Positions 1-64,000 of a stretch of DNA of 64,000 nt are shown here, piece by piece. How positions within the stretch are numbered: position 1 is the stretch's first letter; each line of letters opens with the position of its first letter. The notes beneath the pieces were generated by a model. The model was not told where the DNA came from, ran no database searches, and was given only the letters and a program-made list of their open reading frames with translations. The stretch spans positions 71,083 through 135,082 of the forward strand of contig CAKOGP040000001.1 of NCBI GenBank assembly GCA_933822405.4, read 5' to 3'. The stretch is from Cylindrotheca closterium. Lineage: Eukaryota > Bacillariophyta > Bacillariophyceae > Bacillariales > Bacillariaceae. The translations under genes and the position numbers were made by a program.

Positions 1-614
1 TGGTATTTGCCGTAATGGCCCAAATGAGAGGGGCGCAAGGAAACGTAAGAAGCAAAGTGTTTGGATGATTGTGGTTTGTGCTAGCGCTCATTGTATCACC
101 AAACTGAATTTCTCACCAAACTGGTTTCTATCCATACTATGACTCATTGCAGTACATTCATTTGTACGATGTCCGAAACTTTGGGGGCGGTGCCTTTTCC
201 GAAATGAAAGTGGAAGCATCGGCCGTCCAACAAGCGATGCAAACGCAACGAGTTACTACCAATCCCTCAAATCAACCGATTACGTTCAAGACTATGGACT
301 TTAATATGAGCGGCAATCGAATCTTGATTGAAGCAGATCCCGGTCTTACCATTGTCTTGGATGGGTACAACGGAACCGTCCAACGCATCTTTCAAAGCAA
401 GGAAGGAAACCCAACCGCTGCTTGCTTTACTCCCGACGATCAATCAGTGCTGATTGCCAATGATTCTGCAAAGGTAGATTGTTGGAACATTCAGTCGGGA
501 ACAGTCGTGAAGACACTGGAGGGACACATGGGACCTGTGGGAGCAGTTGTGTGCAACCCGAAGTACTCACAGATTGCTTCCTCCTGTACGAATACATGTC
601 TCTGGATATGGTAG
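1..614 (+). CDS. WDR82: WDR82/Swd2-like WD40 protein, 3' part
   Basis: C-terminal part of a WD-repeat protein of the WDR82/Swd2 family, the WD subunit of the SET1/COMPASS H3K4 methyltransferase and of a PP1 phosphatase complex in the nucleus. The window opens inside an exon (frame starts at base 3: VFAVMAQMRGAQGN) that ends at 44 before a GTAAGA donor. The next exon starts at 153 after TTGCAG (YIHLYDVRN), phase 0, so a 108-bp intron lies at 45-152. The joined order FAV..MRG..IHLYDVR, then TMDFNMSGN, LDGYNGTV, ACFTPDDQ, GPVGAVVCNPKY and a final SSCTNTCLWIW matches the last WD blades and C terminus of WDR82. The 5' part lies outside the window, so the start is unknown. Confidence is high for the family and good for the intron. 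Confidence 0.85.
45..152 (+). other. intron in WDR82-like gene
   Basis: Phase-0 GT-AG intron (GTAAGA to TTGCAG), 108 bp, placed by joining the family-conserved sequence on both sides. Confidence 0.7.
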
Positions 615-842
615 AATCGCGAGCATAGATAAATAAATCAAGGAAGAATGCAATGCAAGTAATCAAACTAGACGTAGCCTAAAATATTGCCAAATAACAT
701 GATTCAGCAATCGCTCAAACATTCTGACAACAACAATTTGTAGTTCCAACCACTGTTCTATTTCTATTATTTTGCTACACTTGTGTTGGAGCGAAATGAT
801 ACAAGCCACGTACACCATCGTTCACGTACCATCAACGGCACT

Positions 843-2342
843 TTAGTCTCGTAGGAGCTTTTTGTAATCTCCAATGGCTTCCGCTTCTCGCAATCGATAT
901 CCCAAGACAAGTTGCCACAACGAAAGTTGTTGCAGAGCATTACCAGGAATAACCATTTGCATCTCTGACTTTTCTTTGTTGGAAGGTTTCTTCTTTCCCT
1001 TTCCACTCTCGCCTCCTTCCAGTACGAATTTGACCAGCTTCTTCATGGTGTCAACCACCTCAGGGCTGATACCATCAGTAAGGGTCGAAACATCACCATC
1101 GTGTGCAGCAATGAATTGCGTAATGTCCATGGATTCAGCACCTGGAGATAGTATGCCACCCATCAAATCTTTGGGGATCTCGCCTTTTGCTAGACTGAGC
1201 TCTGCTTTCAGTATTTCAGCTTCGTCCTGAAGCGCTTCCATGTACTCCTTGGCATCAACTTCTACAATCATTCCATTCTCAAGCTCGATATCGATGGTAC
1301 CGGATACATCAGTACTGATGTCGATCATTTCATCCTCATCTTCGTCATCGTCGTCGTCCAAATCATCGCTCTGACCACTCAACAATCGAGACCCAGCAAC
1401 CTTTTCCTCCGGCTGGATAACAAAGGCAGCGCCCAGGCCCTTTTCAAATTCACCCCAACTAATTCTTCCATCGTTGTTTTGATCAAAGTAGTTCATAAAG
1501 GCCTCAGTTTCATAGGCAGGGGCATCACCCTCGTAGACTTTTTCAAACAAGGAGACAATTTCAGTAACTTCAATGAATCCAGAATTATCCTTGTCCAACT
1601 TGTCAAAGGCATCCTTGTAGTCTTTAAGACTTCTCTTTCCTTGAAGATTCAATACATCCTTGAGTGCCAAAACGTATTCGGCATTCCGAAACATATATCC
1701 CGTCATCTGCAGTTGAAAACATAGTGAACCAATCTTGTCACCGCTTGCCTTGACAACCGTCTCAATACCAGATGAGGGTGTAGCTAGGCCTCCCAATAAA
1801 CTGCCGACGGCTCCTGACATGGCTTGAACTGTTTTTGGATCGGCCGATTGAACAAATTCTCCAATGAGCATGTTGGGCTGTTTCTCACTCATGATGCGAA
1901 AGAGTGCTTGGGAGGGTTGTTTGGACAAGCCAGACTCAACGTCTTCTACTCGTTGCCGCAGTTTGCCAATCGCACCGCCCCAGTCCAACTTAGTTTCACT
2001 CAAATCAGCATTCCTTCGAGTGATTGAGGAAGCATATGCTTCTGTAGCAGTTTCATTACTAGTAGTATCGAGAAATTCGGAAGCTGCCAGCGCTTCGTAA
2101 GGGTCTTCCGCCAGTTCGTCTTCGTCTTCTTCGTCATCTTCCACGGATGTCATACGACGAATCATCACCCTAGATGGTTTTATTAAAGCTGTAGCTTCCA
2201 TGTTTCGAGCCCGAAGTAGCGACGCTAGACCTCCTCCCCAGTGGAAGGAAGTTGGCATTATTGAGAAAGCATTTGCACATGAGATGGCATGCATCAGCAT
2301 GACAGCGACAGTTCTTAGGATAACTGCAGTCTGAGAATTCAT
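843..2342 (-). CDS. plastid-targeted EF-hand protein
   Basis: Single-exon gene for a 499-residue protein. I start at the ATG at 2342 because it is followed at once by a signal peptide (MNSQTAVILRTVAVMLMHA) and an ANAF|S site, the diatom plastid-targeting motif; an in-frame ATG 17 codons upstream would bury that signal. Two consecutive EF-hands are visible in the middle: DKDNSGFIEVTEI and DQNNDGRISWGEF, both with the standard acidic positions and Gly at loop position 6, so calcium binding is expected. The region around them is acidic (a D/E run near residue 330), and the C terminus is Lys-rich then hydrophobic. Probable stromal calcium sensor or calcium-regulated factor; the partner is unknown. 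The C-terminal half matches no family I recognise. Its 3' end faces the WDR82-like gene across about 230 bp. Confidence 0.75.
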   Translation of the reverse strand: MNSQTAVILRTVAVMLMHAISCANAFSIMPTSFHWGGGLASLLRARNMEATALIKPSRVMIRRMTSVEDDEEDEDELAEDPYEALAASEFLDTTSNETATEAYASSITRRNADLSETKLDWGGAIGKLRQRVEDVESGLSKQPSQALFRIMSEKQPNMLIGEFVQSADPKTVQAMSGAVGSLLGGLATPSSGIETVVKASGDKIGSLCFQLQMTGYMFRNAEYVLALKDVLNLQGKRSLKDYKDAFDKLDKDNSGFIEVTEIVSLFEKVYEGDAPAYETEAFMNYFDQNNDGRISWGEFEKGLGAAFVIQPEEKVAGSRLLSGQSDDLDDDDDEDEDEMIDISTDVSGTIDIELENGMIVEVDAKEYMEALQDEAEILKAELSLAKGEIPKDLMGGILSPGAESMDITQFIAAHDGDVSTLTDGISPEVVDTMKKLVKFVLEGGESGKGKKKPSNKEKSEMQMVIPGNALQQLSLWQLVLGYRLREAEAIGDYKKLLRD

Positions 2343-2878
2343 CTTGGATTTTGTATGATATGATGCGTGCAGATTGCGTGGTCTGAAGAGCAACGACTGA
2401 AGTATGATTCAATCGCGTGACTTTCTTGTCTTCGTAACGAACAAAAGTTGACAATTTTGAATTCTCTTGTTGTTACTAAAGAATAAGCTGACGAAAGAAA
2501 AGACTTGAGCAGAACTTCTATCGATCTCTTCGAATCCGAACTGCTTTGATTGGCTGTGATCGGCCGCCACGTGGCACGAACATCGATCCAAAATTTATCG
2601 TGCTTTCCCCCGGAAATATGAGGGGAGGGGTGGTGGTGGTGGTGGGTTCATGCCAATAGTATCGTATTATCATACCATCCTGTGACACTCTACCGGTACT
2701 CGCCTAATCTATAAATGTAATATATATTATAGTATTAAGTAATGCTGGTAATCCGTTCTATCTTTGTAAAGGCTATCGCTAGTCCTATAGACCTTCTTCA
2801 AACATTGGTATAATTACAGGCATTATGATCATATCATGCTGAACACCAAAATAATTAAAGCACAGAATGATCATCGCC
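2343..2878. other. intergenic, upstream of EF-hand gene
   Basis: About 540 bp between the start of the EF-hand gene and the 3' end of the dehydrogenase gene, both on the minus strand. It holds a G/T-rich simple repeat (GGGAGGGG then GGT units, about 2620-2646) and an AT-rich stretch near 2710-2735. No ORF or RNA gene seen; it should contain the EF-hand gene promoter and 5' UTR. Confidence 0.4.
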
Positions 2879-3865
2879 CTAAGCACGGAATGGGGCCACA
2901 GCTTCGGTACTGGTCTTCCATAACATTTCAATGGCCTTGGCATTGGTTTCATATTCCTTTGGTGGGTTGGGCACAGCCGGTCCTTTCGTTCCAGAATTCT
3001 TGGGCCCGTACAAGACTCCAGATTCAGCAGATGGATCCATCATACCCTTCATGAGACCCATGGCACCATCTTCTGCTGTCTGAATCATCAATGGACCGAC
3101 GACTTTCAACGCAGTATTCCAAAAGAACCCATAGTTCAAGTGGTTATCAAGCCCTGTAGAAGAACCACCAGGGTGGGCACTAATGGCGCGGATCTTTGAT
3201 CCAGATTCCTTCAGTTTGTTGTGGAGTCCGTACATATGTACCGAGTTGGCGAGCTTGGTCTGGAAGTAGCGATCGTAGCAGGCACCAGACAGCATACCAA
3301 GTGAATCTCCGCCCAAGTTTCCACCGTTCTTGCCAAAATACTTTGCTTCGAGACCTTTGTCTGGGGTTGTGCATAGGTCACGTCCCATGCTCGAGTGAGT
3401 TACAATCCGGGCGTCACCGTGAGCAGCAGCTCCGGCTTCAAGCAAGGGCATGAGTTCCTCCACGATGAGGAAATGAGAAAGATGGTTGGTTTGCATTTGG
3501 GTGTCATAACCGTCGACAGTGGCCTTGTCGACAGTGGCCATGATCCCGGCATTGCAAGCAAGGCAATAAATGCTGGAATACTTGCTCTTGATCTCAGCGA
3601 TGGCATTTTTGACAGACTCGAAGCTTTGCAAGTCGCACTCGATGGGTACGAACTTGCCTTCTGGATACTCGTCTTTCATGGCTGCCAAAGACTTGGTGGA
3701 ACGCTCAGACTTGCGGTTGAGAAGAAGCACTTCACCGCCTAGCTTGGCGACGGTTTTCGCAGCACAATTGCCCGTTCCAGAAGTTGTTCCGGTTATGACA
3801 AAGACCTTACCGCTGACATCAGGAAGTCCTTTAACGAACTTTGGGTATAGCTTTGTCTTGACCAT
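2879..3865 (-). CDS. short-chain dehydrogenase/reductase
   Basis: 328-residue single-exon NAD(P)-dependent oxidoreductase of the classical SDR fold. Visible motifs in order: the dinucleotide-binding TGTTSGTG (residues ~26-33), ECDLQ after the third strand, the NAGIM stabilising motif (~110), catalytic Ser in THSSMGRD, and the catalytic YFQTK (Tyr-x-x-x-Lys). The N terminus lacks an obvious targeting peptide, suggesting a cytosolic enzyme. Overall layout (long insert between the Ser and Tyr motifs, SAHPGG after the Lys) resembles the retinol dehydrogenase/WW-domain oxidoreductase/protochlorophyllide-reductase-like branch; the substrate cannot be read from sequence. The ATG is followed by MVKTKLYPKFVKG and preceded by an A-rich leader. 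It is divergent from the PIP kinase gene. Confidence 0.85.
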   Translation of the reverse strand: MVKTKLYPKFVKGLPDVSGKVFVITGTTSGTGNCAAKTVAKLGGEVLLLNRKSERSTKSLAAMKDEYPEGKFVPIECDLQSFESVKNAIAEIKSKYSSIYCLACNAGIMATVDKATVDGYDTQMQTNHLSHFLIVEELMPLLEAGAAAHGDARIVTHSSMGRDLCTTPDKGLEAKYFGKNGGNLGGDSLGMLSGACYDRYFQTKLANSVHMYGLHNKLKESGSKIRAISAHPGGSSTGLDNHLNYGFFWNTALKVVGPLMIQTAEDGAMGLMKGMMDPSAESGVLYGPKNSGTKGPAVPNPPKEYETNAKAIEMLWKTSTEAVAPFRA

Positions 3866-4459
3866 TTTTTAAAAATTGAAGATGGACCAGTAGATAATAG
3901 AAAAGGTGGCTGTGATGTTTGTTTTTGTGAGAGAAAGTCGTCCTTTCGCAGATGAGCTTCTGCTTGTTCTTAGTTGTTCCAAGAATATGGTTGTTCCATT
4001 TTGGGCGTCGGGCTACCGATACTACTCCGATACGAGTACGCACCCCATTAGTGCTCCTCGCAGTACTTGGTACCAGGTATGGTACCTGTAAAACAACCCC
4101 AGATTGAAGATACGCGTAACAGGTCCCACATTAGTGCTCCTCGCAGTAAAACAAAAAACTACCCCAGATTCAAGTATGCTCTCGCACCCTGATGCGAGAC
4201 GGTACAGTACCGGTATGCGCTGGTACGTTTACTTACGAAAATCAATCTGAGAGCTGTGAAATGCTCAAGGGGAAGTGCAAAAGGGGAAAGGTTGATTCAA
4301 TCCCCGCAAAGTGAAACAATCCATCAACTTCAAACAAGAAGTTGCCAATTCCACTATGACAACGTCGTGTGAATTGCCGCAATTGCAGACAGCGTAACCA
4401 ACAATAGAAAGGAGATATTAGGAAACAAGTAGAGGGGTAATAGTCTGCAAGTTAGAAGT
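3866..4459. promoter_or_regulatory. divergent intergenic region (SDR / PIP kinase)
   Basis: About 590 bp between two divergent starts, presumably holding both promoters. It contains an imperfect tandem duplication with an 83-bp period (the 19-mer ATTAGTGCTCCTCGCAGTA at 4047-4065 and again at 4130-4148, followed in each copy by an ACCCCAGATT segment) and a dyad GGTACC-AGGTAT-GGTACC at 4069-4086. No coding potential seen. Confidence 0.45.
4047..4165. repeat. imperfect 83-bp-period tandem duplication
   Basis: Two copies of ATTAGTGCTCCTCGCAGTA start at 4047 and 4130, each followed by AAAC..ACCCCAGATT at a shifted distance. The first copy has an insertion carrying the GGTACC inverted repeat. Confidence 0.6.
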
Positions 4460-6663
4460 ATGTGGTTGGATCTAGCCCTCAAAGGTATCGGCCTTGCCTC
4501 CACGATCATTGCAACCTTGCGAGCTGGATCTCGATTGGCCTTTCTCGCTGAGCACGATGCCATCGGAATCCTGGAAGGTCCCACAATCACACGCCCGTCT
4601 ATCAACGAAAGTGACAAGGAAAATGAGAGTGGTGCATCCTTGTTTGAAATTTCCGAAGCCTTCCGACACTGTGTTCGATTGAGTTTTGCACCTCATTATT
4701 ACCACAATGTGCAGTTTCAACAGCCAGTTTCAGCCGTGGTAGAGCCATATCCATTGTCAGGGCGACATCATCCAGATATTCAGCAAGGTTATGACGAAGC
4801 AGATGGAATTGAAAAGAAGGAGACAATACAAGAAAGAACGGAGGTAATAGCAGCAATGCTTGAAGGTGCCAATTCAACTCTAAACCAAACTTTATCCGAT
4901 ATGAATGATGCAGCCTTGTTGGAGTACGACGAAACTACCAGCAACGAGAAAGCGCCAATAGAATCCACAATATATTCCTTTTCCAGACGACTAGCTTTTG
5001 CCGCCAATCCACTCAACGGGGCCCGTGTCATTGCTTCTTGGATTCCACCTGCAATCCAACAATCGCAGCAATACCTGGTGGCAACGCCAAAGCTGGCTTC
5101 CTTTTATGCCAAAAAAGCCCTTCACAAAGCACCAAGTGACGATGAAAAGGACAATCTCATGTCAGGTAGGTCTCTTTTGGTATGTATTTTCTATGCTGGG
5201 ATTGATTCATTCAACCAAGTTCATTGATCCAATACTTCTTCAAATTTTTAAATGCAGAGTGGGACCATGGTTCTTCTACGGAAGCAGAAATAGAATACCA
5301 AACATCGTTCGGAAAAGAAAATGTAGCAGAACTTTCCGTCTTTTGCCCAGAGGCCTTTGCCAATCTCCGTTCCACATTTGGAATCTCGGAAGATTCATAT
5401 CGCAATTCCATTTTTGGATCAGGCCCATTCGTTTCCTTCCAGAGCAACTCCAAGGGTGCAGCAAGAGTGGGTGGAGTTTTCTTCTTCACACGAGATGGTG
5501 CATACATGATCAAAACGATCAAGGTACGTGTGTTGAGACTGAAGAATCAGATGCGGAGCCTGTTTCTGAAGACTTCGTAGCACCTGCCGCACACGACGCT
5601 CACGTCTCTCTTACTTCGCACATGAACAGACAGAAGAAGCCAAAACCTTTTTGGAAATGTTGCCAAAGTACCATCATCACATGAAACGATTTGCGAGGAC
5701 ATCGCTACTGACACGATTCTGTGGCATGTACGGTGTCCGAATACACGAAAAAGGCTCTCTGGACAGGGGTCAATTGCATACATTTGTCGTCATGAATGCA
5801 GTCTTTCCTGCCGAGGCCTCAAACTTTGTGTCGGAACGATATGACTTGAAGGGAAGCACCGTTGGAAGAGAAGTATCGGAGGAGGAATTGGAAAGAAAGG
5901 GTCGGGATGCCGTTTTGAAGGACTTGGACTTGGCTCGGGAGGTCGATTTGGTGCGATCGCTTCAAACCGAAAGCAATTCAGGCGAATATGGATTTACTAT
6001 TGGAGCCACAGCCAAGGCTGGTGAGTGGCCTCTGTTTGGCCCATGTGTAGCCTCGTTGACCATGCTAGTCTAACAAAATATTTTGTATCAGCCTTGTTAA
6101 GTCAATTACGAGAAGACGTGCGGTTGTTGGTCGACTGTGGAGTCATGGATTACAGTCTGTTGGTGGGTGTCGTGAATATGGCAGGAAAACACAAGCAAGC
6201 CAAATACACAACCGAAGCCTTGTTGGCAATGCAGAAACAAGGGATTCAATTGGATCGCCTCGAAGCTCCTCCACCCAGCAAGAGGCTGGATAAGCAAGCC
6301 CTTTCTTTCTTGGGGACTCCACTTCGATTGCTTTTGGCACCTCCCACATCGGTTGTACGACAGGCTTGGTATATGACTCAAAACACACTTTCCTCGGTGA
6401 TCACACTTCCCCTTCCGTATTATGGTTCTGGAAACTGTGTTGTTGATGGTGGGTCGTATGCTATCATGCACGGAAAACGACGAGGTGAACGTGCCCTCTA
6501 TTACATGGGACTGATAGACTTTCTTCAACCTTGGACCACGAGGAAACGAATCGAACGGAAATTAAAGGGATTGGCGGGCTACGACACTGCTGCAGTCAGT
6601 TGTGTAGATCCTGAAGCATACGCCGAACGGTTCCTGGAATTCTTAGACGCTAACATATCATAA
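4460..6663 (+). CDS. phosphatidylinositol phosphate kinase (PIPK)
   Basis: Four-exon gene, 644 residues: exons 4460-5165, 5258-5523, 5630-6020 and 6092-6663, all with GT-AG borders (GTAGGT, GTACGT, GTGAGT donors) and consistent phases 1/0/1. It phosphorylates phosphatidylinositol phosphates at membranes; the 4-phosphate 5-kinase type is most likely. Exon 2 holds the start of the kinase core (CPEAFANLR, SGPFVSF, then FFFTRDGAYMIKTIK with the ATP-binding Lys). Exon 3 continues with FLEMLPKYHHHMKR and the YDLKGSTVGR loop. Exon 4 has MDYSLLVGV (the metal-binding DYSLL) and ends with YYMGLIDFLQPW and the VDPEAYAERFLEFL helix. The N-terminal ~200 residues are divergent with no MORN repeats. A ~160-residue insert between MDYSLLVGV and the C-terminal part is typical of PIPKs and divergent. 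The 3' end lies 45 bp from the convergent acyltransferase gene. Confidence 0.92.
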
Positions 6664-6708
6664 ATTCATTCGAAAACATTATACAATGGTTACGTTCCAC
6701 ATGCACAT

Positions 6709-8940
6709 TTACTTGTCTTTTTTGTCCCCACTCTGGCCGTCTTGTGGCGCATTATCATCAGGTGTCATATCTTTCAATCGAGCACTTGACAGTCTCGACC
6801 GCTCTTGAATTTGTTGCCAGTTCAACTCCTTCCCATAGTAAATCTCTCCCAATGCTGGACCGACCTTCTTGATAAAGGCTCTGAGATCCACTTGAAGCTG
6901 CCTTCGAGTCGCAGGCAATGCTCGTAGTTTTCTTCGCGATGACGGGAACAAGCGCTTGTAATAGGGTCGAATATCATTGAAAGTGACCATTCCAGCTTCG
7001 GTAGCGATGATTCCCATGTAAGCAAAAACAGGAAGGGAAACAATGAATAGCCCAATAGTCGGTCCATCCAGATCCGTGAATACCGAAAGGACCAAGAAAT
7101 AGAATAACCACAAACTTGGAATCGCAACGATGCAGAAGAGAACCTTTTCCGTTAACATGACATCATATGCTCGGACCTTCACCTTTGACTTTGCCAGCAG
7201 CTTTTTGCGACGACGTTCCGAATAGATTCCAGCCAACAATCCAACAGGAAGATTCAAGAATAGCGTTGGGATGGCTGCGAGCAACAGCAATATCATGATA
7301 TGTACCAACTGATATGGGATTCTGAGGATTCCCAAAACATCATCTGGCTCCAATTCCTTCACGTCACTTTTCTCACGGTCAAGAGCGGGGATCTGGTAGT
7401 CACGAATACCAAGGTCTCGGAGCTCCTTTTGATAGGCAATCATTCGTTGTTGAAGATCCAACCATCTTTCTGGGGGATCGCCTTGTGTCAAAAGAGAAAG
7501 CATCTTATAACCCTCCGCAAAACGACGGGCCATATCTTGCTTTTCTTTACCCTGGAGACCTTTGCGCTGATATAGTCGACGAGCCGTATGAATCAGCTGC
7601 AGACTTTCATAGTCTGGAGTCGCCACAATAACCGACCGCATGCTATCTTGAATTCGATCCAATAGTTCGTTACAGACTCGTCGCTTGTTGGCACCACCTT
7701 CTTTGTAGTCCTTTAGTGTCGATGGATCGATATATATGGGCTGGCCAAACTCAACAGTGGCTCTGCCTCTCCAACGATGAGAACGAAAGTAGTTCAATCC
7801 AACAGGCACAATGGGAACGTTCAGGTCATCCTTTTCCAGGGAAGAATACGCAATCAATGCGACTCCAACCTTGAGTGGCAATAGATCAGTTCGGTCATGA
7901 CTACCACCCTCCGGAAAGATACCGATACATCCACCACTAGCCAATTTATCGAGAACCTTTCCATAAACATCCTTCTGGTCGATCTTTTTCAGGATATCAA
8001 AGGTATTTGGTTCCGTCTTGGTGAAGACCTTTTCGTATTCTGCTGGTGGAACATCACTTCCATCCACAATCACGTTTCCGTCATCCAACAATTCTGTAAC
8101 TTTGACACCAATGGCAGTTCCAGTTGGACGAATCTTGTCACCAATCTTGAGTTGTTCGGTAAACACTGTATCCGTACCCGCTACGGTCATAATTAACGTA
8201 TTGGCGCCCTCTGAAAGAGCCTGATCCTTGGTAAAAACCACCTTGCCTGTTCCAGAAATTGCTGAATCCTGGGCACGCTTGACTGGAACGACATCCAATG
8301 CCCAGGCCAAATCTCCAATGATCCGACGTTTGTAACTTGCGTCTGCCATTAAGTAAGAAACCCGATGACTACAAGTCGAAAGCAAGGTAACTGCATCAAT
8401 GAATTGATTCGCATGGTTGACGGTAAAGATAATGGGCCCATGCCTTGGCAGTTTGTCTCGACCAATCACTTCGACTTCTCGGAAAAATATACTCAAAATG
8501 GAATGAAAAAAGATGCGGACGGAATAGTATAGGAGCTTCTTGAATTCGGTAACCCAAATGTACAGGGATAGTAGCATGCAAACCATGACAATGTGCCAGG
8601 GCGCCACCGAGGGAAACACATGAAGAAAGACCTTAACGGGGCTACGAGTTTGGAAAGCAGTGAGGTGTGAAGTGAGTCGTCAGAGACATCAAGTTTATAG
8701 ATGAATTGAAGCAAGGAACAACAAAAACTCACTTGATATGATCCACTGTCAATACAATAATACCACCCAGCACTCCGAGCTGTGTCTTGGTAAAATCAAC
8801 ATGCGACAGATGAGTTTCTGGGGCCCTGCAGCATTGAATTAAATTGGAAATGACCAAAGAAGTGTGCGTGAGAGAAACGTTCACGACACAATGACACTTT
8901 ATTCCACGGTCTGCAGTACGGAAGCAAAGGCTTACCTCAT
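6709..8940 (-). CDS. glycerol-3-phosphate acyltransferase, GPT2/SCT1 type
   Basis: 676-residue membrane acyltransferase of glycerolipid synthesis, likely in the ER. The PlsC fold is shown by VNHANQFIDAV (HX5D form, as in yeast Gpt2/Sct1) near residue 108 and FPEGGSHDRTDLLPLK near 250; the insert between the two is also as in the fungal GPAT/DHAPAT enzymes. Several hydrophobic helices lie at the N terminus and around residues 480-590. The largest ORF begins with GTG, not ATG. Splicing two upstream exons in frame gives a complete N terminus: exon 1 is only 5 nt (ATGAG, 8936-8940), exon 2 is 8733-8825, and exon 3 is 6709-8641. Introns run 8642-8732 and 8826-8935, with GTGAGT and GTAAGC donors. 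The resulting leader MRAPETHLSHVDFTKTQ runs into a hydrophobic helix. The acyltransferase call is strong; the micro-exon start is inferred. Confidence 0.85.
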
Positions 8941-9353
8941 GATTCTATGCTGTTAAAAAGATAGGCTCAAAGCAAGTCTATCGCTATGATCCACTGTGAG
9001 TGCTGTTGAAATTGATTTGATGGAGATTGAAGCTTGGAACGAACAAACAGCTTGTGGAATTGTTTGGTCGCTATCGTATTCTGATTTCTGATGGATGTTC
9101 CGAAAAGTTTGGCTTCGACTTCAAACATCAAAAACGAACCCGGAGCCATTTGTAGAAAAGCGGATTGATTCAAATATGGAGTGACGCGCTGACGTTACAA
9201 TTGGTCAAAGGGGTCGACTGCTTGCGTCATCATCAAAGAGGGCGCAAGAAACGCGCAACTGCCCATCACATCACATCAAAGTGAAATGATCAGAATATGA
9301 AAGGTGCACAAAACAGAACCTCCACCCATCACAATACAACCCTCCATTTCAAC
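8941..9353. promoter_or_regulatory. divergent intergenic region (GPAT / DUF1823-like)
   Basis: About 410 bp separating two divergent starts. A TGACGTTA sequence (CRE-like half site) lies near 9190. No coding potential beyond short chance ORFs. Confidence 0.35.
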
Positions 9354-10271
9354 ATGAAACCTTCGATTTCTATCTTTCTCCTGTCAAGCTTCCTTCTCCA
9401 CGACGGATCTGCCTTTGTCAGCGTGCCATCACGTTCCATTTCAAGACAAACCTTTTTGCAAGCCGAGGCTCCTTCTGAACAGCCACCAGCATCAGCAAAC
9501 GAACCAAAACCGGCCCAACCCAAGGCAGTCATTTTGGATCCCTACCTTCCTGCAGCAGACCCCAAATACAAAGTCACTGGAAAGGTAGGAGGAGGAGACT
9601 TTATCGTTTCCAGAAGTGGTGGTCCTACGGACGAAGAATTGACCGACGAGAATTTGTACCGTATCATCGAACGCAAGGCGAGTGATTTGGAAGTCAATAC
9701 ATTGGTGTGGAAGTGCTTGGGATACCGTTTTGACGGCCAAGAGTGGGCACCAGAAGAAGTATTTCCCAAGTGGAAGGACCGTTTTCCGGAACCTCCAGAT
9801 TTTATCGGTATGCAACGCATGTACTCCAAGGAGATTGATGGACCGTGTCTTCGAAATAACCAGTCGCTGGTGCGATCCATCCCGGCAGAAAACAAGGACA
9901 GTTATTTGAAAAAGCACATGATGCCATTTGGATTCACAGGATACAAGGTAATTCTACTACGTGGAGGATGGGCCCGTGGCTTTCATCTACATTTTGTTCT
10001 TTTTGTCTGACACTCTTGTCATCTTTGTTGTTGCTTGTGGCTTCTTCCGTATCCAAACACAAAGGTTTCCGAATTGACTCCCAACTTGACTCGTCGGGCG
10101 CAATGCACCAATTGGTTGTTATTCTACCGCGAAGAACTTTATGGATACACAGTAGAAGAACTAAGAGAACGCAGACGCCTCAAACAAGAACAACAAGAGA
10201 AGGAACGTTTGGTGCGGATAGAAAAGGGAGAAGAAGAAGAATGGAAACCACCAGTGAAGGAAGTCTTTTAA
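9354..10271 (+). CDS. plastid-targeted DUF1823-like protein
   Basis: Two-exon gene (9354-9947, 10065-10271; intron GTAATT..AAAG, phase 0) for 266 residues. The ATG at 9354 starts a signal peptide (MKPSISIFLLSSFLLHDG) ending in SAF|VSVP, a diatom plastid-targeting motif, followed by a transit-like Ser/Arg stretch. The mature part has ELTDENLYRIIERKASDLE, LVWKCLGYRFD, PEPPDFIG, RSIPAENK, FGFTGYKV then SELTPNLTRRAQCTNWLLFY across the exon junction. This order matches what I know of the cyanobacterial/plastid DUF1823 family (recalled, not searched), whose function is unknown. The C terminus is a charged helix (RERRRLKQEQQEKERL). Continuity of GYK|VSELTP over the splice supports the intron. Confidence 0.75.
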
Positions 10272-10507
10272 AAAAATGTTTGGGCTGGATGTAATGAGGA
10301 TGTTTGGCGACGTCCCGATATAGGAATGCGATGTGATTATACTGCCGGGAATATATCCTTTTGCTGCCATTTGAAATTCGCAGCAAGTATGTAGAGTCAT
10401 ATGAATATTGTAGATATTAGTGAAGCAAAACAGTAAATACCAAAAACAAAAACCCTAATTAAGTTCACATTCAGCTGGTCCCAGACTGGTCCCAACAAAC
10501 TGATATA

Positions 10508-10634
10508 TTTACTCCATTATACCATCTCCATATAGTCACTTTTCGGTTGAACTTCTCCTCCTTGTCCAGACTCGATCTTTTGCTTCTCTGGGAGCGTCTC
10601 TGGCATAAAGATTAGGTAGACAAGTGTTGGAACC
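10508..10634. repeat. 127-bp direct repeat, left copy
   Basis: Identical to 10645-10771 by eye. It duplicates the last ~118 coding bases of the MFS gene and its stop, and ends exactly where the Ns begin. Best explained as an unmerged contig overlap. Confidence 0.85.
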
Positions 10635-10644
10635 NNNNNNNNNN
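10635..10644. other. assembly gap (10 N)
   Basis: Ten ambiguous bases placed exactly between two identical 127-bp sequences, so the gap size is a placeholder and probably not real. Confidence 0.95.
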
Positions 10645-10771
10645 TTTACTCCATTATACCATCTCCATATAGTCACTTTTCGGTTGAACTTCTCCTCCTT
10701 GTCCAGACTCGATCTTTTGCTTCTCTGGGAGCGTCTCTGGCATAAAGATTAGGTAGACAAGTGTTGGAACC
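10645..10771. repeat. 127-bp direct repeat, right copy
   Basis: Second copy of the 10508-10634 sequence; this one is continuous with the MFS transporter gene. Confidence 0.85.
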
Positions 10772-12200
10772 AACGACATGATCATCAAAATAACATACGC
10801 CGATAGGTATCCATAGTATTGCGCAAGATATTGACCCAAGAATCCAGATACCGTTCCTCCGATACTCATCGCGGCTGTGGTCATTCCAAGAGTGAGTCCA
10901 AATCGCCCGGTTCCTCCACTAATATCACTAGTGACCAAAATGTACATGGTTCCAAAAAGTCCGGCACCGACACCATCGAGAATTTGTGTGGACAAGATCA
11001 CTGTTTGCAGGAAAAAACCAGCGTCACTATCACCTTTAATCGCCAAAAGTCCAGCCAAAATGGCACACCGAATTGGGACAATACCGAGACCAACCAAAAA
11101 CAGGCCCTTACGACCGTATTTTTCCGAGTAAGTACCACAAGTCTTTGCACTGGCCACCATGACTAGCTGAGCAATCGTGATACACATTCCACTCAATAGG
11201 ATTCCATTCTTTCCGTTCCCAATTGCTAGAGTTTGCATAACCAAAGGAAGGACGGTTCCATTTGACAAGTGGAACAAGAAGCAAATTACAATAAATAGAA
11301 GCAAAATTGGATCCCGAAGAAGTTGCAGCGGCGATGTTGCCTTTTGCGTGCCATCGGCATTGTGTGTGGTTGCGGCATCTCCAAAAGCATAACTAGGTTC
11401 CACTTGACTAGTTGTTTTAGCATTGGCAGCTTCGTCGGAAACCTCAGCAACAAGTCCACGGGCAGCATCATGATCAATATCTTCGGATTTAATTTGATTC
11501 AGAAAGTAAACAAAAAAGAGGCAAGCAATCGGACTGACGATGAACAAGACCCCAATGTTGGGGTAGAGAGAGTAGGCGATAATGGATCCAACTCCGACAA
11601 TAATGGCAGTTCCCAAGTGATTCATCATTTCATTAACGGCAACCTGACCTGTCATACCACTCGAACCCACAATCCCCTGCGTGATACTGTTCAAACCAGG
11701 AGGAATAAATGAGGTGATACCTCCTTGGAGAAACTTGATAAATACCATTAGCAGAAAGTTGTCTTGTGTAGCAAAAATTGCAGTAAGTACGGTCATGGTA
11801 GTGGTAGCAATTCCAGCCATGGAGAGCCACAAGACTTTATTTTCAGTGTAATCATAGAGGTATCCAGCAGGAGTCTGAAAGAGAAACTGAGACATTCCAA
11901 ACACGAAAAATAGAACCCCAACTTGAGTCTCGTGATACTCTTTGGCAACAATCAAGAAAGCACTTTGCATATTGATCTGTAGATTTAAAGAGGGAGGAAA
12001 CAAAGTGAAACGGTTAGATGTGCCACGTTTTGATTGCATCGGCAAGATTTCACCACATAAATGCATGCAATGTTCCGTTGACCCCTCCAATGACGCACCA
12101 TTGTCAAACCATCACGCAACTCTCCCAAAAATAGAGCTGCCCACCGAAGAATGCTCTTCGTTTTCTCTGTCTTTTCTTTCTTTTCAAGATCGGAGCTCAT
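10654..12200 (-). CDS. major facilitator superfamily transporter
   Basis: 474-residue multi-pass membrane transporter. Two exons: 12099-12200 (MSSDLEKKEKTEKTK.. ending LRDGLTM) and 10654-11976 (INMQSAFLIVAKEY...), with the intron at 11977-12098 (GTGCGT..TCTACAG), phase 0. The long ORF alone has a different, non-hydrophobic N terminus, so the spliced start is preferred. About 12 hydrophobic helices are visible. The signature G-Y-L-Y-D-Y-T-E-N-K follows helix 2 and a second GTYSEKYGRKG follows helix 8, the two MFS half-domain loops; an acidic ~60-residue cytosolic loop joins the halves. The substrate cannot be told. The C terminus (ESGQGGEVQPKSDYMEMV) is repeated in the left-hand duplication beyond the N gap. 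Confidence 0.85.
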
Positions 12201-12702
12201 TGTATATTGAATTATAGGTGCTTTCTACTACTACTTCTTCCGATTTTGTTTTTCTTCCTGGCTTTGCATTCAAGGCTTGCAATAATCAAGGAAAGATTGG
12301 CAAGAAGGTTCTGATTCGAAACTATGATCCACGTGCAGAAATTCAAAAGCTCGGGAAAGCTATTTCTTGAATTTTGAAGAGCGCGTGCAGAGCAATCTTT
12401 TTCAACGGATCAAACGAATAGATCGATTGACCATGAGTAATGAACACATACACATCGAACATTACCGTACACATGAACAATTTAAAATTTAGTTTATTTC
12501 ACAACCATTTCTACTGCATTCAATGGACACCGATCTCAAGCACTTGAATTCAGCAGAATCGACAACGATTCGAGCTGTACTTCTAGTGCTGTCATTCTCA
12601 ACGTCCTGCAGAATATGGCCTCGTGAACAATCCGGTAGATTTCTATCCGCGTGAAGCTGGAGACTTAGGTAGCAAAAATGTTACAGCTCCAGGTCCTCAC
12701 GC
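12201..12702. other. intergenic: MFS promoter and SelO 3' UTR
   Basis: About 500 bp between the start of the MFS gene and the end of the SelO gene, both on the minus strand. The part next to SelO forms stem-loops on the minus strand (see the candidate at 12649-12702) and is where a SECIS element would be expected. The rest is AT-rich with no ORF. Confidence 0.45.
12649..12702 (-). promoter_or_regulatory. stem-loop in SelO 3' UTR (SECIS not established)
   Basis: Starting directly after the TAA, the minus strand reads GCGTGA-GGAC-CTGGAG, a 24-nt loop containing GTAAC, then CTCCAG-CT-TCACGC. The two 6-bp arms pair perfectly around a 4x2 internal loop. The position and an AA-containing apical loop recall a SECIS, but the 3' strand lacks the GA needed for the tandem G.A quartet, so this may be another RNA structure. 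An ATGA at 12592-12595 followed by CAGCA..TGCTGA is a weaker alternative. Confidence 0.3.
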
Positions 12703-14787
12703 TTAACTGGATCACGACATGAAAGCAGTACCACCACGAGCAACGGCACTTTCAGGAGCTCGTCGATAGTATGCATCTGCCTCCTCTTGGCTGCCCTCCT
12801 CATAGGGCCGCTGTATCAAGTCGTACAATTCGTTCAAGATGGTATTATCTCCATCATCTGCGGTGGAATACGCATCGACAAGCATCCACTCTCGAAGTAC
12901 ATATTTTGGATTGGCCTCCTTCATCACCTCAAAGACAGCCATGCCCGACGAAGGTCGAGTTGCCTTTATTACTTGTCTCCAATCCTTCAACCAAGCAATC
13001 CATTCTCTCCTAACTTCAGCAGATAGTGGTTCGTAAAATGGACTACTGGGGCTGTTCGGACTTCCTTCCAATGTTTGCATCATTCCATCGTAATCTTCCG
13101 ACTCCAAGTCTGAGAATTCCTTCATTACATAGGTCAGCTGACGCCAGAATAGAGTCCAGTCCGTGCGGGATTTAGGGAAGAGATCTTTCAACTTGTCCCA
13201 CAATTCATCTCCCGCATCTGCATCTCTGGGTAGCCCCAGCTTTAACCGAAAGACCGAGTGGACCTCACCCTCAAATACTTTTTGTGCTCGCGTCATGAAC
13301 TCCTCCACCACCTCATCGGTATCACTGTCACGTGAAGCAGCTATCACTGGTGCTACCGACTCTACAAGAACTTGGTAGTTCACAAAACCCGCCGAGGGCT
13401 GATTTAAGAAGCCAAAATGTTGCCCAGAGCCGGTCCACTTTGCGAATAAAGGATAATATTCTTCCATCCAGCCAAAGGGGCCGTAATCCATAGTGATCCC
13501 ACCGACCAGGCAGTTATCGGCATTGAAATTGCCCTGTGCAAAGCCGACTCTGACCCAGTTGGCTACCATTGTGGCTATTCTTTCCGCAGAATGTTCCAAG
13601 AGTTTGGTTGCTGCACCTTCCAAATCTTTCTTTTCAACAAAGGGATCATAAGCCTCCTGGCGATATTCACGTTTGCAAGCATGCCAGATAATTGCTTCCA
13701 ACTCCTTCCACTCTTGGGTAGACGTGTCGTAGCTTTTTTCATCATTGGCTCTTGTTTGTTCCACCCTTCGGGCAAAGAGATCCAAGTGGCCAATTCGGAC
13801 AAAGGAAGAGGATACACGGCAGGTGATGGCACAAGCCTCAGATATCATGATATTCGGATCTGCCTTTTGCGATGTGCGAAGTTGCTGAATAATTTGTTTG
13901 CGCTTCTCTTCAGGATATTGGGCCAACCGAATATCATCCATTTCGGGAATCTGGAGGACTGCATCATCCGAATACCAAGCGCGTTGCGTCCTGTCCTGTT
14001 GGGAGCGTACTAGACTAAGCGCTCGAGTCGTTTTCACTCCGAGGTAGTGCATCGCTTCGCTGGCCAAGAATTCACGAATACTCGATCTTAGGACTGCTCG
14101 ACCATCGGCTCCTCGATGGAAGGGCGTCTTCCCAGATCCCTTGAGCTGCATTTCGTATCCGTTGAGTTCGGCGATGCTAATGGCCCGTCCATCACCATAT
14201 CCGTTCCCTGTTCCGTACGGACAATTGTTCGTATACCTTGTACCCATGATGGAAAGGGCATAAGGTGTCGCCCAAGTCTCCTCAAGTGCTAAATTACCAG
14301 ACACCCAGTTTAGAAAGTCGTCTGATTCGACTTGTTCAGGAGTCAGTTTCAGAAGGTTGAAAGCAACGTCCTCGGAGACGAGAACTCGCTCAGGTGCTTT
14401 CAGACCGGTTGGTTTTACGAGTACATAGTGTCCATTGAAGACTGGTCGTTTGCTGCGGTTATCCGTGTCCTCACTCAAGTGCTCGAAACCGACACTTTTC
14501 TTGAAGTTTTCCTCTGTTTCTGGAAAGAGATCACGTGGCCAAGAGTTATCTAATTGTAGAGACGACAAAATGGATTTGGTTGATGACATGTTGCCACTTT
14601 GTTTGCTGGGCGCGAGAGCAACGGATGTACTGCTGAAAAGTGATGAAATAAAAAGAGTCGTAGTGGCTGTCACAGGTGTTTTCAATTTCATTCTACGACT
14701 TCCCACCACTTTTGTTGCGGTCTTGGTTGCGACGCTCCTACGTGCAAACTGTGAAACGAGACTTCTGCCAGCACAAATAATTACCAT
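12703..14787 (-). CDS. SELENOO: selenoprotein O (protein adenylyltransferase SelO)
   Basis: Mitochondrial-type SelO (UPF0061), a pseudokinase-fold enzyme that AMPylates Ser/Thr/Tyr of target proteins in redox control. The start at 14787 gives MVIICAGRSLVSQFARRSVA, a basic amphipathic leader suited to mitochondria or plastid. Family blocks: PYGTGNGYGDGRA, LKGSGKTPFHRGADGR, VLRSSIREFLASEAM, CRVSSSFVRIGHLD, FAQGNFNADNCLVGG and MDYGPFGWMEEYYP (metal and catalytic residues). The open frame apparently stops at a TGA (12712-12714), but the frame continues TGA-TCC-AGT-TAA, giving a C terminus ..FMS-U-S-S. SelO selenoproteins carry Sec three residues from the end in a U-S-S tail (human SELENOO), so I extend the CDS to the TAA at 12703. 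Readthrough requires a SECIS, which I could not define. Without recoding the protein ends at 12715. Predicted 694 residues including Sec. Confidence 0.85.
12712..12714 (-). other. predicted selenocysteine codon (TGA)
   Basis: In-frame TGA in the context ATG-TCG-TGA-TCC-AGT-TAA, coding M-S-U-S-S-stop, at the exact position of Sec/Cys in the SelO family. Confidence 0.75.
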
Positions 14788-15394
14788 CCACTTGAGAACA
14801 AATAGACACAGGTAGCTACGATCCGAAAGTTGTACAACTGTACGAATCAATGGGATGGAAGGGCTTCGATGGTACGATACGATGAAATGAAAATGCTGAC
14901 GCAATCATGGATGAGATGACTACTTCGACATGTGCGACGTACAGACTGTGGAAAAGCCTGCGGAAACCGTGACTCACTCCTCTCCTTCTCCCAGAATTCC
15001 AGATCAAGAAGATTTATTTATCTTATGATATCCGTGATTGACTGTTTTTCCTGTTAAACCTTGAAAGTCAAAGCACGCGCTGTTGACACTTCTGAAACTT
15101 AAAGCCATGGATGATATTTTAGCCTTGCAAGATATGCACTCTTGCTGCGCAATAATTACAAATTTGGAGGCACGAGGCATAAACCCCAATGTCCAAATGT
15201 GTTGAAATACTACCAATTCCTGTAATTAACGATCAGCATCACAGATTAAGCTTCACCATATCTTTACAGATCTCACAAAATTCGTTTTGCGAAAGATCGT
15301 CTCTTCATTTGTGTACGTTGAATGAATGTTTGTGGCATGTCGACAAGGAGCATTCCGAAACCAACCTCACATATTATTTCGCAGTGGAATCAGG
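14788..15394. promoter_or_regulatory. divergent intergenic region (SelO / SKG-vWD)
   Basis: About 600 bp between two divergent starts. No RNA gene or convincing ORF; it should carry the promoters and leaders of both genes. Confidence 0.35.
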
Positions 15395-17625
15395 ATGAAG
15401 TCTTTTCTTCCTTTTCTCTTGGCGCTCATTTTGGGCGCAGCCTTGTTCACATTTGGATACCGGCAAGGCCACTCTTCTGCCACCGAGAGTGCAGAACAGG
15501 TAGCTGATGGGGGCAAGCCTGCCTTTCAGTTTCCGGAAGGAGAGCTACCGGTCGCGGAAGGAGAATTGGAGTTGGGCTTTGACGCCCTCGAGATTCAACC
15601 AGAATCGAAACTGTCAAAGAGACAACGTCGCCTTGCTCGTGATGATCGACGTCGGGCCAAAAAGGGTTCCAAAGGAGGAGGTTCCAAGGGAGGTTCCAAG
15701 GGAGGATCAAAAGGATGCCCCAAAGGCTTCAGGTACTCCAAAGGGGCCAAAGGATCAAAGGGCTCTAAGGGCTCTAAGGGAGGATCAGGAACTTGTTTAC
15801 CGAATGGAAACGCTCCCTCTCCCGAAATCCAACCTGTCGGCATATCTCCTCTTGCCCCTGTGTCCTCGCCAATGGCTGCACCCGCCACTGTGCCATTCAC
15901 CGTTCCTATTACAGCACCAAATTCTCCGCCAATTGCATCGCCAGTTGCCGTGACCATCTCTTATCACTCCACCAAGGGCGGAGGCTCGAAGGGTTATTCC
16001 AAAGGAGGTTCCAAGGGAGCAGCTCCTTCCTCAGTTGCTTCGCCGACATTTGGAAGTGCGTCTCCTGCCTCATTTCCTTCAAGCTCAGCTCCTATTGTTA
16101 CCTTTGGAACTCCTTCTGGATCCACAGCTCCAGCATCTGCTCCTGGAGGCCCTTCTATTTACGTCGAAGCTACAGCAAAGGATTGCCAAGCAATCACAAA
16201 CGGACAACTTGTCCAAGGCCAAAACGGTATGGACAGGTCGACATTTACATTTTCATTCGATCTCTGGTTAAACAATGGTGTGACGAACATGGCAACTGTC
16301 ATCGCCACAGCAAAAGCAGCACTGCAAGCATTGGTTGCTCAAGGTATTGTGAATTGTGGTTCGTCCTCCAAAGGAAAAGGAAAAGGAAAAGGATCAAATA
16401 GAAAGCTACAACAGAGACGCAGACTTCAGCACAAGCACAAACATCAGAGACACCACCGTCACGGTCGTCACCACCGCAAGGAGCGACGCAGACTGGCATT
16501 GGACCCGAACGTCATTGCCAACGTGCTCTGGGACCTTGTTACTTGTGTGGAAACAGCAGAGTCACATGTAACTTGCACTGGACTTGTCGACGTCTTCCTT
16601 CGAGGGCCCGCCTCCCCCGAAGAAATTGCAGCAGTACTCATAGCCTACCTTGAGAACCCAACTTTCCCAGTTGATTCTGGTTTGGACCTAGTTGCCTACC
16701 TTCTTAACAACGTCATAATCCTCCCTCTGGAGGATCTTCCCCTAGTAACCGCAAGCGACGCCGGAAGCAGAGGCGACCCCCACTGTAAGTATTTTGCAAT
16801 CGCATGCTGTTACGTTTTTTCCATTGCCGCTGCTAACTTTTGTATTTGATTGCAATGATTACAGTCACATCTTGGAAGGGTGAGCACTTTGAGTTCCACG
16901 GGCAGTGCGATTTGGTCTTGGCAAAGGATGCCAACTTCGCGGATGGGCTTGGATTGGATGTTCAAATCCGAACCAAACTTGTTCGATATTGGAGTTACAT
17001 CAAGACCGCAGCTGTTCGCATCGGCGACGATTTCCTCGAAGTCGAGGGGTCTAGCGATTTGGACAATGATCGGGCCAACTACTGGATCAACTTTGATCAC
17101 CAAGCAAAGTCCAAGACCCTTGGAGGTTTCCCATTGGCCGTTGTGGATGATGGGGCCCGACCTTTCCCCAAGCGCAGATTTGAGATCGACTTTGACTCAA
17201 AGTTCACTGGCCAGAAGATTGTGATTGCCACCTACAAGGAATTCGTCAAGGTTGATTTCATCGATGCTTCTGCAGAATCGGTTGGAAACACTATGGGAAT
17301 TTTGGGCGACTTTCGAACTGGTGTGACTTATGCTCGTGATCAATCCACTGTCATCGAGGACTTCAATGAATTGGGTCTCGAATGGCAAGTGCGCCCAGCT
17401 GACGACATGATGCTGTTCCACGATATCTCCTATCCACAGTACCCCAAGTCTTGTCTACTTCCCGAAGACCCGCGTGGAGATCGTCGCCGTCGAATGGACG
17501 AGAGCGGAGTTTCCATGGAAGAGGCAGAAAAGGCCTGTGCCACTTTGAAGGATCCATTGAGTATCAAGGATTGCGTGTACGACATTATGGCTACTCAAGA
17601 TCTAGATATGGCGGGTGCATACTAA
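15395..17625 (+). CDS. SKG-repeat, von Willebrand D domain secreted protein
   Basis: 716-residue protein from two exons (15395-16784, 16865-17625; GTAAGT..TTACAG, phase 1). The ATG at 15395 opens a signal peptide or anchor (MKSFLPFLLALILGAALFTF). It is followed by a dibasic stretch (RRLARDDRRRAKKG), a Lys/Gly/Ser repeat tract (SKGGSKGGSKG, then KGSKGSKGSKGG; about residues 90-135), a Pro/Ala/Ser-rich linker, a second short SKG tract (~191-211), and a basic His/Arg region (GKGKGKG..HRHGRHHRKERRR). A von Willebrand factor D domain begins at the splice: RGDPHF|TSWKGEHFEFHGQCDLVL. The SKG spacing resembles the Lys-rich motifs of diatom silaffins, so a cell-wall, mucilage or silica-associated role is a reasonable inference; the vWD domain suggests multimerisation. 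The splice joins GDPH to F exactly as in vWD families. Confidence 0.85.
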
Positions 17626-17908
17626 ACCCATTCCCAGATGACGTGCAGCTCTTCACTATGCAGTGACACGGGAATACAGTTTCCCGACTTGAATTCATAC
17701 TTGTCTACAAAGAGTATCTCAATTTTTTTTAAAGAACATTTTTATTAGTGTTGTATTGTTTAATATCAGATTGAATGAAGATATGACATCATAGAGGTAG
17801 GTATAATATGCAAGGAGTGGCGCTGTGTTCCCGTTCCAAGAGAAAAGTTGTAAACAACCACGCGAAACTTGGTAGTGGGAACTATAGCAGTACAACTTAT
17901 ACATCTTT

Positions 17909-19537
17909 TCATACTGTCGTCTTGAGGAATGGAATGATGTGTTGGCACACTAGCCAGCTATATGGCGCAGTCCACACAAAACTATCCACCCGATCTAATA
18001 TTCCTCCGTGTTCTGGTATTAGGTCCCCAAAATCCTTCAGACCAGCATCTCGCTTCAGCATGGACGCTGTCAAGTCTCCGATTAATCCCAACAGACCTAG
18101 AATAGCACCATGAATAGCTCCTGTCAAAACAAAGTAAGGCCACTTTTGAACCCATGCACCTATAACAGATAACATGGCGCTCACGACGCAGCCTCCGATG
18201 ACACCCTCGACGGACTTGTTGGGAGAAGTAGCACCTGCAGCTGGAGAAATCTCACCCAGCTTCGTCTTGCCAAATTTTCGCCCAACAAAGTAGGCTCCAA
18301 CGTCACTGAACGCCAAGCTCAGCCAGGACCAAAATATGAAGACTGATCCACTAGTAATGGGGCCGTGAATCCAGGATTTTGGGATGAGGATATCGAACTT
18401 CTTGTTCAAAAAGGCTCGGACAGGAGCCATGAGCTTGTAGATTCTTGTGGGCTCCATGGTGGCACCCAATAGTCGAATTCGAACCCAAAAGGAGGGCACA
18501 TAGCCAAGATAGAACATTCCAGTAAAGGTAGTGGCAATCTCAGGAATAGTCGAAAACTGCCGTCTTCTAGTCAAGAACCAAACCATTGCCCAGAGTCCAA
18601 ACATTGGGAGACAGACTTGATGCAAATCCGGCGCAAACAAAGCCTATACAAGATAGCAGGCAAAAAATCAGCATCGCACCATGACAACTGAACTTCTCTC
18701 ACGAGCTTGTCAACATACCGTCAAAAACATACTGGAGGCACCAATGACAGATATCCGACGAGCAGGATATACCCCGGTATTCATCACCATGCGATAGTAT
18801 TCCAATTGACCAAGGATGGTCATGGAACAAAAGACTCCAGTAAAAATGTAGCTACCCGAAAAGACCCACAATGCAACCGTCAACCCCATGAGTGCTCCAA
18901 ATAGAATGGAGCGCTGACCCTTTTTCTTTTCCGGTACAACCGCTTCTGATGTCTCACCGTTTGCAATTGAGAGTTCCGTTGTCACTTCCTTGTCCGCTTG
19001 CTTCTTCTCCTTTGCCGTCTCTCGTTTTGGAAGGGCTTCTAACATTTCTTCACAGGCCACCAAGAGCTTGTTTTGGGACTCATAGGTAGCATCATCAAAC
19101 TCGGCATATTCCTTGGCGTGAAGCAGAATGTTTTGCATGTTACGGATAGATCCTCGAACCTTGTCGTCGGCAACCCTTTCGCGGGCGGCAACGTCGGTTT
19201 CCGCCCACAAGCGTTTGACGTAGGAAGCATATACGCGGCAAGCAGCTTTTGGGAGTTTGTAAAAGGGTGTATTTCTTTTCTTTTCAGGTTCAGGTTCTAT
19301 GCTGGAACTTGGAGCCATATCGTTTTCGTCTACCGATGCCCATTGTCGAGTGGAAAATCGCGGATTGGAAGTTATAGAAGGAATCTCAGATCCGATGAAG
19401 TTGTAGTAGTGGATAGGAGCTTTGTGGAACCCATTGTTCTGTATCGTTGCCTGAAAGCCCTCTGTCATTAACAAGCTCTGTAATATTATTACGATAATAA
19501 GTCTGGTCATTGGTAATTCTATCCTTCTCATTGTCAT
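17909..19537 (-). CDS. CDP-diacylglycerol synthase (phosphatidate cytidylyltransferase)
   Basis: 517-residue enzyme making CDP-diacylglycerol from phosphatidate and CTP. Two exons, 18719-19537 and 17909-18643; intron 18644-18718 (GTATGT..TATAG), phase 0. The C-terminal signature is complete: SMLKRDAGLKDFGDLIPEHG and GGILDRVDS, preceded by the FSDVGAYFVGRKFGK block, and there are several membrane helices. The ATG at 19537 gives a signal peptide (LIIVIILQSLLMTEGFQ) and then a Ser/Thr/Arg-rich stretch, so a plastid form is likely (plastid phosphatidylglycerol synthesis). An acidic/basic ~130-residue region (EPEKKRNTPFYKLPKAACRV, KETAKEKKQADKEV) precedes the membrane domain and is specific to this protein. 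A TGACGTCA palindrome lies at 19687, upstream of the start. Confidence 0.88.
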
Positions 19538-20078
19538 TGTATTATTTGATTTGTTTGTGTTCTGATTGTGAAAGTACTGTAACGTCACAGGTTCTTGACA
19601 TCTGTAGATTACATTTTTCGTACTCCACCAACTGATGGATTCCAGATGGACGTAGAAAATGCGTAGAAAATAGCAGACTTTCACTATGACGTCATCTTGT
19701 TGGATTTGCATCAACTTGGGGTGAACTGAAGATACCAATTCAGAAGTAAACGTATACAGTATCCGAAGAGACGCACCCATGATGGATCAATATGGTGCCA
19801 TGTGAGCACAGAGGCCGCTTGCAATACACATGGATCAATTCGTTTGGTTTCTAGAAACATACCCATCATTCACGACAGACTCACGCTTGTCACACACGGA
19901 TCCCAAATCTGCAATCGTGTCGTGCGAAAGAACTCGACAGAGACTTGTTCCGAAATGTAAATGCTCATATAAAATTCAATCAACAGATTGATTATCAGCT
20001 TGCGTTTTAAACATACTCGAGGGACTACATAGTGCAGCGCCTGCAAATGCAAGAGCCAGCGCATCCACAACGATAGCA
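19538..20078. promoter_or_regulatory. divergent intergenic region with CRE palindrome
   Basis: About 540 bp between divergent starts. It holds TGACGTCA at 19687-19694, the full cAMP-response-element palindrome bound by bZIP factors, 150 bp upstream of the CDP-DAG synthase start. In diatoms CRE-like elements mediate CO2/cAMP responses (known in Phaeodactylum); the role here is inference. Confidence 0.4.
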
Positions 20079-21395
20079 ATGGCTATGCTGACCTGGGAAG
20101 GGAAACGAATGAGAAGTACCTCAACAACAAGACAGCTTCCGACAAGGTCAACCAGTTCGCAGGAATGGACAGTCCCATCATTGACTCGTGGTCGAAATCA
20201 GTTCCATTTCGATGGATCATGTGGTGATCGACCATGCTGCTTCCTCGTTGCAGCGAGTTCCAACCACGACGCTGAAACGAACAATCACAACCAAGAAGGA
20301 CAAACCACCCTCCTATTCCATTGTCATTGGTATGATCAAGGATGGGGTGATCAACAAGGTCGCGTATTAGTCGTCGAGCAAGAACGCCCGAAAAAAGATT
20401 TAGATAAGCAGCTACTATCCCTTCCGTTTGGAAAAGGTCGATTGGTGGCCATGTCTCCCATAGTGCAGCACGACAAACGACATTTGACATTGCGCTTTCC
20501 GCCCAAGCCAAACAAATTGTATCAATTCTGGTGCATCGTTGGGGGTGGTGGATACAATGAGTTGCATCTGGAAGAAGTGATTTTGCAAAAGTATACGCCA
20601 TGGGATCATAAGGCCTCGATTGTTTCTGTGCCAAAGATATTTCTGACTGCCAAGAAGTGGTCTTCGCTCTCAGTAGCTCCCCTTGATGTGAAACGCAAGA
20701 TTGTTTCCTTCTTATCTCACAGTGATGCGATCCATCTCATCAGCTCTTGCAAGCGTTTTGCAGCCGAACTTGCTCTGTCGCAAGTCGTTTCACTATTGCT
20801 AGGCGATGGTGAGCACCAAGCCTGGACCAACTCGCCACATCCAAACTGCTTTGCCGTGTATCTTCCCAAGACAGTAAATCAAGTACACTCTATTCTCTTT
20901 CAGTGTACAATCTCAATTCCAGACTATAGCTGGTGGTGTCTTGGGCCTGTCACTATATCCATCATCGCGCAGGGTATACCAAAACCAAATGATACCAGCG
21001 CTGCGATGCACCCAAGACAAATCCAGCAGCTCCCGTTTGAACAGGGAAGACTCATCTCCAAGAGGTCAATAGTATTTGGAAACTGCAAGACTGCCATAAC
21101 TTTGACCTTTCTTCCAAAGAAGAATGAATGCTATCAAGTATGGCTCAGCCGAGACAGCTCATTCGTGCCGCCCACTGCTGGTTTAACAATTGTTGAGAAT
21201 CCGAGGTTCCGCACCATCGGTTATGGAACGGGCATTGCGCAATCATTTACGGCAACCTACACTGGCTTTCCGCCGACTCAAAAGACGCTAACTGGTAGCG
21301 ATTTCGAATTACTCTCCAACGGTATGGGTCAAACTGTTCACCAGTTGATGCGCTTGCAAGACTTGCAAGAGCACCACCACCAGCATTCGCGATGA
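20079..21395 (+). CDS. F-box-like protein with duplicated flanking module
   Basis: 438-residue single-exon protein of unknown function. Around residues 198-235 is an F-box-like helix set (PLDVKRKIVSFLSHSDAIHL, then SSCKRFAAEL). On each side lies a related ~100-residue beta-rich module. Module A (about 76-170) has LLFHC..LPFGKGRL..SPIV..LTLRF.PK...YQFW. Module B (about 271-375) has ILFQC..LPFEQGRL..SIV..ITLTFLPK...YQVW. The shared LPF..GRL, S-IV, TL-F-PK and YQ-W positions imply an internal duplication. An F-box would suggest substrate binding for an SCF ubiquitin ligase, but the match is by eye. The first ~45 residues are low-complexity Ser/Thr/Arg. It converges with the Nudix gene 184 bp downstream. 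Confidence 0.6.
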   Translation: MAMLTWEGKRMRSTSTTRQLPTRSTSSQEWTVPSLTRGRNQFHFDGSCGDRPCCFLVAASSNHDAETNNHNQEGQTTLLFHCHWYDQGWGDQQGRVLVVEQERPKKDLDKQLLSLPFGKGRLVAMSPIVQHDKRHLTLRFPPKPNKLYQFWCIVGGGGYNELHLEEVILQKYTPWDHKASIVSVPKIFLTAKKWSSLSVAPLDVKRKIVSFLSHSDAIHLISSCKRFAAELALSQVVSLLLGDGEHQAWTNSPHPNCFAVYLPKTVNQVHSILFQCTISIPDYSWWCLGPVTISIIAQGIPKPNDTSAAMHPRQIQQLPFEQGRLISKRSIVFGNCKTAITLTFLPKKNECYQVWLSRDSSFVPPTAGLTIVENPRFRTIGYGTGIAQSFTATYTGFPPTQKTLTGSDFELLSNGMGQTVHQLMRLQDLQEHHHQHSR

Positions 21396-21579
21396 TGCAA
21401 TTTTTGTATGCCTTTTTTGGATTTCTCGCCTCTGACCAAACCATTCTGCTCCACAAGGGCCGTAGCCGTAGTTCTTTAATTCTTGAAGACTGAAAATTTT
21501 ACCGCCAAAGCAAATCAACAAGAAACATGCCTCCCACGTTGACAAACAAGCCAGAAGTCGAATTGCAAGATCGCAAAGG

Positions 21580-22491
21580 TTACGAGTCTTCAGAAGACGA
21601 CGAGGAGGATGAAGCTGCTGTTGTCTTGTTCTTTGTACTTTGCTCCAAATGATTTAACTCTTCCATGATGCGGCGCACCAATGCTCTTGTAGCATTGTGG
21701 CAAAACTTTTCGTTTTCTGTCTCTGTCAACCATTGCTCGATTTCGTGTTTGGTCACCCAAGCCACCTCGGCAGCATCGTTATCTACTTTGGACAGCTTCT
21801 CTAGAACAGCAGAAGGAGTATTCATTTCAATTGTAAATATGTAATTGATTTGTCGATCCATTCTTTTTCCATCAGGTGTATCGTAGTCTCGTTTGAAAAA
21901 GATGGGATGATTCAACAATGGTTTGATCTTGCCTCCGGTATGCAGGAACTGACGATAAAACTGTTCACCCATTTCTTCTCTCATTCCTCGAATGGCAAAG
22001 TCTGTTGGTTCCTCATCGCGATTGGAATGTTCTCCCAAAAGACTCCAATAATTTGGACAAGTGACAACGTGTGCCGATCGTTTCAACATCAGAATCTTGG
22101 CATCTTGCATGGTTGTATTGGTATCTAGAACCACCATCCAAGCTCCTGTATGAATGTATCCAAACTTGTGAATTTCATCAATGGGAATATACTTTTTCTT
22201 ATGTAGGGTGCTGATTTCAGCTTGCACGTCCACAGATTCCAAGTGCTGCTTCTCCAAACCCAACTCGGGATTAATCCAGTGTAAGACAAGCATGGATTCT
22301 TCCTCCAGACCCCACTTGGTTCGGCTCTTAAAGCTATCTACACTGGGTAAGTGTGCACCAAAGGTGATTTCCTTGACCGAATATGCCACCAAGAGAGAGA
22401 CCAAAACGCAAAATGTCCTCGGAATCCGTCGTCGTTCTCCAGTGTGCTGTGAGTTGCCTTTGTCGTCATTCGATGATTGTTCTACTTCCAT
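21580..22491 (-). CDS. Nudix hydrolase family protein, membrane-anchored
   Basis: 303-residue protein; the ATG at 22491 is the first real ATG (upstream in-frame codons include only TTG). A basic segment and a hydrophobic helix (TFCVLVSLLVAYSVKEI) near residue 30 suggest a membrane anchor. The Nudix fold is indicated by YIHTGAWMVVLDTN, ILMLKRS, then the Nudix-box region LLGEHSNRDEEPTDFAIRGM followed by REEMGEQF. The box departs from GX5EX7REUXEEXGU: it is one residue longer and the first Glu of REUXEE is Gly (RGMREEMG). The EE pair that binds metal remains. Activity on nucleoside diphosphate derivatives is therefore likely but not assured. The tail is a poly-Ser run. Divergent from the PDT-PDH gene. 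Confidence 0.75.
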   Translation of the reverse strand: MEVEQSSNDDKGNSQHTGERRRIPRTFCVLVSLLVAYSVKEITFGAHLPSVDSFKSRTKWGLEEESMLVLHWINPELGLEKQHLESVDVQAEISTLHKKKYIPIDEIHKFGYIHTGAWMVVLDTNTTMQDAKILMLKRSAHVVTCPNYWSLLGEHSNRDEEPTDFAIRGMREEMGEQFYRQFLHTGGKIKPLLNHPIFFKRDYDTPDGKRMDRQINYIFTIEMNTPSAVLEKLSKVDNDAAEVAWVTKHEIEQWLTETENEKFCHNATRALVRRIMEELNHLEQSTKNKTTAASSSSSSSEDS

Positions 22492-22834
22492 TTTGTCCTG
22501 ATGTAGTCTTGATAACAATTCTGAGCTCTAGATGAGAAAGGATAGCAAGTAGCCACTAGTGGAAATGAAGATGCATCACAATTGGAAAGAGTATCGATCA
22601 CAGCATTGCCCTCGCACGCAGATACTGTACCTACGCGGGAATCCGAGTCCCGTTTGATTGACTCACTCACTCTGACGGACGACACACGGACCTGATCGAG
22701 ATGCACAGGTTTGAAAATCAAAAGTGAAAAATGCCAAGGTCTGGCTGCTATCCGCAGGTGGTGCTTCGCAATTTTTTCATCACAAAACAATTTCAAACAT
22801 TCCCCCGATAGCATCCATTGAATCCATCACGAAG
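22492..22834. promoter_or_regulatory. divergent intergenic region (Nudix / PDT-PDH)
   Basis: About 340 bp between divergent starts; no RNA gene or repeats seen. Confidence 0.3.
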
Positions 22835-25048
22835 ATGTACGCGATTTCAAAAATACATCAAGGAATCGCTCTCATCTATGGGGCCCTTATTGTATCTCGA
22901 TTGCAGCCAGCAGTTGCTTTTTCGCCGCAGAATGCCTGGAGCCGAAAGACAGTTCTCTCCAAGACGGCCTTGAATCTACGAGTTGCATATCAAGGAGAGC
23001 CAGGTGCCTACTCGCAGAAAGCTACGAGAGAACTTCTCGGGGACCAGGTGGTAGCAATCGGCCGACCATCTTTTGAATCATGTTTCAAAGCCGTGGCAAA
23101 TATGGAAGCTGACTTCGCGTGTCTTCCTGTGGAAAACTCTTTGGGAGGGAGTATCCATGAGAACTACGATCTACTCTTCCGATACGACCTGACCGTTTGT
23201 GCCGAGCATGATTTCCGCGTTGAACATTGTGTTCTAGCCATGGAAGGCGTCAAAGTAGAAGATATCAAATTCGCGATTTCCCACCCTCAAGCTCTTGCTC
23301 AATGCGACAACTATTTACGGGGTCTTGGAATCACACCAGTTCCAGCATATGATACGGCCGGTAGTGCCAAAATGATCTCGGAAGGAAAGCTTCCAGACCT
23401 GCCACTAGGAATGACTCAAGAAAATACGTGCGCGATCGCTTCTGACCTTGCTGGCAGAGCCTACGGAATGGTCTGCCTAAAAAAGGGCGCTGAGGACAAT
23501 GATAGCAACTTTACCCGTTTCTTGCTTTTGGGACGAAAGGGAATTGATCAATATCTCACAAAGTCAACGCCTTCAAAGACTTCCGTTTTTTTTACTCTAT
23601 CCGACAAGCCAGGTGCACTTTACAAAGCATTGGCCTGCTTCTCCTTGCGAGATATTGATTTCTCCAAGATTGAGAGTCGGCCCACTTCGGCGCTCTTGCT
23701 GAGGATGCTCAAGTTTCAAAGAGATAAAAGTGGAAATTACAATGACGACGCTTCCATGCCCCGCTTTCGCTACTGCTTCTACTTGGACTTTTTGAGTAGT
23801 ATCAACGATAACAACGCCAAGAACGCATTGCTGCACTTAAAGGAACAGGTCGATTATTTTCGAGTCTTGGGTTCCTATCCCACGAATTCGGGCTTGGTTG
23901 GACCCATTGCAGATGCTGTTGAAGAGCTCAAGGGCCAACCCGAAGTGGACCTTTCCGAACTCAGTTTAGTCTCTTTGCCAAGTGAAACCAATGAGCTTAA
24001 GCCAATGAATATCGGAATTGTTGGTTTTGGATCCTTTGGCCAGTCCTTGGCCGCGGAAATGAAAAAATCACATCGTGTGTCCTGCATGGACCAAGTTGAC
24101 AAGGTGCGTATGGAAGGATGTATTGCTTTAACACTACGCACCAGGCAGTCTCTCTCATAACCTGCTTCGTCATTATTGTTACAGTCAAGTGATGCCCGTC
24201 GCATGGAAATTGACTTTTACCACTCTTTTGAGCGTTCCAAATTCCTGTCTGGCTTGGACATAGTGATTCTTGCTGTTCCCATGACTTGCTTGGAGGAATG
24301 CGTCAAGTCGCTGCCATCTGAAGAGCTTCGGGGCAAGCTTGTTGTTAATGTCTCCCCCCTGCTGCTGCCGGCAAAGAAGATTTTGCTTGATGCATTGCAG
24401 GATTTCCCCGACATTGATGTTGTTGTGTCCAATCCCATGTTTGGGGGTTCTATTGATCCCGATACAGTAACGGCAGATCTTTGGGATGGTCGAACAATGG
24501 TATCTGAGTACGCGCGAGTTTCCAACGGTCCACGGTGCGACAGGTATGAAAAGATTTTCAAAAATGCACGATGCGAGTGTTACAATATGGAGTCGAATTT
24601 CCACGATGCAACAATAGCCAATTCCGAGTTTGTGACCCACTTGATGGGCCGCTTGCTCAATCGACAACTATTGCCACCAGCTCTCATTTCTTCCAAAGAC
24701 TACAAAGCTTTATCCGCAATTGGAGAAGCGGCAGAGGGCGATTCCTTTGACCGATTTTTTAGCATGTACAAGTACAACGACAAGGCAAAGGATTATTTGA
24801 ATATATTGCGAGAGAATCTAGCTGATATCGAACGCCAGCTGGCTGCGAGAGAAGCATATCTTGAGGCCAAGGCCGATATGCGAAAAATTGATCGACAGCA
24901 ATTGTTGGCCGAAACTAGACTGTTACTGCAAGAGCTTGCACAAGGAGGGACTCTCAATCTTCCCGAAGCTGGCAGCAGCAGTAATGATCAACAATTTCCC
25001 GGTGATGATGGAGAGGCCTCCAGAAACTTGACTTTGGATGTAAAATGA
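22835..25048 (+). CDS. prephenate (arogenate) dehydratase - dehydrogenase fusion
   Basis: 710-residue fusion spanning the last steps of phenylalanine and tyrosine synthesis. Exons 22835-24103 and 24185-25048; intron GTGCGT..TTACAG, phase 0. The ATG at 22835 gives a signal peptide ending PAVAF|SPQ, the plastid motif. Dehydratase domain ~48-235: VAYQGEPGAYS, LPVENSLGGSIHENYD, and the catalytic NFTRFL (Thr227-Arg228-Phe229). An ACT regulatory domain follows (FFTLSDKPGALYKAL, then KIESRPTS, the Phe-binding ESRP at 280-283). From residue 391 a TyrA-like domain starts with the NAD(P) fold MNIGIVGFGSFGQSL (GxGxxG), VILAVPM, and SNPMFGGS. Plant and cyanobacterial TyrA have HPMFG with the catalytic His; here it is Asn506, so the dehydrogenase half may be altered. 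The C-terminal ~80 residues are a charged helix. One mRNA would couple Phe and Tyr branches in the plastid. Confidence 0.88.
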
Positions 25049-25162
25049 TAAGAATAGGTTCAAGATCTCATCTTCTTGACTTCATTGAGCTGAGTTCCAC
25101 CTAATAGAGTCATGTCAATACCGATTGTCGAGCCGCTATCCAGTGTTCGGGCTGATACTTTG

Positions 25163-26541
25163 TTATCTTGAACTCCTTTCAGTGGTTTGATTCTTCGATT
25201 TCTTCTTTACTTTCTTGTAGCCTTTTCCATATCTCGTCTTGCGTTTTGACTTTTTCATTCGCTCCCTGAGAGCGTCCACTCCTCCTCCCTTTTCATCCCA
25301 GAATCGAATAATGGTTTCGCCTCGAATTTCTCCTGATCTTGTGTCCCAAACCGGTTGAAAGTCAACTTTCGGAGAGACCATGAATATGTCACGTTCTCGT
25401 GGCTTTCCTAGTGGATTGTGAATATACCGTATTTGATCCTTTTCAAAGTCTTTGGGTCGGTGCGAATGCCCAAAGATATGAAGTTGTCGTTGAATCGGTG
25501 CCAAATTGTGGTTTCGAATTTGTTCGTCCAAGAGCTTCGTTCCAGCTACCTTGGCAAATTTGGCCGAGACTCCACCCCCACCATGCTCCAACCATTTGTT
25601 ACGATCAAACTCGGATGAATCCACGTCCACCCAATCGGGCAAGCATTGTTGATTGGGGAGGAAATGGGACACTGTCATGAGGTTGGAACACGACGCACCA
25701 GGGCTGCTCTTCATGGCATCTTCCATGCCATCCCACACTACTCGATTTTGTTCTAAAAAGTATTCCACCAAGCCATTGGGGATTCGCTTGTTGCCGCCAC
25801 CCATCGGAGCAAAGTTCCTCCACCGACATTTAATAAAGTCGACCCAAGGCCACCGTCCAAAGTCATCGCAAAGATCCTCTGAAACATGATATGGATGCAT
25901 GTTAGTAAACCATTTGCATATACAACATTCGCTTTGATAAAGTGCGCAATCTTTTACTCACCCAAACTGGCAACCGACAATGTTCCATCATACCAACTCT
26001 GCAGTGGAGCTATCCACAAGCCATGTGGTCGTTCTTCCGTGTTCCCCACCAAGACTGGGTTGGTATGAACGCACATGCTTTGACACAAATCATTAATGCG
26101 TTCCAATTTTTCATAGGAATCTCCCTTGTCCAGTTCGCTGGAATGAAGCCAGGCTTCGTGGTTGCCCGGCACGAATAGAATGGAAGATCCTTGTCGTTGG
26201 AGATATCCGAGTGCTTGCTCGATGCGCTCCAAGTCGTGAGAAATATCACCGGCCACAACGACGAGATCGCTTTCTTGCAAGCTGATTCCCTCTATTGTGT
26301 CTGCCAGTGTATGATTCGCCAACCATTCCATATTGTCATTGTGATCCACGTGCAAATCGGAAATGCACAACACTCGATCAATCTTTGTCAAATGATCCAT
26401 CTTGTTGTTGCCTGTCATTTTCAGTGGCGTGGATGCCACACGAGGTTGTGATTGACCATATCTCCAATATGATGATACCAAGGCTTTTGCTAATGAAAGC
26501 TTTAGAAATAATACGATCAAGACAGCAATGGTAGTACTCAT
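25163..26541 (-). CDS. calcineurin-like metallophosphoesterase
   Basis: 431-residue protein from two exons (25962-26541 and 25163-25878; intron 25879-25961, GTGAGT..TTTCAG, phase 1). It has the binuclear-metal phosphoesterase motifs in order: CISDLHVDHN (D-x-H), VVAGDISHD (GDxxxD), FVPGNHEAWL (GNHE), and in exon 2 FGHSHRP (GHxH). The start at 26541 gives a hydrophobic leader (TTIAVLIVLFLKLSLA), so it may be secreted, plastid-routed or anchored. The C terminus is strongly basic (KKSKRKTRYGKGYKKVKKKS). It belongs to the broad cold-active/Ser-Thr phosphatase-like class found in plants and diatoms; substrate unknown. The splice joins ..VASL to EDLCDDFG in frame. Confidence 0.88.
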
Positions 26542-26971
26542 TTTTGTCAAGATGAAAACTGCAAACTCCCAAAACTCAAGATCATCAAATATAATATCAT
26601 CGAAAAGAAACAATTTTTCCGCCCGTCCGCCTGTCAACCCTTTCACCTGTCGCCAACAAAAATTGGACCAAATTTAGTGTCATGCTGCCGCTCAGATTTT
26701 ATCCACGTCAGATCGACTAGAGGTTGAGCGAGAACCTTGTTCAAGTAGATTCCGTTCGTTGTGACCTGTGACTAAGTAGTTACTTAATGGTCGGATGTCG
26801 AATTCGATAATTTGCCATTCTATGCAGCATAAGTAGGTGCTTTACGCCGTCGTCTACGGCTGCACCCAGTACATGTTTTCGTTGTGCCGGATAGGTTTTT
26901 ATCCCCTTCGTCCCTTCGACTGGCTTTTCGGAAAAATTCAGTTTGTTCATCACACTCAACAAAACTGGACC
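26542..26971. promoter_or_regulatory. divergent intergenic region
   Basis: About 430 bp between the phosphoesterase and Gly-rich Cys/His protein starts. An ACGTCA half-CRE is near 26706. No RNA gene seen. Confidence 0.3.
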
Positions 26972-28815
26972 ATGGCAACTGAAGTAAAAAAGAACCCTCT
27001 TGACGCCCTCTCTCTGTTGGTTGATGCTGCTAATGCGCAGTCATCGGCTCCCCAACAATCAGGAGAAGCTGAAGCTCCCGCAGAGCCGAAGAAAGATAAT
27101 CGCACAACCGATAATGTCCCATCTTCAGGCGCTGCTGCTACAAACGCTGCTGCAGCAGCAGCTCAACAACGAGCTGTTGAAATGGAACTCCGAGAAGCCC
27201 TCCATCGCCAAGCCGTCGAACGAGAAGCTATGGAAGGAGAGGCCATGTGGCAGCAACGTGCTGCTCTGATGGCTGCTGGTTTTGGTGGATACGGTGGCGG
27301 TGGTGGACAAGGTGGTTATGGCGGACAAGGTGGTTATGGTGGACAAGGTGGTTATGGTGGCCTGAGCTCACAAGACACCGAGTACATGCAGCAGCTCCGC
27401 TTGGAAGCACTAGTCCAACAACGCAGACAGGAAACTCTTGCCCAACTTGCTTTGGCGCAAGAGTACAGCCCTGAGGCTCAAGCTCTAATCTCGGCTCAGT
27501 TGCGACAGGCTGCCATGTTCCGTGAACAAGAACTTTATATGGCAAATAGTGGTGGAGGCATGGATCATTCCATGACGGCTGCTCTCCGACAGAGGGAAGG
27601 CGCTCGCAATGAAAATGCCTTGCTCCGTCTATTTGAAGAACGGGACCGCCAACACAAAATGGCCGCTATGGGTGTACCTTCTCCGGCTCCCGTGCCCAGC
27701 ATGGATTCCATGATGGCGGCTGCTCCACCACCACCACCAGCAGCTGCTCCTGCAACAACTCCTGCCAATCCTCCTACCACCAAGGCCAAAGAAGACACGG
27801 CATTGGCTCTTGCTGGATCCAAAGTTACCGTTCTTCCTTGCCGTGCCCGCGGAATGCCAATGGATCACAATGCAAAGGTACGAATGAAAACTTCAATATT
27901 GGGATATGAATGCACATTGGATATGATTGCATATTATATCCAATCACTAACAGATCCTTCTTCTCTACTACTCAATTGTCTCAGACTGCCTATTTTGTAG
28001 TTCCCGAAGATGTCAAGCATGGTGCCGAACTTGTTTGTTCCTATGATCACTGCCGCAATGCCGGGATCAAATTTCGATATTGTGTCTTTTGTTCCCTCCC
28101 CGTGGCCAAGCGCAACTTTTTCAAAAAGCACAAACACGAAGGCAAGATTCCTCCCGAAAGACTCACTGCTGGACCCCCCAAGGAAGAAGAGATGTCACAG
28201 CAAGACGAATCTACTCCGCAAAAACCAGTCTTCCGCAAATGGAATACCAAGGAACTCTTGGAACGGGCCTTGGAATCCAACAGTGGTTTGGGCAAACCGG
28301 ATGGCTTGAAGAAGGCTATCAGTTCCGGTGAAATGGCTCAATTGGTCGAAATACGGAAGCGCAAGTGGGAAAAATTGCTCGATACCCGTCCCCTTTCTCA
28401 ATCAGAGACCGAAATGGTCTTGTGGGTTCGTAAAGTCCTGGATATCAGTGATTTGACACCTCCCTCGGATCTCAAGGAGCCCGCCAAGAAACAGCAAGAA
28501 GAAGAAGCGAAATTGGCGGAAATCAAGAGAATTTTAGAAGCAACCAAGAAGGAAGAAGAAAAGGTAGTCGTCGTCGAGGATATTATTCCCAAAGCAACCG
28601 AAGACGAAAAAATTTCGGCTGGCGAGGAATCGACCGACGAGGAAGACGAGACCAGTTCCACCAAGAGCAAGTACGACGACGACGATGATGATGCCATGGA
28701 AGAGGATGCCCCAGCTGGAGAGGAAAAAGATGGCAATGTTAGCGATGGTACTACTAGCTCTAGTGGTAGCTCTGTAGATTTGCGAGCGCACAAAAGAGCC
28801 AAGACTGCCGAATAA
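26972..28815 (+). CDS. Gly-rich protein with Cys/His zinc-knuckle-like domain
   Basis: 578-residue protein of unknown function; exons 26972-27877 and 27985-28815 (GTACGA..CTCAG, phase 0). The N-terminal half is Ala/Gln-rich with four GGQGGYGG-type repeats (about 27290-27360) and helical Arg/Glu/Gln stretches. Across the splice comes a conserved-looking core: LPCRARGMPMDHNAK|TAYF, VPEDVKHGAELVCSYDHC, then KFRYCVFCSLPVAKRNFFKK and HKHE. The C-x4-C and C-x2-C pairs plus HKH could bind zinc. I believe related proteins (MPMDHN..TAYF..CSY..C) recur as a large family in diatoms, from memory only. The C-terminal half is charged, ending in an acidic D/E run, a Ser-rich segment and a basic HKRAKTAE that may be a nuclear signal. 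The start has an ACC-ATG-G context. Confidence 0.7.
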
Positions 28816-28961
28816 GTTGAATCACGAACTGGTTGTCTCAACAATCCCCCAATATGTTTCAGGATATTTCGTAAAAGAGTAAAAGATGTGTACTATAGTT
28901 CCATATATTTGGTTCCATGCCTCTCTTTTGTTCTAGCCAGTTAGTCAATCTAGAGTTAGAT

Positions 28962-29798
28962 TTACTGAATAGTGCACCCCATTGGAGAGGCAGCAATGAA
29001 AAATTCAAAGGGTTCCTCTAGCTCCACACTCACACCAGCCTTCAAATTGATTATCACAGCACGGTTAATGCTTTCGGGTTTTCCAATAGAATAGTCGTCC
29101 TTTGCTAATCCAACGATATGGCACCATAAATCCAGAAGCTTGCATTCCTCCTCCCAATGGTCGTGAATGTATTTTAGAGCGCCATAGCAAACACCAACAC
29201 CGTTGCACATGCCAGGATTGAAGTTTCGGCCATTGAGAAAGGCTTTGAAACATAGGATTCCATCTTCGTTACGAAGTTGGAACGTTGGGTCATCTTCATA
29301 GTAGCTATCAGTGCACATACTGCAACAATTGGAAAAGGCAACGATCCCCTTGTGGGCAAAGATGGTGTGAAAATCCTTTTGAAGCTTCTGGTTGAGACCA
29401 ACAGGCTTGTATTGCATGGTCACACGGCGCTTTAAAATGTCCTTATAAGTCGAGATGGTAAATGCACCAGTTCCACTTCCTCCCGCGAGACAATCTTCCT
29501 CAAGTAGCTTTAGCTCGTGAAGTCGTGGATAGCGGGAATGAACAGTTTCACGACAAATCTCTTCGTACGCATCTTCCAGAGCAGCATTCCAAGTGGAAGA
29601 AGTTCTTGCCATATTTGGAGTATCTCGAATATAAGAAAAGGTTAAAATGTGGGACAAAATGCTTCCGTGAAGCACGTCGGCTCGATTTTTGACCGAATTG
29701 TTCTTGGATTCGATGCGTTTGCTTCTGCGACTTGGAGAAGCAGTTTTCAAACGTTTTGCAAGGCTACTTCTCTTCTTTTGCAATGAATTATGTTTCAT
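28962..29798 (-). CDS. F-box-like protein, unknown function
   Basis: 278-residue single-exon protein. A basic N terminus (KKRSSLAKRLKTASPSRRSKR) that could be a nuclear signal is followed by VLHGSILSHILTFSYIRDT and ARTSSTWNAALEDAYEEICR, which has the spacing of an F-box-like helix pair. The rest is a mixed globular domain with NCCSMCTD and CFKAFLNGRNFNPGMCNGVG; several Cys are scattered but not in a clear zinc pattern. I do not recognise a catalytic family. Convergent with the Gly-rich gene 146 bp away. Confidence 0.6.
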   Translation of the reverse strand: MKHNSLQKKRSSLAKRLKTASPSRRSKRIESKNNSVKNRADVLHGSILSHILTFSYIRDTPNMARTSSTWNAALEDAYEEICRETVHSRYPRLHELKLLEEDCLAGGSGTGAFTISTYKDILKRRVTMQYKPVGLNQKLQKDFHTIFAHKGIVAFSNCCSMCTDSYYEDDPTFQLRNEDGILCFKAFLNGRNFNPGMCNGVGVCYGALKYIHDHWEEECKLLDLWCHIVGLAKDDYSIGKPESINRAVIINLKAGVSVELEEPFEFFIAASPMGCTIQ

Positions 29799-30338
29799 GA
29801 TACTGTGATATCGTTATAGAAACGCCATATGCCTTCCAGCTTTGGTCTCTTCCTCCCTTTGTCACAATGCCAAGTTTTGACTTCAATGATGTTTTTGATT
29901 TTGTGTTCGAAAACCATTCGAAGTGGTCATACTCGAACGAGTCAAACGACGGCCTATCTAAACAACAAACCAGAGCTAGTACTCCTCTACTTCTGCATAA
30001 GTATCATTCGCAGTTTTGAAAGTATCGTCTAACAAAGGATTTGATATCATCTAATCAAAGTATCCTTGAAACCTAATGATTCTCTCTATGTTGTTCATAC
30101 TTTGCCGAGCCTCCGACTTGAGTTTGATTATCATCATGGCTAAATCCTCCTCGAAACACCCAAAGTCAATTCCCGGCGACGAGCACACTGTTTAACGCCG
30201 ATTTTTCTTCAAAAGGACCCCCAAGCAAGCTCTATGTTCTTTCATGTGCCTTTGTGTCCAAGGGTGATCGTCGCCAAGAAATCTTCTACGAATTCTAAGG
30301 CCTTTGGCACTAAAAGCAACTGCATCTTCCAAACTCCC
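29799..30338. other. intergenic
   Basis: About 540 bp upstream of the F-box-like gene and downstream of the TPR locus. Short ORFs here look like chance; no repeat or RNA gene recognised. Confidence 0.35.
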
Positions 30339-31185
30339 TTAGCGAAGGTGTACCATTGAAATATGATAGTAAGCCGTTGCTGTACACAGAAGCCTTTCGC
30401 CACCATCTTGAAGCGGCGATTCTAGCATTTTCTGGTACATTTCCATGGCCTTGTCGCAGTTGCCCCGATCCATTTCAAGTGCTCCGAAATAGTTCAGAGC
30501 TCGTCCTTTAAGATCAACTTGGGGGCCACGTTCCAGATGACTTTCTATTTCCAAAGCTTTCTGAATCATCACCTCAGCCTCCTCCAATCGTTTTTTCTCT
30601 TGCAAAAGACCACCAATTTCGAGGTACGACGACGCCACTTCATGGTGAACTTCACCAAATGCTTCCAGCTTCAGAGCAAGAGATTTTTTGAACATTTTAA
30701 TCGCTTCCGCAAGCTTCTGTTGGACTTGTGAGGCCACGCCCAAAAGATGGTATACCTTTGCTATGAAAGCATGATCAGTAGACTTAGAGTCCAGATGGAT
30801 CTTTAAAGCTTTTCCAAGCATTTCTTCTGCTTCTTGGTAGTTTTCTTGTTTGAAAAAGACGTCTCCCATGTTCATGTAGGTCCTAGAATGGTTTAGTCTG
30901 AGGATGATTTTGCCCCAAACTATGTGACAGTATCTGAAGACATTTTTCGAGATTCATCTTGGCTTCTTTTAGATAACCTTGATCCTTCAACATAATCCCA
31001 ATGCTGCCGTGTGTTATTCCGACTAAATGATGATGTTCGCCGAGCTCTTGCACTTGAGTTTCCAAAGCTTTTTTTAAGGCCTCTTTTGCTTTTTGCAGCC
31101 TTCCTTCATCATCATATGCATGTGCCTGAAATATGAGCTCAGTGACAGGGTCGTATTGTTTGATGAGCTCTCCGAAAGCGTCCAT
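30339..31185 (-). pseudogene. TPR (kinesin-light-chain-type) protein gene, frameshifted
   Basis: Two minus-strand frames together code a run of ~42-residue TPR units. The 5' frame (from ATG 31185, MDAFGELIKQYD) contains GRLQKAKEALKKALETQ, LGEHHHLVGITHGSIGIML and CLQILSHSLGQNHPQT, then hits TAG at 30883. The 3' frame resumes TYMNMGDVFFKQENYQEAEE and continues through three more units to 30339. Aligning the unit HHLVGITHGSIGIM with NHPQT-R-TYMNMGDV shows that exactly 10 bases (AAACCATTCT, near 30890-30905) interrupt the frame between CAG-ACT and AGG-ACC. No GT-AG intron fits. Either a recent disabling insertion or an assembly error. TPR proteins are protein-binding scaffolds; the partner is unknown. 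Confidence 0.6.
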
Positions 31186-31305
31186 TGAGCTCTGATGAAT
31201 AAATCTTGTTCTTCCGTTTCTTTTTTGTGTGCATTTGCGATGTTTCTGTGAAATGTCCAGAACAACGACTCGTCCGACTTTCACACGTGCGTTGACAATG
31301 GACAA

Positions 31306-32985
31306 AGCGACGGTTAATGAAGGTAAGGAAGATTCTTCAATCCCCGGATGTTTTGTGTAGATGGTAAACCCGGCACAGTTACCCCCTTGCGATAGGATTT
31401 AAAAGCTGACATTAGACTACAGTAGTATTTGATCGGTTGGAAATATTCAGATTTTATGATTTAGATAACGCTAGTACCAGTTCTTAACAGCAGGCCAACT
31501 TGTTCTGGAAAGCAAGTCTTTGCCTACAACTAGCTGCATCCGAAAGTATCGGATCAAATGTTTGGTTTGGTTTCAGTTGGGCTTCGGGGGACGTTCGATT
31601 CTTCGGTAACTTGTGTTCACAACACTTTCATCGTGGCGAACTCGTACCGACCGCACTCCTTTCAGGTGGAATGTGAGAGTCATGGCTCCCGGAGGGTGCA
31701 CGATCATCCTCATCGCATCATCCCATTTGCTTGTCCATTTCTCGTCCCATTTGTGGGAATTCTTGGATTCATTCGTGCCCTTCCCGTTTGCTTCAATGGA
31801 TTGATTCATTTCCAGTCTTGCTTTACTCGTCGTCGCTATCGCTGTCTTCGAAGGCATCGCACCTTTGGATGGTGAAAATATCTGGAATGTCCGAAGCACC
31901 AGGCCGGGAGCGGAAGATAGTGGTCTCTTCCTTGTTCCTCCAGTCCAATGCATGTGTGACTGTTCCCATAGCTGACGAAAGGAGTGGAGACGATTTTACG
32001 AAAGCGTTTACGTTTTCGGTAGAATCAGTGCTTCGAGTTCGGACGACATCAATGATGTCGAGAAGTTTTGAGTTTGCGGAGATAACTTTGGCCTTCATGT
32101 TTGTTGTAGTTACTGTTGGAGTTACTGTTGTAGTTACTGCTTTGTTGTGGTTGTGTTGGTTCTGGTTTCTGATGAGAACAATGAAAGTTCTTGATCGAGT
32201 CGTTGGTGGGGGGAATCTGAGATTTTATGATGGATTTGAGATGATAAAAAAGAAAAGTCGTGTCAAATCTTGATCAAATAGACCAGAAGGTATGTGTCGC
32301 AATCGATCTTCCTACCAGAAATTCTTCGCTAGATCCTACGGTTGTCCCGGAAGAATCCGATGTGATTTCAGGTAGGGCCTAGTTCACAAGAGTCAGCCAA
32401 TAAGTAGAAATCTCAAATTCCAAAAGACATAGAGCTAAAAAATTTAAAAAGTGCCTTCTGTGAGATTGCCCCCTCACAAAAGGTGTCAGAAACAGCATAC
32501 CGAATTCCCGGATGCTAAATTGAATCGTTTGAACTGATCGGAAGCGGGAATGGATCCTAACACTTTACGCCTTCCTGCCTTCAGCGATTGGATTGCGTCG
32601 ACGTAGCGTCGGCCATGTAGCTTAATGAGTCACTTCCAAGCAACGGAGAACGGTGCTTGATACGCCCCTACCACTGAGTCGGACACAACATGGCTTTCTG
32701 ATCTGTGTTGGATAGGAGAATGCAATCGGAGCTATCGGGCAAACAATTGCTAAACTACGAGATGATAGTTTTGACTACTGTACAATTTCATAGGAACTTT
32801 TCCATGTTTTGCAATACTTGGAACAATTTATATGTTTTGAGCTGTCACGAAAAAACAACCCAAAATGTGAGCCCTATAGGCACACTGACACTCCGACACT
32901 CTTACAAACTGACACAACCCCGACAGAAACAAATCCCCAAGAACAACAAAACCGAATAATTTTAATTCAATGATTCATTCATTCG
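31306..32985. other. long gene-poor interval
   Basis: About 1.7 kb between the TPR locus and the CRAL-TRIO gene. Apart from the uncertain 91-residue ORF and the 12-bp tandem triplet near 32105-32140, I see no recognisable gene. 32274-32985 has only short chance ORFs, and no tRNA-like B box was found. Confidence 0.35.
31823..32098 (-). CDS. hypothetical 91-residue protein (uncertain)
   Basis: Weak candidate. The ATG at 32098 follows an A/C-rich leader with three 12-bp CAGTAACTMCAA units. The product begins MKAKVISANSKLLDIIDVVR and ends with an acidic FEDSDSDDE. No family recognised. An overlapping minus-strand frame (31573-31953) contains plausible coding text (TNESKNSHKWDEKW) and a plus-strand frame of 180 codons covers the same DNA, so the true gene model may be spliced or none may be real. 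Confidence 0.3.
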   Translation of the reverse strand: MKAKVISANSKLLDIIDVVRTRSTDSTENVNAFVKSSPLLSSAMGTVTHALDWRNKEETTIFRSRPGASDIPDIFTIQRCDAFEDSDSDDE

Positions 32986-34155
32986 TCAATAACTTCTTGC
33001 AGGTGCCCAATTGCGGAATTGACGTGACAGTTGCTCCATCTGCACCGGATCAGTCACTCCTTTTTGATTCCACGAGCCGCCTGAATGGGTAGCCGCCATA
33101 TGGAGATTGTATTGTATCAAATTGGCCAACAATTTCTCTTCGGAAGACTGACCAAGCGGTAGTGAACTAGCTCCACCATACTCGGCTGGAATGTTCTCCA
33201 TAGGTATGTATTTGGATAGTGATGCAAGAACTTCGTCTCTTCCTCGCAAGACGAAAATCTTACTCAGAGTTTCCGCCGGAACCAGAGGAACAATCATCTT
33301 CCATATGAGCTTGAACCAGTTCGGAACGTTGACGATAAATACCAAACCAGCCCGTTCTGGATAGTGCGCGGCAGAAATTTTGGAAGCCTTCTTGGCAAGA
33401 TCTACAGCGTCTCCTGCAAGATCGCGCAAAGTAATCCCCTCAAAGTCCACAATAAAGATGGATGTCATGGAATCATCTCGATTGAGCATTTGCCATTGAA
33501 ATTCCGTCACCATATTGTAGTGTCGAAACAATTGATCTGCGCTTAGTCCTGCTCGCTTGAGTGCTTTCATATCAGCCTTGGCCGGAAATTCGTAGTAGAC
33601 TGGCTCTCCTCGAAAGCCTGTACCATGATGATAATGTGGATAGTGTTTCTTAATGGTAAAAAAGTTTGGAAATGGTTCTCGAAGAATGGTATCCATATTT
33701 TCCTTGCGTCTCCATTCCAAGGTAGCATCATATCTCCGTTGGGCTTCCGCGTAGTCTCCATTGCACGCATTCAAGAACCGCAGAGGAACTTCTTTCGGCG
33801 GTGGGGGAGATGGAGGGAACAAGGAATAGTAGTCTTGCTCGGAATTATATTGTGGGTGGTGGTCAGAGATTGCCATTGGATTCGAAGGTGCAATTGCTCC
33901 ATTGGAAGTTGGCGCCTGATGTGGTGACAAGAGTGGCGGCGGCGAAGGTTCTGCAAATTGCTGATCATACTGCTGCCGTTGGTCTCCGAGTGTTGCAGAA
34001 GGTATTGACTGGGATGAACATAAGTTGCTCGTGTCGTTTGGAATGCTCGATAACGTACAAGACTCTCGGCCAATGGATGGCATTGCTGAAATGAGAATCA
34101 GGCAACATACCCAAACAAAAGCTTGGAAGGTACCCAAAGTCTGGATGGTCGTCAT
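32986..34155 (-). CDS. CRAL-TRIO (Sec14-like) lipid-binding domain protein
   Basis: 389-residue single-exon protein. An N-terminal hydrophobic segment (AFVWVCCLILISAMPS) acts as signal peptide or anchor, followed by a Pro/Ser/Gln-rich linker (~50-120). A short N-terminal helical part (LRFLNACNGDYAEAQRRYD..LEWRRKEN) matches CRAL-TRIO-N. The Sec14 lipid cage follows: GEPVYYEFPAKADMKALKRA, TSIFIVDFEGITLRDL, YPERAGLVFIVNVPNWFKLI, WKMIVPLVPAETLSKIFVL and the closing IPAEYGGASSLPLG. Such proteins move or present phosphoinositides or other hydrophobic ligands. A secreted or organellar location is unusual for this fold and inferred from the N terminus only. Confidence 0.88.
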   Translation of the reverse strand: MTTIQTLGTFQAFVWVCCLILISAMPSIGRESCTLSSIPNDTSNLCSSQSIPSATLGDQRQQYDQQFAEPSPPPLLSPHQAPTSNGAIAPSNPMAISDHHPQYNSEQDYYSLFPPSPPPPKEVPLRFLNACNGDYAEAQRRYDATLEWRRKENMDTILREPFPNFFTIKKHYPHYHHGTGFRGEPVYYEFPAKADMKALKRAGLSADQLFRHYNMVTEFQWQMLNRDDSMTSIFIVDFEGITLRDLAGDAVDLAKKASKISAAHYPERAGLVFIVNVPNWFKLIWKMIVPLVPAETLSKIFVLRGRDEVLASLSKYIPMENIPAEYGGASSLPLGQSSEEKLLANLIQYNLHMAATHSGGSWNQKGVTDPVQMEQLSRQFRNWAPARSY

Positions 34156-34415
34156 GATCGGGCTTACTTATTTATTTTGAATATTTTGCCAAAACAATTC
34201 CGCCGTTTGTCCTGTCTTTAATGAGTGGTTTGTGACGGTCAACGTAAATAGGTTCATGAATGAATACCTACCGATACGTGGATGGTTTGAAATTTCCACC
34301 ACCAAATTTTCGAATTGAATTCAATTTTAATTCTGACGTGGAAATGCAGTCACGAGTAACTATCGCGTGACTGAAACGAAAAACACGCTGGATTTCAACA
34401 GTCTTGTATAATTCA

Positions 34416-35642
34416 ATGGTGTCCTTCCTCGATGAAGAACTTACGGGCATCTTAGCTGCCATTGCTTCACCGCTATGCATGGCAATTGGATTCATTGTAT
34501 GGGACAAAACCTGGAAGGGATCCAGTGCCTTTTCTCTCAACCTATTCAAATGCAACTTTGCGTCCATCATTTTTGTGGTGGTGGGGTTGATTTTTGGCTT
34601 TTTGTTCGAGAAGGATGATTTCTCATTGGAACATATTGGTTGGTTGATTTTATCTGGTGTTCTAGGAATCATTGTGGGGGATTGGTTGTGGTTGGAAGCT
34701 CTGCAAAGACTCGGCGCTTTTCAAGTGTTGGTGATTGATACCATCAAGCCATTTTGTGCGGCTGTAATGGGACGGTTTTTGTTGGACGAGGGAACAATAC
34801 ATCCTATTTCCTATGCGGCGATGGCATTGACTATGACCGGAGTTCTGGTGGTCAGCCTAGAGCAAAACAAGCTGGCATCCTCTGTCGATAACGAACCAAT
34901 TGATGACAATTCGGACGAAACGAAAACTGATGGTCACGAAACTACTCGTACGATACCGCCATCCTCGACAATGGATGTTCCTGCCGCTGATGCTATGCAA
35001 GATGAGAATAGAAACGATGAGGAAGACGGTATAAATGGAACCGGCAGTGCATTGAAGTCGAACCAGGGTGACAATCAAGATGATCGGATAGTAGGCATAA
35101 GTCCAGTCGCCGTTGAAGAGAATCAGACCACTTCATTTCGAAAGGTGGGATACATTCTTGCGGTTATGAATGTGCTGTTAGATACATATGGATCGCTTTT
35201 GACCAAGCAACATGGTTGGAATTTCACCACTTGGGGGATCAATCTGATACGGTTTGGTTGTTCTGGTGTGCTCATGGCCATTGTTTCCGTGAGCTTAGCA
35301 CTGTACCAAAGACCCAGCAAAAATGACAGTGATCAAGAGCCGAAGAAGGAAGCATGGTTCAAACTACCAAGTAAAACAATTCGAATGTGGGCACAAGTGT
35401 GTCTCGGCGTGGTCTTTGTGACGTTCCTGTGCCCTGCACTGAGCAATTATGCTCTGTTTCAAATCCCCTTGGCCTACGCGCTTACGCTTACATCTATTAC
35501 CCCACTCTATGCGGCATTCTTCGAATGGACATTTTGGGGTCAATCGAAGCGGCCAACGTTCCGTGCGCTGCTCGGATCGTCTATGGCAGTTGGAGGGGTG
35601 GTTTGGTTGGGAATTCTCAACGCTCAAGTGAACGAAGAATGA
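34416..35642 (+). CDS. EamA/DMT-family membrane transporter
   Basis: 408-residue multi-pass protein; the start is the ATG at 34416. Two EamA-type halves of about five helices each are separated by an acidic, Asn/Asp/Thr-rich loop of ~100 residues (EPIDDNSDETKTDGHETT). The first half has GLIFGFLF, GVLGIIVGDWLWLEALQRLG and VLVIDTIKPFCAAVMG. The second has VMNVLLDTYGSLLTK, GINLIRFGCSGVLMA and SNYALFQIPLAYALTLTSIT then TPLYAAFFEWTFWG. It belongs to the drug/metabolite transporter superfamily; the substrate is not evident. Divergent from the CRAL-TRIO gene; a TGACGTGG element lies at about 34334 in the shared upstream region. Confidence 0.85.
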   Translation: MVSFLDEELTGILAAIASPLCMAIGFIVWDKTWKGSSAFSLNLFKCNFASIIFVVVGLIFGFLFEKDDFSLEHIGWLILSGVLGIIVGDWLWLEALQRLGAFQVLVIDTIKPFCAAVMGRFLLDEGTIHPISYAAMALTMTGVLVVSLEQNKLASSVDNEPIDDNSDETKTDGHETTRTIPPSSTMDVPAADAMQDENRNDEEDGINGTGSALKSNQGDNQDDRIVGISPVAVEENQTTSFRKVGYILAVMNVLLDTYGSLLTKQHGWNFTTWGINLIRFGCSGVLMAIVSVSLALYQRPSKNDSDQEPKKEAWFKLPSKTIRMWAQVCLGVVFVTFLCPALSNYALFQIPLAYALTLTSITPLYAAFFEWTFWGQSKRPTFRALLGSSMAVGGVVWLGILNAQVNEE

Positions 35643-36244
35643 AGACTTTCTCCGGCACAAATTATTTCTAGGAAGGCATGAGAGACAAGAACGTAGTTAC
35701 ATCGCTGCTGTCATCGGAAAAATGATGGATAGAGGAAAATGTGTCCTTTCTACTATCGAAGGGGTGATGGCTACCTTTCTTTTCACCCACGTACTACTAC
35801 TGTATGCTCTTTGACAACCAAGAAGGGTGACTACTGGACTATCGCATTGATGATCTGGCGACTTGTCACCGATATCCTGGGGAAGCAGCCAGCTTTCTAT
35901 TTTGCTGCAATACAATGGGCAACGGCCGACTTACTTTGCTAAAAATGCAATACCGAATTAGTGTTAGTACTAGTAGCTTTTAAAATGGAAGACCCAATAG
36001 ATTAACGGTGGATAAGATAAGATTAGAGCAAAGTCAACCGACTACTTTGACTTATCGTGGGCACTCGCGTCCCTGGGATATCCCGCAGTTTTCTGTGAAG
36101 CCAGCTTTTTTCTTTTTTTGGAGAGTCGATGTCCTGCGCCCTGCGCACATCCAGCATTGCGATTTCAAAATCTTCAACGACAATTCTAATTTTAGAAGCA
36201 CGGGCAAATGATCAACAAACAGCAATGCCCATAGAGAAAACACG
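35643..36244. other. intergenic
   Basis: About 600 bp between two plus-strand genes; presumably the 3' UTR of the EamA gene and the promoter of the methyltransferase-like gene. No convincing ORF. Confidence 0.35.
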
Positions 36245-37321
36245 ATGAGAATACCACGAAAACGTTCCGTACAGGAGGAAGGCTCTGTAATATCGGCAAA
36301 AAACATCGCAATTGTAGCATTGATCTTTGGATGTGCCTTTTTGGCAGTCTCGTTTCGCTCAAATGATGTCGTGAGACTGATGACGGAAGTCCAACCTACT
36401 GAAGTTCAACCAAGTGCTGTTGCTGCTGCTGCTAAAGCGGTTCAAGCATCTAGTTCAGTGGCTCAGAAAACATCTAGTTCCAGTATATTGGTACCTCAAC
36501 ACTCAGGATCATCAGATTTCCAGCTTGCAAACGATGAATCATTTGGATTCTTCACAGACATTCCAGAGCGAGAGTGGAAGCTACTCAAGGAGCGAGTCAA
36601 GGAGATTCAGCCAAATATGTGCGATTGGTGCAGAGGAGGCAACCTGGCAAATGCCTGGTTTCAGAATCATTTTGAACCAGAGTTTGCTTGTAGGCATGAA
36701 AAGCGAGTTGGCAGACAGGGTGACGGAGGAAAATGGATTTGCGACCCTCACAGATATCTGGAGAAGAAGGATTGCTTAGTATACTCTGTTGGTAGTAACA
36801 ATGATTTCTCGTTTGAAAGAGAAGTCAAGAAAGTAATTGGGAAACATTGTGAAATCCACACTTTTGACCCCGATGACTATTCTGAACGTGCAAAAGAGGA
36901 AGGATCAATATATCATCAATGGGGAATTTCCAATGAAGCCTTGACAAATAGGCGAGGTCAGGTAATGAAGACCCTTCGTCAAACGGCCGAAGAACTTGGT
37001 CATATTGGTCGGACGATTGATATCTTCAAGATTGATTGTGAAGGCTGTGAACTGGACTCGTATGAAACTTGGGTGGACAGCTCCACCGTTGGAGTGAACC
37101 TTCAACAAGTGCTTGTCGAGATTCACGCAAAGGGAAAGCCAAATGCCAGAATGAATCAGGAAGTCGTCCAGCCTGCAACTGAAAACTTCTTCAAAGGCAT
37201 GCATAAGCATGGCTATGTCATCTTCCATAAGGAACCAAACATTCACTACTGGGCCATGGGCAACTGTGTCGAGTTTGCTTTCATGAAGCTAGCTCCATCA
37301 TTCTTTGAAGGTATGGACTAG
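36245..37321 (+). CDS. METTL24/FkbM-like methyltransferase, type II membrane
   Basis: 358-residue single-exon protein. A basic N terminus then a hydrophobic helix (NIAIVALIFGCAFLAVSF, residues ~20-37) give a type II Golgi/ER topology, followed by a Ser/Ala/Gln-rich stem. The lumenal domain carries MCDWCRGG, GDGGKWICDPHRYLEKKDC, the SAM-binding-like VYSVGSNNDFSFEREV, HTFDPDD, and DIFKIDCEGCELDSYETW, close to the METTL24/Methyltransf_FkbM-type layout. The C terminus ends HYWAMGNCVEFAFMKL. It probably methylates a glycan or other secretory substrate; this is family-level inference. Confidence 0.8.
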   Translation: MRIPRKRSVQEEGSVISAKNIAIVALIFGCAFLAVSFRSNDVVRLMTEVQPTEVQPSAVAAAAKAVQASSSVAQKTSSSSILVPQHSGSSDFQLANDESFGFFTDIPEREWKLLKERVKEIQPNMCDWCRGGNLANAWFQNHFEPEFACRHEKRVGRQGDGGKWICDPHRYLEKKDCLVYSVGSNNDFSFEREVKKVIGKHCEIHTFDPDDYSERAKEEGSIYHQWGISNEALTNRRGQVMKTLRQTAEELGHIGRTIDIFKIDCEGCELDSYETWVDSSTVGVNLQQVLVEIHAKGKPNARMNQEVVQPATENFFKGMHKHGYVIFHKEPNIHYWAMGNCVEFAFMKLAPSFFEGMD

Positions 37322-37407
37322 CGGAATTTTCACCTACTCTTTCTTGCCAATTTTACTGTTTTCAACCTATGGGAATAGAACGATAATCAAGATTTGAAAC
37401 TGTATAT

Positions 37408-39222
37408 CTATTCATCTTGTTTTTCTGCTTCCTTGAATAGCGTGTCTAGCTCGGTGAGGCCCGTGATTTGTTCGCTTGTCAGACCTTGCACTACGTCAAA
37501 CGGACTTCCAGTTGCTTCGTCCTTTGACTTGCGCTGGTTGGCCTCCAAACCAAATAATGACAGCATTTGGTCTTTGGATAAAGATGCCATCAATTTCTCG
37601 AAGCGATCCACGTCACCACCCACACTCTTCAGCTTTGCGACGGCAGCGTCGTCAAAGAATGGTTGTGAGTCAGCTTCAGGTTTCTTATCGGCTTCATCCA
37701 TTCGAGACCGGGTTTCCATCTCCATGGATTCAATTGTGCTATTCACGTGTGATTGCATTTGGCCGGCCTTGGTCTCTAGCTTCTGGATCAACCAATCGAT
37801 ATCTTCCTCGCGGTATCGGTACTCGCGTGGCACTTTCATCAAGTCAGCATCGCGGTCAGGGTCTAGACCCTTGAACCATTCTTCATCGTCCGAGTCCCAT
37901 CCGTCATTCTTGTCGTAGTCCAATGGTTCTCCATAAAATTCCATATCATCATCGGCAGCCATATCGATTTCATCCTTGTCCGTTCTTGCTTGGGCTTGCG
38001 CAGCTGCCCAGAGCTTCTCCTCTCTCTCTTGTCTCTTCTTCTCCTTTTCGGATCGCATGTCAGGCTTGGGAGCCTTACCAACACCTCTTGGGAATACACG
38101 TCCTTGTGGAGAATTGTGTCGGAGGGGATCCTTGATATCGACAGGAACTCCAAGACTTGGTCCAGAGTAGGATTCACCAAGCTCGCTCTCTTCTGAAGTT
38201 TCGCTTTGGGTCGAATCTGCCTGCCGTTGGAAGACAAAGAACTTGGTTGGATCCTTCAATAGCATCTCTGCACCTTCCTTCTCTTGAGCCTGGTTACTTC
38301 CTAATACACCAAGACTTGGAATAGGTTTGGGGCGTGGAACTTCTCCTTCTGGTGTCTCGCTTTCTTCATCAAGGAATTCTTTTTGCCGTCTCAACAGAGA
38401 CTTTCGACCTTCTGTTCGAACGTTTGCTCGCAGTTTGGCCTTGCGTTCCAAAGCTTCCCGTTCTGCAACCTTCTCTGGAGACCAGTAGCTTGGGTCAATA
38501 TTTGTCTCAGCGTATACTAGTTCTTCATACTCGTCCGCCAAGATATCTTGTTGCGTCTTGTATGTTTTGCTCATGTCCCAGGTATGGCACTCATGTTGCC
38601 AGAATTCGCTGTCCAGACTTGGATTTGGAACCCCGATAACGCCTTGAGGCCTTGCCCACAATGCTTGCTCTGCTTCGGGAGAAAAAGCAGCCTCTATCTC
38701 CTCTGGGGTGGTAAGCCACATCGGAGCTTCTTCTTCCAACTCATCAATGACCAATTGACGTGCTCGATTGAAGACGTCCTTCTCGTAATCTCGCTTTTCC
38801 TGTTGGACTCTCAAGTGATCTTGAAAGGCTAATTCCGTTTGTCGTCTCAATTCTTGTTGACGATGCGCATTTTGAACACTGCGTTCATTCTTGGCACGTT
38901 GGCGTTCAAGACGTCGGCGAGTAGTTTCCGCTTCTTCCGCATCACGTTGGGCTTCATCTTCCGCCTTGTTGCGTTGGTATTCTTCCAAATAACCCTTACG
39001 CAGTTTCGATACCTGTCGTTTGTAAGCTGCCTTTCTTCGGTTGAATTCATGAGCAATTTTGCGAAGCTCTTCAGAGTCATCCTTCTTGGTAGCTGTGGCT
39101 TCTTCATCGAGTGCTGTGGGAGTTGCTGAGTACCATCTTGGTTCTGAAGCAGCGAGGGACTTCCAACATTGCCTCCTGGCTGGAATAGTCCTTCTAGAGC
39201 AAAGCTGGAGAAATCCACTCAT
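37408..39222 (-). CDS. mitochondrial-type coiled-coil protein, unknown function
   Basis: 604-residue protein. The start at 39222 opens MSGFLQLCSRRTIPARRQCW, an Arg-rich, acid-free leader of mitochondrial presequence type, cut probably before the YSATPT stretch. A long charged coiled coil follows (KAAYKRQVSKLRKGYLEEYQ through QQEKRDYEKD), then a globular part with LTTPEEIEAAFSPEAEQALW and VIGVPNPSLDSEFWQHEC, and an acidic segment (DGWDSDDEEWFKGLD) containing REYRYREEDIDWLIQKLE. The Trp-rich, mitochondrial, lineage-specific look resembles accessory mitoribosome or respiratory subunits, but I recognise no family. Divergent from the 73-residue gene; a CRE palindrome sits between them. Confidence 0.7.
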   Translation of the reverse strand: MSGFLQLCSRRTIPARRQCWKSLAASEPRWYSATPTALDEEATATKKDDSEELRKIAHEFNRRKAAYKRQVSKLRKGYLEEYQRNKAEDEAQRDAEEAETTRRRLERQRAKNERSVQNAHRQQELRRQTELAFQDHLRVQQEKRDYEKDVFNRARQLVIDELEEEAPMWLTTPEEIEAAFSPEAEQALWARPQGVIGVPNPSLDSEFWQHECHTWDMSKTYKTQQDILADEYEELVYAETNIDPSYWSPEKVAEREALERKAKLRANVRTEGRKSLLRRQKEFLDEESETPEGEVPRPKPIPSLGVLGSNQAQEKEGAEMLLKDPTKFFVFQRQADSTQSETSEESELGESYSGPSLGVPVDIKDPLRHNSPQGRVFPRGVGKAPKPDMRSEKEKKRQEREEKLWAAAQAQARTDKDEIDMAADDDMEFYGEPLDYDKNDGWDSDDEEWFKGLDPDRDADLMKVPREYRYREEDIDWLIQKLETKAGQMQSHVNSTIESMEMETRSRMDEADKKPEADSQPFFDDAAVAKLKSVGGDVDRFEKLMASLSKDQMLSLFGLEANQRKSKDEATGSPFDVVQGLTSEQITGLTELDTLFKEAEKQDE

Positions 39223-39608
39223 ATCTTTCCGTTTATGGTGCTTATAGGAGCACAGCTGACGAGGATTGCCTCTATTGATGAAATTGTGTTTTGGCTTCGT
39301 TGTCTGTGTTGCATCCTTCACAGTCCACACTGTCAGATTGTTTTGGAGCCCATCATCGCGCGAAAATGCGCATGGAACAATGGTGAAGGACAGACGGAGC
39401 GTTTTTTTAAATGACAGACTGCTGACGCGCCGGATATTTTCTGACGTCAACAAACTTCAAAACTTCGCCACATCGACAGGAAGAAAAACAACGACTACCA
39501 AGAAATTCATACCATCACTTTCTTCTTCTGTTGCTATTCGTAAAGTAACTTTCGAACGAGTTATTTTCAGGTTCTGTTTTGCTAACAGTCTTCTGATACT
39601 CTACAAAC
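39223..39608. promoter_or_regulatory. bidirectional promoter with CRE palindrome
   Basis: 386 bp between divergent starts. TGACGTCA at 39442-39449 and a nearby TGACGCGCC at 39423 suggest bZIP-type binding shared by both genes. Confidence 0.4.
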
Positions 39609-39830
39609 ATGTTGACAAGAGGGATTTCTCATACCATCCGATTCATGAGTTCCGCGCATGGAACTGCACTGTCGATTCGTTCCGGTGAAAAGTCTGTGGA
39701 ACAAGTTGCTCGAAAGGCAGCCTTTTCTCCCGAGTATTTTCCAGCATTCTTGGGAGTCATCATGGTAACTTCTGGATTTGCTGGATATGAATTCATGAAC
39801 CAATTGAGACGGCAGAGGATGGTTCAGTAA
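39609..39830 (+). CDS. small single-pass (mitochondrial?) membrane protein
   Basis: 73-residue protein. An Arg/Ser-rich amphipathic leader (MLTRGISHTIRFMSSAHGTA) is followed by SVEQVARKAAFSPEYFPAFL, then one hydrophobic helix (LGVIMVTSGFAGYEFM) and a basic tail (NQLRRQRMVQ). This is the layout of small inner-membrane subunits of respiratory complexes. No family assigned. Its pairing with a divergent mitochondrial-type gene supports a mitochondrial role (inference). Confidence 0.6.
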   Translation: MLTRGISHTIRFMSSAHGTALSIRSGEKSVEQVARKAAFSPEYFPAFLGVIMVTSGFAGYEFMNQLRRQRMVQ

Positions 39831-40693
39831 AACAATTAGGTTGAAGCAAAGTGCCGGTCATTTCGACCAACATGGTTCGGCTATATATTTTGGGGGCTGG
39901 GGGGCTGCAAATTGCTTGACTTGTTGTACAAGGAATATTTATATGGAATATTTCAAGGTTTTGTGCTCGGCATACGTCTGTTTATACTGATGCTAGGTGC
40001 CGAGTAATGGATTATCGCATCCAAATTTGGAAGTTATGGTCGATCCAAATTTGGAAGTTATGGTCGACGACACATTGTACATGGATGCAATATTATTCGA
40101 AACAATATTCGCATTAGTTTAATGACCACTCTAGAGATAATCTTGAAGCATGCCTTTGGACTTTCAATCGTTTCGACTTCGTAGGAACGTTTTTGACTCA
40201 TGCAACAGCAACAACAAGCCAATGAGACTGTGCTTACTTCGTCGTCCCCAGGAGCATGAATCAAACTTGTCGTTCTAGTAGTTACCGCGGGACATTTTTA
40301 CGGATCTTCTTTCTTGTAAATGGAAAGCAAAAGTGTCATTCCGCATAGTCATCAATGTTTGCAAATTGAACTATTATACTATCCGTGAGCGTACAGCTCA
40401 AACGACCAGTCACCATCAATCAGTAACCGTAACAACAAACACTCCGTCGGCATTTTGTATAGTCGGAGGAATCAATCAATCAATCAAAAGGACCCCGTAA
40501 GCGACCCCAAAATATTTTAAAAATCCCACAAAAAAATGATTCGAAAGTTCGCCCAACTCAAACAACACGGAGGCTATCGACGTTGAGAACCCCGACCCAA
40601 ACTCTAGTACAGTACGAGATCAACAACGATATTGACACTACAAACGCCTTCTTCCTTGTTCGTATCGTCAGTAGACTACCGCTCTCTGTCACC
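39831..40693. other. intergenic, with 24-bp tandem repeat
   Basis: About 860 bp. It holds a perfect tandem pair of a 24-mer (40019-40042 and 40043-40066, ATCCAAATTTGGAAGTTATG then GTCG), an (ATCA)n run near 40470-40487, and a T-rich/A-rich promoter-like stretch before the C2 gene. No RNA gene or ORF of note. Confidence 0.45.
40019..40066. repeat. 24-bp perfect tandem duplication
   Basis: Two adjacent identical 24-base units containing the dyad CCAAATTTGG. Confidence 0.8.
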
Positions 40694-43600
40694 ATGTCCG
40701 AACAACCTAAGATGGAGAGGCCAGGGCTCAATCGCATGAAATCTGTGAAATCGAAGCGGTTAAACATGAAGAGGACCCAGACTATTAACTTTGCAGCCGC
40801 CAGACACGATCACTTGCTTAATGCGGTAACTTGGGATGTATTTGCCCCGCCGCCCTCGAACTCAATGAAGGTTAGTCCTGCTGAGAAACGGTAGAATTCG
40901 CGGTATTATTAATATGTTGAACGGAATGAATCTAACGTCGCTATTCGTCGTACTGTATCTTTCAGGGAAAATTATTGCCTAGCGCGATAAGTCGTTTTCG
41001 ATACCGCCGAAAGCTGTCGATAGAAACTCATCAAAAGTATACGAACGATGGTGCACAATTCGAGGAGTGTGTTTTGCGGTAAGTGAACACTTTCAAGAGT
41101 CTTCGGACTGATTTAAAATGAGTCTTTCAGGGGAAGCACTCATATTTTATTTTTAAACAGAGTACTGGTGCCAAGCAACGCAGTAACGAAAGCGGCATCA
41201 ATCAAAGAAGGTTTTTCCAGAATGAAGGAAGCACAGAGCAGTGAGGAAAACTTCACTTCCATGCGGCGAATCCAAGGAGAGGATCAAGACGACGACGATG
41301 ATCAAACGGTACATACCATGGTGACCGGTGTGCTGAAAGACACGGGAGGCAGAGAATATGAAGGCTGGAAGCCAAGGTATCGAATCCCAGTAGCGAATGT
41401 GACCGTACAGAGGACACATACTCGATCATTGTTTGTGTCCATTGATGCCGGTGTCACATTACAGGCTCGAGAACTTATTTTCGATTCCGAGAAAGATGTG
41501 GATGGCTTTCACGACAAGCTGAGAAAGGAACAAGAAATGGAGGAAGATAGAAAGCAATGGAAGATTGAAGCAGCGTTGGGGGGAATCAAATTACCGAAAT
41601 TTGAAACTATCTCACTTCTGGTAGAGATCGTGTCGTGCTGGGATATTCCTGCTGGTGATTTTGGAGGCACATCAGATCCCTACGTCGTGGTTATGATGGG
41701 TGAGGAACAAATTCATCAGACAGGTGTCATTTATAAGACGTAAGTTTCCAATGTGGTTGATTTGCGGCTTTCAATGGTTCTGAATTTGTCTCATCTGAAA
41801 CATCCTATTTAGACTCGACCCCATTTACACTCTCAAGACCAGATCATTATTTATCTTGACTGTCGACTCCTTTGACCTTTTCAAGGCTGGTGGTTTGAGC
41901 TTTCTAGTAGAGGACTATGACGACTTTTCGAGTAACGATTTACTTGGGGTTGCATCTGTTCCAGCGAAGGATCTTTACAACGGGCATGGGGAAAGAATGG
42001 AGTATGAATTCAATACAGAGGGAAGCATCGCAATTCGATGCCGAAGAGCAACAGATCACGACAAGGAATTTCTGACTAACTACGAACAGTCTCGTCAAAC
42101 GACAGTAACCAAAGAGCACCCGAAGACTAATACCAACGATATTCTTTCAATGGTGGCGAAAAAGTCAAAGAAAGTTGATGGGACAAAATTGGTAAGTTCG
42201 TCAAACGTTTGGCATCAATAATGTTTCTTTATATTTGTATTCGATTAATTTGCAATTCTCTTCAGTACAAAGTCCGGCCCAATCCAGACCCTCTGAATGA
42301 CGAAGCAACAGCATGGATGAGTGACGCAATGATTAGCGAAGCTACCATGGAACCTTCAAGGCATTGGGTTGACTCGGGAACAGGTGATTTAGGAAAAATT
42401 CACTTGGAAGTTCTCGAGGTAGGCTTCTTCCTTCCCACTGAGTCTTACTACCTTTTTCAAATCTCACCCGCCGTCTTTGTCTTATAGTGCGTTGGTTTAC
42501 CAAATCTTGATGTCGGTGGGTTTCTTGGAAACAAAACTGATGCTTTCGTAGCTGTTGTTTATGAAGACGCTTGTAAGTTGCCGTTGGCATAAAACCTCCT
42601 TCTCTCCTGCACAATTTCCTCACTTCCTCTTTAACTGTCCTTGATGAAGATGTGATGACTGATACAATTGATGACTGCCTTTCTCCTCGATGGCTGCCTT
42701 GGTCGAAGCGTGCATTCACATTGCGCATGGCCCATCCCAGTAGTCGAATCAATGTTGGTGTGTTTGACTACGATCCAGGGCTCTCTGATCACGATTTGAT
42801 TGGTCGCATAAGCATTGATTTGACCAATCTTCAACAGGACACTGAATACATTTTGAGCTACAATCTTTATCCAAGTTCGCAAATTGAAGGACGGAAAAGC
42901 GAGGGAGTCATTCGCTTACGGCTAAGGAAAGAAATCCCAGATGAGAGACTGTACGCAGTAACTGGAATCGAACCGCCACGAGCTTGCCACATCAATGTGG
43001 AAAGTATGAAGGAGTTTCGGGTAGTTCGGCAGACATGCATTGGAGCAATAGACTATGAAAGATTCAGCTTTCATATCTTCATGTCGTAAGTACGAGTTCA
43101 GTTGGCGCCAATTCTCACATGGCTTTGCAATCACTCACAGATTTTTTTTGCATAGATATCTGAATGAATTGCGTGCATACCAGCATGTACTGTTTTACTT
43201 GGAAGATGCACTAGCCACCCTCCTGCTATGGCGCGGTCACTATCCGATCAACCTTGGCTTCACAAAAGTCAAATTGCCACTTCATTCAATGGCTGCATTC
43301 GTGGTAGCCGCATGTCTTGTGGAGCGACCGCAATTCATACCTTCCTTTGTTTTTGGCTCAATTGCCTGGATTATGATGGCTATCAACGGCTGGCGAAAGA
43401 ACAGGCCAAATCTTTGGGACAGATGCACCAGCTTTAAAACAGTAGCGATGCAACTGTTGTTTGGCATTTCACCGGGTGCTTCGGAAAAGATTGAGCCGTA
43501 CGAGAATTGGGTTGCTGCAAAATCGGAAATTGACAAGTTTATGGACCGCATCAAAGAAGCACAGAGGCTGGCTGAAGTCGCAGAAGCAAAAGCGGCGATA

Positions 43601-44572
43601 GAGAACGCCAAGTATGAACGGGAGGAAAAGGAGAGGTTGGAAGATATCAAGGAAATGGATGCCACTACGAAAACCAGGGGAATCCGAACGGCTGTTGATC
43701 CCGTGGCACAGTCGATGCTTCCATTCCAGATTGCGCTTGGAATGGTATGTAGATGTATTCGCTTTGTGAAGAATGTTCTCATTTGGGAGGAAGCATACTT
43801 TTCATTTTGGATCGTTTCAGCTTGTATGTTCACGACGGTGGTGTGCCTTCTTGTCCCATGGTTCTTCCTCATCAAATGGGGGTCGAGAATATTTGTCTGG
43901 ACCTTCTTTGGCCCGTGGATGAAACTGCTGGATATTTACTCGCAGAAAATCAAAGACATGATTGGAGATGAGGATGTCTGGGAGCAAATGCAAGCTGTTC
44001 GATCCAAGGATGCAAAGAGTGAAATGAGAGTGCGAAAAGAAAACGCCAAGAAGATGCAAATCATGAAGGAGCATATGTTTGGAAAGTTCTCGGTGTCTAT
44101 TCCAGTTCTGAAACTTGATAGATACGCGGATATTCCGCTTCCAGAGTCGTCCGCTAGACCATACAAAGCGAAGGAGCTTTCACTTGCCGAGCTGGCAATG
44201 GAAGAGGCTGGCTACAAACGCACGCGTATCCCGGGACAAAACCTGGTTGGAGAAATGATTCCACAAGTAAGTATCAGGTTTACTTATGATTGCAGAGCAG
44301 AAGTTTGAATGCTACATAGTTGACTAACATTGTGTTATATTTCCCAGATTGCATCTGAAGACTTTACTGCAGCACCCACTGGACAAGCCATTTTGAATTT
44401 GGATTTGCTGTCGCGAACAAGCGTCGGACAAGGCCTCAAGGCTGCTGGATCCACCAAAGCAGCATATGTCAAGATTGGTTCCATTGTTGCTGCAGCTGGC
44501 GTCTTAACTGTTTTGGGAGTCCCATTCCTAAGCATGTGTACAGAGTGGGTTCTTGAAAGAGTGTTGCATTAA
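40694..44572 (+). CDS. multi-C2-domain transmembrane protein (MCTP/ferlin-like)
   Basis: Nine-exon gene, 1085 residues: 40694-40870, 40966-41078, 41161-41739, 41813-42191, 42266-42418, 42488-42572, 42650-43085, 43156-44266, 44348-44572, all GT-AG and in phase. After a basic N terminus come two C2 domains. The first has ISLLVEIVSCWDIPAGDFGG, TSDPYVVVMMG, LTVDSFDLF and SNDLLGVASVP. The second has GKIHLEVLECVGLPNLDVGG, KTDAFVAVVYED, INVGVFDYDPGLSDHDLIG. Acidic loop residues suggest calcium-dependent membrane binding. The C-terminal third has a hydrophobic region (SMAAFVVAACLVERP), a coiled coil (EAQRLAEVAEAKAAIENAK), a long hydrophobic pair (FWIVSACMFTTVVCLLVPW) and a last helix (AAAGVLTVLGVPFL). 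It probably tethers membranes or guides vesicle traffic (inference). Confidence 0.85.
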
Positions 44573-44919
44573 TGACGCCCAAAGTCCAAAGCAAATATTT
44601 TATCCGTTCTCTTTGTCATTGTACACCATACTTGTGTGATATGATTAAAATTACTGTAATCTCGTTTTGTCGCCCATGATGAGTACTATGAATGTCTTGA
44701 TGGCCGTTACAGCTGTAGCATTGCAAAGATTGGCGAGGTTTTGAACCTTGAGGCAAAACCTGAGCGCTTCATTTCCTTCTTGTACCAAATTGCATTGCAA
44801 GAACGCTTGCTTGGTTGCTTTGATCTTGACATATGGTGCTTCAGTTCTTTATCCCCCTTTTAACCGACAATATTGTCTATTGGCATTTGTTGTTGATGGT
44901 CTCCACTATCGTTGCCGTT
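44573..44919. other. convergent intergenic
   Basis: About 350 bp of 3'-flanking sequence between two convergent genes; nothing recognisable. Confidence 0.3.
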
Positions 44920-46092
44920 TCATTGCTCTTTCAACATGTGAAAGGCTTGTGAAATTCTGGAATCCAGAACAAAGAGAGCACCCGAATGCGTCCCCTTGTC
45001 TACAAAGAATACCTTGCCGGGTGTTCCAAACTGGTTCGCTAGCCACTGGGTAGCTTGAACTGGAGCCATGTTATCCTTATCTCCTTGCCAAATGACAATC
45101 GTCCCATCCACTTGGCGGTAATCCAACTCAAAATCCTGACTGGAAGACAAACATACAGCCACCTCCATGGCATTGCGTTCCGAGGAGTCTTCCATCATCC
45201 ATTCTAGAACTTGCGGAAAACTTTGCTTATGAGGCGATTTGGACAACTTGTCTTTGAGGTACTCGCTTTCTTCTTCGCTGCAGGTCTCGTCAATCTTGGA
45301 AGCAATGGTTTCTTTGGAAACAAATCCCATCATGGTCATTTCCATCTTGCTGACTAGCCCGCCTACTGCCAGCCTTGGAAGTCGATTGGCTGCAAATTTA
45401 TAGAGTCCACGAGAATGAGGACAATCGGCCGGCAGCGTCCAAGGTGCCAAGCCCAAAATCCTTCGAGTGGTTCGTTCGGGATGAGCGGTATACAGCTTGA
45501 GCGCGTAGGTGGTGCCAGCACACATGCACAAAATGCCCACTTTTGGAATCTCCAGCTTATCCAAGACGGCCAAGGCATCCTGCATGACTAAATTCAAGTG
45601 ATCGACCGCATCCTTCGATGGAGAAGTGCCGTGAATTCCTGGTCGATTGACGCAAATAGCTTTGAGGGAAGCTTGGACCAAATCATCGTGCATCATGACC
45701 AGCATGCGGTGTTTGGCCGAGAGCGGCGGAAACACTAAAATGGGAGATCCTTTGGGATCACCGCCAATGCCATAGGAAATAGTACGACCTGAAGCTTCGT
45801 CGACAAATCGTTCGTGTTGGACCAACGTTTCAAACAGTTGAAAAAAAGGCGGCGGTGCATTGCTGTCATCATTTTCGTTTTCATCCTGAGACTCGGAGAC
45901 GAAGGGTGCAAAGCAAGATTTCAACATCCTTGTATCGTATGATGAAGATTGTATGTACTGTAATAATGTACCAGCACTAGTACTTTGTCGTAATGAGCTT
46001 GTCAATGATGATGATGATGATGATGATGATAAGGATTTTTTGTCTGATGAGGATTTCGTCCTCCAGGGACTTGCAAAGTCTTCATTCAACAT
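44920..46092 (-). CDS. alpha/beta hydrolase with Cys at nucleophile site
   Basis: 390-residue protein of the alpha/beta-hydrolase fold. A Ser-rich N terminus (encoded partly by a TGA/TCA trinucleotide run at about 46000-46030) precedes ISYGIGGDPKGSPILVFPPL, CVNRPGIHGTSP, the elbow VGILCMCAGTTYAL, VIWQGDKDNMAP (Asp) and DKGTHSG (His). In the elbow the usual G-x-S-x-G is C-M-C-A-G with Cys191 in place of Ser, as in dienelactone-hydrolase-like enzymes or an inactive homologue. No signal peptide is evident, so cytosolic. Similar 'CMCAG' forms may be common in stramenopiles (from memory). Divergent from the NnrU-like gene by about 200 bp. Confidence 0.8.
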   Translation of the reverse strand: MLNEDFASPWRTKSSSDKKSLSSSSSSSSLTSSLRQSTSAGTLLQYIQSSSYDTRMLKSCFAPFVSESQDENENDDSNAPPPFFQLFETLVQHERFVDEASGRTISYGIGGDPKGSPILVFPPLSAKHRMLVMMHDDLVQASLKAICVNRPGIHGTSPSKDAVDHLNLVMQDALAVLDKLEIPKVGILCMCAGTTYALKLYTAHPERTTRRILGLAPWTLPADCPHSRGLYKFAANRLPRLAVGGLVSKMEMTMMGFVSKETIASKIDETCSEEESEYLKDKLSKSPHKQSFPQVLEWMMEDSSERNAMEVAVCLSSSQDFELDYRQVDGTIVIWQGDKDNMAPVQATQWLANQFGTPGKVFFVDKGTHSGALFVLDSRISQAFHMLKEQ

Positions 46093-46290
46093 GACTGACT
46101 CGATGGATTGATTTTTTGTGTCAGTCGTACGAGTCAGTCATTCGTCAGTCGTCAACAGATATGCAGACAGATCATATCACAATCTAAATAATCATGGAAG
46201 GATCGCATCGCATCGTTTGAAGGAAGCAACAACACAGACACTGACAGTCAGTAAAATACAAGCATTATAAAGTCAAGCAACCCGAGCATC

Positions 46291-47427
46291 ATGGCAAGAT
46301 TCTTCAAGGCCTTCCAGCAATTGTTGGTGGTGATGATCCTGGTGAATGTCGGCATACTTCATCGTCAATGCTGTGTCGTCTTTGGATTCCCATCATCAGC
46401 ATCGTCATCATTCGCTCATTCTCGTTCCACAACACAATCTACGGCATCATCATGGTCTAATCCTGCATACACCAAACGATCATACCCTCGTCAGACATGC
46501 TATTACTACTCTTCTCACGAGACAGAAATTGCTGCCTACACCTTTGCCTTTGCCTCCTCTCACATTGGTATGTCGGCCATTCGGCGAGATTTGATTGACC
46601 GCATTGGCAAGTTTGCGCAAGGATGGGTGGGTACTGGAACAAAATTGCCCGACTTTTGGCCAGGAGATGAGGCGGGACAAGAAATCTTTCCTACCCAAGA
46701 AATTGCCGGTCGTCAATTGTACCGAATCTTGTACACAACCGTGTCCTTTACAACCTTGGGAATGGGATTTGCTGCCTATTTGCATTCCTTGTCGGACGAT
46801 ATCATTGCGGCAGCTATGATTCCTACTTTTGACAAAGTTGCAGTATACTATGCAGTGGCATCACTTTCGGGCGGCATTTCCATTGCCTCGCTCATCAATC
46901 CATCTCCACTGTCACTTGTACCCGTCTACGAACAAGGTAGTGACAGTAACGGAAATGGGAATGACGCAATTGGTGTTACGACTAACAACAATGGTATCCG
47001 AAGAAATGACTCCAAAAAACTCCAGGCCTATGGACTCACTCGCATCACGCGGCACCCTCTCATTCTTCCAGTAGTACCATGGGGTTTGACAACTGCCATG
47101 ATTATGGGTGGCCAGTTGCGGGATTTTCTCTTGTTTGGAATCTTGTCAGTATACGCCATTGCTGGTTGTGCTGCTCAAGATTTGCGAGTCACTAAAGAAG
47201 AAGGTTCCGTGGGAACAGTCTTTGATCCAGATGAATCGCTGCAGGGGTTCTTTCGCGAAACTTCCTTTTGGCCGTTTCAAGCCATTTTGGATTCTCGTCA
47301 ATCGCGGGAGGAAACGGCAAAAGAAATCAACTGGATTGCACTCGTAGCTGGAACTGGCATTGGTTTCAAGATTGAAGAAGCCTTTGTCTCCTTTCTTCAG
47401 AGCTTTGCTGAGATCCCAATTTCGTAG
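46291..47427 (+). CDS. NnrU/Z-ISO-like plastid membrane protein
   Basis: 378-residue membrane protein of the NnrU superfamily, which includes the plant 15-cis-zeta-carotene isomerase Z-ISO. The N terminus has a hydrophobic signal (QQLLVVMILVNVGIL) and VVFGF|PSSA, a plastid-targeting-type site, then a Ser-rich transit segment. Several helices follow: YRILYTTVSFTTLGMGFAAY, FDKVAVYYAVASLSGGISI, then the conserved YGLTRITRHPLILPVVPWGL (R-x-x-R-H-P, with the His ligand of haem in Z-ISO) and DFLLFGILSVYAIAG ending CAAQDLRV. The fit to the NnrU core is good; whether it isomerises carotenoids is open. Its stop lies 21 bp from that of the convergent hydrolase gene. Confidence 0.75.
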   Translation: MARFFKAFQQLLVVMILVNVGILHRQCCVVFGFPSSASSSFAHSRSTTQSTASSWSNPAYTKRSYPRQTCYYYSSHETEIAAYTFAFASSHIGMSAIRRDLIDRIGKFAQGWVGTGTKLPDFWPGDEAGQEIFPTQEIAGRQLYRILYTTVSFTTLGMGFAAYLHSLSDDIIAAAMIPTFDKVAVYYAVASLSGGISIASLINPSPLSLVPVYEQGSDSNGNGNDAIGVTTNNNGIRRNDSKKLQAYGLTRITRHPLILPVVPWGLTTAMIMGGQLRDFLLFGILSVYAIAGCAAQDLRVTKEEGSVGTVFDPDESLQGFFRETSFWPFQAILDSRQSREETAKEINWIALVAGTGIGFKIEEAFVSFLQSFAEIPIS

Positions 47428-47448
47428 TCAACCATTAAGCTCACTGTC

Positions 47449-48621
47449 CTATCCACATGCCGAAGAAGAAGATGGTAGTACGGACATGCAAAAATCCAAT
47501 CCTTTGGCAACACCTTCGCGCGACATTTCATGCATGCTGTAGGCCGCATTCATGACTTCGGAAATTGCCGATTGGTCTGCCATCAGAGTGTCGCTTTCAG
47601 CAAAGGGCTGGACTGCCGACCTCCAATCAGATCCCCGAGGATCGTCCTTCAAATAGCCTTGGGAATCCAAAAATCCTCCTTGTTGAAGGCTCTGGACCAT
47701 TGATTCGGAATTGGAATTTGACACTGAGCCGATGCGTTTGGAAAAGAAATCGGGTGAGGAAATCGCAAGAGGTGGCAGCCGAATGTGCTGGGCATTCCTT
47801 CCGTCAGTGATTCGACTTGCAAGGATTTGTTTCGCCATGGAACGCGTCATCGAGTCGTGTTCCATGGTCAGGTATACAATGCAACTTTCGGGTATTGTTT
47901 GTTCTGGTGGTCTCGCCATGATCTGGGACAAGTAGCCTTGTAACTTTATGTAATTTCCTAAGACACTGACAAGAGCGCCTCCAGAACTCGCACCGAACGC
48001 CCAAATGGGCAATAGAGATGAAGCAGGAGCATACTTTTCCGAAATTTTCTGTAATACACTAGCCACCCTTGGCCCGTCTACTTCTGGAAGCCAACATTTG
48101 AAATCCCGATTCTCTGACGAGACAGCCACGACCACTAGATTTCGTTCCAATGCTAAATCCACAATAGCAACTTCTTCTGGTAGCCCCAAACATCCTTGTG
48201 GACATTTCACAAACCAATCGGTATGGGCGTGATTGCAACCATGAGCCACAAAGAGGATTCCGCAGGGAGAAGATTTATTAGATTCCCGTTTGGTTGGGGC
48301 TGCCCATAAGACGTCAATTTCATCAATCACTTCGTGGATAGGAATCGCAATCTTCGAATACGATTCTGTTTGCACAGTAAGAGTGTGTCTGGAGCTTTTC
48401 GGCCAGTCTAACAGTAGAAATATAACGAGGATGACCATAAGGGAAACCAAGCTCGAGTATTTGAGGTAACAGGATCGCAACTGATCTATGGCACTGCGAT
48501 TGTTCTGTTGTTTATGTGACGGCAAAATAACTTCAACCATGTTTGAAGGCATGAATGGAAGTCGTGGAATTGGTGGTGGTGGTGATGCTATGGTTCTTTT
48601 ACCCATCCCTTGACTTGGCAT
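47449..48621 (-). CDS. alpha/beta hydrolase-like membrane-anchored protein
   Basis: 390-residue protein with a type II anchor (LVSLMVILVIFLLLDW, about residues 57-73). The extracytoplasmic part has ILFVAHGCNHAHTDWF (oxyanion HG), the nucleophile elbow IWAFGASSGGALV (G-x-S-x-G-G, Ser212), and a C-terminal domain ending SMHEMSREGVAKGL. Plants have related uncharacterised anchored alpha/beta-hydrolases. The first ATG (48621) is used; ATGs at residues 6, 24 and 28 are alternatives. The acid and His of a triad are not obvious by eye, so activity is uncertain. The 5' end is divergent from the lumen protein gene. Confidence 0.72.
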   Translation of the reverse strand: MPSQGMGKRTIASPPPPIPRLPFMPSNMVEVILPSHKQQNNRSAIDQLRSCYLKYSSLVSLMVILVIFLLLDWPKSSRHTLTVQTESYSKIAIPIHEVIDEIDVLWAAPTKRESNKSSPCGILFVAHGCNHAHTDWFVKCPQGCLGLPEEVAIVDLALERNLVVVAVSSENRDFKCWLPEVDGPRVASVLQKISEKYAPASSLLPIWAFGASSGGALVSVLGNYIKLQGYLSQIMARPPEQTIPESCIVYLTMEHDSMTRSMAKQILASRITDGRNAQHIRLPPLAISSPDFFSKRIGSVSNSNSESMVQSLQQGGFLDSQGYLKDDPRGSDWRSAVQPFAESDTLMADQSAISEVMNAAYSMHEMSREGVAKGLDFCMSVLPSSSSACG

Positions 48622-48830
48622 TCGAACCAGAGTTATTGTACTGTATTGTTATGTTACTCCTTTTTCGGTTTGAGTTTTTCAACGCGAAAAACGAGTCGAC
48701 CGATTCGACTTTAGTTAATCATGATCAGTTCAGAAGAAGATTAGTCACGAGTCTTCGTCATTCATCCAACAATCAAATGATGTTCGATCGTCATCTCTCT
48801 GACACCAACCGAACCAAACTCATCGTTGAG

Positions 48831-49940
48831 ATGAAGCCACTAAAACTCCAACCATTGTTACTCTTATCACTAGTTGTCTCATTCATTATCAATGACGGTT
48901 GTTCCTTTGTCGCTGCGTTTCAGCAGCAGCCAAGCTCCTTTCGAGAATTGGCTTCATCTTTTTCACCGCCAAAGGCTTGCGTTGACGACCGAATAAGCTT
49001 TGCTGGGGATTATATGGAGGAGTCAGCGGCTGCATCGCGTCGTCAATTTCTGAAGCAATCAGTGCTTCTTGGTGGCGGGGCTCTTACTTCTACAATCTGT
49101 ACACCCCAAAGCGAGGTAGCTTTTGCGGCCTCTGACTCTTCCATATTTCCTGGCTCATCGGCATCGTCAGTCGAACTGGAAAGTGGACTGCTGGAGAGTC
49201 GTGTGATGGAGGACTTGCTTAGTCCACCAACTTATGGACTAGAGATTCCTGATATTTATTACCCATCGTACTTTGCTGGTGTCTGGGGTACTTCATCAGT
49301 GGGCACCAATGTCGAAGCGCCCTGTGGGATTCCTCTCTTTGGTGGCAATCGAACCTATGCGGCAGCCAAGAACGAAATTGGAGAAACCAATGCCTTAAAG
49401 TATCGAGCTCGCTTTGTGACATCATCCGACCGGGATGCTGCAATTGCCGATCGTGAATTCAATGTCCGTGAGATTGCCAAGGCCACAATGGGAGCCAACA
49501 GTGTCGTGGACGTCCCATTGGCCACTCCCAACAAGTTTTGTTGCTTGTTGGCACCAGCTGGATCTCCCAATCTACTTACTGTCGATATCATTGCCCTTGC
49601 TCGGCGACAAGAAAACAATGAGAAAACCTTTGATTGTAGTGAAGTAGTCCGACAGATTGTGGCACCTGCCAATCAAAACAAACCGCAGGCTGGAATCCCA
49701 ACCGCTGGAACCAATAAGGGTGGGGTCCCCACATTGCTCAAGGAAATTGAGACTGTATCTCTTTACACTCCCGGCCCATTAATCAATGGTCAAGTTCAGA
49801 CTATTAAGTGCCGGCAGCGGACGGCCACCTTTTTGCTACCCAGTCAAGACGATCCTGTGGCCTATCAAATGTGGCAAATGACACGTGGACGACCGATTGA
49901 TGTTCGATTTTACGATGTCACCTATACGAGACAATCATAA
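48831..49940 (+). CDS. thylakoid lumen protein with Tat signal (DUF6816-like)
   Basis: 369-residue protein carrying a three-step targeting leader: a signal peptide (LLLLSLVVSFIINDGCSF) ending VAAF|QQQ, a plastid transit region, then a twin-arginine signal SRRQFLKQSVLLGGGALTST ending AFAASDS. This predicts import into the thylakoid lumen by the Tat route. I start at ATG 48831 because upstream in-frame codons run back into the divergent hydrolase gene. The mature domain has IPDIYYPSYFAGVWGTSS, KYRARFVTSSDRDAAIADRE and CRQRTATFLLPSQDD then YDVTYTR. The 'YPsyFaGvW' start resembles the cyanobacterial/plastid DUF6816 lumen family as I remember it; function unknown. Confidence 0.75.
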   Translation: MKPLKLQPLLLLSLVVSFIINDGCSFVAAFQQQPSSFRELASSFSPPKACVDDRISFAGDYMEESAAASRRQFLKQSVLLGGGALTSTICTPQSEVAFAASDSSIFPGSSASSVELESGLLESRVMEDLLSPPTYGLEIPDIYYPSYFAGVWGTSSVGTNVEAPCGIPLFGGNRTYAAAKNEIGETNALKYRARFVTSSDRDAAIADREFNVREIAKATMGANSVVDVPLATPNKFCCLLAPAGSPNLLTVDIIALARRQENNEKTFDCSEVVRQIVAPANQNKPQAGIPTAGTNKGGVPTLLKEIETVSLYTPGPLINGQVQTIKCRQRTATFLLPSQDDPVAYQMWQMTRGRPIDVRFYDVTYTRQS

Positions 49941-50317
49941 CAAATCTAAGAGAATCATCATGAACTCTCCAACTATATTCTATTGGACTTTTAAATTGCA
50001 TCTAAAGCTGTATGGCTACCCATACGCTGTATGTTTTTCCTGGTAACAGCTAGCGACCGTAGCTTTTATTGAAGTAGTGCTCAAGACTAAAAGACCATCC
50101 TCTCGTCCTACATCGAGGCAGTTGGAGATAAGCACACACTTCCCGTCCTTAGGTAGTCGACTAATCCGATCGCATATTGAAATCACACCAAACGAAGGAA
50201 AACACACCCAACCGTCAGATGTTCAACATCAACCAAACTGTTTCACCCGTTGTCATAGATAATTTACCACATCCCACAGCCCACAGCACAGCGGAAATTC
50301 AATTTTCATGTCTAAGA
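49941..50317. other. intergenic
   Basis: About 380 bp between two plus-strand genes: 3' flank of the lumen protein and promoter of the first coiled-coil gene. Nothing recognisable. Confidence 0.3.
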
Positions 50318-52402
50318 ATGGCCGATGGAATGGAAGCGACACTAGATAGGAGCCTCGTCGACAAGGCAATAGATCTCAAGTCAGGTTTGGCCAAGTTGAG
50401 AAATCTCCTCAACGTAGACGGCGAAAGCAATGTTCCGCAATGGGCCAAGGATCGAATGCAAGAGCTAGATGACCATCTGAAGGAAGAAAAGTTTATTCGA
50501 TCGAAACAGGAGGCAAGTTACGACGCGCTTTCCAAGTACAATAAGGAACTAATGGGGCAAATTGAAGCCCTGACCAAATCAAGAGACACTGCGGTAGAGA
50601 AATTGCATCGTTCCGAAGAGGCCGTGGATTTGGAGAAGAAGCTTTCGCAAAACAAGGAAAAGAAGTGGAACGAAGAAAAGCAAAAGCTGGAAGTTCAAAA
50701 TTCGCAATATCATGCAAAGATTGAAACACTCAATGCCCGCAATGCGTATTATCAGAAGGAAAATGAAGACTTCAAGAACGATCACCGCAGGGCGAAAGCA
50801 ATCCAAAAGGAACTGGACGAACTCAACGAAGAGATGAAGAAGAAAGAAGCTGAGAACGAAGCTTTGAAAAAAGAAATGGTAGAAAAGCAAGCGGCGAGTG
50901 AAGAACAGTACAAACAAGAAGTTCAAAAGCGAGAAACCGTTGAAAAGAGGTTGGAGGACACGAAGGCAACACTGAATCAAGAGGTGAGTATCATGTGCAA
51001 CATTTCTGTAGTCTTTTGTTAGCAGCAACTCAATTCCGTGTATCCGCAGCTAAAAGAAACAAAATCCAAATTGGAAAAGGCGGAAGAAGAAAACAGCAAT
51101 AGCGCCAAATCACTTGCCTCATTCCTCGCTGTGATCAAAGAGACTCTTGGCGATAAGGAGGACGGCGGCGATGACGACAACAGTGATGATGACGAAGTCG
51201 ATCTGAATCTTGAGTCAAATGTATCCAAGATTGGTGTTGCTCTTGAGAATATGCAATCAATAGTTGCTGATAGTCAAGACGAAACAGACGGGCTGAAACG
51301 AGAGTTGAAAGAACTGTAAGATTTCAATGAGCACGTGTTTGTGTGTCAGATAACCATGTTGCTCATATCAATATAAAAATATCTTTCTTGTTTTATCAGC
51401 CAGGAAAAGTGGCACGAGTCTCGAGGCGAATTGATGGATCTCAAAGAGGACTATGAAATCCAAGAGAAGAGGTGTGCCGAGGTAAGTGCTCGCTCTGTGA
51501 GTTTGTCGTATCCATCGTACCGTGTGATTGGTACTAATCATATCCGTGTGACATAGTTGGAAGAGCAATTGGACGGTATGGAATACGAGACGAAATCCAA
51601 GCGAACGCTTGCTGACGACGACGACGACCAACAGTCCTATGATAGCCGAGACGAACACGAAGATGAAGTGGAATCGACTGTACAAGACCAACCCGGCAGG
51701 TTGCAGAATGAAAACGAGATGGAAACAACTGAACAAGGACAACCGATTGCGTCACAAACTGAATATGAATCTGATGATTCCGATATTGTGGAGGTCCAGC
51801 CACAAAGCAGAGGTCCGGTGCAGCGGCCACTGTCAGAGGATGAGGAAGTTCGAGACGGTGGCAACTCCAAGGAAGATACCTCTTCAGATATTGAAGAGGT
51901 CCAACCACAAAGCAGGAGTCCAGCGCAACGGCCGCTGGTAGAGGATGAGGAAGTTCAAGACCGCGATGACGAATCCAAGGAAGGTGCCTCTTCGGATATT
52001 GAAGAGGTCCAACCATCAGATACTAACGTAGCGAAACGGCCGCTGAAAGTTGACGAGGAAGAATCCCATCATGCTGTCGACACAAACGAAGGAGGGCAGG
52101 ACCAATTGGCCCCCACCGCAAAGCGCGCGAAAATTGACGATGACAGTGATGGTGAAGGCTCTGTGAAGTCTGTGACGTTTGCTGTTGACAACGAGAATGG
52201 AACTGCCCCTTCGAATAAAGTGGAGGTTCAACCGCCAGAGACAAGTGCAGCACGAAGAGTGGAAGACGAGGAGGAGGCAGAAGTTCAAGAAGTTCGTGAT
52301 GGCAACTCAAATGATGGCGAGCAGAACGAAGCTCCAACTGCAAAGCGAGCTAAAGTCAATGAGGAAGGTGATAGTGATGGCTCTGGTTACGGTTCATTCT
52401 AG
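50318..52402 (+). CDS. coiled-coil protein with acidic repeats, nuclear-type
   Basis: 619-residue protein from four exons: 50318-50983, 51050-51315, 51400-51481, 51557-52402 (GTGAGT, GTAAGA, GTAAGT donors; phases 0/2/0). The N-terminal 400 residues are a nearly continuous coiled coil (e.g. RRAKAIQKELDELNEEMKKK). The C-terminal ~230 residues are degenerate acidic repeats of about 38-40 residues: EVQPQSRGPVQRPLSEDEEV, then EVQPQSRSPAQRPLVEDEEV, then EVQPSDTNVAKRPLKVDEEE, ending with two TAKRAK motifs that look like nuclear signals. No family known. It is followed 154 bp later on the same strand by another coiled-coil gene of similar size. Start ATG gives MADGMEATLDRSLVDKAI; an upstream in-frame ATG is judged UTR. 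Confidence 0.7.
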
Positions 52403-52556
52403 GCAAACGATATGGAACTATTTTTTATAGAATGAAAGTTTAGTCGAACCAGTCAATTGAATCAAAAATTGTTTGAACATCAACATACACAGTACCAACT
52501 CCCAACAATCCAATCACAGCCATCTCGTCTCAAACCAAGTCTGTCTGATCTTCGTG

Positions 52557-54138
52557 ATGAGTGCAGAGGCTTCTCGACCGAGACAGAGTGAACCAGTTAC
52601 TGATAAATATGGTCTAAAGTCAAGCATTGCAGCCGTACGGGAGATTCTCCAGAAGAATGCTGCTGCCATCGCTGAAAGTGACGTCGTAGACGAGTTGAGC
52701 AAACAAAAACAGGCGAGCTATCAAGAGAAACTGCACTTACAAGAAGAACTTCAAAATCAACGAGCTCTTTTGAAAGATCTAAGTTCCAAGACAGAACATG
52801 CCAAAGCAGAAGCCCTGAGAGAAAAGAGCATGCGGCTGATTCTGGAAGAGGCATACAGCAAGCTCGAGGATCATAGAAAGGAGATCTTGAGTCAGCTGGA
52901 CACTACCAAATCATCACAAGCCGGAATGGAAGAAAAGATCGTTCGGCTACATGAAGACTTGGACAAACAGAATACAGAGTTTGAAAAAGAGCGGGCAAAG
53001 TGGGAGGAACTGATGAAAGCAATGCGAGAACAAGACGAAGCGTCCAAACGGGAGATTGGCCGACTTGATGCTCGTCTTGCGGCTTCACAGCAAGAGGTAA
53101 AGGATACAGCATCGACAATTGAAGATTTGCAGAAACAAGTGGAATTTGCGGAGTCTCGTCACACAGAAACAGTTCATGGGTATAAGGACATTATCGACAA
53201 GCTCAACAGTCGGATCGAAAAGGGACGATTCGAAACTATTGAGGACTTGCAGAAACGACTCGAGGAAGCAGAATCCAATTACGAGACTACAGCAAAAGAG
53301 GTGAGTATTATTGTTGTTGCTCTGCTAGCGATGACTTTCTCCTTTCACTTACGATTGCTTTTGTTCTTGTGCACTACTTCTACTATTAATACTACGGTAG
53401 TTGCAAAGTACGAGAGAAGACTTGCTCTCCTTTCGTCAATTTTCTGACAAACGGCAAGAGACGGTGCTCTCTCAGAAAGCTGGCGAAAAAGTGTATGAAG
53501 AGCTGGAATCAGCAGAGGCTTCCCTGAAAGAGGCTGAAAGGGAACTCGAGTCAAACAAGGAGACTGTGGCAACGTTGGAAAAGGAGGACAATGATGATTA
53601 CAAGAAAAAGGACAAGGATGATTCCGACAAGACTGGAGAAGAAAAGGACAATGATGTTTCGAAGAAAAAGGACAAGGATGATAATTCTGACAAAAAGGAC
53701 AATGATGATTCTGACAAAAAGGACAAGGATGATAATTCGGACAAAAAGGACAATGATGATTCTGACCAGACTCCTGAAGAACGAGCAGCAGCAGCAAAGT
53801 CTCAACGCACAGTGGAACTTGCAAAGGCCAAATTGAATGTCAAAAAGTGCACTTTGAAACTCCGACAAACATTGAAAAAACTGGATGGTCTTTACAAGCG
53901 TCGATTGGAGCTTGTCAAATCCGAAGTGAGTGGAACCAAGGAAGACTTGAACACTGTCATGGCCCGATTGCGTTCGGTCGGCGCCGATGCCACCAAGGCG
54001 CAATCCGATTATGCAAATTTCCAATCTAGAAAAGCGCAAATGTTGCAAGACAAGGATGCTTCCAACAAGAAGCGAGCTGCAGCCGATGACAAAGGCGAGG
54101 AAAGTACAACCGCGGACAAGAGACAAAAACAGTCTTAG
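52557..54138 (+). CDS. coiled-coil protein with K/D-repeat, nuclear-type
   Basis: 493-residue protein from two exons, 52557-53300 and 53401-54138 (GTGAGT..GGTAG, phase 0). Coiled coil throughout, e.g. VRLHEDLDKQNTEFEKERAK and KRLEEAESNYETTAKE. In exon 2 lies a Lys/Asp repeat tract built of KKDKDDNSD and KKDNDDSD units (about 53590-53765), encoded by ~24-27-bp tandem DNA repeats. The C terminus is basic (KKRAAADDKGEESTTADKRQ). N-terminal LKSSIAAVREIL resembles LKSGLAKLRNLL of the preceding gene, and both first introns follow a Glu codon with nearly the same GTGAGTAT donor, so the pair may be an old tandem duplication (inference). Confidence 0.68.
53590..53766 (+). repeat. tandem K/D-coding repeat in coiled-coil gene
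   Basis: Units such as GACAAAAAGGACAATGATGA and TTCTGAC variants repeat in frame, giving alternating KKDKDDNSD and KKDNDDSD. Confidence 0.75.
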
Positions 54139-54231
54139 GTCACCTTATGTAGCATAATAATAACTTTTTGTTCATTATATTTCATGAATACAAAGAGCAC
54201 CATCACCATATAACACTGTACGATTGATTTT

Positions 54232-55551
54232 CTATTCATGAAAGCTCAAAAAGAAGCTTCCGCCGTCTCCAAAGTCCATATTGTGTAGATATTTTCCCGA
54301 ATCCAAAATATCATTGATTTCTCCATCCAGTTCCTCGGATATTTCATTCCACCACATTCTTCCATTCTTGGCCTTGAGGAACCATTCTCCTTCCGGACCC
54401 AGATTGACAGTCATTAGATCGGCACGACAATCCCGTTCTTCTAGCTTTTCTTCCAAGGATTCAGGAATCCCTCGTCCTTGATATTGCCAAGAACCGTCAT
54501 GAAATACTACAAAAAAGGTATCAAATGTCTTTCCAAACGAAACCGACCGTGGCATTTTTTGGTCGGAAATGCACTTTTTCAAAATCCTGTCCAAGGCCTT
54601 GGGGGCCTTCCAATCCGCCGTGCCATCATGAAATGCCACAAAATATCGGTTTTTGGTACCCACGGCAATATAACTGGGACGTGCCTTTAGGTTGGTATTC
54701 CGCAAATTCCGTAACTTTTGATATAAGGCTTTTGGAATACTGGGAGTATAGGCGACACCTCCATTGCCATACAAAAAGACCGTACCTTCTCCATTGGTGG
54801 CAACTCCCGTGACAATCTTGTCCAACTTTTGAATGTCCCTCAGACATTGATCTACTTGTGTCATGACATCTTCTGGGAGACTAAATTGAAACTCTAGTCC
54901 ATCCAAGGACGACTCGCCGGAAGAGTGGGATCCGTCGTCACTGTCATCATCCGTTTCATTGTTGCTGTGGGCGTTCCGCTTGACTGGTTTTGTTGGTGCT
55001 GGTGGTTCCTTGTTCTTTTGTTGTGGTTGTTGTGGTTTTTGTTTCGCAAACGCATTCTTCTTGTCAGTGTTGATGTTATTGTCATGCGCAGCCACCATCA
55101 AATCACTCAAATGTTTTTCCAATTTCTCCTTTTCCACTTGTAGAATGCAATGGCCAACCTCGGCCAATTCCGCTTGCTTTTTCAATGATTGCTGTTGCTG
55201 ATGTACAGTAGCATTCTTGTTATCATCAAAGCTGACCAAGGCATTGTCAATTTCCACTAGCTTTTCGGGATGTCGAAGCAAGCGTCCCACCGTATCCAAA
55301 GAAGTCACATTCCGTCGAAAGGTTTGTCGGACGGTTCCATTGAGGACGCGTGATGTGCCTATCGTGCCAGATTGCAAAAAAACGTTGATTCTAGCCAATT
55401 GTTTGCTGTCTTGTTCGTCCAAACCGACGACAAAACTCAGTATCGTGGTGGGATTGGTACTTGGAAGTTCCCGACATCCGGGAACGCTGAGCGACCGTTG
55501 TCGGACTGCCGTCAAACTGAGTTTGGGTGGATCTGGTTTGGCGGGTGGCAT
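54232..55551 (-). CDS. protein with novel ~43-residue repeats
   Basis: 439-residue single-exon protein, unknown function. The start is the ATG at 55551; the open frame upstream begins only with TTG. The N-terminal part is helical and polar with a Gln-rich and Lys/Pro-rich linker and an acidic Ser segment. The C-terminal ~200 residues are four full repeats and one partial repeat of about 43 residues with the pattern V-x-F/L-G-(x)n-W/Y/F-F-V-A-F-H-D/N-G-x-x-x-W-(x)n-I-P-(x)n-L-x-x: for instance YIAVGTKNRYFVAFHDGTAD, SVSFGKTFDTFFVVFHDGSW, TVNLGPEGEWFLKAKNGRMW, and a last NMDFGDGGSFFLSFHE. This suggests a beta-propeller or solenoid binding fold. Convergent with the coiled-coil gene. Confidence 0.65.
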   Translation of the reverse strand: MPPAKPDPPKLSLTAVRQRSLSVPGCRELPSTNPTTILSFVVGLDEQDSKQLARINVFLQSGTIGTSRVLNGTVRQTFRRNVTSLDTVGRLLRHPEKLVEIDNALVSFDDNKNATVHQQQQSLKKQAELAEVGHCILQVEKEKLEKHLSDLMVAAHDNNINTDKKNAFAKQKPQQPQQKNKEPPAPTKPVKRNAHSNNETDDDSDDGSHSSGESSLDGLEFQFSLPEDVMTQVDQCLRDIQKLDKIVTGVATNGEGTVFLYGNGGVAYTPSIPKALYQKLRNLRNTNLKARPSYIAVGTKNRYFVAFHDGTADWKAPKALDRILKKCISDQKMPRSVSFGKTFDTFFVVFHDGSWQYQGRGIPESLEEKLEERDCRADLMTVNLGPEGEWFLKAKNGRMWWNEISEELDGEINDILDSGKYLHNMDFGDGGSFFLSFHE

Positions 55552-56098
55552 TGTTGTACCTATGTATGTAGATACGAGTGCTGTAGACAAGTTGTGTATC
55601 GCCTGATTGATTCAATTGTCGTTGCTTCTGTTCGTATCCTTATCCTAATCCTTTTTCCTTTTTCCGTAGTTACAAACAATCAAGGACTATCGAAAGGCAA
55701 CCATTCTGTTGCTACTGTATCTGTCTCTTTGCAATAATTCTTTTTTTCCTTTTGTATCATTCACTACTGTCAGTAAATAATCTATGATACTGTCGATAAT
55801 TCAACTTCGCAGCATTTGTGAAAACTCAAAAAGAAAACCAACGTCTCAGTTCGGCCGGCGCGCTGTTCTTCCGTCTACCGGCATAGTTTACATAGATCCG
55901 GGTCTTTCTGAAACCAAAAACTTCTTCCTCATTCCAATGAGAAAAACGAAGGAGATGAGATAACCTTGGAGATATATAGTATAGAGTATCGATCCAACTC
56001 ATCATCATCATTAGCGCTGCTACAGCTATCAATTCAGCTATCAATAAAGCTACATTTCATATCGTTATTATAAACAAACAACCACACACACAACAAGG
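55552..56098. promoter_or_regulatory. divergent intergenic region
   Basis: About 550 bp between divergent starts, AT-rich with an A/C-rich leader just before the ERGIC-type start; no RNA gene seen. Confidence 0.3.
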
Positions 56099-57130
56099 AT
56101 GATACGGAATGCCGATTTCTTTGTCAAACCGAGACATGATCTTCGCACCAAGTCGGCAACGGGTGGTCTCATCACGTTGATTGCAGGATCAGTCGCGGGT
56201 CTCTTGTTTCTTGCTCAAATGTACACACAAATCATGGGAACGACGCAACATTCACTCTACTTGTCAGAATCCAAACCTATTCCAATGCTGGGGACCTTTG
56301 ATCCTTTTACTACTCGGTTGTACGACATCAAATCAAAAATGACCATGAAACTGCACATTACCTTTCCTCACATGGAATGCAACAATATGGAAATTAGAAT
56401 CAACGGGGCTCCCCTCAAGGATTCTGATTTTGATTTCAAATCACAAAAGGGAAGACGGCGAATGGCCAAAGTACGACCCAATGCGGCGGATCTCAAAGAG
56501 GCTGGTTTCGATCCCCACAAACACAAGACGGGATGCACCATCAAGGCTACCTTAAGAGTACCCACGGTGGCAGGACACGTTTCCATTACCATGTCCCAAT
56601 TAGCATGGTCCCGAACGGTCCAACAACTCATGATGGAAGCCCAAATGGGCATCTTGACATCGCCTGGGGGAGGCAATGAAGCAACCCAAAATTCACACAA
56701 CATGTCCCATTACATTCATTCAGTCCAATTTGGCAAACGATTTCCACTCGCCAAGGACGATCCCTTGCAACATCGGGCGCATGTCATACAAAACAAAATG
56801 GGTGGAATTGCACTGGAAAACATTCAAGTCAAGCTGGTACCCACCTATTACAGTGGTTGGATGTCCAGCAAATTGACCTATCAACAATCTGTGGTCTCCC
56901 ATACGGTACAACCCGAACACATGGTCAGTCAAGGAGTGGCTCTTTCTCCAGGATTGGCCATGAGTTATGACTTGACGCCACTGGCAGTTCGACATGAGAT
57001 TGGTCGAGACAATGTGTTTGCATTCCTAAGTTCGCTCATGAGCATTGTAGGGGGAGCCTTTGTCACGGTCGGTCTCTTTACGGGATTGTTGGTGCACTCG
57101 GCGGCGGCCGTGGCCAAAAAGGTGGATTAA
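56099..57130 (+). CDS. ERGIC/Erv46-family ER-Golgi cargo receptor
   Basis: 343-residue two-pass membrane protein of the Erv41/Erv46 (ERGIC) family, which cycles between ER and Golgi and retrieves cargo. N-terminal FFVKPRHDLRTKSATGGLIT then ITLIAGSVAGLLFLAQM is the ERGIC_N signature and first helix. The lumenal domain has MTMKLHITFPHMECNNMEIR, TGCTIKATLRVPTVAGHVSI and the FGKRFPLAKDDPL/ SHYIHSVQFG block. Near the C terminus LSPGLAMSYDLTPLAV and a second helix (FLSSLMSIVGGAFVTVGLF) complete the topology. The cytoplasmic tail is short (AAVAKKVD); a KK pair near the end could aid ER retrieval. The ATG at 56099 is preceded by an ACACAACAAGG leader. Confidence 0.88.
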   Translation: MIRNADFFVKPRHDLRTKSATGGLITLIAGSVAGLLFLAQMYTQIMGTTQHSLYLSESKPIPMLGTFDPFTTRLYDIKSKMTMKLHITFPHMECNNMEIRINGAPLKDSDFDFKSQKGRRRMAKVRPNAADLKEAGFDPHKHKTGCTIKATLRVPTVAGHVSITMSQLAWSRTVQQLMMEAQMGILTSPGGGNEATQNSHNMSHYIHSVQFGKRFPLAKDDPLQHRAHVIQNKMGGIALENIQVKLVPTYYSGWMSSKLTYQQSVVSHTVQPEHMVSQGVALSPGLAMSYDLTPLAVRHEIGRDNVFAFLSSLMSIVGGAFVTVGLFTGLLVHSAAAVAKKVD

Positions 57131-57389
57131 AGACGACTAGAGCGATAAACAATATTTTAAAAGAACCTACCTACCGCTAAAGTAATGGATGTGTAGCTTA
57201 ACATATTGCAAGATTGCATGAATACCCTACTTACTGGATTCCACACATGATAATCAGCATCGTCATCATCATTAAGACATATCGTCGTTCATGTAATTAT
57301 TAGTATTGTTGCTTAATAATATATAATATAGCCAATAATATTAGTATACATCTTAGTTTTACTTTCTGGTAGCCTTCTGTTGCTTGGTG
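57131..57389. other. convergent intergenic
   Basis: About 260 bp of AT-rich 3'-flanking sequence between the ERGIC-type gene and the acetyltransferase gene. Confidence 0.3.
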
Positions 57390-60300
57390 TCAATCCTCTT
57401 GTTGATAGAATTCGTTTTGGGCATTACGACGTCGATCATCCATAAGTTGCTGTTGACGGCGCAAACGCTCGTTGCGTTCACGGATACGATCGCAAAAGGG
57501 AAGAGGACAGCTTCCTCGGATCGTACAAGATCGGGCGTGAACCAGAATGAGGGCCAGCATTCGGATACAGATTTTGCAACCCTTCTTGTGGGTCTGATCG
57601 CAAGTCTTCACATGCGCAAAGAGCTGCTTCATCTTGCGACAATTCAATAAATTGCATTGGGGAGAACCGGGGCAGCCTGCCGCATGGACAAGAATCAACA
57701 AGAAAGGCTTCATGGCCTTGGTTCTCTCGGCTTGCTGTTCTTGTGAAATCCCAGTATTCTCAGTCAAAACCTTGGAGAATGTATGGTTACTGTCGTGGGA
57801 GAATCGAGATCCACGATTCGCCCAGGATCCATTCGTGACGGGGCCATAACACTCTTGGCAAAGATCGTAGCTTGCGCAATTGTTGCAGTGATATCGGGCA
57901 CCATTTGCAATGTCACGATAGCATACCCCGCATCGTGGAACAAATTTCGGGGCCAAGGGGTTGTGGAGCTGGTACAGAACCATCATACTTGTGTGCTTTG
58001 CTCTCCTGAGCTGGTCAAACTGAAAGTGATTCGTTTGACAGTAGTTCAGAAAGAGTTGCCGGTTTTCAAACAGTTCGCTTTCAAATTGGTCGTCAGCTTC
58101 GACAGTCGAACCAATCTTGCCAGATGACCGCACAGCCTCGGCAAGTTTTTGAGCGAGGAGAGCTTGGCGCTCGTCGTCACTTTCGTCGTCTGACATATCT
58201 CCCATCAGCATCCCATTGAAATGCGAATCTTTGCCTGGAGGCTTGAACGCATCATCGTCAGGCCAGTTGGATAGATCTTCACCACGGTCAGATGCAGCAA
58301 CAAAGCGTTTGTTCCGCAGTCTCGCGATAATGAAGTTTTCTTTCATGTTGTAAATGGTCTGACCAAGCCGAAGCATCACCTTGTCTGGATACTGGTTCAC
58401 AAGAGACCCTGGATTTGAACGAGTTCCGCGCTTTGATCCAGATCTTTTTTGCGCTGCCTTAGGCGGAGGCATAACTGGTTTCCTTTCTTCTTTTGTCATT
58501 TGAGTCAGAATTTTTTCAATCTCACCAGGAACGTAGTCACCTTCAAAATATGGCAGAGATAATGGATTCGGGGCATAACCGATTGGTGCATCTTTGCCGT
58601 TGTTGTTGAAGTATTCGTCGTAGTAATCTGTGGTCTCGACGACAATTCCTTCAGCTTTGGCAGTATCGAGTGTTTGATAGTACCAATTCCTCAGCTTTTC
58701 TTCTTGTGGAATCTTTTGGTGCGAAGGATGACAAAAGAAAACGTACTCATCCCCCCCGGCAGGAGGACAACTCCATATGTGGGCTGTGTGGAAACCCCTC
58801 TTCTTCACGAAACGAAGGTATTCTACAATCACTGATTGATACACGATGCTGCGATATTGACTCGGTTGGAAATACTGCACAGAATCGAGGTAGGAGACGT
58901 ACACTCTTCTTCGGTTTGGCGCAGGACAGTCGTCCCCATATTCATAGACATACATCGCGAACAAAAGAACATCAATCCCATCAAATGACTGAAACAGCCC
59001 TACGCATTTCGTATGAACAGGGTAGTCAGATGGGCAACCAATTCGTTCATATCGCTTGAACATCTGCAGTGAAAGCAGCCAGATGATGTGAGATTCCAAG
59101 AATTGATTGATTGATTGATTGATTCACTGCTAACATATCACTTACCTCTTCTCGAATGAGATGTTTCTTATCGATATGGGACATGACACGGACGGTGAGT
59201 CCTTCAACCTTATCAATTTGTTCAAGCGAGCAGTTGTTCTTCCCTGCTGCCTTCTCGTAGGCAGCTGTCAACGTACGTCGCAAACCTTGCTCAATGAATA
59301 CGCTCATGCTACATTTGGGAAGGTCGGCAGCACGACTACCCATATTCTTTGGAACATTGATATTTCGCTTCTTTTCACATTCCGAACAGCGGAAGACAGA
59401 GTTGGGCTTGGCAATTCGTCCGTTGTAGAGTGCGCAGATTTGATGGACTCGACAATGGCAGTCGTCGCACTCGATCCAACATTCTTCAGGAAGAGAATCG
59501 TTCTTCGACTTCAGGAGTCGAGACTTCCTGATATCGTTGCCATCATCGAGCGTGATGAGTTTCTTCGGGTTCAATTGATCATAGCACTTCTCACACCAGC
59601 AGTTTTGGTTCGATCCATAGGTATAGTAAGTCGCATTTCGCTTGATCCTTGGTGCTTCACAAGACAGCGATGCACAGTACAACGCGGGGGGTTCCAGCTG
59701 ACGACGTTGCAATCGACAAATCTTGCATGGAACGTTGTCTACTGGTGCTGGCCTGGGTGGCTTTGATGGCTGAAGATCAGTCTTTACACCTACAAACATA
59801 GTATACGACTAAAGTGAGAAAACCGAATAGCTAGTATGTTGCGAGTATGCGTCTATGACTCACATACCTTCGCACACTTTTTGATATTCTTTTTCAAAGA
59901 CTCCCATCATTGTGTGTGCAAGTTGGCCAACTTCGCTATCCTCGCCGTTGTAAAGTATCGCATTTTCAAAAACCAACTTAACATCGCGTTCGAACGAAGC
60001 CATATCGGTGTAGACGGCATTCTCCAACTTTTTCTTAACAAGAAGCAAGTGCATGGGATTTTTTACGACTTCAAAATAGTCTGGAAGACCAAACACAACT
60101 GGATCCACGGCATCTCTGAAGACCCAACCGTATGGATCGTCAATCAGCTGTTGCACGATTGGCAAGCACTTGTGCGTGATTGTTCTTGATGTCAAATGTA
60201 GACCTTTGTGGAGCATCATGAGATTCTGTTCCACGTCTCCCTTGGGCATAGAAGACGTCAGAGAAGGATTTAAATCATCCTTGTCGTCATCAGTCCTTTG

Positions 60301-63300
60301 GGATTTAGAAGAGGGACCATCCTCTCCACTATCATCAGCAGATCGTTTCCTCGATGAATCACTCGGTATGGCGATGGAACCACCAGCCCTGACCACTGCT
60401 GCGCTTTCGGCAGGGAGCAAGTCGTCGGCAATGTCGCGCAGACGCTTTCCCTTTCCACCCCTGCCGCGGGCACCTTTCCCCCTTGAAAGAATTGGAGCTG
60501 ACCGAACTTTCGGTGCACCAGACGTATCGTCCTTGTTTTCAGAAGTGTCTGTGACAAGAGGTCCCATGGAATCGAAAGGATCCGAGGAGCTGGAGCCGTT
60601 GACATCATTGGATTTGTCATTGTCAAGATCTTGGTCCAAATCATCGTCCTTGTCGTCTCCACCTGGAGAATCATCAGGAAGAGGCTGGTTCAACAAGTCA
60701 TTCTTCAGTGGATCAGAGTTCAACTGGTTCTGTAGGCTGTCCATTTGATTCATGTCATCGTTGCTCTTGTTGTTGGTGTTGACAGCGTCCAAATGACTTT
60801 GGCTGAGTGCTTGCATTTGCGCTTGAACATTCATTTGATTGTTCTGCGAGTTGCCGCCGTGCATTCCCATTTGGTTCTGTTGAGAGTGGTGAGAGTTCTG
60901 GCTGTTGTTGTTGAGCATTTGCGAATTCTGGCTGGTATTTCCGAGGGCTTGGTTGCCTAGTTGTCCACCTTGCATTCCCTTCATCGTAACCAGTAACTCC
61001 TGTTGAATGATTGCCTGCTCTTGTTGGCAGCGACGTTGTAGCTGCTGAAGCAAGAGACTTTGCTGCTGGAGTTGCTGACCTTGTTGGGTTCCTGGGTCCT
61101 TGAGAAGCTGTTGTTGCTCTTGCAATTGCTGTTGTTGCTCCAGCAAATTGGATTGCTGCTTTTGGAGCTGACGCAAGACGTGCTGTTGCTGCTGAAGCTT
61201 TGCCTGCAAGTTCTGGTGATTCTGCTGTTGATTTCCTTGGTTTTGCTGCTGCTGTTGGAGCTGGTTGGAATTCTGCGAACCTTGAAGGTCGTTCGACCCA
61301 AGACCGACACCACCACCAAGAGAGTTGAGAACATCTAGGTTGTTGCCGCCTTGCATGTTATTTTGCATATTGTTTGACATATCGTTCTGAAGGTTACCCT
61401 GCATGTTATTTTGCATGCCCATCATATTCGGCATCTGCTGGTTCTGGTTTTGCTGAATCGCTTGTTGCTGCTTTTGATACAATTGCTGCATGGCCTGTTG
61501 TTGTCTAGCCTGTGCATTGGTGTTCAGCTGGTTTTGTTGCTGTTGCTGCTGCTGTTGAGGATTACCAAAGTTAGAGATCTGCTGTTGAAGCTGCGGCATG
61601 TCCGACTGTGGAACTGCAGCCAGGGGATCGCTACTGTCGAGTTGCTCACTCAGCTTGATTTGCTCCATAACAGGCCCACAGACTTCACAGGTCGCAGTTC
61701 GACCTTGGCTCTTACAGATACGATAGTGGTTTAGAACACATCGACTGCTGAGACAGTGAGGAGTTTTGCAATTCTTGTCCCGGCACTTCTTCATATGTTT
61801 CCAAAGAGCCATCATTTGCGGACAGAATTTGGTTTTGCAGTTTTGACCCTCTTTACATTTGGAAGCATGCCGCAGAAGCAATAGGCGTTGTTGCTGTTGT
61901 CGAATTACCTTCTTCTTCTGCTGCGCAACTGGATCGTTGAGATCCTCCAGACCGGATGTTCCTGAATTACCAAAGTTATTGCCGCCAAGACTGCCTTGCA
62001 TGGACATGTCATCCATGGCTCCACGGTTGTTACCGCTGCCGGCCATGCCACCCAGAGACGTTATTGAGTTTCTTGAGATCGCGTTACCTTGATTTAGGTT
62101 AACGTTTCCACCTTGCATTTGAAGATATTGTTGAAGTTGTTGGGATTCCGATGGAATGTTCCCAACACTGTTGTTGCCACTTTGGTCATTGCCACTTGGA
62201 TCGGTAGAAGTAGTCGATCGGTGAAGCTCGAGACCGTGTGCAATCAACTGCAACCGTTTCTTCAGAGTAGATGGATCCAAGTACTCTTCTTTCGTCTGCG
62301 CCGAACGGTACAGATGTTCTTCGAGACTCTTGGCCATGTGTGGCAACCTAAATGATAGTACAATCGTTCCTCAGTTAGAGCTGGCTGCACAACAACAACG
62401 ACAAACAAGTAGACAGATAATAAATTCAAATCAGTACTCACTTTTGCGAAATCTTGTTGGTATCTGGACGCATCTGTCGAATGACTTCCAAAATGCTGAA
62501 TATTATTCTTCTTCGATCCGGCAAATCGGCATTCGACTGCCAACCCCCTGCAAAGCTTCCATCCAAGAACGATTTTTGATTGGCTGCATCGTCCTTGTTG
62601 GTAGTGTCGCCTACTACTTGGCCCGCCCCCAAATCCAGCGGAGTGATTCCCGGGTTGTTGACTTGTTGGCGGGAAGCCCGAGAGTTGGTAGAGCCGTCCA
62701 TGTCAAAGTTATTGAATGAATTGCCCAAAGCGTTGTTATTGTTGTTGGCGGAACTGGTGTTGTTGTTCTGAGATTGCGAATTCATGCTTTGATTCATCTG
62801 TTCCATTTGCATCATTTGAGACGATCGTCCTCTTCCCCCCATCAGATCATTGGAATTGGAGCCACTTTGACTTTGGTTGTTGGAGAACATATCGTTTTGC
62901 ATGCTGTTCTGGTTCATGCCTGCGTTTCCCCCCATCAGCCGCTGTTGCTGAAGAAGCAAATCTTGTTGGTTGTTTAGACCTCCAAGGCTGCCACCCATCT
63001 GATTCCGCGTCTGCTGTGGTTGCTGCAATTGAGAAGGGTTCTGACCTTGCATCATGGCAGCCATAGAAGAGAACTGATCAGAATTGCCGCCGCCCATCTG
63101 TTGCATTTGCTGAAGTAGCTGCTGTTGTTGCGATGGCATACCCCCAAAGTTCTGACCAGAAGAGGAGGACGCTCGACGTTGGCCAGGCATTCCCCCCATG
63201 GCGCCAGACATACCCATACCTTGATTTTGATTCTGAGTTTGCTGCTGCTGTTCGAGTTGTCTCTGAAGTTGGGCAATCTGCTGTTGCAAGAGGGCAGCAT

Positions 63301-63829
63301 TGTTGGATTGACCCCCCAATTGACCCACAGCTTGTTGCATCTGTTGAGCTGGCATTTGAGTCTGGCTCGTTTGACGATTACCCAAGAGCATGTTATTGGC
63401 AGCTTGGTTTTGCATGTTGTTATTGCCGCCCATGTTAATGCCCGCTAGAGCAGCCAATTGTGCGCCGCTGGCACTGGAGGCATCCATCGCACCGCTGGGA
63501 CCTCCTTGATTGAAAGCATTCAAGTAATTGAGGTTTGCGTTTGCCATTTGGTTATTTCCTTGTTGTTGTTGCTGCAACATAGCCATAGCATTGCCTCCAA
63601 GCAGCGAGTTACGTCTGGCATTCATTGCTTGCTGGCCGCCCTGTTGCAACTGCTGTTGCTGCATGTAAGCTTGTTGCAATTGTTGCTGTTGATTTCCCAT
63701 TCCGCCCATTGCATTGGCGTTCATCATTTGCTGTTGCTGCCCAGGTTGTCCCCTACCATATTGAGCAAGCTGTTGCTGCAAGCGGGCAAGCTGCGCGGCA
63801 TTCATGTTGCCTCCTCCGGCGGATTGCAT
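57390..63829 (-). CDS. p300/CBP-type histone acetyltransferase
   Basis: 2061-residue transcriptional co-activator acetylating histones and factors. Four exons: 62442-63829, 59868-62347, 59146-59789, 57390-59063, with GTGAGT, GTATGT and GTAAGT donors and phases 2/1/0. Order: a Gln/Asn/Met-rich N terminus; a KIX-like helix bundle built across the first splice (RRIIFSILEVIRQMRPDTNK then LPHMAKSLEEHLYRSA); TAZ1 (RLLLLRHASKC..CPQMMALWKHMKKC), about 600-690; a long poly-Gln region; a bromodomain (PIVQQLIDDPYGWVF..PDYFEVVKNPMHL), about 1180-1288; a Cys-rich/PHD part in exon 3 (ECDDCHCRVHQIC); the KAT11 catalytic domain from ~1504 (YVYEYGDDCPAPNRRRVYVS, HIWSCPPAGGDEYVFFCHP, LPYFEGDYVPGEIE); ZZ (CGVCYRDIANGARYHC); and TAZ2 (LLILVHAAGCPGSPQC). 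All core p300/CBP modules of the plant HAC/animal type are present, so it should be active. Confidence 0.93.
59102..59122. repeat. (ATTG)n microsatellite in intron
   Basis: Five or so tandem ATTG units in the third intron of the acetyltransferase gene (59064-59145). Confidence 0.75.
61000..61580. repeat. CAG/CAA-rich poly-Gln coding tract
   Basis: Imperfect CTG/TTG (minus-strand CAG/CAA) repeats inside the acetyltransferase gene code long Gln-rich runs interspersed with Asn, Met and Leu. A second such region covers about 63100-63790. Confidence 0.7.
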
Positions 63830-64000
63830 CGTATCGTATCAGTATCAGTAGAACAGGTAGCCTTCAACTCGTACCAGAACGAATGAAATCAATCACACCT
63901 CTACGGAATGACGAATTTAGCGTATACGTATACCGGAGTCTGCACTATGCAAGAGTAGCAAAGACAGCTTCTTCTTGCGTTAGCACTATGGTGAGGAGGA
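63830..64000. promoter_or_regulatory. upstream of acetyltransferase gene
   Basis: 171 bp to the window edge; probable 5' UTR and proximal promoter on the minus strand. No start codon of another gene recognised. Confidence 0.3.

Follow-up and report, generated by a model that had tools for sequence, protein, structure and literature searches.

Does the SelO gene of the diatom Cylindrotheca closterium end at the TGA where its open reading frame closes, or is this TGA read as selenocysteine (Sec), with the protein running on for two more residues? The question arises on the minus strand of the window, by which we mean the whole 64,000-nucleotide stretch of DNA that was analyzed, where the ORF listing gives a 730-aa frame open up to the TGA at 12712-14904. 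The minus strand from 12720 to 12703, at the end of this frame, reads ATG-TCG-TGA-TCC-AGT-TAA (ATG 12720-12718, TCG 12717-12715, TGA 12714-12712, TCC 12711-12709, AGT 12708-12706, TAA 12705-12703), exactly the M-S-U-S-S-stop of the original prediction, so that only two sense codons separate the TGA from the TAA stop. We put at roughly 0.95 the probability, judged from sequence comparisons, that the TGA at 12712..12714 (residue 692 counted from the ATG at 14787) encodes selenocysteine as the third-last residue of the protein.

That the frame ahead of the TGA belongs to SelO had been claimed before and holds, since it scores 223.7 bits with the Pfam family PF02696, whose cut-off is 22.8 (E 5.5e-66). 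The PDB chains matched in a sequence search are bacterial-type SelO/YdiU proteins (4 distinct sequences), with which the segments LKGSGKTPF, REFLASEA, NFNADN, and DYGPFG line up. The motifs LKG, RExLASEA, N-x-x-N, and DYG, whose roles we take to lie in nucleotide binding and metal binding, are kept across a 13-row diatom alignment. The predicted gene product is thus a SelO of the diatom clade, a kinase-like protein adenylyltransferase by its fold and family, and SelO is described as AMPylating proteins in the cited portion of PMC12409994. A search of the genome (47.6 Mb in 572 contigs) returned one SelO match. The longest open frame through the TGA to the TAA spans 12703..14904 on the minus strand; the first TTG at 14904 and the first in-frame ATG at 14787 are the start candidates. 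Directly downstream on the same strand is a gene for an MFS transporter (PF07690; 10654-12090), whose open frame starts approximately 600 nt past the SelO TAA, and directly upstream on the opposite strand is a 507-aa frame with many K-G-S-K-G repeats (15326-16849, plus strand).

The most serious alternative is that the TGA is an ordinary stop, with the Ser-Ser-stop behind it arising by chance or left over from a C-S-S tail that has since been lost. TGA is a common terminator in this DNA: the window has 27 listed long frames, and 12 of them, SelO included, close with it. Chance, however, would seldom produce what follows it: from the triplets of the window, Ser-Ser-stop is expected behind a TGA with a probability of about 0.0004 (0.00037), and when both strands of the window are counted, it comes next in 2 of 2565 TGA triplets.

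The relatives of the protein speak more directly to this alternative. A homologue search yielded 7769 homologues out of 7998 scored candidates, and in the best 120 of the 7769, 104 terminate precisely one residue ahead of the TGA column, ending in the pattern G-x-x-[FY]-[MF]-[ST], while 9 run on through the column as C-S-S and 7 are without this tail. A free stop should drift among relatives, so an end at the same residue in 104/120 of the listed homologues argues against an ordinary stop, and the C-S-S continuations count on the same side. The C-terminal alignment with other SelO proteins that had been proposed as a check therefore gives Cys or a stop at the proposed Sec column; Sec in the relatives is what we infer from it, and the stops of the 104, represented by protein sequences, would be TGA codons. 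Because all 9 of the listed Cys-bearing relatives end in C-S-S, the Ser-Ser codons and the TAA at 12703..12711 form the tail expected of the family, as the original prediction had proposed from the U-S-S tail of human SELENOO. It had also held that relatives ending at this TGA without a following U/C-S-S would count against recoding; at the level of protein sequence, the listed relatives that have the tail show either a stop at the column or a C-S-S, which answers this point in part.

The nearest proteins among the matches listed are a metagenome protein (90%) and two named Bacillariaceae sp. MAG (87% and 85%), and the SelO of Cylindrotheca fusiformis (P0007) is 77% identical. A FastTree tree built from 114 rows requires at least 6 changes between stop and Cys, and also 6 when only starred branches are used, a count that is soft because the long branches P0098 and P0114 join in the tree and such joins, according to the tool's own warning, are often false. 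The smallest starred group that includes the window row and both states has 11 rows, 10 with the stop and 1 with Cys, and the identities mark the Cys row as that of C. fusiformis. Sec and Cys seem to replace one another repeatedly at the tail column of SelO. In P0071, P0079, P0080, P0089, and P0098, a variant tail, AGTAFFS/AGVAFFS, stands in place of GGTAFMS, and stop and CSS ends both occur with it.

Recoding of a UGA would call for a SECIS element in the 3' UTR, where the original prediction had suggested looking for one. A SECIS-like element was found there, at 12525..12606 on the minus strand, with a descriptor of our own that is distinct from SECISearch3 and calls for a TGA core opposite a GA, flanked by one helix on the upper and one on the lower side. 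Helix I pairs 12606-12598 with 12533-12525 over 9 bp, the core TGAC at 12594-12591 lies opposite a TGA at 12538-12536, and helix II and the apical stem occupy 12590-12539, helix II consisting of 6 bp and then 3 bp, parted by a single mismatch, before another apical stem. The core is part of a GAATGAC in which the T of TGA, at 12594, lies 111 nt past the point where the TAA begins. With the core held unpaired the hairpin folds at -32.6 kcal/mol, a value reached by 0/3000 dinucleotide shuffles of the UTR (best -31.7), although the descriptor thresholds were set after the SelO candidate had been seen and the shuffle test is not fully blind. An energy of -20 was reached by 133/3000 shuffles and by 0/3000 in combination with GAATGAC, a 7-mer whose chance of occurring alone in 503 nt is 0.06. 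A free fold gives -32.9 kcal/mol (z -3.2, with 1/200 shuffles equally good) and reproduces the same arms, plus two single pairs within the core. Across both strands of the window, the SelO core ranks fourth by energy among 79 cores and first among the 34 cores of up to 80 nt, and among the 25 window cores listed it is the only one with GAATGAC; at 26 control loci (171,760 nt, both strands counted), 16 cores pass, 1 of them with GAATGAC. Two further candidates were set aside: a second strong hairpin right past the stop (approximately 12702-12649), which has its GTGA paired inside the stem and no SECIS core, and a SECIS-like match at control locus L013, where no long frame carrying both a TGA and a tail behind it was seen ahead of the core.

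The apical part of the hairpin is where the reading as an ordinary stop finds its second point of support. A canonical SECIS has an unpaired AA about 10-13 nt past the core, and the fold of the SelO hairpin has none at this distance; it has an AA 8 nt past the quartet, which is paired by the predicted helix II. We count the missing apical AA against the identification as a SECIS. The Rfam model SECIS_1 has no match in the window at 11500-15300, anywhere in the genome, or at the SPS2, SelT, two GPx, and two MsrA loci, and since it also misses the elements of these other genes, its silence cannot count against the SelO hairpin. MAFFT set the helices of the other SECIS-like elements out of register, hence the use of the descriptor and shuffles rather than a covariance model, and the viral_contigs and genome_contigs collections contained no relative whose DNA could be examined for covariation in the hairpin. 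The hairpin at 12606-12525 is, on this sequence evidence, a probable but not proven SECIS.

Also expected, if UGA is recoded in this organism, is the machinery for Sec synthesis and insertion, and its genes are present in the genome. The search covered tRNA-Sec, SepSecS, eEFSec, and SPS2, and it recovered the tRNA-Sec and SPS2 for which the original prediction had recommended searching, as well as the other two. Five tRNA-Sec matches lie above the Rfam cut-off, more copies than expected for a eukaryote, and ARAGORN finds the anticodon TCA in all five (L001 and L003 holding the same four, L005 the fifth). Four of the genes stand in tandem at C168:176390-176933, spaced by approximately 150 nt, and the fifth is on C124. 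SepSecS is encoded on the same contig as SelO; a second SepSecS match (L011, C1:402433-403017) includes a single TGA, which probably lies where an intron begins or ends. A 732-aa protein scores above the cut-offs for GTP_EFTU, euk_SelB_III, and eEFSec_4th (PF21208 and PF21131 being eEFSec domains), while the bacterial-type selB model gives it 179.2 bits, under the cut-off of 242.25. SPS2 matches the selD model with 220.9 bits against a cut-off of 125 and itself has an in-frame TGA, in LKGUACK.

In-frame TGA codons recur in other genes of the genome. They are found at the catalytic position in 5 of 7 GPx matches (L017-L020 and L022), in 1 of 4 Rdx matches, a SelT-like protein with LFCVSUGSK, and in two MsrA genes, L031 (C435:429969-430376) and L032 (C561:101501-101887), at the sites ACGUYWT and ACGUFWG; two more of the 16 MsrA matches also contain a TGA. 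Of 9 other genes with a TGA, 6 have the GAATGAC of the SelO hairpin within 600 nt past the stop (L012, L015, L018, L019, L031, and L032). The window together with the control loci, which in part overlap one another, gives an expectation of approximately 0.074 per 600 nt, so that 6 of 9 has a chance of about 9e-6. Hairpins built on a GAATGAC core lie 128 nt past the stop in SPS2, 145 nt in SelT, 97 nt in GPx L019, and 93 nt in MsrA L032; the 7-mer itself lies 67 nt past the stop in MsrA L031 and 90 nt past it in L032. The strict descriptor is passed by 3 of the 9 genes (L012, L018, and L019), a proportion that we count against the SECIS support, and the SelT and MsrA L032 hairpins pass only with a relaxed first pair, while MsrA L031 has a long 107-nt candidate only. 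In a descriptor scan, GPx L017, L020, and L022 had neither GAATGAC nor a SECIS-like element in the 600 nt next to the stop that was used, for which introns or another form of SECIS may be the reason.

Recoding of the SelO TGA is strongly supported because the tail column, the machinery, the other TGA-bearing genes, the hairpin, and the published precedent of two diatoms all point to it, and this part of the original prediction is borne out. Termination at the TGA has to contend with a SECIS-like hairpin behind the gene and Sec machinery in the genome as well as with the tail itself, and we consider it very improbable. Since recoding of UGA is sometimes inefficient, and selenium shortage can lead to Cys insertion at the codon, one might suppose that it is read mainly as another residue, or too seldom for the long form to prevail; given that the core Sec machinery is complete and that several further in-frame-TGA genes share the hairpin core, this seems to us scarcely credible. 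If the TGA is read as selenocysteine, tRNA-Sec delivered by eEFSec would read the UGA under the direction of the 3' UTR hairpin, yielding a protein that ends ...GGTAFMS-U-S-S; the hairpin would then work as a SECIS and Sec would be inserted. The Sec may serve as a redox switch or a redox contact on an AMPylating enzyme, as the corresponding residues of human and E. coli SelO suggest.

For annotation, taking the TGA as the stop drops the last three residues of SelO. The expectation that automated callers would truncate the protein agrees with named SelO entries from four diatom species, which end at the column with FMS: Nitzschia inconspicua, Seminavis robusta (two entries), Fistulifera solaris, and Phaeodactylum tricornutum. 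The loss is real and recurrent even though it was described for diatoms in 2012 (PMC3281104), and anyone expressing or modelling a diatom SelO from such entries is working without the Sec tail.

What the Sec would react with is a separate matter. Human SelO has Cys664 and Sec667 and forms peroxide-dependent, Sec-dependent complexes (PMC3994087, in part), and in E. coli SelO a disulfide between Cys272 and Cys476 exerts control (PMC7278666, in part). Among the 114 rows, no activation-loop Cys was found in any of 111 loops (the loop was not located in the other 3), the 30 residues ahead of the column are free of Cys in 110, the remaining 4 having theirs well upstream, and GGTAFMSUSS has no Cys three residues ahead of the Sec. 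Elsewhere in the protein, Cys189 (TNNCPYG) is kept in all 107 rows that are not gapped at this position (7 are), Cys426 (NADNC) in 108/114, Cys323 in 110/114, Cys371 in 102/114, and Cys319 in 77/114. In the predicted structure, the last 34 residues have a pLDDT below 50 and the position of the tail is uninformative. As aligned here, the diatom SelO clade keeps a terminal stop/Sec or Cys without the CxxU Cys or the activation-loop Cys, and the absence of both described partners is possibly a new detail. We offer only tentatively, and with somewhat more doubt than belief, the proposal that the diatom terminal Sec acts without either described partner, that a different switch controls AMPylation, and that Sec and Cys have been swapped at the column at least 6 times in the clade. 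If it is true, Cys189, Cys426, another protein, or glutathione would be candidate partners of the Sec. With the partner cysteines missing, the diatom clade offers a natural test of how the terminal Sec controls SelO.

A 2012 publication had already described Sec in diatom SelO, which means that the recoding phenomenon itself is not new, and C. closterium is a further example. The relevant part of that paper (PMC3281104) lists six misannotated SELO proteins with a terminal Uxx> Sec, two of them from diatoms (Phaeodactylum and Thalassiosira), and states that SELO carries Sec in Metazoa and in a few small eukaryotes, stramenopiles among them. Excerpts of other reports count SELENOO among the algal selenoprotein families, with 20 to 44 selenoprotein genes in diatoms (PMC7539508), and describe SelO with a SECIS in Ostreococcus and a red alga, the Thalassiosira SelO being only partial (PMC2375036); these algal reports contradict a statement in PMC7278666 that lower eukaryotes carry Cys in SelO.

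Among the closest known likenesses are the SELO proteins of P. tricornutum and T. pseudonana, likewise diatom proteins with a terminal Uxx> Sec according to the same list (PMC3281104). The P. tricornutum entry P0103 is 55% identical to the window SelO and both end in GGTAFMS, although P. tricornutum is credited there with two SELO genes, whereas the C. closterium genome has one match. The C. fusiformis SelO shares GGTAFMS ahead of the column but continues as Cys-Ser-Ser where the window has its stop/Sec-Ser-Ser. E. coli SelO/YdiU shares the SelO fold and sequence family and a redox-active residue near the C terminus (PMC7278666, in part), but that residue is Cys476, not Sec, paired with the activation-loop Cys272, whereas the diatom loop is without Cys. 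Human SELENOO differs in having a Cys three residues before the Sec (CxxU), where the diatom protein has Phe-Met-Ser-Sec, but its C-V-T-U-S-S end, as given in the cited parts of PMC3281104 and PMC3994087, places Sec third from the end and ahead of Ser-Ser, as in the diatom protein.
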